In this document: positions 1 to 24,791 of the stretch, piece after piece
Layout: the number at the start of each line of letters is the position of its first letter
How positions within the stretch are numbered: the stretch's first letter is position 1
Virus record (IMG/VR): IMGVR_UViG_3300025889_000893
Span: 1 to 24,791 of that record
DNA from: a virus
Length of the DNA stretch: 24,791 nucleotides
Strand: one strand, 5' to 3'
Program-made: the position numbers and the translations under genes
The notes under the pieces: generated by a model
What the model saw: the letters and a program-made list of their open reading frames with translations, nothing else
Databases searched by the model: none
What the model was told of the DNA's origin: nothing

Positions 1-65
1 ATGATAGCACTAATTGCACTCTCAATGCTACCGTCAAATGCTACTTTTTCAGTCGTTTGATCCAC
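1..65 (-). CDS. Probable scaffolding protein, N-terminal fragment (runs off the window)
   Basis: A leftward reading frame opens with GTG at position 65 and continues past the left edge, so only about 21 residues are visible (M-D-Q-T-T-E-K-V-A-F-D-G, then more). An AAAAGGAA ribosome-binding site lies about 8 nt upstream of the GTG, which decides this start. It overlaps the end of the preceding 88-residue gene by 25 nt in another frame, as is common in this tightly packed operon. Position directly after the portal and one small gene fits a scaffolding protein, which normally precedes the coat gene in P22-like gene orders. That assignment rests on synteny and the acidic polar start, not on a recognised domain. 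Confidence 0.5.
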   Translation of the reverse strand, partial: MDQTTEKVAFDGSIESAISAI

Positions 66-307
66 GGTACTGATTCCTTTTGCTGTTGTTTATCGAAAAC
101 GGCTTCTTCTGTCAAAACAGTGTTGAAGTACGCTTCGATGTGACCAAGCGCACGAACAATGTCATGCGCCTCGACCAGAACGTCCTGAGACGTTTCTGGA
201 TTCAGGAACAACCCCACTTGGTTGTCCCGAACCTCTTGCATCACCTCTTGGAATACGGGGTCGTTTTTAAGTTGCCGTATCCGCGATGCTTTATCTTTGA
301 TATTCAA
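41..307 (-). CDS. Small conserved-type hypothetical protein downstream of portal (88 aa)
   Basis: This is an 88-residue soluble protein with no membrane segment or signal peptide. The first third is charged and helical (K/D/E/R rich), followed by a helical stretch around residues 40-68 and a basic C-terminus ending R-L-K-K. The start is TTG, immediately after the portal stop codon TAA; a GGAGG about 10 nt upstream, inside the end of the portal gene, supports translational coupling. It sits between portal and the putative scaffold, so a head-assembly role is plausible. I do not recognise a named family. Confidence 0.75.
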   Translation of the reverse strand: MNIKDKASRIRQLKNDPVFQEVMQEVRDNQVGLFLNPETSQDVLVEAHDIVRALGHIEAYFNTVLTEEAVFDKQQQKESVPWIKRLKK

Positions 308-2407
308 TTAGAACCGTCCTCCAACAACAGCTTGTGCAGGGGTTTCCTGCGGATAACGGGGCTGGGCTTGTGCTTGTTTAATCCCTGCCACGTCCACCGT
401 GGTCTGGTATTGACCGTAAATCTTGGCCGCGTCTGTGAGCAACTGCTGATCCATCTTGTCGCGCTCACGGTCGTCCTGTGCGATGGCTTTCTGAGCCTCG
501 ATCTGCAACTTGAGCATTTGGACCTCTTTGTTCGCCTGCGCCTTGATCTGCTCGGCTTGGATGATTGCCTGTGCCTGCTGGTCAACTGGGGGCTGTTGCT
601 GGGCTTGAGCCGCCTGTGCCTGCAATTGCTGTTCGACCTGTGCGTCCATCGGGGCAAAATAACGGTCAGCATTACGTACACCCTGCACGGCCAGCATATC
701 TGCCAGTGTGTTGCGGATGTTGGTCATTGAGACCAAACCGTTGCTTGCACCATAATTTTGGTAAATCTGCATTTGCAGTTGTAAGGCTTGTGCAAGCGCC
801 GCAGAACGCTGGTCTTCCCGTCCAGTACCCAAACCGACGTTTACGGTAACATCCATCTTGGTGTTCCAAAAACGTGGGTCAATGGGCTGATACTGGCCAC
901 CAGCCATGCGCATCATCAACTCTTCGTCAACGTTTTCGACCATCAACTTGAGCATCAGCTTGAACAGGCGACGCATACCGCCCTCTGCCAAGTTTCGAGC
1001 CATAACCTCAACCTGACCAGCCGCCGCCTGAATGGTGGCGTTTACAGCCGCCGCAGTGGTTGACTGCATGGCATCGGGGTTCAGACCGCTGGATGCCTTT
1101 GTAACGCCCGTTTTGGACTCGATTTCAGCATCCATGTACTGCATTGCAGTCAGGGTCTGGCCAGCCACGAATGGAACAGCCAAGTCGCGTACAGCGCCAG
1201 AAGTCTTGACTCGGACAATACCAGCGATTTCGTTGTTCAGCAGGTCTTCAATGTTGACCTGACCGTCTAGAACTTCACGCTGTGGGTTATTGGTCAGTGC
1301 AACGTTATCCAGAACGCCACGTAGCATCATTGTTGATGCATCCTGCTCGTTCATCAAAATGTCTGCAATTGAACGGCCAAAGAACGTGTGTGGCTCTGGG
1401 TCGATCTCAAACACGGCAAATGGGATTTCGCTCCACGGCTCAATGCTCAGGATTTGGTAGTCGTCGCCACCCAAGACAACACGTTGCAATTGAGCAACAC
1501 CAGTGCCGTCAACGTCGATACGCATATACGCCTCGGTGACAGCCACAAGCCGCATAGACGGGTCTTGGACGTTCTCTTGGGCGTAAGCGTTGTCATACCC
1601 TTGGCGCTCGAATTCTTCGGCGTTAGCGGTCGTGTCAGCGGTGCTGAGACCTGTCAGGTCAACAACGTCGTCGTACTCATAACCCAAAGCAACCAAATCA
1701 CTGACACGCATCTCAGTGCGGTGAGCCACCACGTAGGCGTCGTCAATACGCTTTGCGCCACGGTCAACAAAGAACTCTTCAGGCGGCACTGATTCGATCA
1801 TCAGGTCGCCGTACTCTTTGGTCAAAGCGATCTTGAGGTAGTGCTTTGGCGACTCAACGCTCATGCCCATTTCGTCGATCTCGATTGACTCGGTGACCGA
1901 ATGCTCAAGGATTTCGACGTTGTCCTCTGCGGCAATCACAGAATATTCTTGGTCGTTGATGTCGTGGTACTCGTAGACTTCCTGTTCCTGCTTGGTATCC
2001 CAGTAAGTTTTTACAACGCCAACCTTTTTGACCAAAGCGTCGTGGAAAGCGTCGTTGATGATGCGATAGCCGCCCAGTTCGTTGAACTTGCTGGACATAT
2101 ACTTGGTAGCCAACTCAGCAAAGTTAACGTCCTTTGGGCCTGTTGGAACGTACTCGACAGCACGGTCTGTTGACAGGAACACACGCATCAGGCTTGGCTT
2201 GATGGCACGAACGGTGTCACGAATCTTGGTGGCCACAACACGACTGCGACCCTCTTCCTCACCGATGTCAACTTCGCCATCAAAGTAGCGCTGTGACTTG
2301 ATACGGCTTGGTGCGATTTCGCTTTCGACAAAATCCACTGCCTCTAGCACCGCCTCTCGGACAATGCCTTGGATTTCGGTTTCTGTCATTGGGGTAGGCT
2401 TACTCAT
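308..2407 (-). CDS. Portal protein, P22-like type (699 aa)
   Basis: The portal forms the dodecameric ring at one capsid vertex through which DNA is packaged and ejected. The length (699 residues) is close to that of the P22 portal (725). The N-terminal part contains the family-like segment around residues 55-120, with conversion to arginine/lysine-rich helices (R-V-V-A-T-K-I-R-D-T-V-R-A-I-K-P) and Y-W-D near residue 137. The C-terminus from about residue 590 to 656 is a glutamine/alanine-rich coiled coil, matching the helical barrel that P22-type portals extend into the capsid. The ATG overlaps the stop of the upstream 645-residue gene (ATGA), with GAGGTG 7 nt upstream. Recognition is by overall pattern and context; the specific subfamily is inferred. 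Confidence 0.92.
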   Translation of the reverse strand: MSKPTPMTETEIQGIVREAVLEAVDFVESEIAPSRIKSQRYFDGEVDIGEEEGRSRVVATKIRDTVRAIKPSLMRVFLSTDRAVEYVPTGPKDVNFAELATKYMSSKFNELGGYRIINDAFHDALVKKVGVVKTYWDTKQEQEVYEYHDINDQEYSVIAAEDNVEILEHSVTESIEIDEMGMSVESPKHYLKIALTKEYGDLMIESVPPEEFFVDRGAKRIDDAYVVAHRTEMRVSDLVALGYEYDDVVDLTGLSTADTTANAEEFERQGYDNAYAQENVQDPSMRLVAVTEAYMRIDVDGTGVAQLQRVVLGGDDYQILSIEPWSEIPFAVFEIDPEPHTFFGRSIADILMNEQDASTMMLRGVLDNVALTNNPQREVLDGQVNIEDLLNNEIAGIVRVKTSGAVRDLAVPFVAGQTLTAMQYMDAEIESKTGVTKASSGLNPDAMQSTTAAAVNATIQAAAGQVEVMARNLAEGGMRRLFKLMLKLMVENVDEELMMRMAGGQYQPIDPRFWNTKMDVTVNVGLGTGREDQRSAALAQALQLQMQIYQNYGASNGLVSMTNIRNTLADMLAVQGVRNADRYFAPMDAQVEQQLQAQAAQAQQQPPVDQQAQAIIQAEQIKAQANKEVQMLKLQIEAQKAIAQDDRERDKMDQQLLTDAAKIYGQYQTTVDVAGIKQAQAQPRYPQETPAQAVVGGRF

Positions 2408-4341
2408 TTATTCGCACCTCGTTTAAGCAATTCTTCTATTGATCGGTATGCGTTGTATTCGTCAATGTTGCGCATTCTGTTGAGTACGTCGATTGCCTTT
2501 TCACCAGCGCCCCGAGCCGCCGCTTGGGTAACTCCACCTTGAGCCGCCTGCATACCAAATTTTACAGCGCGTGCGCCAGCGCCCTCAAAACTTGTTTTTG
2601 CAACGGTCCCAAACTTGTCGTCCAGAACGTTAGCAAACCGAGCTAAGTCAACAATGCTGTCATTGAAGTTTGGCGCTGTCATTGCACGTGGACCGCCAAG
2701 GTATGGGCCAAGTTGACGCGACTCGCTTGTTGAGGCGAATTTCTTAGCAAGGTCATCCATTGAGCGAATAGCAACATCCAAGTCTTGACGGCTTTGATAA
2801 TTTGAAAACAACTTGCGCAATTCTGTTCCCATGCCACGGGAATCTGACAGTGTTTTCTTAACTGTAATCTTTGATGCCGTCGCAGAATCCAACTGGTCAA
2901 ATAATTGCAGTGACTGAGAAATAATGTCGTTTACTCGGGCATAGTCTGGGTCAGACGTGCGTAATGCATCATTTAGAGCGCGGCGAACGTCTTTAAGAAT
3001 ATTCTCACCACTCTGTGTCAAACCCTTTTGAGGCGTTTTTTGGTAGTCAACTAAAGCGTCAATTTGACGTTTAAGGTTGTGCGCTCTTAGGGCATCTGGC
3101 GCACCTTTTGTTGAATCAGCCATCAATCCAGCCAAATCTTTCAAAACTCGCTGTGAAGACCTGTCAGCCTGAATGATTGACCCATTAAAGTTGAAAACTG
3201 GTTTGCCATCAACCATTTGAAATCCAACGCCCAGTTCGTCTAGGCTGGTCAAAAATGTTTGCTCAATTGGCGCAACATCAAAAGGCTTGCCTTTTAGGTT
3301 TGTCTTTGCGATGTCGTTCAATTCTTTTCTGGCAGAAGTGGACTTTTGTGCAATAAACTTCAAACGCTCTGCCGCGGAATCGCCAACAATGTTTGATGGG
3401 CGCAACAGAATATCATTGGCAGAATTCGCCGCAATTGCTTCTCGATTCTTGAGCATTTGCAACATCTTTGCCTGAGTCGCTGGCGATGACGTTTTAATCA
3501 TCTGCACATCGCCCTCTGCAAACTGCTGTCGAATAGCCTCATTTGCCAATTCATCGGCCACCAATTTTTCGCGCTGTGAGGCCGTGTACTTAGCTAACCC
3601 ACGCTGACGACCGCCCTCTTGGATTTCTTTAACCAATGCGCTTTCAACAGCTTTTGGTGTACTGCTTGTGCCGAGCATTGTTCGTGGCGCAACGTCTGGG
3701 ATAGCCGCTTGAGCCGCTGGAGACAGTTCGCTGTAAACAATGTTGTGTTGGTTCAAGGCGTCCATCAACTCCCTTGTGGGAACGCCACCCTGCTTTAAAA
3801 CCGTACCACCTTTTAGGTTCTGGAACGCTTTTAAGCCGAACAGTGTTGCAACAATGTCGGGTGCAACGTATGCCGCAGTACCAAGAGCAGGTGAACCTGT
3901 GTAGTCTGTGACTGCTTCACCTACACCACTCATGCCTCGCTCAAGTGTCTCAAACGGCTTTGCAACAGCGCCAAGAATTGTTTTGCCAGCTTCAGTACGC
4001 GGCTGGTATGTGCCAGCCTCTTGAATGGACTTGACTATGTCTGCGCTTTGGTCAACACCAACAAAAGGTAGTGAAGCCAAACCAGCCAAGCCAGCCCCAA
4101 CAGACGAAACAGCCCCAGTTCCCATTGTGAGCGCCGTTTCACCCAGTCCAAGCATACCCTGACCAAAACCAACCTCTGGCGTTTCGGGTGAGCGCAAACG
4201 TTGTTGAGCAACTGGTGTTTGTTGTGATTCTTCCTCCGCTTTTGCCTCTCTGTAGGCTTTGGCGACAGTTTCAAATTCAGGCGTACCAGCTTTGTCTTTG
4301 TTCTTAACAATCCATTCAGCGTATTGATCTGCTGTTGCCAT
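2404..4341 (-). CDS. Probable internal virion / DNA-ejection protein (645 aa)
   Basis: A large, mostly helical protein, directly upstream of portal and overlapping it by 4 nt. Residues 1-40 form a charged module (A-E-W-I-V-K-N-K-D-K, then G-T-P-E-F-E-T-V-A-K-A-Y-R-E-A) that I know from N-termini of phage internal virion and polyvalent proteins. Residues about 60-105 are a small-residue-rich hydrophobic segment (G-E-T-A-L-T-M-G-T-G-A onward), followed by T-Y-Q-P-R-T-E near 112. The remainder is long helices with little cysteine. The same G-E-T-A...G-T-G-A...T-Y-Q-P-R-x-E pattern opens the protein at 16426-18012. The hydrophobic glycine-rich part would suit membrane insertion during DNA ejection, but this is inferred. 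The start is ATG with AAGGAT upstream. No enzymatic motif is visible. Confidence 0.8.
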   Translation of the reverse strand: MATADQYAEWIVKNKDKAGTPEFETVAKAYREAKAEEESQQTPVAQQRLRSPETPEVGFGQGMLGLGETALTMGTGAVSSVGAGLAGLASLPFVGVDQSADIVKSIQEAGTYQPRTEAGKTILGAVAKPFETLERGMSGVGEAVTDYTGSPALGTAAYVAPDIVATLFGLKAFQNLKGGTVLKQGGVPTRELMDALNQHNIVYSELSPAAQAAIPDVAPRTMLGTSSTPKAVESALVKEIQEGGRQRGLAKYTASQREKLVADELANEAIRQQFAEGDVQMIKTSSPATQAKMLQMLKNREAIAANSANDILLRPSNIVGDSAAERLKFIAQKSTSARKELNDIAKTNLKGKPFDVAPIEQTFLTSLDELGVGFQMVDGKPVFNFNGSIIQADRSSQRVLKDLAGLMADSTKGAPDALRAHNLKRQIDALVDYQKTPQKGLTQSGENILKDVRRALNDALRTSDPDYARVNDIISQSLQLFDQLDSATASKITVKKTLSDSRGMGTELRKLFSNYQSRQDLDVAIRSMDDLAKKFASTSESRQLGPYLGGPRAMTAPNFNDSIVDLARFANVLDDKFGTVAKTSFEGAGARAVKFGMQAAQGGVTQAAARGAGEKAIDVLNRMRNIDEYNAYRSIEELLKRGANK

Positions 4342-4356
4342 TTGGTATCCTTGTTA

Positions 4357-5616
4357 TTAACCGCCGCGCAGAATTCTATCTGCCTCATCTCGCACACTTG
4401 GCGCCGGAGTAGCTGGTGTTGCTTGTGCTGGAGCCGTTGGAGTTGGTGTAGCCACCACGGGAGCCGTTGGTGTTGGCGCCCCCCTGTTGCGCATAGCGCC
4501 ACCATAGGCATTGATGTCAAATGTTGGGTTTTGAAGTTTTAATTCGGTCAACTGACGAACAACAAGCAAAGCCTGCTTTGCGGCGTCTGCATTCATGTCT
4601 CTTGATGGGAACATGGCCTCCAAAGTCTCTTGGTCTTTATCAGTAAATACACCCTCTCCAGCGCCGCGCCAAACGCTTTTCATAATTGGCAACAAGATTG
4701 CCTTTGCATTGTCTGCAAGTTGAGCGCCTGATGTGACGGCTGGTAAATTGCCAAAAATCTTTCCAGTTTGACCAGTTGCACCAAGAGCGGCACCCAAGTT
4801 GTCAAAACCAAAATCAAGTTGTGATTTAAGAATTCTATTTGTCTGCGCTTGCTCAATAAACTTAGCTTCTGTTGTGCCAGCGGCAGTACCAGCCGCACCA
4901 GCATATCCACGACCGAAATACGCTTCAAGCGGTAACCCAGCGCGTGGGTCTAAACCTAATTTGATGCGACGGGCTTTTTGCCTGTCTTCTGGACTCATGT
5001 CTTTAGTCATGGCATCAAACGTCTGCATTTCAGCAGTGGCGTCTTGTCCCATGCGAGACTTGTACATGGCAGACATAACCACTTTCATCAACTCTGGGTT
5101 TTCGCCAAGAAGATCAGCCTCTGCTGGATCAAGCCCCATGTTTTGAAGTGCAACCAATGTCTTGTTTTTGGTTTTCTCAGCGCGGCCACGCTCACCAGCA
5201 GTCTTGATGCGCTCACCAAGAATTGACGCCAACTGCTGGTCTGGGTTTAGACGCATTGTGTTAAAACCAAGAGCCAAGCGATCCATAAAAGTAGGATCAT
5301 CGACCATCCGCTTATACCAAGGCTGTTCTTCCTGCATTGGTGCGCTAAAGTCTTGGCCAGTCCACTTGGTGGCTTGATCTTCTGTTACAAATCGACCGCC
5401 ACCGGGTTGCATTTCAGTCCAGTTCATGTCTGGCATTGGAACGCTTGGAGTGCCCATACCGTCACGCATAGTTTCGTATGGATTGCGTTGCATTGCGGCA
5501 GGCATACGGCCCAATGACATTGGAGCCTGAACAGGAACAACAGTGTTGTCAGGAGTCCGAGACATATTCTCAATCTGCGGACGCAACAAGTCTTGAAGTG
5601 CTTGAAGTAATGCCAT
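4357..5616 (-). CDS. Virion-associated hypothetical protein, helical with Pro/Ala/Thr tail (419 aa)
   Basis: This 419-residue protein has a disordered, proline- and methionine-rich N-terminus (to about residue 90), a helical middle, and a low-complexity C-terminal linker at about 375-405 made of T-P-T-A-P-A-type repeats, ending D-E-A-D-R-I-L-R-G-G. A degenerate glycine/alanine stretch (G-R-G-Y-A-G-A-A-G-T-A-A-G-T-T-E) lies near residue 225-245. No signal peptide or enzymatic motif is seen. It lies in a run of four such proteins between tail and portal genes, the place where podoviruses keep internal core or ejection proteins, so that role is likely. ATG start; a short gap separates it from both neighbours. 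Confidence 0.75.
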   Translation of the reverse strand: MALLQALQDLLRPQIENMSRTPDNTVVPVQAPMSLGRMPAAMQRNPYETMRDGMGTPSVPMPDMNWTEMQPGGGRFVTEDQATKWTGQDFSAPMQEEQPWYKRMVDDPTFMDRLALGFNTMRLNPDQQLASILGERIKTAGERGRAEKTKNKTLVALQNMGLDPAEADLLGENPELMKVVMSAMYKSRMGQDATAEMQTFDAMTKDMSPEDRQKARRIKLGLDPRAGLPLEAYFGRGYAGAAGTAAGTTEAKFIEQAQTNRILKSQLDFGFDNLGAALGATGQTGKIFGNLPAVTSGAQLADNAKAILLPIMKSVWRGAGEGVFTDKDQETLEAMFPSRDMNADAAKQALLVVRQLTELKLQNPTFDINAYGGAMRNRGAPTPTAPVVATPTPTAPAQATPATPAPSVRDEADRILRGG

Positions 5617-5629
5617 ATTTATTTACCTA

Positions 5630-6802
5630 TCATCCGGGTCTGAACATTGATGCGCCAAGGGTTAAGTAATCAAACAAGCCGGGCTGTTTACTGTTTGTCT
5701 GAGTCATTGGCGTAGGCGTAGCACCAAGCGCTTGAGCCATGTAACCAAGCGACTGAGCAGGAGCGCCTTGCATACCAGCATACTGTGCCCTAGCGCGATC
5801 AAGGATCATTTGGTTAATGCCTTGCTCTAATGCGCCCTGTTGCATAGCTTGATTTTGAACATCCATGCCCATGCCAAAGCCAAGGTTTGACAGGTTGCCC
5901 AATTGACCAGCCGCCGCTAAACGTTGTTGTGATCCAGCAAGAGTTGCACCTTGATTCGCTAAAGCCGCTTGCAATTGGTTCCCAATATTAAACTGGGACA
6001 TATTGTTTCGAGCGGCTTGGTTTGCCAAGTTGATTTGCTGGGCAAGTTGGGCGTTTGTTGTTCCGGCTTGTAGGTTTGCACCCTGATTAGCAAGGTCTGC
6101 TTGCATACGTGATGCAATGTCTTGGCCAGCAAGTTGCTGTGCATTTTGGAACCCAGCTTGACGCAAGCCCGATGCGGTACGTGCGGCCTGATCTAGGTAG
6201 TTGCGTCCAAGTTCTGATTGCATCAAAGCCTGACGTGATCCACCAAAAGCGCCTGCACGGGTAGCCTGTGCATTCAACTGCATCGCCTGCATTTGACGCG
6301 CACGGTCTAAATCTGACAGCGATTGGCCAACAACCTGTGACTCGTATGGATTGGTGTATGCAGATAAATCTGTACCAGCAATTTGGCCAGCGGCGACTCT
6401 TTCAGCATTAATTTTGTCAACATAGTTGGCAATGTCTGCTGTACCAGTACCAGCACTAACCATCATCGGCTGGAATGATGTCTCACCAGTTGCCGCATTT
6501 ACAGCGGTGTTTACGCCAGTGGACGCCGTGTTAAATATATTTGGTTGTTGTGGAGATTGTGGCTGTGTTGAAAATTGCGTTTGCGCCGACTGTGGAGTAT
6601 TTAATTGTGGAGACTGAGGTAGCCCTGAAAATTGCTGAAGCAGTTGCATCGGCGTCGCAGATGGCGCATTCCTGTTTCTATTTATAAAATCATCCCCCGG
6701 ACGCAGAGGAAACCCCATTTGCGGCTCGTTTGTAAGTTGTGGTGGTTGCACCCCAGATGGTTGACCACCGCCTACCGCTATGCCTTTTCCTGCGCCTGCC
6801 AT
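5630..6802 (-). CDS. Gln/Asn/Ala-rich probable internal virion protein (390 aa)
   Basis: The N-terminal 130 residues are proline/glutamine-rich and probably disordered. Residues about 150-330 are a glutamine-, alanine- and asparagine-rich helical region, with A-F-G-G-S-R-Q-A-L-M-Q-S-E near 192 and repeated N-Q-G-A-x-L units (L-A-N-Q-G-A-N-L, L-A-N-Q-G-A-T-L). The C-terminus, S-K-Q-P-G-L-F-D-Y-L-T-L-G-A, is a short hydrophobic end. The segment A-F-G-G-S-R-Q followed by long helices is a pattern I associate with podovirus structural or DNA-transfer proteins in environmental phages, though I cannot name a family with certainty. ATG with AAGGAA upstream. Confidence 0.78.
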   Translation of the reverse strand: MAGAGKGIAVGGGQPSGVQPPQLTNEPQMGFPLRPGDDFINRNRNAPSATPMQLLQQFSGLPQSPQLNTPQSAQTQFSTQPQSPQQPNIFNTASTGVNTAVNAATGETSFQPMMVSAGTGTADIANYVDKINAERVAAGQIAGTDLSAYTNPYESQVVGQSLSDLDRARQMQAMQLNAQATRAGAFGGSRQALMQSELGRNYLDQAARTASGLRQAGFQNAQQLAGQDIASRMQADLANQGANLQAGTTNAQLAQQINLANQAARNNMSQFNIGNQLQAALANQGATLAGSQQRLAAAGQLGNLSNLGFGMGMDVQNQAMQQGALEQGINQMILDRARAQYAGMQGAPAQSLGYMAQALGATPTPMTQTNSKQPGLFDYLTLGASMFRPG

Positions 6803-6816
6803 AATTTATTCCTTGC

Positions 6817-7836
6817 TTAAAGAAAGCCGCCACTACCATAGACGCTTGAACTATTTGTGTTCGCGTTGCTATTTGTGTCAGATGGGCCAGAATAACCGCC
6901 GCCTGAACCGCCGCCAAAAATTGAGCTTAAAAGGCCAGCGCCTGATAATGTGTTGTTAATCGTTTGATTACGCCCTGATTGCTCAAGAAATGCTCGTGTT
7001 GGCCCAACTTCTGCCTCGCGCTGTGCCCAGTAGTTGTTGCTTACTTGTGGGCCACCGCCATCATTACCACCACCATAGCCACCAGCGGCCATTGCACGGT
7101 TGTAATAGGTTGGGTCATACATGGAAGAGGCTGGATTTAAGCGGGGATCTGTCTGTGTAAAACCCTGATTTGCGGCAGATGTTGCGTCAGATGTTGACGC
7201 CATTGCACGGTTATAGCGCTCCATTTGAGCGGGATTACGTCTGGCCAACTCAGCAACAGCTTGGTCATAAAGGTTGCCAGAGCTATACCCAGTAACGCCA
7301 CCCATTGTGGTTTCCCTTGGCAAATACCCCTCTGGTTGCATTTGTGCAAAGGCGCTTGAACTAATTAACTCACGGGGAGTTCCCAGATCTTGCGCCTTAT
7401 ATTGCTCGTTACGCGCTGTTGTAAACGCTTTTTCAAAGCCAGCAGGACTTAGTGCGCCAGAATCTAATTGACCAGTCCAGTAATCAATCTCACCTTGCCC
7501 AACTTGATTGCCCATACGGTCAGCACGCGCATACATATCTCTAACTAAAGATTGATTTGTTTGGGGCTGGCTTGGCTGGGTTGGTTGACCCATCATTGGC
7601 TGGCTTTGGTATTGAGCGCCAGCGGGAGCCATGCCAAACGCTGACATAGCACCCGTTGTGTTCTGCATTGCAGACTTTTGCATCGGACTTAATGCCGCGA
7701 CCTCTGGGCCGTAATACGGCATATACCCGATTTCACCCGCTAAACGGGCTTTCTCAAGGTTTGCCTTTGCAGGGCCTTCAATCCACTCTGGAATTTTTTG
7801 CTCTGAAGTTGTGCTTCCGCCTTTACCACCGCTCAT
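6817..7836 (-). CDS. Probable virion structural / internal protein, Gly/Asn-rich C-terminus (339 aa)
   Basis: The reading frame can be extended 14 codons upstream to a TTG, but ATG at 7836 is preferred: GGAG lies about 8 nt upstream, and the upstream gene ends 2 nt before it (TAA-TT-ATG). The N-terminus has the pattern E-W-I-E-G-P-A-K...A-G-E-I-G-Y-M-P-Y-Y-G-P-E-V-A-A-L-S-P-M-Q, which recurs in phage virion proteins. Residues around 95-150 (Y-A-R-A-D-R...D-Y-W-T-G-Q-L-D-S-G...F-E-K-A-F) resemble a DUF4214-like helical repeat, as seen in some surface and phage proteins. The last 90 residues are glycine/serine/asparagine rich and likely flexible. Function inferred from position only. Confidence 0.78.
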   Translation of the reverse strand: MSGGKGGSTTSEQKIPEWIEGPAKANLEKARLAGEIGYMPYYGPEVAALSPMQKSAMQNTTGAMSAFGMAPAGAQYQSQPMMGQPTQPSQPQTNQSLVRDMYARADRMGNQVGQGEIDYWTGQLDSGALSPAGFEKAFTTARNEQYKAQDLGTPRELISSSAFAQMQPEGYLPRETTMGGVTGYSSGNLYDQAVAELARRNPAQMERYNRAMASTSDATSAANQGFTQTDPRLNPASSMYDPTYYNRAMAAGGYGGGNDGGGPQVSNNYWAQREAEVGPTRAFLEQSGRNQTINNTLSGAGLLSSIFGGGSGGGYSGPSDTNSNANTNSSSVYGSGGFL

Positions 7837-7838
7837 AA

Positions 7839-8210
7839 TTAAATCTCCACGCTCACTGTTGTGAACTTTTCTTGCCAACCCAAATCTTTTAGTGCTTTAA
7901 CCCAACCCTTGCGACCAGCAAGCGTCATTGCCGAACACCCATTCAGCTTGGCAAAGTAAATAGCCGAGTCGCTGAATTCGCGGATTTGGTCTAAATCACC
8001 ACCAGCCAAAAAGATGTGAAAGACCTTTTTGCGTGGGTACTCCAAAATCTCGGTAACCATACAGCCTTTTGGTGCATTCCAGAACTGCATTGTACCCAGT
8101 TTAACACATTCAACTACATCTTGGAATAGGTGTGTACCACCAGAAAGTGCTAATGCCGCCTCAAGCCAAGGACGGCATCTTTCCATTTCTGAATCCAAGT
8201 TATCCGTCAT
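7839..8210 (-). CDS. GNAT-like acetyltransferase-fold protein of the tail region (123 aa)
   Basis: This 123-residue protein shows the pattern of small phage GNAT-like proteins: a helix (residues 10-35), strands around V-T-E-I-L-E and F-H-I-F-L-A-G-G-D-L-D-Q-I (about 52-78), and G-C-S-A-M-T-L-A-G-R-K-G-W near 92-104. The H-I-F-L-A-G-G-D-L-D and G-R-K-G-W motifs are those I know from podoviral proteins encoded beside tail genes and annotated as acetyltransferase-like or as internal virion proteins. Whether it is catalytic is unknown; the acetyl-CoA loop is only weakly visible. It overlaps the upstream tail gene by 4 nt (ATGA). Confidence 0.7.
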   Translation of the reverse strand: MTDNLDSEMERCRPWLEAALALSGGTHLFQDVVECVKLGTMQFWNAPKGCMVTEILEYPRKKVFHIFLAGGDLDQIREFSDSAIYFAKLNGCSAMTLAGRKGWVKALKDLGWQEKFTTVSVEI

Positions 8211-8860
8211 TGCCGCAGTCGTGTGATTGCCAAGGTTACTGCTGGTGATGACGGTGCAAATGCGGTAGCCGCAGGAGCGTCAATCCATAAAGCCACGTCA
8301 TCCACGGCCCACATTGCCTGTAAATACGACCCAGCAGTCATTGAAAATGCCGCAGAACGGCTCATAACAAGATGATGCCCATTGCCTGACATTGTGACCT
8401 TGATCGTTGAGCCGGGCACGTCTGTACCATTGATTCTTGGCCAAAACCAGCCATTCTTGTCGCTTGAGTTGTTTGACAGCAGTTCAACAGCAAAGGCCAG
8501 CAAATACACACCCTCTTCAGCAAACACAATCTTAGTGTTGTCAGACGGGTCTAATGTGATGCCAGAGTTAAATGACGGTGTACTCCAGCCAATTGCCTGT
8601 GGCGTATTGATGGCCGATGCGATCTGATTGGTTGACCTACTGAGTGATGCATACCCGTCAGCCAGAATAATCTGCCTGAACACACCCTCTTTAGATACAA
8701 CAGGGTAACCAGTGCGATCCCACAACAAAATACCGTCATCAGCCGCAACATCAGACGGTATCCGCGTTGACAATACAGACCTGATTTTCGCCAAATATGT
8801 ATTTAAACGCTCACCCCAAGACTTCCAATCTGGGCCAAACGGTGGCGGTGGAATCCTCAT
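8207..8860 (-). CDS. Tail or fibre protein with jelly-roll-like C-terminal domain (217 aa)
   Basis: The N-terminal 70 residues are helical and begin with a proline-rich M-R-I-P-P-P-P-F-G-P-D segment. From about residue 85 to the end the protein is beta-rich: a W-S-T-P-S-F...G-I-T-L strand, then I-V-F-A-E-E-G-V-Y-L-L-A-F, W-F-W-P-R-I-N-G-T-D-V-P, and M-W-A-V-D-D-V-A-L-W-I. That alternation is typical of the C1q/TNF-like jelly rolls found in phage receptor-binding or decoration proteins. It overlaps the tail hub gene upstream by 4 nt and the GNAT-like gene downstream by 4 nt, so it is translated with them. A role in adsorption is likely; receptor unknown. Confidence 0.72.
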   Translation of the reverse strand: MRIPPPPFGPDWKSWGERLNTYLAKIRSVLSTRIPSDVAADDGILLWDRTGYPVVSKEGVFRQIILADGYASLSRSTNQIASAINTPQAIGWSTPSFNSGITLDPSDNTKIVFAEEGVYLLAFAVELLSNNSSDKNGWFWPRINGTDVPGSTIKVTMSGNGHHLVMSRSAAFSMTAGSYLQAMWAVDDVALWIDAPAATAFAPSSPAVTLAITRLRQ

Positions 8861-10329
8861 CGCTTACCGCCCTGAGATATGTCTAGCCGCATAATGCCTG
8901 CACGCCAGTCCTTTAACGCCTCACCCTCGATCCTGACACGAACCTGACGGCCAGTCACCCGAACGCTTGTTGGTGAAGACAACGAATAGGGGCCGTATTC
9001 ACGCTCAGTTCCATTTGGATAAAAACGGCTCTTGAGTTTAATCCGAGCTTCACCCTGATTCGCCTCGTCTGGGATGATTTGTGTGACGTGCATCACATTA
9101 TCGCCAGCCCCGATGTTTAGGGGGCCGCTTTCAACAAACGCCACATTGCCATCAAAGTTGTGACCCTGTTCGTGGTTGTAAGCATTGCCATCGGCATCAA
9201 ACCATACTGGCGTGGTCAAAGATCCAGCATCAAACCCAGCAGTGCGACTGATTGACCCAACAGACCAGATGTTTTGCTGGTAGTCATACATCACATAGCT
9301 GTCGTTTTCCAAACTGCCAGAGCTGGGGTAGAACCACCAAACCTCGTTGTACTGGCCATTGTGGACGGCGTAAGTCTTACTGATTTGACTAATGTTTATG
9401 TTTCTAAACACATAATCAGACACCTCACACGTCAATGGCTGGACGGTTGAGCCGTTGAACATAAAGAAGTTCTCTTTGCTCATCCAAAATGCGCCCTCAC
9501 CAACCGACACAAGCGATTTGCGTGAAACGGCTCCACAGGACGTTCCAACGCGCTCAAAGCCGTACACAGTAGGTGGGCCTGCATAAGTTGCAACGTGAGC
9601 GTCATGGGTCGTTAAAATCAGCACACGACCCCTCATTCGCACACCACAGACAATTTGACCGCTAGTTTGCAGTTCAATGTCGCCAGCCTCGTTGGTGGCC
9701 GCAGGCGTCCAGTCGGTGTTGTCTTCACGATTACACCATTGCACCTTGCGTGGGTTGCCTCCAGCCGCAAATGCAAAAATAAACCGCTCGTCAGTGACTA
9801 GCAGTCCATCGCAGTTAATTGGCGAGTTTGCAAGTTGTGTGGCAACACCAGAAAGTGTCCATTCGTACAACTTGCCGTCATCAGGAGAGCAGGCAACAAG
9901 ATATTCGCCCCAGTTGTCCAGAGACCATGTTGTGGCCTCTTGGAAAACACCCGTTCCGGGACGCTCAATCCCGTAAGACCCTGTGCCGTAGTAGGAGCCG
10001 CCAAATCCAAGGTTTTCTGCCGCGTCAATACGACCATTGGAGAGACCAACAGGCGTAATATCTGTAACTACACTGCTTGCATTTACGGCATACAACTTAT
10101 TGTAAGTTCCAACCGCATACAAGGGGCTGTATGAATTATTGACCCAAGCATGAGCGCCGCGAGGCGGTGCAGTTGTTATGTTTTCAGCGCGAGTTGTCCA
10201 GCCACCAACAGGGCGCAAAGACTTATCCTGCCAGCGAATCAGGTTGGACTTGTTCCAACGGCCAACGGCCTCGTAGTCAGTGCCGTGGTTGTAAACACCT
10301 TGCGGTAATTCAAGTTTAATGAATGCCAT
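8857..10329 (-). CDS. Tail hub / packaged-DNA stabilisation protein, P22 gp10-like (490 aa)
   Basis: P22 gp10-type proteins cap the head-to-tail channel after packaging and form the tail hub. This 490-residue protein has the expected length and is almost all beta-strand. Family-like motifs are G-V-Y-N-H-G-T-D-Y-E near residue 10, W-Q-D-K-S-L-R-P-V-G-G-W at 33-44, the T-Y-N-K-L-Y-A-V blade at about 74, P-R-K-V-Q-W-C-N-R-E-D-N-T-D-W near 200, and N-E-V-W-W-F-Y-P near 335. Repeats of this kind build a beta-propeller. It lies downstream of the adaptor gene, which matches the order gp4-gp10 in P22. ATG at 10329; a 4-nt overlap joins it to the next tail gene. Confidence 0.82.
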   Translation of the reverse strand: MAFIKLELPQGVYNHGTDYEAVGRWNKSNLIRWQDKSLRPVGGWTTRAENITTAPPRGAHAWVNNSYSPLYAVGTYNKLYAVNASSVVTDITPVGLSNGRIDAAENLGFGGSYYGTGSYGIERPGTGVFQEATTWSLDNWGEYLVACSPDDGKLYEWTLSGVATQLANSPINCDGLLVTDERFIFAFAAGGNPRKVQWCNREDNTDWTPAATNEAGDIELQTSGQIVCGVRMRGRVLILTTHDAHVATYAGPPTVYGFERVGTSCGAVSRKSLVSVGEGAFWMSKENFFMFNGSTVQPLTCEVSDYVFRNINISQISKTYAVHNGQYNEVWWFYPSSGSLENDSYVMYDYQQNIWSVGSISRTAGFDAGSLTTPVWFDADGNAYNHEQGHNFDGNVAFVESGPLNIGAGDNVMHVTQIIPDEANQGEARIKLKSRFYPNGTEREYGPYSLSSPTSVRVTGRQVRVRIEGEALKDWRAGIMRLDISQGGKR

Positions 10330-10337
10330 GTTTTACC

Positions 10338-11162
10338 CTATGCGGCTATCCTAGTCCAAGTGTCTGTGGCCGACGATATTGGAGTCCATGTTTCAGAAAC
10401 AATCAGTATTGGTTCCCACTTCTCTCGGCCATAAGCACTTACTGAAGACGTTAAAGATGTCGCGCCATTAGACAATCTGACACGAATAATCTGAGGCGAT
10501 ACAGTTGACTGAGCGTTTATTTCAGCCCTGCCAACCACAGAGAACACGCCAATCGCACTTGTTGTTACAGTGGCACTTGGATTCGCATATCCCTCACGAA
10601 CACGTGTGATGTTGGTTTGGGGTACAAAACTTGAAGTTGCAGAAATCTCAGCACTTGCGCCGCGAATAACAAAACCGCTGGCAGTTGAGCCAACAGACGT
10701 TGCCGCAACAATAGTCTGGAAGTTGGCGTAGTCGTATACCCCAGCGCCATATACAGAAGTGCCGTAAGCAAACGCCCCAGACTCTTCCAGTACAAACTTT
10801 TGACCTACAGATGACGTTACCGTTGTGGCGCTAGAAACAGCACCAGATGTAAACACACCTGATCCAGTGGCTGACGCCGCAGAAACGCCATCTACTTGGC
10901 TGTCAGTTTGGCGTACCCGAATAACGTCAGATGTGGCCGCAGACTGTGGTGATATTTGTGCGGAACTATTGGCAGTTAGCCCGCCAAGAACCGCTACGCT
11001 GGCGCTTGCACCAATAGACGCAGACCCAACAAGAACCCTTACTGGAGCAACAGAGACAGTAGCAGACGCACTAATAACGGCAGGCAACACATCGACGCCG
11101 AACCCGTCAGCGCCGTATGTGTTTGTACCGTAGCTGTATCCGCTTAGATCAACTGTTGCCAC
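10338..11162 (-). CDS. Repetitive Ser/Ala/Val-rich structural protein, probably fibrous (274 aa)
   Basis: The protein has almost no helix-formers or cysteine and alternates small polar and hydrophobic residues over nearly its whole length, as in extended beta fibres. Repeated units are visible: Y-G-T-N-T-Y-G-A-D (about 12-20) and Y-G-T-S-V-Y-G-A-G (about 133-141), and three copies of a unit containing I-x-x-Q/P-x(4-8)-I/T-R-V-R (D-V-I-R-V-R, N-I-T-R-V-R, Q-I-I-R-V-R). The C-terminus has three W-x-x-I units (W-E-P-I, W-T-P-I, W-T-R-I). The start is GTG with no good Shine-Dalgarno, 10 nt after the upstream stop, so translation is probably coupled. Likely a tail or head-fibre component. Confidence 0.75.
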   Translation of the reverse strand: MATVDLSGYSYGTNTYGADGFGVDVLPAVISASATVSVAPVRVLVGSASIGASASVAVLGGLTANSSAQISPQSAATSDVIRVRQTDSQVDGVSAASATGSGVFTSGAVSSATTVTSSVGQKFVLEESGAFAYGTSVYGAGVYDYANFQTIVAATSVGSTASGFVIRGASAEISATSSFVPQTNITRVREGYANPSATVTTSAIGVFSVVGRAEINAQSTVSPQIIRVRLSNGATSLTSSVSAYGREKWEPILIVSETWTPISSATDTWTRIAA

Positions 11163-11171
11163 GACTATTTA

Positions 11172-11552
11172 TCAGTCGAGCGTAATGTCCAAGTCCCCAG
11201 TTGGGACGCGGAAAACGTCGCCAGTCTCAATTGATTTTGAGCTTGTCAGCGCGGCGTAAGCCAACAGGTTGCCCGATGTGCTGGCGTCATAAACACCAAC
11301 GTGCGTCACCGTGCCGTAGTTAGCGCTGGCCGTAGGATACTCAACAGCCGCAGTGTTGCTGGCCGTGTTGCCAGTCACCGTAAAAGCAACAGACTGACGC
11401 ACATAGCCGCCACCAGTTACTTCTGTGCCGCTACCGTCTTCATCAGGGTTTGATGTAAACAATGCCAAATACAGTGTTCCAGCCGCTGTGTATGGCGTAG
11501 CGCCAAAAACATGGCCCAAGACTTTCGTCTCAAGATAGTTTGAAAAACTCAT
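11172..11552 (-). CDS. Phage tail-fibre-like / head-tail structural protein (126 aa)
   Basis: A compact beta-rich protein opening with S-F-S-N-Y-L-E-T-K-V-L-G-H-V-F-G and Y-T-A-A-G-T-L-Y-L-A-L-F-T-S-N-P, then G-G-G-Y-V-R-Q-S-V-A-F near residue 47 and T-H-V-G-V-Y-D-A-S near 83. This pattern (name-start helix, then LYLALFT...G-Y-R) is a widespread small phage family usually annotated as tail fibre protein or capsid-associated protein. The exact structural position cannot be read from the sequence. Its start overlaps the adaptor stop by 4 nt (ATGA), so it is co-translated with the connector. Confidence 0.8.
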   Translation of the reverse strand: MSFSNYLETKVLGHVFGATPYTAAGTLYLALFTSNPDEDGSGTEVTGGGYVRQSVAFTVTGNTASNTAAVEYPTASANYGTVTHVGVYDASTSGNLLAYAALTSSKSIETGDVFRVPTGDLDITLD

Positions 11553-12175
11553 GCTAAACCTCTTACTTTAGGTACTAAACTGACGCCGCTGTACTTGGCG
11601 CTCTTAGATGACTCATTGAGTCGAGAAACAGCCGCAGAATACAATTGCGCCCATACTGCGAGTCGAGCGTCGTCTTGTAGATATGGGGCTGAGTGAATCA
11701 GCGACCCGTACAAGTAAACGTCAGGAGCCGCGCTCAGTAACCAGTTTGTAGCATTTGAGGCTAAAGCTGGTACTTGAGCGTAGTATAACAGTTCAACATC
11801 TACGTCCGCAATGGGGGTTGGATATAAGTGGAATTGACCAGCTTCCAACGTGTAATATTTTGGCGTGTTGTACTGGTCGTTGGCTATTGCTCGCATATCA
11901 GCCATTGAAGTTGAGTCAATCAACTTAATGGGCGATGTGCCGTTGCCAACCACGTTAAACCGCAGTGTCTCCACCCAATCGGCAGGAACCTGCATATATG
12001 CGTCACCAGCAGACTGCTGACCGCTAGAACGGGACTCCATGCGCCAATGGCGTACATCCCGGTTTACTGCCGCCTCACACAGCGCAATGAACGTGGGAAT
12101 AGATGACGTAAGGTCGTCTCGGTTTAACGTGTCTGCAATGGTTGTTTGCAGGTTCGTGTAGTTGGTTAGTGCCAT
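11549..12175 (-). CDS. Head-tail adaptor protein, P22 gp4 / SU10-adaptor-like (208 aa)
   Basis: The adaptor ring attaches below the portal and connects it to the tail hub. Residues 1-50 (helical: N-Y-T-N-L-Q-T-T-I-A-D-T-L-N-R-D-D-L, then I-P-T-F-I-A-L-C-E-A-A-V-N-R-D-V-R-H-W-R-M) match the helical core of this family. They are followed by V-P-A-D-W-V-E-T-L-R (about 75-84), T-P-K-Y-Y-T-L-E-A-G-Q-F-H-L-Y-P-T-P (about 115-133), L-L-Y-Y-A-Q-V-P-A-L near 142, and a final helix bundle with A-P-Y-L-Q-D-D-A-R-L-A-V-W. This set is characteristic and the length fits. ATG start, next to the DUF6321-like gene. Confidence 0.85.
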   Translation of the reverse strand: MALTNYTNLQTTIADTLNRDDLTSSIPTFIALCEAAVNRDVRHWRMESRSSGQQSAGDAYMQVPADWVETLRFNVVGNGTSPIKLIDSTSMADMRAIANDQYNTPKYYTLEAGQFHLYPTPIADVDVELLYYAQVPALASNATNWLLSAAPDVYLYGSLIHSAPYLQDDARLAVWAQLYSAAVSRLNESSKSAKYSGVSLVPKVRGLA

Positions 12176-12179
12176 GTGT

Positions 12180-12443
12180 TCACCACTTTACTTTGTCAGC
12201 CCAGTAAGCCGCCGACATCTTGCCTTTTGCTATATTCTTGGCGTGTCGTGCCTTGAACGCCTCGTTCCGCTTTGAGCCATCAGGAGAGCCTTTGACGCCC
12301 TGCTGACCAAAACGAATTGTCTTAACCTGCTCACCAGACTTGGCCACCACGACGTGTGACTTAGTTGGATGGCTCGGTGTCTTCTTTGGCTTATTGTATC
12401 CAGAGACGCCAGCACGTGCTAGTCGGCTGTCCTTTGTGGCCAT
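12180..12443 (-). CDS. DUF6321-like small basic protein (87 aa)
   Basis: The protein is very basic, with R-L-A-R-A-G-V-S-G-Y-N-K-P-K near the start, H-P-T-K-S-H-V-V-V-A-K, then I-R-F-G-Q-Q-G-V-K-G-S, R-H-A-K-N-I-A-K-G-K and the terminal A-A-Y-W-A-D-K-V-K-W. These motifs are those of the small phage family known as DUF6321. Function is unknown; it is regularly found among structural genes and could bind DNA or RNA because of its charge. It shares a TAATG stop-start overlap with the upstream gene. Confidence 0.85.
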   Translation of the reverse strand: MATKDSRLARAGVSGYNKPKKTPSHPTKSHVVVAKSGEQVKTIRFGQQGVKGSPDGSKRNEAFKARHAKNIAKGKMSAAYWADKVKW

Positions 12444-12832
12444 TAGTCTTCCATTTCAAAGTCTTTGCGCTCCCATGCTTGGCAGACACGCAGATTATGG
12501 CAAATAAAGTCAAATTTGACACAGTAACCACGTCCACCGCCATCCATATCGAATGACGTAAGCGGGATTGCCTCCATTTGCTTTTGCTTTTCAGGAGTAT
12601 TGTCAAAGTATTCGCAGTTGGCGCAGAACAAGCGTCGAGCCTCTTTATCGCTCGTTTGCAGTCGTCGAGCCAACTCTGACCAATACGGCTTGTTTGCCTT
12701 TGGATCAACAGAAGTCTTTTCTGGGCCAAGATGCCAGTTGGCTTTGACTTGAGCCATATTTGATTTGTTTTCAGCCGCCGAAACAATCGGCTCCAAAACC
12801 ATGTGCTTTACGGCATCTTTAATCGTAGCCAT
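12443..12832 (-). CDS. Cys-containing hypothetical protein, possible metal site (129 aa)
   Basis: A 129-residue soluble protein with four cysteines clustered in its second half: C-A-N-C near residues 69-72, a cysteine in R-G-Y-C-V-K-F, and another in F-I-C-H-N-L-R-V-C-Q. The C-x2-C plus later cysteines could coordinate zinc or an iron-sulphur cluster; this is inferred. The N-terminal part is helical. It overlaps both neighbours by one nucleotide (TAATG), making a coupled trio with the genes at 12832-12999 and 12180-12443. I recognise it only as a common phage hypothetical protein. Confidence 0.78.
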   Translation of the reverse strand: MATIKDAVKHMVLEPIVSAAENKSNMAQVKANWHLGPEKTSVDPKANKPYWSELARRLQTSDKEARRLFCANCEYFDNTPEKQKQMEAIPLTSFDMDGGGRGYCVKFDFICHNLRVCQAWERKDFEMED

Positions 12833-12999
12833 TACTTCTTCGCCTTATTGCGCTTTGCGCGCATATTGCGCTCTGGTAGTGAGCGACCAGCCATGCTCAT
12901 GGCGATGGCCACAGCCTGCTTCTGGGGCTTTCCAGCTTTCATCTCAGTCTTGATGTTCTTGGAAATGGTCTTGGCGCTTGAGCCTTTTTTCAGTGGCAT
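12832..12999 (-). CDS. DUF6496-like small basic protein (55 aa)
   Basis: Translating leftward from ATG at 12999 gives 55 residues: [16 protein letters not shown], then [15 protein letters not shown] and a lysine/arginine-rich tail. The L-K-K-G-x-S-x-K-T-I-x-x-N-I...G-K-P-x-K-Q-A-V-A-I-A signature is that of a very common small phage and bacterial family (DUF6496-like). Function unknown; the high positive charge is compatible with nucleic-acid contact. The stop codon overlaps the next start (TAATG). It lies 8 nt downstream of the gene at 13008-13568. Confidence 0.85.
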
Positions 13000-13007
13000 A
13001 TCAGTCC

Positions 13008-13568
13008 TTAAAGTGATGGCAACAAACCCGGCTTATAGCGGATGTCAACTGGTCGTCCATCTTTGCCGATGTACGCCATACCGATTTCGCTTGCCGCACC
13101 CTTGAGTCCTTTTAAAGCACCAGCGTTAGTCGCACGTGCCGCCGCAACAAGTGGCTTCATAAAAGGATTCGTACCCTCGTAACCCTCGACAATTTTTTGC
13201 CGCTGTGGGTTATTGAAGTCGTAATTGTCTTTAATGACGCGCGTGCCGTCTGGCAGTGTCTCATAGGTGAAACGACCCAAAACATTGGCAAACATATCCA
13301 AATCAGGATTGCCTGCAACAGCGCCCATTTTGTCGATGTTTGGATAATCCTTGTACTGAACATTGCCCTTGTCGCCCTTACCAGCCAACAGGCTTTCCAA
13401 CTCACGTAATTGGTACGGGTTGAAGTCTTCAGCAGTAATTGGCTTAGATCGGTCGCCAAACAGGACGTTCAAAAACATCTGCTCTTTGGTCATTGGAGGA
13501 CGATAATCGTCACGACTGCCAACTACAAGTGCAGACTCTGGGTCTAAATTGTCAAGTAAGCCGCCCAT
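13008..13568 (-). CDS. Hypothetical protein downstream of terminase (186 aa)
   Basis: A 186-residue acidic-to-neutral soluble protein. The N-terminus ([14 protein letters not shown]) is followed by a helical section and then a distinctive strand segment, [22 protein letters not shown], at about residues 97-118. A small alanine/glycine-rich helix ([13 protein letters not shown]) precedes the C-terminus. I recognise the Y-D-F-N segment as recurring in phage proteins but cannot assign a function. It is the first gene after a well-formed promoter (13595-13623), with AGGA 6 nt before the ATG. Confidence 0.78.
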
Positions 13569-13594
13569 ACCATTTCCTAAAATAGTTCGTTTTG

Positions 13595-13623
13595 ATTATA
13601 ACGGTCACCAAAGAGTTAAGCAA
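13595..13623 (-). promoter_or_regulatory. Sigma70-type promoter, leftward, for the structural genes
   Basis: On the minus strand a perfect TATAAT (13600 down to 13595) is preceded, with a 17-nt spacer, by TTGCTT (13623 down to 13618). The -35 box overlaps the last codons of the large terminase gene. Transcription would begin near 13588, about 20 nt before the next start codon. Confidence 0.6.
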
Positions 13624-14896
13624 TTCCTTTCAGATTTCGTCTGATTGGAGCGCCCCAGTCGGATGTAGCCCTGTGACCAACCGCCAGGTATCTGAAAGCG
13701 TCAGAACCATGCGACGCCCAGTCGTGGGCTGGTCTTGAGCGCCACACCTTGCCGTTGTCGTCATATTCCCTGTGGTACTGCCTCAGAGCGTCTACACCAC
13801 GCTCACAGCGCTCTGCATCGAACCAGCAGTTGGCAAGCATCGAGCGTACCGCTTGGATGCCGTCATCGACCATTAGTTGCGGCGCAATCGTAATCGGCTT
13901 GACGCCCAGCCCGTCCAGCGTCTCAAGGCGTGACTTACCCGACCCAAGCTCCCTGACTCTGACGTCGTGCGGGAGAATGTGGTTCGTGTAGACGTACCCT
14001 TTTTGGTTGAGTACCTGCACGTAGTGATCCAGCCCCACACCTGACGACTCATAATAGTCAATAAGGCGAACCTCTGCCCCAACGTGTTGAGCGAACCAGA
14101 TTGCTGTCGAGTCGCCCACGCCCAAGTCCCACGCAGTTGTGACCCCAATGCTCGGAGTGTAGTCAACAGTGCCAATTTGCCCTTTATCCTTGCAATTTCG
14201 CATCTCAGTAGCGTAATACGCACCTTCAGCGTGAACAAGAAAATCACCTTCCCAAACGTGGTCATAAATGTCTGGCCTCTTTCGTTTGTCTTCAAGACGC
14301 TCCTTTTCCAGCACATCTGGAAACCATGGGTTGTCCCTCCAGTTCATCTCAACAATGATTGCGTCGTCAGGCGGTTGCTCAACGAATCGTTTATGAGTCG
14401 CCGACTCTTTGGACTCAGGGTTGTACGTCACCCATATCTCGGAATCATTCTCCCGTACCGTTGGAATCAGCTTGCGCCAAGCCGTCTCACTGACGGTCTC
14501 AGCCTCATCGATCCATGCCACCAGAATGCGTGCCTTTGACTTCAGGCTGTCCAGTGACCGCCGTAGACCAGCGAACGTGTACGTAATCGCCCCGTCCTTA
14601 GACTTGATGTACTTGTCGCCCAGTTCGTAGTAAGCCTCAAGCTCTGGGACGCTCCTGATGGCCGCCTTGACCTCTTCCAGAGACGAATCGTCCAATGAGT
14701 TCATAAACTCACGTCCACAGAGTATCTGGCCAGACATCCCAGCCTTACCCCACTGGTAACCCCTGACCGCGGTCATCAAAGCGAATGTGCGAGTCTTTGC
14801 ACTGCCTCGGCCGCCCTTGGCCACACGGTAACGTGCTTTCTTGGTGAAAACAGGGATGAGTTTGGGCGGTATCGTTAACCGTAGCTCACTCATCAT
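13616..14896 (-). CDS. terL: Terminase large subunit, Terminase_3-like (426 aa)
   Basis: This ATPase-nuclease motor drives DNA into the capsid and cuts the concatemer. Using the ATG at 14896, the Walker A motif G-G-R-G-S-A-K-T is at residues 28-35, Walker B I-L-V-A-W-I-D-E-A-E at about 124-133 and the coupling motif W-V-T-Y-N-P at 155-160. The nuclease domain has D257 (T-T-A-W-D-L-G), D311 (L-P-H-D-V-R) and D392/H396/D399 (H-D-W-A-S-H-G-S-D-A-F-R). All key residues are present, so it should be active. The frame extends to a TTG at 14920, but the two ATGs at 14896 and 14893, with GGTGGGG upstream, are the better starts. It overlaps the small subunit gene by 11 nt. Confidence 0.95.
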   Translation of the reverse strand: MMSELRLTIPPKLIPVFTKKARYRVAKGGRGSAKTRTFALMTAVRGYQWGKAGMSGQILCGREFMNSLDDSSLEEVKAAIRSVPELEAYYELGDKYIKSKDGAITYTFAGLRRSLDSLKSKARILVAWIDEAETVSETAWRKLIPTVRENDSEIWVTYNPESKESATHKRFVEQPPDDAIIVEMNWRDNPWFPDVLEKERLEDKRKRPDIYDHVWEGDFLVHAEGAYYATEMRNCKDKGQIGTVDYTPSIGVTTAWDLGVGDSTAIWFAQHVGAEVRLIDYYESSGVGLDHYVQVLNQKGYVYTNHILPHDVRVRELGSGKSRLETLDGLGVKPITIAPQLMVDDGIQAVRSMLANCWFDAERCERGVDALRQYHREYDDNGKVWRSRPAHDWASHGSDAFRYLAVGHRATSDWGAPIRRNLKGIA

Positions 14897-15278
14897 CTGG
14901 CCCCACCAAGCGGATGACAACTGGCTGACTTGTTGGAGTCATTGAGCCATCGGAAGACGTTGCGTCCACCTTGTCTGAGTATCCGTGCTTGGTAAGGATC
15001 ATCTTGGTGATGGAGGCATTGAAGTGCCCCATCAAGCCATTTCTGATGAGTTCGTCTTCCTGCATTGACATGAGTTTTGCATAAATGTGAGAAAACTCTG
15101 GCTTGTCTTCGTCTTTTGCCCATGCCTGTAATGTTTCACGGGCGACATCAAGGCGGACAGCAAGCCCTGCAATGCTTGGTAATGTGTTGAAGTCCTTTAA
15201 GTACCTGTGGCACTCTTCTAGCAGTTCAGGCGTGTATTTTGTTGGCCTGCCGCCTGCGTGTTTGGTTGGTTCTGTCAT
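14886..15278 (-). CDS. terS: Terminase small subunit, DNA-packaging gp3-like (130 aa)
   Basis: The small subunit binds the packaging site and stimulates the large subunit. The N-terminus G-G-R-P-T-K-Y-T-P-E-L-L-E (about 9-21) is a typical family opening. A helix-turn-helix at about residues 35-55 follows (S-I-A-G-L-A-V-R-L-D-V-A-R-E-T-L-Q-A-W), then a long oligomerisation helix to about residue 100 and a disordered tail with S-D-G-S-M-T. The P22 gp3-type (GP3_package) family fits best. It lies upstream of the large subunit and overlaps it by 11 nt. An AGAGAG about 7 nt upstream serves as ribosome-binding site. Confidence 0.88.
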   Translation of the reverse strand: MTEPTKHAGGRPTKYTPELLEECHRYLKDFNTLPSIAGLAVRLDVARETLQAWAKDEDKPEFSHIYAKLMSMQEDELIRNGLMGHFNASITKMILTKHGYSDKVDATSSDGSMTPTSQPVVIRLVGPDDE

Positions 15279-15315
15279 AGTGTTCTCTCTGTAAAACAGG
15301 TGGAGATTAAAAGGC

Positions 15316-16245
15316 TTATTCTAACGGTATGCCATTCCGCTCAAGAATCTTTAATAAACCCTCGTTTTGTGGAAACACCACAAAGTTGCGCGTGTCAGCC
15401 TTCTGACCGCCACGACTCTGAGCATCAAAGTATCTGATCCCAGGCACTCCTGCCTGACGCATTTGCTCTGCACCAGCAGGTTTCTTTGCGTTCATAGCGG
15501 CAACCAAGTCGCCACCAAGATCGTCCGAGGCCAATCCAAACTGTTTGGCCAAAGCCTGTATTTCTGGCGTCTGCTTGCTGATCTCAGCATCCCAGTCTAG
15601 CATCTTTGCGATCTGGTCGTCTGGCAAGTCAATTTTGTAAAAAGCGCCCCCACCAGAATCTGAATATTTTTTAAACAACTCAGCCAGTTTTTCTTGCGGG
15701 AAGTCTCTTGCGGCTATGCTTGCGTTTTGCAGACTTCTTGCCATTGCCTCTGGCGGTTTGTTTGCCCTTGACTGCCTGATGAACTCACCCCTTACGCCCG
15801 CTGGCAAATCCAGCCCCATCATTTTGGCCTCTGATTGCAAGTCAAACGCTTTGTGCGCAAGCATTTGCTGAAACTGTTTCGCAACATCGGGGTTCTCGGC
15901 CACATAGTGCCCGTACCCATAAGCCTGCGCCCCCTCACCAGAGCCAATTGCCTTTGGTGCAAACGCATTGAACTTGTATGGGCTACCGTGGAACACAGTC
16001 ATGCCCATCGGGTTGTACGCATCTGCCAACGTGCCAGCCAACTGTTGACTCTTTGGCCCAAACAGTGGGTCACCGTTGCGACCCTCTTGAGCCGCTTCAG
16101 CCGTCAGCTTGTTCAACACCCCAGCACGGTCATTAGCGTTGCCAACGATCTGCTGTGCCGACTCCACTGGGTTCGACAGCATATCCAGCAGAGACCTCTT
16201 AAATGAGTCTGCGGTGCTGTAAATGGATGCTAATGGTGATGGCAT
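15316..16245 (-). CDS. ART-PolyVal-like ADP-ribosyltransferase (309 aa)
   Basis: ADP-ribosyltransferases move ADP-ribose from NAD+ to a target. Family-like motifs are in the expected order: V-F-H-G-S-P at 84-89 (candidate NAD-binding His86), G-S-G-E-G-A-Q-A-Y-G-Y-G-H-Y-V-A-E at 101-117, Y-K-I-D-L-P-D-D at 203-210, G-I-R-Y-F-D-A-Q-S-R-G-G at 269-280, and R-N-F-V-V-F at 286-291. This matches the ART-PolyVal type of phage polyvalent proteins. The first 75 residues are a separate helical module, perhaps for packaging or ejection. It has no signal peptide. No Shine-Dalgarno precedes the ATG; a TATAAT lies 15 nt upstream, so the leader may be very short. Its target is unknown. It sits just upstream of the terminase genes. 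Confidence 0.85.
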   Translation of the reverse strand: MPSPLASIYSTADSFKRSLLDMLSNPVESAQQIVGNANDRAGVLNKLTAEAAQEGRNGDPLFGPKSQQLAGTLADAYNPMGMTVFHGSPYKFNAFAPKAIGSGEGAQAYGYGHYVAENPDVAKQFQQMLAHKAFDLQSEAKMMGLDLPAGVRGEFIRQSRANKPPEAMARSLQNASIAARDFPQEKLAELFKKYSDSGGGAFYKIDLPDDQIAKMLDWDAEISKQTPEIQALAKQFGLASDDLGGDLVAAMNAKKPAGAEQMRQAGVPGIRYFDAQSRGGQKADTRNFVVFPQNEGLLKILERNGIPLE

Positions 16246-16274
16246 GATGTGTGTTTTTAAATTATAATATGCAC
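16246..16274. promoter_or_regulatory. AT-rich bidirectional -10 region between divergent genes
   Basis: ATTATAATAT at 16261-16270 contains a TATAAT on each strand: 16263-16268 rightward and 16266 down to 16261 leftward. The rightward -10 is followed 6 nt later by the ATG at 16275; the leftward one is 15 nt from the ART gene start at 16245. Neither start has a Shine-Dalgarno. No good -35 is visible for either direction, so strength is uncertain. A single TGTGTT half-site lies at 16250-16255. Confidence 0.4.
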
Positions 16275-16499
16275 ATGAAAAAAGTTATTGCTTATTGTGG
16301 GTTCAACAGCCAAACAGAACTGCCGTATGTGTTGCTTAAACAGTCGTTTAGAGACTTGACCGAGCAACAGCAAATTTCAGTCCTGCAAGAACTTATTGAA
16401 GAGTTGCAATTTGAATTGGACTTCATTACAGGCGCCCAAGATACTTCAACAGGCCCTCGACAGTCTGCTCATCAATCTGTTCGCCCTTGTGAGATTTGA
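16275..16499 (+). CDS. Small rightward gene between ART and polyvalent genes (74 aa)
   Basis: This is the only convincing + strand gene left of 22 kb. Its first 50 residues have no leftward gene opposite them; they read M-K-K-V-I-A-Y-C-G-F, then E-L-P-Y-V-L-L-K-Q-S-F-R-D-L and a strongly amphipathic helix (Q-Q-I-S-V-L-Q-E-L-I-E-E-L-Q-F-E-L). The last 24 residues overlap the 3' end of the converging 528-residue gene and look less protein-like. Start alternatives are ATG 16269 and ATG 16275, neither with a Shine-Dalgarno; a TATAAT at 16263-16268 would make the transcript almost leaderless. Codon bias and composition look genuine. Function unknown; small regulator or antagonist of a neighbour is a guess. 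Confidence 0.6.
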   Translation: MKKVIAYCGFNSQTELPYVLLKQSFRDLTEQQQISVLQELIEELQFELDFITGAQDTSTGPRQSAHQSVRPCEI

Positions 16500-18012
16500 G
16501 AAGTGATGTTCTGATGTTTGCGTCTGTCTTGCCTTGTTTGCGCAACTGATCAAACGTTTTGCGAAACGTCAGGTAGTCTGGAACGGCGACAATATTCCCC
16601 TGCGCATCTTCAAACCCACCAAGCAAGCCAGCAGTTGGTATGCCTGCTCGGTAAGACCCATGCTTATAAGACGGCGTCACAATTGAACTGTCGGGCTTGG
16701 CTTTAAATATGGCCGCACCAGACCCGCCCGTGTAAGCCTCTGGTTTGTTCATTACCTTATTGACATCCCTTATTCTTGGAAACCCAAGTTTTTGGAATTT
16801 GTCTGCCCCCATCTCTTCAGCAATAGCCTTTCGGATGTTGCCGGCAGAAAACTGGCCCTCTTGCCCGTTGGCCATGATGTCGTAAATGTTTGGGCTGTCA
16901 ACACCGGCAAAGTTTTTATATGGCGTAACTTTGTAAGAGTTCCCGTCTTTGTCTTTTTTGATCTCAACCCTGTTTCTTATGGTTTCATTAAGTTGCTTGT
17001 AAGCATCTTTTGATGGGCGAATGGCTGGCAATTGGCCAACCAAGCCCTCAGAAACATGGTGAGAAAAATTTGAACTTGCTGGCCCAAGGTAAGACGAAAT
17101 CCCAACCGTATCCCCAAGTTCAGAATACTGATTTAGGTTTGCAATTTTGCTAGAGGCGGCGCCAGGTTCAGATGCCCAAGCAATTTTTTCATCAATATTT
17201 TGTTGCAAAGAGCCGTATTGAGTGCCACCCTGCTTTTTGACTGGTCGAGCCAATGGGACGCCAGCAACTTGATATACCGTTTCGCCGGCGCCAGACCAAT
17301 CTGACATTACTGGAACGGCATACTTGCCAAGCAAATCCTCTGGGTTAACGCCGCGCTGTGGAGCAAACACCTCGCCCTCGGTTGGCAAAATAATGTCGCT
17401 ACCGCTTTGTGCCATCTTTTCTCGACGCATCACCGCAGGAGTGTCAAGTGCCTTTTTAAACTTTGTCAGCGCCGACTTTTCTGCTGATGTCAATGACGAC
17501 AACGTCCTGTTTGGGAACAGAATCTCAATCACTGGTACGCCGTTTACACTGTCAGCAAAAGACAATGAGCCTCGCGTCAAGTCGCGCAAAACCTGTGCAT
17601 TTGCGCCGCCTTTTTCAAGGGTTTTAATTACAGCAGGTTCAATGGCTTTTTCTAATGCCATACCAGCACGTTCAGCCTGAGACGCCATTGCCGTTTTGTT
17701 TAATCCAAGCGCGGTCAGCGGAGCCGCCTCTGGTACGACAGCAGGAATTTTTGCGTCTTCCATAAACGCGCCCAGCTTTTGAATCAACCCTTGTGCAACC
17801 TCGCCTCTCGGCTGGTAGGTCAACTGGTTCATCATTTCGATGGCCGCTCGGTCTGCCTCTTTGCCGCCCTCGTATGTCCCGTAATTTGGGCTAGTTATGC
17901 CCTTGTAAATCCCATACAGCGGTCCAGCAACGCCAGCAAGCGCACCAGTACCAAGTGTCGCCGCAGTTTCGCCGGCGCCCTGCAAATAGTCCCAAAGGGT
18001 TGGTTCAGCCAT
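16426..18012 (-). CDS. Polyvalent-type phage protein with ejection-like N-terminus (528 aa)
   Basis: The N-terminus has a glycine-rich hydrophobic segment (G-E-T-A-A-T-L-G-T-G-A-L-A-G-V-A-G-P at about 14-31) and L-T-Y-Q-P-R-G-E near 64. The same pattern opens the virion-cluster protein at 2404-4341. The centre, V-P-L-A-R-P-V-K-K-Q-G-G-T-Q-Y at about 252-266, followed by I-A-W-A-S-E-P-G-A-A and N-F-S-H-H-V-S-E near 315, is a pattern I associate with large polyvalent protein-associated domains. No nuclease, protease or methyltransferase motif is evident. It precedes the ART gene in transcription order. ATG at 18012 lacks a Shine-Dalgarno. The 3' end overlaps a converging small gene by 74 nt. 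Confidence 0.78.
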   Translation of the reverse strand: MAEPTLWDYLQGAGETAATLGTGALAGVAGPLYGIYKGITSPNYGTYEGGKEADRAAIEMMNQLTYQPRGEVAQGLIQKLGAFMEDAKIPAVVPEAAPLTALGLNKTAMASQAERAGMALEKAIEPAVIKTLEKGGANAQVLRDLTRGSLSFADSVNGVPVIEILFPNRTLSSLTSAEKSALTKFKKALDTPAVMRREKMAQSGSDIILPTEGEVFAPQRGVNPEDLLGKYAVPVMSDWSGAGETVYQVAGVPLARPVKKQGGTQYGSLQQNIDEKIAWASEPGAASSKIANLNQYSELGDTVGISSYLGPASSNFSHHVSEGLVGQLPAIRPSKDAYKQLNETIRNRVEIKKDKDGNSYKVTPYKNFAGVDSPNIYDIMANGQEGQFSAGNIRKAIAEEMGADKFQKLGFPRIRDVNKVMNKPEAYTGGSGAAIFKAKPDSSIVTPSYKHGSYRAGIPTAGLLGGFEDAQGNIVAVPDYLTFRKTFDQLRKQGKTDANIRTSLLKSHKGEQIDEQTVEGLLKYLGRL

Positions 18013-18013
18013 A

Positions 18014-18049
18014 GTAAAACCATTTTACCAAAAAAAACGCCCACTGCAA
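18014..18049 (-). promoter_or_regulatory. Possible leftward promoter and inverted repeat before the polyvalent gene
   Basis: On the minus strand TTGCAG (18049 down to 18044) and TAAAAT (18027 down to 18022) are separated by 16 nt. The start codon follows the -10 by only 9 nt, so the transcript could be leaderless. GTAAAA-CCA-TTTTAC at 18014-18028 is a perfect 6-bp inverted repeat over the -10, a possible operator. The -35 lies inside the terminator hairpin. Confidence 0.35.
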
Positions 18050-18058
18050 GAGTGAGCG
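18030..18058 (-). terminator. Intrinsic terminator ending the leftward middle operon
   Basis: In the leftward transcript an 8-bp stem, CGCTCACT paired with AGTGGGCG (one G-U pair), encloses the loop CTTGC (18058 down to 18038), followed by eight U residues (18037-18030). A second 6-bp hairpin, GTTGGA-N3-TCCAAC, lies at 18062-18076 just before it. It sits between the ninG-like gene and the late-region gene, so it separates middle from late transcription. Confidence 0.88.
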
Positions 18059-18089
18059 TAAGTTGGAGAATCCAACAGGAGAACTGGCT

Positions 18090-18638
18090 TCAGTCTACGC
18101 GCTCTTTAGCTAACCGTCTAGCCTCTGCCCTGTAGTGTTTTGAGATTTGTTCCAGCCCTTCCTTGGTGTACTTTCGCAATACGTTATCGCTCTCTAGTTG
18201 CTCAAGCCTTTCCAGCCCGATGCGTTCCATTAGGCGCTTTCGATATTCAACCGCATTTCCTGACAAATGACAGTTACATTTTTTGCATTGCCCGTGTACG
18301 TTGTCCTCAACAAACCTCATGTGGGGCGCAGAACCGACCGAACGGTAGTGGCCAGCGTCAAACGTGTTTGGGCCACCGTCTAGGGGCTTGTCGCAACTAA
18401 TGCAGGGTTTGCCGGCGTCTCTGGCGCGGATATATGCGTTGAACGCTGTCTGGGCCCTCTTGACCAGTTGGGGTTTGGTCTGCATGGCATCCAGCTTTAT
18501 CTTGGTCTGTTGCTTGTCTTTTTTTTGAACGACCTTACGCGCAACTTTCATCGCGCAAGCTGGGCCACACACGCTCTGCATTGGGCGCACCGGGGTGAAT
18601 GGCGTCTTGCACTCTTTACACTTTTTAGTCAATTTCAA
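18090..18638 (-). CDS. ninG: NinG/Rap-like recombination nuclease (182 aa)
   Basis: Lambda NinG (Rap) is a structure-specific endonuclease acting on branched recombination intermediates. This 182-residue protein has the family layout. A zinc ribbon has C7-x2-C10 and C24-x3-C28, and a basic helix follows (A-Q-T-A-F-N-A-Y-I-R-A-R-D). The nuclease core has C79-x2-C82, D-A-G-H-Y at 94-98, H115, C118-x2-C121-N122 and S-G-N at 126-128, resembling an HNH centre. All are intact. The start is TTG at 18638 and overlaps the ninB-like stop by 14 nt. It is the last gene before the terminator. Together with NinB it reproduces the lambda nin-region pairing. Confidence 0.9.
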   Translation of the reverse strand: MKLTKKCKECKTPFTPVRPMQSVCGPACAMKVARKVVQKKDKQQTKIKLDAMQTKPQLVKRAQTAFNAYIRARDAGKPCISCDKPLDGGPNTFDAGHYRSVGSAPHMRFVEDNVHGQCKKCNCHLSGNAVEYRKRLMERIGLERLEQLESDNVLRKYTKEGLEQISKHYRAEARRLAKERVD

Positions 18639-19029
18639 CCCCGTTATTGGCGCACCACGCCTCCAGCCACGTGACGAACTCAGACGCCTGCTCTTTGGTA
18701 AACCGACGGGTTTGCAAGCCCAACTGGACTACGCCGGTGCCGTCAAGGTTTGGTATGACCTGGCCAGACTGCTGGTTGGTCTCCCGTAAATAGGCATCGA
18801 CAAGGATTCGCTTCCAGTCCTCTTCGTTGTATATACAGTTTAGATGGCGACACCGTGTAGCGACCTTGCCGATTAGCTTATGGTACAGCTTTTCCTGCTG
18901 TCTTGTCTTGCTTTCCCGCTGGATTGTTACCTCCAACACTATGCCCGATTCTAGGGCTGGCTTGGCTTTTTCCCACGCCGCCCTGATCTGCTGGATTCCC
19001 GTCATTGGGTCGCGCATTGTAAATTTCAT
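18625..19029 (-). CDS. ninB: NinB/Orf-like recombination mediator (134 aa)
   Basis: Lambda NinB (Orf) binds single-stranded DNA and host SSB and can stand in for RecFOR-type loading functions. This 134-residue protein matches the family pattern: I-V-L-E-V-T-I-Q-R-E-S-K-T-R-Q-Q-E-K-L-Y near residues 30-49, D-W-K-R-I-L-V-D-A-Y at about 71-80, V-I-P-N-L-D-G-T-G-V-V-Q-L-G near 90-103 and T-R-R-F-T-K-E-Q-A-S-E-F at about 107-118. A strong GGGGGAGGAC ribosome-binding site precedes the ATG. The upstream gene overlaps its first 152 nt in a different frame. It lies just before the ninG-like gene. Confidence 0.9.
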   Translation of the reverse strand: MKFTMRDPMTGIQQIRAAWEKAKPALESGIVLEVTIQRESKTRQQEKLYHKLIGKVATRCRHLNCIYNEEDWKRILVDAYLRETNQQSGQVIPNLDGTGVVQLGLQTRRFTKEQASEFVTWLEAWCANNGVEID

Positions 19030-19336
19030 AGTCCTCCCCCTTTAGTTTTGTCATGTATGACCGAATGGTCTCACAGTACGATTGCCCGTGTTTTTTTGCC
19101 ATGCTCTGGAATACGCCCTTGAGCCACTGATTGCGGTCACGTGGATCGCGCCAGAGCCATGAATGGTACAACTCACGCGCCACAGCCATGTCGTTGATTG
19201 GCTTGGCTTGTGCTTTTAGCTTTTCAAAGTGTGCGTACTGAGCCTCAGTAAATGGACTCTTCCATGTCTCCCGTGACTTTAAGGGCCGCGGTAATAATAC
19301 TGAGGGGGTAGGTTGCACCGTCTCGGACACGATCAA
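18878..19336 (-). CDS. Hypothetical middle-region protein overlapping ninB (152 aa)
   Basis: Residues about 28-105 look like a real helical protein (F-T-E-A-Q-Y-A-H-F-E-K-L-K, then W-L-W-R-D-P-R-D-R-N-Q-W-L and H-G-Q-S-Y-C-E-T-I-R-S-Y). The last 50 residues are read in another frame through the start of ninB and are low in complexity, so they may be little constrained. No ATG is available near the start; TTG at 19336, with GAGG just upstream, or GTG at 19330 are the candidates. It overlaps the tiny gene at 19245-19364. I do not recognise a family. An alternative is a shorter real product with the stop moved by a sequence error. Confidence 0.58.
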   Translation of the reverse strand: MIVSETVQPTPSVLLPRPLKSRETWKSPFTEAQYAHFEKLKAQAKPINDMAVARELYHSWLWRDPRDRNQWLKGVFQSMAKKHGQSYCETIRSYMTKLKGEDYEIYNARPNDGNPADQGGVGKSQASPRIGHSVGGNNPAGKQDKTAGKAVP

Positions 19337-19364
19337 GTACCCTCTTGGCCATTTGGTAGCTCAT
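19245..19364 (-). CDS. Tiny conserved-type protein (39 aa)
   Basis: This 39-residue frame starts at ATG 19364 with GGGAGG six nucleotides upstream and reads M-S-Y-Q-M-A-K-R-V-L-D-R-V-R-D-G-A, then Y-P-L-S-I-I-T-A-A-L-K-V-T-G-D. Two short helices are evident. It overlaps the stop of the membrane-protein gene (ATGA) and, in another frame, most of the first 90 nt of the next gene. The strong ribosome-binding site and the protein-like composition make it real. Function unknown; the layout is what one sees among lambda nin-type small genes. Confidence 0.7.
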   Translation of the reverse strand: MSYQMAKRVLDRVRDGATYPLSIITAALKVTGDMEESIY

Positions 19365-19489
19365 TGAAAACCTCCCAGTAGTAGCCCGTAGGCAAACCCA
19401 AGCAAAAAAGCGACACAACAGGTAGCAAATACCAAAACCATAATTCCTGCGTAATTAACATTACTCGGCTCCTTTAGGTACTCCACCAT
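19361..19489 (-). CDS. Small single-span membrane protein (about 42 aa)
   Basis: The C-terminal part, A-G-I-M-V-L-V-F-A-T-C-C-V-A-F-L-L-G-F-A-Y, is a clear transmembrane helix following a short charged N-terminus (M-V-E-Y-L-K-E-P-S-N). The stop overlaps the next start (ATGA), which favours this frame. The frame stays open upstream to 19585 but that part is a shadow of the next gene; ATG 19489 is my choice though its ribosome-binding site is weak. An alternative reading, ATG 19461 to 19333, has a good AAGGAG and also encodes a hydrophobic 42-residue peptide (L-W-F-W-Y-L-L-P-V-V), so the frame is not settled. Role unknown. Confidence 0.5.
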   Translation of the reverse strand: MVEYLKEPSNVNYAGIMVLVFATCCVAFLLGFAYGLLLGGFQ

Positions 19490-19634
19490 CGGTGTCTTCA
19501 GGCTTTTCAGCACGCTCTTGTGAGTCATTAGGTTTGTTTTGAACATTTTTAGTTTTACCAAAAATTGCATCCCAGTTATTTTCAAACGCCTGACGGTCTA
19601 CGTCAAAAGGTCGTGGTGCTGAACCTTTGCTCAT
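19461..19634 (-). CDS. Small conserved-type phage protein (57 aa)
   Basis: From ATG 19634 the product reads M-S-K-G-S-A-P-R-P-F-D-V-D-R-Q-A-F-E-N-N-W-D-A-I-F-G-K, then a polar acidic tail. The S-K-G-S-x-P-R-P-F-x-V-D...F-x-x-N-W-D-x-I-F-G-K signature is one I know from many small phage genes. Function is unknown; the acidic disordered tail has no motif. The start overlaps the stop of the upstream gene (ATGA) and the stop overlaps a possible downstream ATG (TAATG). It is shorter than usual gene-finder cut-offs. Confidence 0.85.
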   Translation of the reverse strand: MSKGSAPRPFDVDRQAFENNWDAIFGKTKNVQNKPNDSQERAEKPEDTDGGVPKGAE

Positions 19635-19858
19635 GTGTTTTCCTTTAAAACCTGTTCACGAACCAAGTGATAGAACTTAATAAGCTCATCATCATAGTAG
19701 CAAGACCAATCAACTAACCCAAACATTGGCCGCCAACCCTCGTCACTCCACATACAGAACCCTGCTTTTCTGGCCAACGCTTGAATCTCAGGCGTAAACT
19801 CTGCGTCGTACTCAGTCTCTTGCGCCAGTGTTGCATCTGTCGTTGCTACTGTTGTCAT
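19631..19858 (-). CDS. Small hypothetical protein (75 aa)
   Basis: A 75-residue acidic protein: a variable N-terminus, then E-I-Q-A-L-A-R-K-A-G-F-C-M-W-S near 27-40 and D-D-E-L-I-K-F-Y-H-L-V-R-E near 56-68. This arrangement (L-A-R-x-A-G-F followed by a charged C-terminal helix F-x-x-L-V-R) is common in small early proteins of proteobacterial phages, of unknown function. GGGAG lies about 8 nt before the ATG, and the start overlaps the upstream stop (ATGA). Confidence 0.82.
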   Translation of the reverse strand: MTTVATTDATLAQETEYDAEFTPEIQALARKAGFCMWSDEGWRPMFGLVDWSCYYDDELIKFYHLVREQVLKENT

Positions 19859-20190
19859 GTGATTTTCTCCCTAAGTAAACGTGCTTTCTTTTCGTGGTAC
19901 TTGCGCTTGCGATCTTCTGGTGTGCGTACCTTTTTTGGTACATCAAATCCATCCCCACCCGAATAAATTGGGGTCTGGTCGCGTCCAATAGTGTCCTTTT
20001 TCCAGCCAACGATATGGATACACCGCATCTCATGCAAGGTTCTTAGCCAGAGCCAAGACGTTCGGATTGACACCTCAAGAGCGTCTGCTAACTGATGAGC
20101 ATCCAGTTCCCTGCCCATATCAAACATTTTCCACGTTTTTGAAAATAGGTAGGCATCTATGCGCTTTGCTGGGTTCTTACCGCCTCTCAT
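19855..20190 (-). CDS. Winged-helix-like DNA-binding protein (111 aa)
   Basis: Residues about 10-65 show a helix-turn-helix with a wing: R-E-L-D-A-H-Q-L-A-D-A-L-E-V-S-I-R-T-S-W-L-W-L-R-T-L-H-E is the HTH, in which A-L-E-V-S marks the turn, and I-H-I-V-G-W-K-K is the wing strand. The P-I-Y-S-G-G-D-G-F-D-V-P segment at about 89-100 is typical of small phage winged-helix proteins. The C-terminal 25 residues are strongly basic (R-K-R-K-Y-H-E-K-K-A-R). It may regulate middle genes or take part in replication initiation. ATG start; the stop overlaps the next start (ATGA). Its upstream neighbour overlaps it by 4 nt. Confidence 0.7.
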   Translation of the reverse strand: MRGGKNPAKRIDAYLFSKTWKMFDMGRELDAHQLADALEVSIRTSWLWLRTLHEMRCIHIVGWKKDTIGRDQTPIYSGGDGFDVPKKVRTPEDRKRKYHEKKARLLREKIT

Positions 20191-20651
20191 GCAATCACCG
20201 TCGCTTTCTGCGCTCGGATGGTCTTGTCAATGACATCGAGTGCCTTGTCCAGCATACCGATGGTGGTGGTTTCCATCTGGGCGTCGTGAACCTCATATCC
20301 CAATTTTATGGCCGAAAGTTCTGATCCACGACAAATGAACCTATTGTTTATCTCAAAAGACCGCATACAAACGTCGTAAAGGGCGCCAGAAGCGTTTAAA
20401 ACGATCTGGGTGTACTCCGACCCTACCCCAAGCGCGCAAAGCGCTTCAGCGACGTTTATGACGCCAATGACAATTTCGACCTCTTTTTTGTTGGCAGTAC
20501 CCTTGGCCAGTGAATCGAGGGCGCTCATGTTCTTGAGGTGCATGGTGACATAAGCTGATTCTTTGGCTGACACCTTGGTCATCCCTGTAACGACCCAGTT
20601 CATTGTGTCCAGTCGGACGCCTTTGGGTTTGTATTTTGATTTCTTACGCAT
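20187..20651 (-). CDS. Conserved-type phage hypothetical protein (154 aa)
   Basis: Opening with M-R-K-K-S-K-Y-K-P-K-G-V-R-L-D-T-M-N-W-V, this protein matches a family I have seen in many proteobacterial phages: a basic start followed by an all-helical body with A-L-D-S-L-A-K-G near 45-52, V-I-N-V-A-E-A-L near 64-71, F-I-C-R-G-S-E-L near 103-110 and a final E-T-T-T-I-G-M-L-D-K-A-L-D-V-I-D. No enzymatic signature is apparent. It is placed between the DUF1376 replication gene and the winged-helix gene, so a replication or regulatory role is plausible but unproven. Confidence 0.85.
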   Translation of the reverse strand: MRKKSKYKPKGVRLDTMNWVVTGMTKVSAKESAYVTMHLKNMSALDSLAKGTANKKEVEIVIGVINVAEALCALGVGSEYTQIVLNASGALYDVCMRSFEINNRFICRGSELSAIKLGYEVHDAQMETTTIGMLDKALDVIDKTIRAQKATVIA

Positions 20652-20653
20652 CT

Positions 20654-21421
20654 TCAGGCCTTTTTCAGCACGGCATTGATTTGCTCACGAATGTTTTTGG
20701 GTATTGGTACAGCACGCTTCAAATCGGCTTCAATTGCTTTCAGAGCCGCGTCATGGTTCGGTGCAATTGGAACCGTTGTCCGAGCCACGTCAGCGGCTTG
20801 CTGGGCAAACGTCTGTTTTTCTTTTACCCAGTCCGCATTAAACCCAGTCCACCCTCTGGCGCATATTTCTGCCAAAGCATCCTCAAGCGACCAGCCAGCC
20901 TTTTCAGCCTGATTGCGGATTTTCGTGATGACCGTCTCGCTGACGGGAGCTTTTTTTGCTTTACGCTGTTTTACAAAATCATCCCAAACAGATTGTGATA
21001 CGCCGACAGGCGGCGCAACGGCAGTTGCTGTATTCTTTGTTTCTTGTTTTATGGTTAATGGTTCTTGTTTTATGTTTGGTTGAACGTCCGTTGAACGGGC
21101 GTTGGACCTGCGTTCAGCAGACGCTTTACCAGCGCGTGACGCTTGTTCGATTTTCCCTCTGTACGCCTGTATTTCTTTGTCTGCTCTCAGGTTCACAAAG
21201 TAACCATCCACTATCTCAAAAAACTCATTCAAGATGGCATCAACAACGTCTGCGTGTTCACGCATACCGATTTGACGCGCAACCAAAGTTGAATCAATGT
21301 CCAGCGGTTTTTCGTGCAAATAGTAGGCATCCAAGAGGCGCCTGTAAGCCAAGTCCTCAAGCAAATTGAGATGGCGTGTGTGACTGGCATAGTCACCAAT
21401 GTTGAACTGGTAATAGTGCAT
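20654..21421 (-). CDS. DUF1376 (YdaU-like) replication protein (255 aa)
   Basis: DUF1376 proteins are found at the position of replication initiators or helicase loaders in phages and prophages. The N-terminus M-H-Y-Y-Q-F-N-I-G-D-Y-A-S-H-T-R-H-L, followed by L-A-Y-R-R-L-L-D-A-Y-Y-L-H-E near residue 26, is characteristic. After a charged linker (residues about 100-135) comes a second domain with V-W-D-D-F-V-K-Q-R-K-A-K-K near 145 and W-S-L-E-D-A-L-A-E-I-C-A-R-G-W near 173. That combination is common in such replication proteins. I chose ATG 21421 (AGGTGA six nt upstream); GTG 21430 is an alternative adding three residues. It is the third gene of the leftward middle operon. Confidence 0.85.
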   Translation of the reverse strand: MHYYQFNIGDYASHTRHLNLLEDLAYRRLLDAYYLHEKPLDIDSTLVARQIGMREHADVVDAILNEFFEIVDGYFVNLRADKEIQAYRGKIEQASRAGKASAERRSNARSTDVQPNIKQEPLTIKQETKNTATAVAPPVGVSQSVWDDFVKQRKAKKAPVSETVITKIRNQAEKAGWSLEDALAEICARGWTGFNADWVKEKQTFAQQAADVARTTVPIAPNHDAALKAIEADLKRAVPIPKNIREQINAVLKKA

Positions 21422-21523
21422 ATTGCTCACCTTTTTACACCCCCTTGAAAGAAACGACGGCAGGAGAGGGGAGGAACTCTTTTCGGTTGGGTGATCAAGC
21501 CCAGCCTAGCCGTGTCTCGATAA

Positions 21524-21532
21524 ATCATAACA
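21524..21532 (-). promoter_or_regulatory. Possible extended -10 promoter before the DUF1376 gene
   Basis: The minus strand reads TG-T-TATGAT (21532 down to 21524), an extended -10 match, with TTGCAA too close to serve as -35. Transcription would start about 95 nt upstream of the DUF1376 start. The intervening 137-nt gap holds no gene; it contains a pyrimidine-rich stretch that could pair with the G-rich segment before the start codon. Confidence 0.3.
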
Positions 21533-21567
21533 CCATTTGCAAAAATAGTTGGGAAGAATTGTTTTTT

Positions 21568-21771
21568 TTATTTCTTCCTGCGCTGGATTTCACGGTGTAT
21601 GTACCAAGCCGCCTTTTCCAAGTCTTCGATGGCGTCATGCTTTAGGTCGGCACGCCAGATGTACTTGATCGCGTTGCCGAGGCAGAAGTTCATGTGTTCT
21701 GTCACCTCGATGCACTCAATGTGGCTGGGGTGTGACAGGTAGTGGTTGGGGTGATTTACTGGGTCGTGCAT
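21568..21771 (-). CDS. DUF3310 (SaV-like) protein (67 aa)
   Basis: The product begins M-H-D-P-V-N-H-P-N-H-Y and contains I-E-C-I-E-V-T-E-H-M near 21-30, followed by N-A-I-K-Y-I-W-R-A at about 37-45 and D-L-E-K-A-A-W-Y-I near 53-61. This is the DUF3310 signature, widespread in phages. Its role is not known; some are annotated as nucleotide-kinase-associated, without proof. The start is fixed by GGAGG nine nt upstream and by the TAATG overlap with the preceding gene, rather than the longer open frame extending upstream. Confidence 0.92.
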   Translation of the reverse strand: MHDPVNHPNHYLSHPSHIECIEVTEHMNFCLGNAIKYIWRADLKHDAIEDLEKAAWYIHREIQRRKK

Positions 21772-21944
21772 TAGTCTGTACCTCCAAAATTCTCTTTGTT
21801 CAAGTCTTCGCGCTGGATTTGCTCCACCGCCATTGTGATGTTGTATTGCAGGCTGTTCAGCCACAGTACAGCCTCGATGTCTGTTGATGGCAGTTGGCGC
21901 ATTAGTGCGTTCAGGTCTGCCAGAAAGTCGTGAAATGTGTTCAT
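21771..21944 (-). CDS. Small helical protein opening the middle operon (57 aa)
   Basis: This 57-residue gene reads M-N-T-F-H-D-F-L-A-D-L-N-A-L-M, then a second amphipathic helix (V-L-W-L-N-S-L-Q-Y-N-I-T-M-A-V-E). It starts with a near-perfect AGGAGG seven nt before ATG 21944 and its TAA overlaps the DUF3310 ATG. It is the first gene after the divergent promoter region. No family recognised; two helices and the acidic tail could make it a small dimeric or regulatory protein. Confidence 0.82.
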   Translation of the reverse strand: MNTFHDFLADLNALMRQLPSTDIEAVLWLNSLQYNITMAVEQIQREDLNKENFGGTD

Positions 21945-21967
21945 ACGGTAGCCTCCTGTGTTTACCC

Positions 21968-21973
21968 ATTACA
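21968..21973 (-). promoter_or_regulatory. Probable leftward middle-operon promoter (-10)
   Basis: TGTAAT on the minus strand (21973 down to 21968) lies 24 nt before the ATG at 21944. The sequence between holds AACACA and the AGGAGG. The -35 region is AT-rich (ATTTAA near 21990-21995) but matches the consensus poorly. It faces the rightward early promoter across about 60 bp. Confidence 0.4.
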
Positions 21974-21997
21974 ACAGGAAAAAATATTTTTAAATAT

Positions 21998-22012
21998 TAG
22001 GGAAAACCCCTA
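21998..22012 (+). promoter_or_regulatory. Putative operator, copy 1 (TAGGG-N5-CCCTA)
   Basis: TAGGGAAAACCCCTA is a perfect 5-bp inverted repeat around AAAAC, just upstream of the rightward early promoter's -35. A 14 of 15 match recurs at 24315-24329, upstream of the second promoter. It could serve both divergent promoters here. Confidence 0.6.
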
Positions 22013-22047
22013 TTGTGTGTGTTTGAAATAGATGTATAATAAACACA
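22013..22047 (+). promoter_or_regulatory. Rightward early promoter P1 with TGTGTT/AACACA arms
   Basis: TTGTGT (22013-22018), a 16-nt spacer and TATAAT (22035-22040). The arms TGTGTTT (22018-22024) and AAACACA (22041-22047) form an inverted repeat around the -10. The first gene starts at 22096, so the leader is about 50 nt. Confidence 0.65.
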
Positions 22048-22095
22048 TGACATCACAAAAGTATGGTGTCATATTCAACTAAAAGGGGAACTGAA

Positions 22096-22362
22096 ATGAG
22101 AGCAATTATCAAAGCGGCGTGTAACATTGATGAGTTGTACGCGACGTTGGAGGGCATATCTGCCGACGACGGCAAAGAATTTGAAGACTACACCGACGCC
22201 GAAATCGTGCATGAGGCCGAGTACGTTTTGTCCACGTTCCATGAGGCTGGACACATTAACGGCGATGCCTTGTCGGGTGATTTCGAGGATGGTCCTTATG
22301 ACCAAAAGTGGGCGCAAGGTGAGGTCCGTAAGCTCAAAGCGCTGATTAAGAAATTCAAATAA
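22096..22362 (+). CDS. First gene of the rightward early operon, hypothetical (88 aa)
   Basis: An acidic 88-residue protein: M-R-A-I-I-K-A-A-C-N-I-D-E-L-Y-A-T-L, then D-A-E-I-V-H-E-A-E-Y-V-L near 34-45 and a basic terminal helix (V-R-K-L-K-A-L-I-K-K-F-K). The frame is open from 22063, but ATG 22096 is the start because AAAAGGGGAAC precedes it by 7 nt, the same leader sequence that precedes other genes of this operon. No family recognised. As the first early gene it could be a host-takeover or regulatory protein. Confidence 0.8.
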   Translation: MRAIIKAACNIDELYATLEGISADDGKEFEDYTDAEIVHEAEYVLSTFHEAGHINGDALSGDFEDGPYDQKWAQGEVRKLKALIKKFK

Positions 22363-22367
22363 CCAAC

Positions 22368-22381
22368 GGGGCTTCGGCCCC
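22368..22381 (+). other. GGGGC-TTCG-GCCCC stem-loop after the first early gene
   Basis: A 5-bp GC stem closed by a UUCG tetraloop, followed by TTAAC rather than a U tract. It may act as a weak terminator or protect the 3' end of the first message. The next gene begins 18 nt further on with its own AGGAG. Confidence 0.6.
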
Positions 22382-22398
22382 TTAACAGGAGCATAACC

Positions 22399-22689
22399 AT
22401 GAGCAAAACACAACACATCGCACAGCAACGCCTAGCAGACGTTCGGTCAAAGTGGCGCACCGATACAGGGGACGCCGAGTTAGTCGAGGCTTACTTGCAA
22501 CTAGGTCGCAAGATGGGCGGCGGGTATACCGACGACGCCGCTGGAAAGCTGGCACGCATCTTTGATCTGAATGGCCGCCTGTCACCAGCACAGGTCGCCA
22601 ACGTGCGCCGTGCCGCACTGGAGTCCATGCGTCAACCAGTCGTTGAGCCTGTGCAAAAAAGAAAATACACACGTCGCACAAATGTTTAA
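22399..22689 (+). CDS. Hypothetical early protein with basic C-terminus (96 aa)
   Basis: A 96-residue protein with a helical body (H-I-A-Q-Q-R-L-A-D-V-R-S-K-W-R, E-L-V-E-A-Y-L-Q-L-G-R-K-M-G) and the segment L-S-P-A-Q-V-A-N-V-R-R-A-A-L near 61-74. The end, Q-K-R-K-Y-T-R-R, is basic and could touch nucleic acid. AGGAG precedes the ATG by about 8 nt; this differs from the AAAAGGGGAAC leader of most neighbours. No family recognised. Confidence 0.78.
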   Translation: MSKTQHIAQQRLADVRSKWRTDTGDAELVEAYLQLGRKMGGGYTDDAAGKLARIFDLNGRLSPAQVANVRRAALESMRQPVVEPVQKRKYTRRTNV

Positions 22690-22692
22690 AAC

Positions 22693-22710
22693 TGTGTTAC
22701 AGTAAACACA
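22693..22710 (+). promoter_or_regulatory. Possible internal promoter P3 with TGTGTT/AACACA arms
   Basis: TGTGTT-ACAGTA-AACACA is a perfect inverted repeat. It contains an extended -10 match, TG-T-TACAGT (22695-22703). No -35 is clear. The next gene starts at 22734 after AAAAGGGGAAC. Confidence 0.45.
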
Positions 22711-22733
22711 CTGCAATTTAAAAGGGGAACATC

Positions 22734-22958
22734 ATGCAAGTCAAAGAAAACGCAAAAGTGATCTATATGTTGACCGACAGCGGCATCTCCAAACTCAAGG
22801 AGCTGTTCGATAACGTCGAGTCAGATGCATTCATTGACACGCTCATGTCAGTTGAGCGGGCAATGGACCACGGCGACATCGCGTTCGCTGTCAACGGGGG
22901 TCAAACCCTCATCCTTGACGACTCAGACTTTGAGCCTGTCACTTACTTTTTGAATTAA
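22734..22958 (+). CDS. Small acidic early protein (74 aa)
   Basis: A 74-residue acidic protein: helical N-terminus (V-I-Y-M-L-T-D-S-G-I-S-K-L-K-E-L-F), a middle helix rich in D/E, then strands (D-I-A-F-A-V-N-G-G-Q-T-L-I-L) and D-D-S-D-F-E-P-V-T-Y-F. Charge and size suit a small protein that binds a host enzyme, but that is a guess. AAAAGGGGAAC lies 6 nt before the ATG. No family recognised. Confidence 0.8.
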   Translation: MQVKENAKVIYMLTDSGISKLKELFDNVESDAFIDTLMSVERAMDHGDIAFAVNGGQTLILDDSDFEPVTYFLN

Positions 22959-22972
22959 AAGGGGAATCCAAA

Positions 22973-23311
22973 ATGGAAATCAAAACCAATGCCGTTGAAA
23001 AAGCCTTGCGTCTGCTGGAAGCGGCCGGCGCGTCATTCCACGTCAAGCTGGATGATCAAGAATGGGGCAAAGCCATCGCCACGAAAGGCGCTCGAAAGGC
23101 GTCTAAATACCCGTATGGAAGCGTGACTGCGCACATCAAGCCATACCTGGCAAACGTTAAGGTAAACGACGCTGTGGCCGTGCCGTTTGGCGACTTTGAT
23201 GGCGATACGGTTCGCGCAACAATGTCAAGTTATTTGAGCGACAACTGGGGCAATGGCTCTTACATGATCCATAAAGCCAAGAACCAAATTGAAGTGTTGA
23301 GGTTGCTATGA
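22973..23311 (+). CDS. Hypothetical early protein preceding the recombinase (112 aa)
   Basis: A 112-residue protein with helix (V-E-K-A-L-R-L-L-E-A-A-G-A), a basic strand region (K-G-A-R-K-A-S-K-Y-P-Y-G-S) and a C-terminal segment A-V-A-V-P-F-G-D-F-D-G-D-T-V-R-A-T-M-S near 66-84, ending I-E-V-L-R-L-L. The V-P-F-G-D-F-x-x-x-x-V-R and I-E-V-L-R patterns suggest a small winged-helix-like fold, which I cannot confirm. It overlaps the recombinase gene by 4 nt (ATGA), so the two are co-translated. AAAAGGGGAA precedes the start. Confidence 0.78.
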   Translation: MEIKTNAVEKALRLLEAAGASFHVKLDDQEWGKAIATKGARKASKYPYGSVTAHIKPYLANVKVNDAVAVPFGDFDGDTVRATMSSYLSDNWGNGSYMIHKAKNQIEVLRLL

Positions 23312-23898
23312 TCGACGCATTGCTCAAAACCAACGTAAACGATCACGTTGAAAAGAAAAACGGTCTGTCGTACCTGTCCTGGGCATGGGCATGGGCAGAG
23401 GCGCTGAAAGCCGATCCCAAAGCCACGTTCAAGGTGGAGATGTTTGGCGACAAGTGCTTTATGGAAATCAACGGCACTGCAATGGTCTGGGTGACCGTCA
23501 CAATGTTTGACAAGCCCATGACCTGCCAGCTTCCAGTGATGGACTTCCGGAACAAAGCCATACCGAACCCAGACGCCTTTGCGGTCAACACGGCAATCAT
23601 GCGCTGTATGACCAAGGCATTGAGTCTGCACGGCCTTGGCCTGTACATATACGCTGGTGAAGACATCCCAGAACAGGCGCCAGCACCAAAGATCAGGCCA
23701 GTCCCAGAAATGGAACTACCTGAAGCAGAAAAAGTGGAACTGCAAGAGATTGCGGAACTGCTCAAAGAGTTGGTGACAACCGATCTGGATCACGCCAGAG
23801 AGGTCGTCGCAACATCAAATCTGGATGAGCCACAGAAGATTTATCTGTGGTCTCTGCTAGACTCCAAAACCCGTTCAGCATTGAAGAAAAAGGACTAA
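23308..23898 (+). CDS. DUF1071 / Sak3-type single-strand annealing protein (196 aa)
   Basis: These proteins anneal complementary single strands during phage recombination and belong to the Rad52-like group. The pattern is strong: N-V-N-D-H-V-E-K-K-N-G-L-S-Y-L-S-W-A-W-A at residues 9-28, N-G-T-A-M-V-W-V-T-V-T at 55-65, L-P-V-M-D-F-R-N-K-A-I-P-N-P-D-A-F near 75-91, and N-T-A-I-M-R-C-M-T-K-A-L-S-L-H-G-L-G-L-Y near 94-113. The last 75 residues are acidic and variable. The neighbouring gene downstream, with an SSB-like tip, overlaps by one nt (TAATG), suggesting joint action. Confidence 0.92.
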   Translation: MIDALLKTNVNDHVEKKNGLSYLSWAWAWAEALKADPKATFKVEMFGDKCFMEINGTAMVWVTVTMFDKPMTCQLPVMDFRNKAIPNPDAFAVNTAIMRCMTKALSLHGLGLYIYAGEDIPEQAPAPKIRPVPEMELPEAEKVELQEIAELLKELVTTDLDHAREVVATSNLDEPQKIYLWSLLDSKTRSALKKKD

Positions 23899-24158
23899 TG
23901 ATGCAATACGACAACACCAATCGCGGATCGCTTTTCAAGAACGACCGCAAAGAAAAAGAAACCCACCCCGACCTTAAGGGTTCGATCAACATCAACGGTC
24001 AAGAGTTCTGGCTGTCTGGCTGGTCAAAGGTTACCAGCAAGGGCGACAAAATGTTGAGCCTGTCTGTTACACCCAAAGAACAGCAAGCCGCCAAGCCCGT
24101 AGCCAAGTCAGCGCCCAAGCAAGCAGAGCCTGATTTCGACGACGATATGCCGTTTTAA
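23898..24158 (+). CDS. DUF736-like protein with SSB-like acidic C-terminal tip (86 aa)
   Basis: Residues 3-60 (Y-D-N-T-N-R-G-S-L-F-K-N-D-R-K-E-K, then I-N-I-N-G-Q-E-F-W-L-S-G-W) resemble the DUF736 pattern. After an alanine/lysine/proline linker the protein ends D-F-D-D-D-M-P-F at 79-86, which nearly equals the C-terminal tip of E. coli SSB (D-F-D-D-D-I-P-F). In SSB that tip recruits replication and repair proteins. No OB-fold is obvious. The frame is open upstream to 23847, but ATG 23898, which overlaps the recombinase stop (TAATG), is the start; ATG 23901 is a second possibility. Confidence 0.85.
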   Translation: MMQYDNTNRGSLFKNDRKEKETHPDLKGSININGQEFWLSGWSKVTSKGDKMLSLSVTPKEQQAAKPVAKSAPKQAEPDFDDDMPF

Positions 24159-24167
24159 GGGGGGATC

Positions 24168-24317
24168 ATGGACACACTTAAAAAATACTGTTCAATCCGA
24201 ATGTCAATGGACTTGGTCAACCGCATCAGCACAATGGCCAAGGCAGAACAACGGTCGTTCACTGGCCAAGTGATTTACTTGATCGAATACGCGCTAAAAG
24301 CATTGACTAAAAAATAG
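24168..24317 (+). CDS. Arc-type ribbon-helix-helix regulator (49 aa)
   Basis: A 49-residue gene: residues 7-13 (Y-C-S-I-R-M-S) would be the DNA-contacting beta strand, 14-27 (M-D-L-V-N-R-I-S-T-M-A-K-A-E) helix A, and 31-45 (F-T-G-Q-V-I-Y-L-I-E-Y-A-L) helix B. Spacing, the S in I-R-M-S-M-D-L, and R29-S30 before helix B match Arc/MetJ-type repressors, which bind inverted repeats as dimers of dimers. A GGGGGG ribosome-binding site precedes the ATG. The stop TAG is the first three bases of the putative operator copy 2. It is too short for many gene finders. Confidence 0.85.
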   Translation: MDTLKKYCSIRMSMDLVNRISTMAKAEQRSFTGQVIYLIEYALKALTKK

Positions 24318-24329
24318 GGAAAACACCTA
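24315..24329 (+). promoter_or_regulatory. Putative operator, copy 2 (TAGGGAAAACACCTA)
   Basis: Fourteen of fifteen bases equal copy 1 at 21998-22012. The single change (C to A) breaks one pair of the inverted repeat. It starts with the stop codon of the ribbon-helix-helix gene and lies just upstream of promoter P2. Confidence 0.6.
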
Positions 24330-24332
24330 TAC

Positions 24333-24375
24333 TTGAGTGTGTTGTGGTGTGTTTATAATTTCATACCGCAACACA
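24333..24375 (+). promoter_or_regulatory. Rightward early promoter P2 with TGTGTT/AACACA arms
   Basis: TATAAT at 24354-24359, with TTGAGT (24333-24338, 15-nt spacer) as the likeliest -35. GTGTGTTG (24337-24344) and CAACACAC (24369-24376) form an 8-bp inverted repeat; a second TGTGTT lies at 24348-24353. The gene starts at 24390. Confidence 0.6.
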
Positions 24376-24389
24376 CAAAGGGGAACAAA

Positions 24390-24632
24390 ATGAAATCAGA
24401 TGTAAGGGACAACTACAATACCCGCCACGGTGGACCGTTCGACCGCGGTGCGGCAGATAGCTGGTACGACCGCCCATTCAACCCACATTACTTTGTTGGC
24501 ACAACCAACATGAGCGAAAAGGTCGAGATGGCTCAGATGACCGCCGCAGAGATAGCCGCCTACACAGCAGGCTATCGGTGGAATGAAGATGCTGGTGGCA
24601 AAAAAGACTACGGTGACGGGAGCGAGGCATGA
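24390..24632 (+). CDS. Conserved-type small phage protein (80 aa)
   Basis: The product contains N-Y-N-T-R-H-G-G-P-F-D-R-G-A-A-D-S-W-Y, P-H-Y-F-V-G, and M-T-A-A-E-I-A-A-Y-T-A-G-Y-R-W-N-E, ending G-G-K-K-D-Y-G-D. The R-H-G-G-P-x-D-R-G-x-A-D-S motif is one I know from many phage genes of unknown function. The longer open frame from 24333 is rejected: ATG 24390 has AAAGGGGAAC 5 nt upstream, and the promoter lies in the excluded part. It is the first gene after P2. Confidence 0.88.
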   Translation: MKSDVRDNYNTRHGGPFDRGAADSWYDRPFNPHYFVGTTNMSEKVEMAQMTAAEIAAYTAGYRWNEDAGGKKDYGDGSEA

Positions 24633-24790
24633 TCGGATACAACACTGGCAAGATTGTGATCGGGAAGTATTACCAGAAGCCTCAGAAAGCCTGTAACGAC
24701 GATTTAAACGTCTACTGGCAGAGTGTATTGCTTAAACGTAAAAAATCGCTTATAGAGCGTTTTAGAGCCTTTTGTGGGGGTGAACTATGA
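24629..24790 (+). CDS. Small basic hypothetical protein (53 aa)
   Basis: A 53-residue basic protein: M-I-G-Y-N-T-G-K-I-V-I-G-K-Y-Y-Q-K-P, then a helical C-terminus (V-L-L-K-R-K-K-S-L-I-E-R-F-R-A-F-C). The T-G-K-I-x-I-G-x-x-Y opening is common in small phage proteins of unknown function. The start overlaps the upstream stop (ATGA); its own TGA overlaps a further ATG at 24787, so another coupled gene continues beyond the right edge with only 5 nt visible. Confidence 0.75.
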   Translation: MIGYNTGKIVIGKYYQKPQKACNDDLNVYWQSVLLKRKKSLIERFRAFCGGEL

Positions 24791-24791
24791 C

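Follow-up and report, generated by a model that had tools for sequence, protein, structure and literature searches.

Gene layout of the window

The window, i.e. the whole stretch of DNA analysed, is a complete IMG/VR record of 24,791 bases, and the record ends where the window does. Two open reading frames, for a 309-residue protein (15316–16245) and a 528-residue protein (16426–18012), were confirmed on the minus strand. They are sandwiched by ninB–ninG on one side and terS–terL on the other, with ninG (18090–18638, minus strand; E 2e-51) forming the upstream border of the slot and the small terminase gene (14886–15278, minus strand; GP3_package, E 5e-20) its constant neighbour. The large terminase gene occupies 13616–14920 on the same strand (Terminase_3, E 2e-28). 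Promoter and terminator scans of this effector slot yielded nothing above shuffled sequences.

Farther along the minus strand lie genes for an SU10-type adaptor, virion structural proteins, three probable ejection proteins of 390, 419 and 645 residues, and the portal (308–2407). The three were called ejection proteins from their position and from a match of the 645-residue protein, which is encoded at 2404–4341 (minus strand) next to the portal gene, in the P22 gp16 position. Tail and ejection genes separate terL from the portal gene, which lies approximately 11 kb farther on and closes the virion cluster at its far end. No major capsid or scaffold gene was recognised in the 24,791-base record. 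A Sak single-strand annealing protein is encoded at 23308–23898 on the plus strand (Pfam, E 3e-42), divergently from the late genes, and DUF1376 and DUF3310 genes are located nearby on the minus strand. After terL, the window carries minus-strand genes for a cysteine-rich 129-residue protein (12443–12832), a relative of which is annotated as 'high potential iron-sulfur protein', and for an 87-residue protein (12180–12443). Relatives of these two genes occur directly or closely upstream of effector genes of the N1 or N2 kind described below (loci L013, L025, L030, L113, L115 and L122).

The two proteins of the slot

The 309-residue protein comprises an N-terminal module, N1 (residues 1–82; 16000–16245, minus strand), and a domain (residues 83–309; 15319–15999, minus strand) predicted to adopt an ADP-ribosyltransferase (ART) fold. 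The motif blocks that a sequence-only reading had assigned to an ART were all present, namely TVFHGSP with His86, GEGAQAYGYGHY, GIRYFDAQSR and NFVVF. These motifs are not due to chance, since an alignment of 33 relatives shows no variation at His86, Tyr114, Asn287 and a number of glycines. One ART relative is gp5 of phage phiGT1 (QLB38217). In the AF2 model (mean pLDDT 71, higher in the core), His86 is in strand 82–88 and Tyr114 in strand 113–116, as in the ART superfamily, where the first strand provides the His and the second the Tyr. Asn287, the presumed third catalytic position, lies in a modelled strand at 286–290. Polyvalent ARTs are of the H-Y-D type, with Asp as the third residue, as described by Iyer et al. 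(2017, PMC5512222).

The Pfam profile ART-PolyVal (PF18760) matched residues 82–127 with an E-value of 9e-4 and 20.5 bits, under the gathering cut-off of 31.2 bits. The same profile scored 30.9 and 31.1 bits for the relatives at L025 and L098, respectively, and 40.5 bits for L085, which belongs to another cluster. When residues 80–306 of the model were compared with known structures using VIA-align, the top matches were all ART folds with Z-scores of 7–9.5, including a chain of the Cyanophage A4 pre-ejectosome (9.5), diphtheria toxin (8.9), ParT (8.3), PARPs (approximately 8) and the RES toxin (7.3); rows within 1 Z count as tied, and the A4 chain and diphtheria toxin are thus tied. The A4 pre-ejectosome structure was determined by cryo-EM, and the resemblance of the ART to its chain is structural only. 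The ART sequence profile found no match in the PDB, and a Foldseek search of the model against the PDB returned nothing significant for ART (best E 0.037), whereas the VIA comparison did find ART folds. The BFVD search retrieved many viral proteins named 'ART-PolyVal-like' (best named one, E 3e-18), and PADLOC gave only a marginal defence match (E 0.0097). With ART folds on top and His86 and Tyr114 invariant, the proposed membership of the ART superfamily was upheld. An ART gene beside the terminase is not new in itself, because approximately 44% of phage ARTs have already been reported in contexts suggesting packaging, including near terminase and portal genes (Iyer et al. 2022, PMC9503650). 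In other phages, the ART is found within giant ORFs adjoining internal virion proteins.

The 528-residue protein consists of a second N-terminal module, N2 (approximately residues 1–130; 17623–18012, minus strand), and a domain termed coreP (approximately residues 206–528; 16429–17397, minus strand). The protein had no match in Pfam or PHROG, its AF2 model reached a pLDDT of 38, its profile retrieved only chance histone matches from the PDB, and the N2 sequence profile retrieved nothing there. As a lone peptide query it found nothing, whereas alignment queries did find relatives. With a deeper profile, coreP was detected behind N1 at L033 and behind a third N-terminus in 516-residue proteins (E 5e-16 each); an earlier hhalign comparison of the 528-residue protein with these had been weak owing to shallow alignments. 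The 516-residue proteins (L002:4508–6055, L009, L011 and L101) stand in place of the 528-residue protein and carry coreP behind this third, unrelated N-terminus. The polyvalent-domain-like core previously read into the 528-residue protein was not borne out, as no named LPD family matched; the expected profile matches were thus recovered for ART-PolyVal, at a sub-cut-off score, and not for LPD.

Constant N-termini and exchanged C-termini

The separate helical module surmised at the N-terminus of the 309-residue protein was recovered as three AF2 helices within residues 6–77 (at low confidence) and is strongly conserved. In close relatives from viral contigs, the first 82 residues are kept and the remainder is different. 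Scanning viral contigs with the N1 alignment led to 67 distinct N1 proteins, whose C-termini form eight clusters without mutual BLAST similarity; these are sequence clusters rather than folds, and several may be distant ARTs. They comprise an ART cluster of 35 members, zincins (13), a mixed cluster (11), an HGG type (3) and a SAP type (2), along with one member each for a GNAT, a canonical ART-PolyVal (40.5 bits) and the core of the 528-residue protein (L033). The HExxH motif is kept in all 13 zincins, most members of the mixed cluster have a ParB-C-like GDWV domain, and L025 combines ART and GNAT in one chain. Of note, three N1 proteins (L038:3907, L039:4944 and L056:4944) have a 16-residue His-rich extension (MHHHNLGWLYNLFGVN or similar) ahead of N1; their ORFs overlap terL by 31 nt and may have a wrong start.

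Identities of N1, TerL and C-terminus are 100%, 98% and 16% for the pair L051/L054, 98%, 100% and 23% for L091/L094, and 95%, 90% and 14% for L003/L007. At the DNA level, four pairs are 87–96% identical over N1 and 85–96% downstream, with 22–34% in the C-terminal part between. In a tree of TerL sequences from 51 loci, the C-terminal class must have changed at least 14 times; the deep branches of this tree are long and unsure, and many of the switches fall between close tips. The N-termini are therefore constant and the C-termini exchanged wholesale, a pattern that the sequence-only reading overlooked and that is of greatest interest here.

This pattern bears on whether the proteins serve in virion structure or morphogenesis, with C-terminal domains that are inactive folds or maturation helpers, e.g. 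zincins acting as proteases. Having Asn as the presumed third catalytic residue would agree with such a role, and HExxH proteins could process head proteins; however, His86, Tyr114 and every zincin motif are retained, and phages with near-identical TerL swap the domains freely, which an essential structural role would forbid. We consider this explanation very unlikely.

N1 genes adjoin terminase genes in 61 of the 67 cases, with terS as the next gene in 35 (window included), terL at most 1.3 kb downstream in 17 and terL directly upstream in 9. This constant terminase-side place would suit an assembly role as well. N1 had no counterpart in cultured phages, known virion proteins or other ORFs of the same loci, and pattern-based scans of bacterial genomes, which distant relatives could escape, found none for N1 or N2.

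The closest design is that of the MuF toxins of temperate phages, which have a MuF N-terminus, a variable C-terminus that includes ART and metallopeptidase domains, and an immunity gene (PMC5576092). Both sets share a constant, virion-linked N-terminus, a variable C-terminal effector and a gene in the packaging module near the terminase or portal, as would be expected if the slot encoded a polymorphic toxin that, as has been proposed for the MuF toxins, serves together with immunity in bacterial competition. Unlike these, N1 and N2 are not MuF, and their phages are podovirus-like, without relatives found in the pattern-based scans of bacterial genomes. No small immunity ORF follows the gene of the 309-residue protein, as terS starts 37 nt downstream, and where terS is the next gene, mostly overlapping, there is likewise no such ORF, so that approximately half of the genomes could not accommodate an immunity gene. 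Membership of the MuF toxins was rejected, given no MuF match in Pfam at E-values up to 1 and no downstream immunity ORF, and a polymorphic toxin is in our opinion extremely improbable.

N2 shows the same behaviour. It precedes coreP in the window, L109, L115 and L013, an ART in L098, L112, L113, L116 and L122, and a zincin in L111; in L098 it is joined to an ART plus a ParB-C-like domain, and L097 has two tandem genes with N2-type N-termini and other C-termini. The N2 genes of L112, L113, L115 and L122 occupy the same slot, ahead of terL–portal. N2 is also found inside proteins of 1000–1500 residues (e.g. L120, L123, L126 and L135). A large protein at L137:2–3979 bears its ART close to the N-terminus, ahead of an N2 in mid-chain, so that the cargo precedes the module rather than following it. 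The ART is thus shared by N1 (window) and N2 (L098, L112, L113 and L122), and coreP by N2 (window), N1 (L033) and the third N-terminus, so at least two unrelated front modules can carry either of them as exchangeable cargo. The notion that the window genes are a split form of a larger system gained support from the relatives that fuse an ART to the N-terminus of the 528-residue type and from N2 within the long proteins.

The likeness to polyvalent proteins (PMC5512222) extends to ARTs of the ART-PolyVal type and HExxH domains; in the available part of that account, no mention of N-terminal modules of the N1 or N2 kind was found. Polyvalent proteins have at least two effector domains per polypeptide, as do the proteins of L098 (ART and ParB-C) and L025 (ART and GNAT); the window instead distributes its cargo between two shorter genes, whose products each have one recognisable effector domain behind a small N-terminal module of their own.

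Ejection-protein relationship and proposed function

The ejection-like N-terminus attributed to the 528-residue protein was confirmed by profiles. The N2 profile matched the 645-residue protein of the window (E 5e-8, 32.6 bits, against 8.7 bits for the best of 2000 shuffles) over a segment of only 70 residues (residues 63–132; 3946–4155, minus strand), as well as a 'DNA injection protein' of MW202713 (E 3e-21), another part of which matched the PHROG entry 'DNA ejection protein' (2e-38). The 645-residue protein also resembles, over a stretch of 145 residues, the gene 19 product of vB_PspP-H6/1, annotated as 'putative ejection protein' (E 2e-3); gene 19 is the last of three ahead of the tailspike. 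Homology to ejection proteins of the P22 gp16 type was found for the N2 segment only. Ejection proteins of the gp16 type are inserted into the inner membrane (PMC8954989), and N2 is moderately hydrophobic; N2 could therefore carry an attached domain across that membrane.

Alternatively, the proteins might act unpackaged in the producing cell, in late host take-over, anti-defence or superinfection exclusion, with N1 and N2 as tethers to the portal, the terminase or the membrane. The constant place beside the terminase would suit this, and N2, as the most hydrophobic stretch of the N-terminus of the 528-residue protein, might serve as a membrane anchor. We nevertheless judge it unlikely: N2 has counterparts in ejection and injection proteins, and the occurrence of the same cargo on two unrelated N-termini is most simply explained if both are sorting modules.

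The reading that we favour, and hold to be reasonably probable, is that the two genes encode virion cargo, in which portable packaging and ejection modules deliver exchangeable early effectors. The constant-N/variable-C design, its repeated swapping, the terminase-side place, the ART fold and the link between N2 and ejection proteins were observed in this analysis; packaging, ejection, enzyme activity and target are what we infer. The best structural match of the ART model, the A4 pre-ejectosome chain, speaks for this reading although diphtheria toxin is tied with it, as do the giant ART-containing ORFs adjoining internal virion proteins in other phages. Against it count the sub-cut-off ART-PolyVal score and the Asn in place of Asp, the absence of an N1 counterpart among known virion proteins, the shortness of the N2 link to the 645-residue protein and a terminase-side place that suits assembly too. 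N1 or N2 would sort its protein into the prohead and let it exit with the DNA via the ejection channel, and the exchangeable C-terminal effector would act in the new host cell. Since the slot lies upstream of terS–terL, within the morphogenesis gene cluster, the cargo would be made during head assembly, i.e. late, and be ejected with or before the DNA. The first cargo of the window is predicted to be an ART-fold enzyme, which may modify host macromolecules in an NAD+-dependent manner or cleave NAD+, and the second would be the uncharacterised coreP domain. We propose that the C-terminus changes while TerL hardly does because early effectors are under arms-race selection.

Phage T4 provides a functional model in Alt, a head-packaged ART that is injected with the DNA, and the closest analogy for N1 and N2 in its internal proteins, which are variable and have an N-terminal capsid targeting sequence. 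Those targeting sequences are short and cleaved, whereas N1 and N2 span 80–130 residues, and no sequence relation to Alt or the internal proteins was seen. With the P22-type ejection proteins (gp7, gp20 and gp16), the likeness is the N2 segment common to the 645-residue protein and annotated ejection or DNA injection proteins; they differ in that their genes belong to the virion cluster and they form a conduit, whereas the N2 effectors are encoded on the terminase side and carry enzyme domains.

We give even chances to the idea that N1 and N2, unrelated to each other, each suffice for packaging and ejection, such that whatever domain follows them enters the head and is injected. If so, the place beside the terminase would be a plug-in effector slot, and giant polyvalent proteins and split effectors would be two states of one modular system.

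To our knowledge, how phages choose the proteins to be loaded and injected is understood in few systems, namely T4 targeting sequences, MuF, and the T7 and P22 ejection proteins. No account of N-terminal modules of the N1 or N2 type was found in the open-access literature, and the two represent candidate modules absent from catalogues, each with many natural cargo swaps. Their sorting function is therefore directly testable by fusing module and reporter. If the proposal is true, uncharacterised phage C-terminal domains would become a searchable list of early effectors, and N1 and N2 could supply a natural signal for phage-borne protein delivery.

Follow-up and report, generated by a model that had tools for sequence, protein, structure and literature searches.

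A 15-bp inverted repeat at phage early promoters and at betaproteobacterial catabolic promoters: a predicted site for a host activator of carbon metabolism

Sites for the host protein CtrA recur at the promoters of unrelated alphaproteobacterial phages, for which independent gain has been inferred, and CtrA was shown to bind and regulate phage sites (PMC9437464). Phage co-option of a host regulator site is thus known in kind. The 15-bp element described here (the 15-mer) resembles the CtrA case (PMC9437464) in that a site of the host-regulator type stands at promoters of unrelated phages and is enriched in host genomes; it differs in sequence, in host group and in apparent role (carbon catabolism versus cell cycle), and the regulator is here a putative one. 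Among bacterial systems, the ACTU motif of CrbS/CrbR (MxtR/ErdR) is similar, being an imperfect inverted repeat that lies immediately before the sigma-70 promoters of genes for acetate use; its examples, e.g., TACTACCATCGTCGAAT, are nevertheless unlike the phage element TAGGGAAAACACCTA by eye, and ACTU is described in Gammaproteobacteria (PMC5715377). The AccSR system of Azoarcus is a betaproteobacterial master regulator of aromatic catabolism that responds to organic acids; this system of carbon control is described as conserved among some betaproteobacteria, with relatives in Burkholderiales, and as a repressor, unlike the activator proposed below for the 15-mer (PMC6456745). In the literature covered, partially and at the level of titles and beginnings of abstracts, no bacterial regulatory site of this motif was found, and at topic level this sequence, host group and regulon appear undescribed. 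Operators of the Arc repressor type are a further comparison system, relevant to the Arc-like protein and the promoter-overlapping inverted repeats of the DNA analyzed here; the 15-mer does not track the Arc-like protein, whereas a second repeat, TGTGTT...AACACA, does.

In fresh water, both Burkholderiales and the phages infecting them are abundant and, to our knowledge, little is known about transcription start in the latter. The window, that is the whole stretch of DNA analyzed, is a complete IMG/VR entry of 24,791 bp, and motif searches in its own genome cover the whole record. It comprises a leftward block of structural genes (terminase, portal, and others) and rightward early genes from ~22.0 kb onward, one of which (23308–23898) encodes a Sak annealing protein. 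Two 15-mers on the plus strand, the inverted repeat TAGGGAAAACCCCTA (site 1, 21998–22012) and the near-palindrome TAGGGAAAACACCTA (site 2, 24315–24329), are identical at 14 of 15 positions; the TATAAT hexamers at 22035 and 24354 lie 22 and 24 bp beyond their respective ends. These positions, the identity and the distances had been given in an earlier note on this DNA and were verified; the third copy that this note had failed to see is indeed absent from the whole record at up to 3 mismatches. The element has the form TAGG-N7-CCTA, an inverted repeat that, judged from its sequence, could suit several DNA-binding families. Site 1 adjoins the early promoter P1 (TTGTGT, 16 bp, TATAAT; 22013–22040, plus strand), which was read from the sequence and is absent from the promoter list of the consensus scan, and its center lies ~42 bp before the predicted transcription start. 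Site 2 opens with the TAG stop of a 49-residue open reading frame (24168–24317), and its center is ~44 bp upstream of the start predicted for the early promoter P3 (weak TTGAGT, 15 bp, TATAAT; 24333–24359, plus strand), also read from the sequence. At 3 mismatches, shuffled windows average 0.83 matches and reach two or more in 20 of 100 cases; both copies in the window match exactly, yet the search pattern was built from these same two copies. The pair inside the window alone is modest evidence, and the weight comes from other genomes.

The exact 15-mer has at least 120 matches in viral contigs, and so does the reversed pattern. Because the latter is equally plentiful, the raw counts are no evidence, and the context of the matches was compared instead. 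The 22-mer TAGGGAAAACMCCTAGAAAATA, which is the 15-mer extended by GAAAATA, occurs in 114 viral stretches in a complete scan. Dropping near-duplicates reduced the 15-mer set from 114 to 79 sites, the 22-mer set from 112 to 44 and the reversed control from 116 to 73; the 79 and 44 sites together correspond to 110 distinct viral sites. Promoters were scored with −10 and −35 matrices of E. coli values, with a cut-off of >7. A good score was obtained downstream for 55 of the 110 viral sites and on the other side for 19, versus 12 and 15 for the 73 control sites, which are not one-sided. The 55 downstream −10 boxes cluster at 22–25, 32–36, and 42–46 bp from the motif end, the first of these three peaks being the distance found at site 1. 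Their spacing has a period of 10–11 bp (nR2 26–27, with 27 at 10.5 bp), compared with no clear period in this range for the reversed control (nR2 1.6 at 10.5 bp and 2.8 at most). Moreover, 19 extra sites within 2 mismatches were found in the same contigs for 78 loci (4 with the reversed pattern), and 19 for the 44 loci of a second set (0 with the reversed pattern). The 15-mer recurs at promoters of unrelated phages, and its one-sided position together with the helical phasing fits an activator better than a repressor. Many scattered copies away from promoters had been named in advance as the outcome that would speak against a shared operator; in the 110-site comparison, the copies elsewhere lie mostly at promoters.

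Named phages were screened with a 32-base consensus query, which returned 40 records, mostly partial and matching the promoter half only. Among those that match the half with the 15-mer are Limnohabitans phage DC31, with one 1-mismatch site (TAGGGTAAACACCTAgaaaata), and Xylophilus phage Lumi, with two 2-mismatch sites (e.g., GAGGGTAAACCCCTAgaaaata); the reversed pattern finds nothing within 2 mismatches in these two genomes. The hosts of both phages are Comamonadaceae.

The same core is found in bacteria. Host matches were counted at up to 1 mismatch against the reversed pattern, with totals summed by hand, and the samples carry the taxon labels of the metagenome-assembled genomes (MAGs) at their centers. 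In the family of a Limnohabitans MAG, 129 of 299 genomes have a match, with ~215 matches against 55 for the reversed pattern, which in a separate search occurred in 13 of 100 genomes. In a sample of a second betaproteobacterial family, the count was 117 against 35; near-copies in these two family samples are 3–4 times as frequent as the reversed pattern. No enrichment was seen in a sample of the order Pseudomonadales (59 versus 73), nor overall in 60 genomes of the genus of the Limnohabitans MAG (30 versus 26), although single conserved sites recur in the latter. A variant carried by the viral relative L003, TAGGGAAAACCCTTA, is repeatedly found in host genomes too. The 15-mer core is a bacterial motif as well as a phage motif; the two-copy observation of the earlier note was right, and it is more general than first supposed. 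The GAAAATA extension was present at none of the host catabolic sites read.

Host sites were chosen and not random, comprising 20 stretches for the variant TAGGGAAAACCCTTA and otherwise mainly exact copies or recurrent variants, and gene names were assigned by us from the sequences. A gene of at least 120 codons starts within 300 bp of 84 of the 119 sites. Recurrent gene families, one group of three being doubtful reading frames, account for 53 of these 84, compared with 0 of 7 obtained from 15 control sites. They include GNAT acetyltransferases (10), crotonases (8), acyl-CoA ligases (7), the TRAP gene dctP (5), boxC of benzoate use (4), dctB (3), TonB receptors (3), and others. Single cases are lutA and a DUF485 gene, the usual partner of actP; cstA and putA also lie behind sites and are not included in the count of 53. 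The recurring targets are TRAP-transporter, lactate, benzoate, and other catabolic genes. The acyl-CoA ligase genes adjoin a Crp-like gene, the dctP genes a MarR-like gene and the TonB receptor genes a LacI-type gene; local regulators differ between operons, and the shared site therefore points to a common factor. At dctP promoters, a −10-like hexamer lies 22–23 bp from the site in 6 of 7 cases as judged by eye, as at site 1 of the window, and in two boxC promoters read by eye the −10 is at 44 bp. Phasing of host −10 boxes on its own is weak, with an nR2 of 2.8 at best (n = 32). Some host sites, those at GNAT genes, are situated 25 bp before the start codon and may act otherwise. Long spurious reading frames are common in GC-rich hosts, and for this reason a frame-based coding test is uninformative there.

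From the sites, their recurrence, one-sidedness and helical phasing, the enrichment in hosts and the shared spacing, all of which are observed, we infer that a protein of host origin binds and activates at these promoters and ties infection to the carbon status of the host. It appears rather probable that the 15-mer is the predicted site of an activator of carbon metabolism encoded by betaproteobacterial hosts and borrowed by phages. Such an activator would come from the bacterium infected, presumably one of the Comamonadaceae or their near relatives, in which its normal role would be to turn on the import and breakdown of alternative carbon sources, among them organic acids and aromatics. Bound ~42–44 bp upstream of the early starts, it could touch RNA polymerase, so that phage early genes would be expressed at once by host proteins. 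In the phage group of the window, later shut-off might be left to a phage repressor, perhaps a ribbon-helix-helix protein, acting on a second inverted repeat around the −10. If early promoters of phages and carbon-uptake genes of their hosts have a site in common, infection would be linked to host nutrition, and an uncharacterized global regulator would be indicated. A wider proposal, namely a so far undescribed carbon regulon that would be global in Burkholderiales and a functional counterpart of the CRP system, and into which the early promoters of many freshwater phages would be plugged, often with a phage-specific GAAAATA extension, is tentative, and we lean slightly against it; if true, infection would start strongly when the host grows on organic acids or runs short of carbon.

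As to the regulator, AccR may by analogy serve as a lead for the protein that binds the 15-mer. Two host genomes were found to contain 22 and 5 GerE-family genes, and those examined have no close copy of the 15-mer upstream, a result to be read with the fact that autoregulation is not obligatory for a response regulator of the NarL/FixJ type; no AceE-like neighbor of these genes was found. The acetate and TRAP targets had suggested CrbR, which was dropped since its published motif is unlike the 15-mer (PMC5715377).

The 22-mer is almost confined to phages, its 114 viral stretches comparing with just 4 in a bacterial genome collection of 257 Gb. Two of the latter contigs (L125 and L126) contain phage replication or packaging genes, a third (L127) runs on into ordinary bacterial genes, and the single protein tested from the fourth (L124) gave no match. 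This distribution would be expected if the 15-mer were the site of an activator family encoded by many freshwater phages, the host copies then being a separate, similar motif. We consider this unlikely: host promoters match in both sequence and spacing, and no short DNA-binding family stands out as shared by the listed 15-mer contigs, many of which are fragments such that a regulator could lie outside, the widest protein families in them being DUF1376/primosomal (54 loci) and Sak annealing proteins (42 loci). A generic promoter part, such as an A-tract, a UP-like element or a nucleoid protein site, would need no dedicated regulator and would suit the A-rich core, and GAAAATA occupies the position expected of a proximal UP element. 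The high sequence specificity of the motif and its enrichment in the betaproteobacterial but not the Pseudomonadales samples make such an explanation quite improbable.

The earlier note had interpreted the two copies as a shared phage operator, with the 49-residue protein or a 111-residue protein as possible regulators. The former, encoded at 24168–24317 on the plus strand, is an Arc-like ribbon-helix-helix protein (PHROG 3178, E 2e-4; Pfam RHH_5, E 0.0015, the latter below the family cut-off), and the latter matches neither PHROG nor Pfam. An inverted repeat suits a dimer, and the ribbon-helix-helix gene ends at site 2 in the window and likewise in the viral relative L003 and in L127, a bacterial MAG contig that opens within this gene and has the 15-mer directly 3' of it. 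In L003, whose ribbon-helix-helix protein is 92% identical to that of the window, one exact and two 1-mismatch 15-mers each precede one of three early promoters, among them, with a 1-mismatch copy, the counterpart of the window promoter at ~22693–22710, which has no 15-mer in the window. The first early promoter keeps the exact 15-mer in the relatives L062 and L095, and a second one in L062 has a 2-mismatch site, yet in neither relative does the promoter behind the ribbon-helix-helix gene have a copy at up to 2 mismatches. An operator for the phage's own repressor would thus be missing from part of the early promoters, which in this phage group carry a different inverted repeat. Moreover, a scan of 235 viral loci gave clear matches to the ribbon-helix-helix protein in 4, with one weak and one doubtful match in addition; nearly all contigs that bear the motif lack this protein. 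Because the 15-mer occurs in very many phages and at bacterial catabolic promoters, an own-regulator operator is unsupported, and we judge it very unlikely. What stands of the shared operator is a shared regulatory site, seen in L003 and in the promoter-linked copies; the phage-operator reading itself is probably wrong for the 15-mer. As to conservation in related phages, a check suggested beforehand, the element is kept in L003, and the exact form is gone from MW202710, a more distant named phage (Sak protein 82% identical over 64% of the query) that has five 3-mismatch forms only, two of them promoter-linked by eye. In more distant named phages, the 15-mer is degenerate or missing, and a DNA-level search found no published isolate close to the window.

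The second repeat is a better candidate for a phage operator than the 15-mer, as judged from its distribution, and the ribbon-helix-helix protein is the first candidate for its binder. TGTGTT...AACACA occurs on the plus strand of the window at 22018, 22693, and 24338 only, each time at an early promoter: as TGTGTTT-N16-AAACACA around the −10 of P1 (22018–22047), as TGTGTTACAGTAAACACA at the third early promoter (22693–22710), and as TGTGTTG...CAACACA around the −10 of P3 (24338–24375). Dinucleotide shuffles contain 0.2 such repeats on average and reached three in 0 of 200 cases. The same or a slightly varied repeat is found at early promoters of L003, L062, L095, and L127, at some of them without the 15-mer. 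Just downstream of the 110 viral motif sites, it was seen in two cases, both within this phage group, and a looser form occurs in 13 of 235 viral loci versus 3 of 120 control loci. Finally, a putative stem-loop (22047–22072, plus strand) stands where the P1 transcript is predicted to begin; the folding energy of 22047–22100 is −10.9 kcal/mol (z −2.5), equaled by 4 of 200 shuffles.

One inverted repeat of the form TGTGTT...AACACA is found at three early promoters of the window (22018–22047, 22693–22710 and 24338–24375). Its occurrence at the early-promoter position is essentially restricted to the phage group encoding the Arc-like ribbon-helix-helix protein, and we regard the repeat as a candidate phage operator. 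From its predicted start, the transcript of P1, the first of these promoters, would open with a stem-loop that has a 9-bp stem (22047–22072, z = −2.5); by eye, comparable 5' hairpins (for example ACTGC-loop-GCAGT) seem to occur downstream of the promoter in many other contigs containing the 15-mer.

The 15-mer and the inverted repeat are also present within the first 150 nucleotides of L127, a bacterial MAG contig that opens inside the ribbon-helix-helix gene and continues with ABC-transporter and cytochrome genes; its start is possibly a prophage edge, a domesticated remnant or a misassembly. In Xylophilus phage Lumi, the 15-mer motif is found in each of two copies of a repeat (L235, 444; L236, record 80940) that looks like a terminal repeat.

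A longer string around CCCTAGGGAAAACCCTTATTCTT is kept in three betaproteobacterial genomes (L171, L172, L178) upstream of a small ORF divergent to the gene for a PAS-domain protein, and may constitute a separate motif. At four other loci (L143, L144, L218, L227), a palindrome resembling TTGTCG-N6-CGACAA adjoins the 15-mer between an acyl-CoA ligase gene and a Crp-like gene, and looks like the site of that Crp-like protein's binding.
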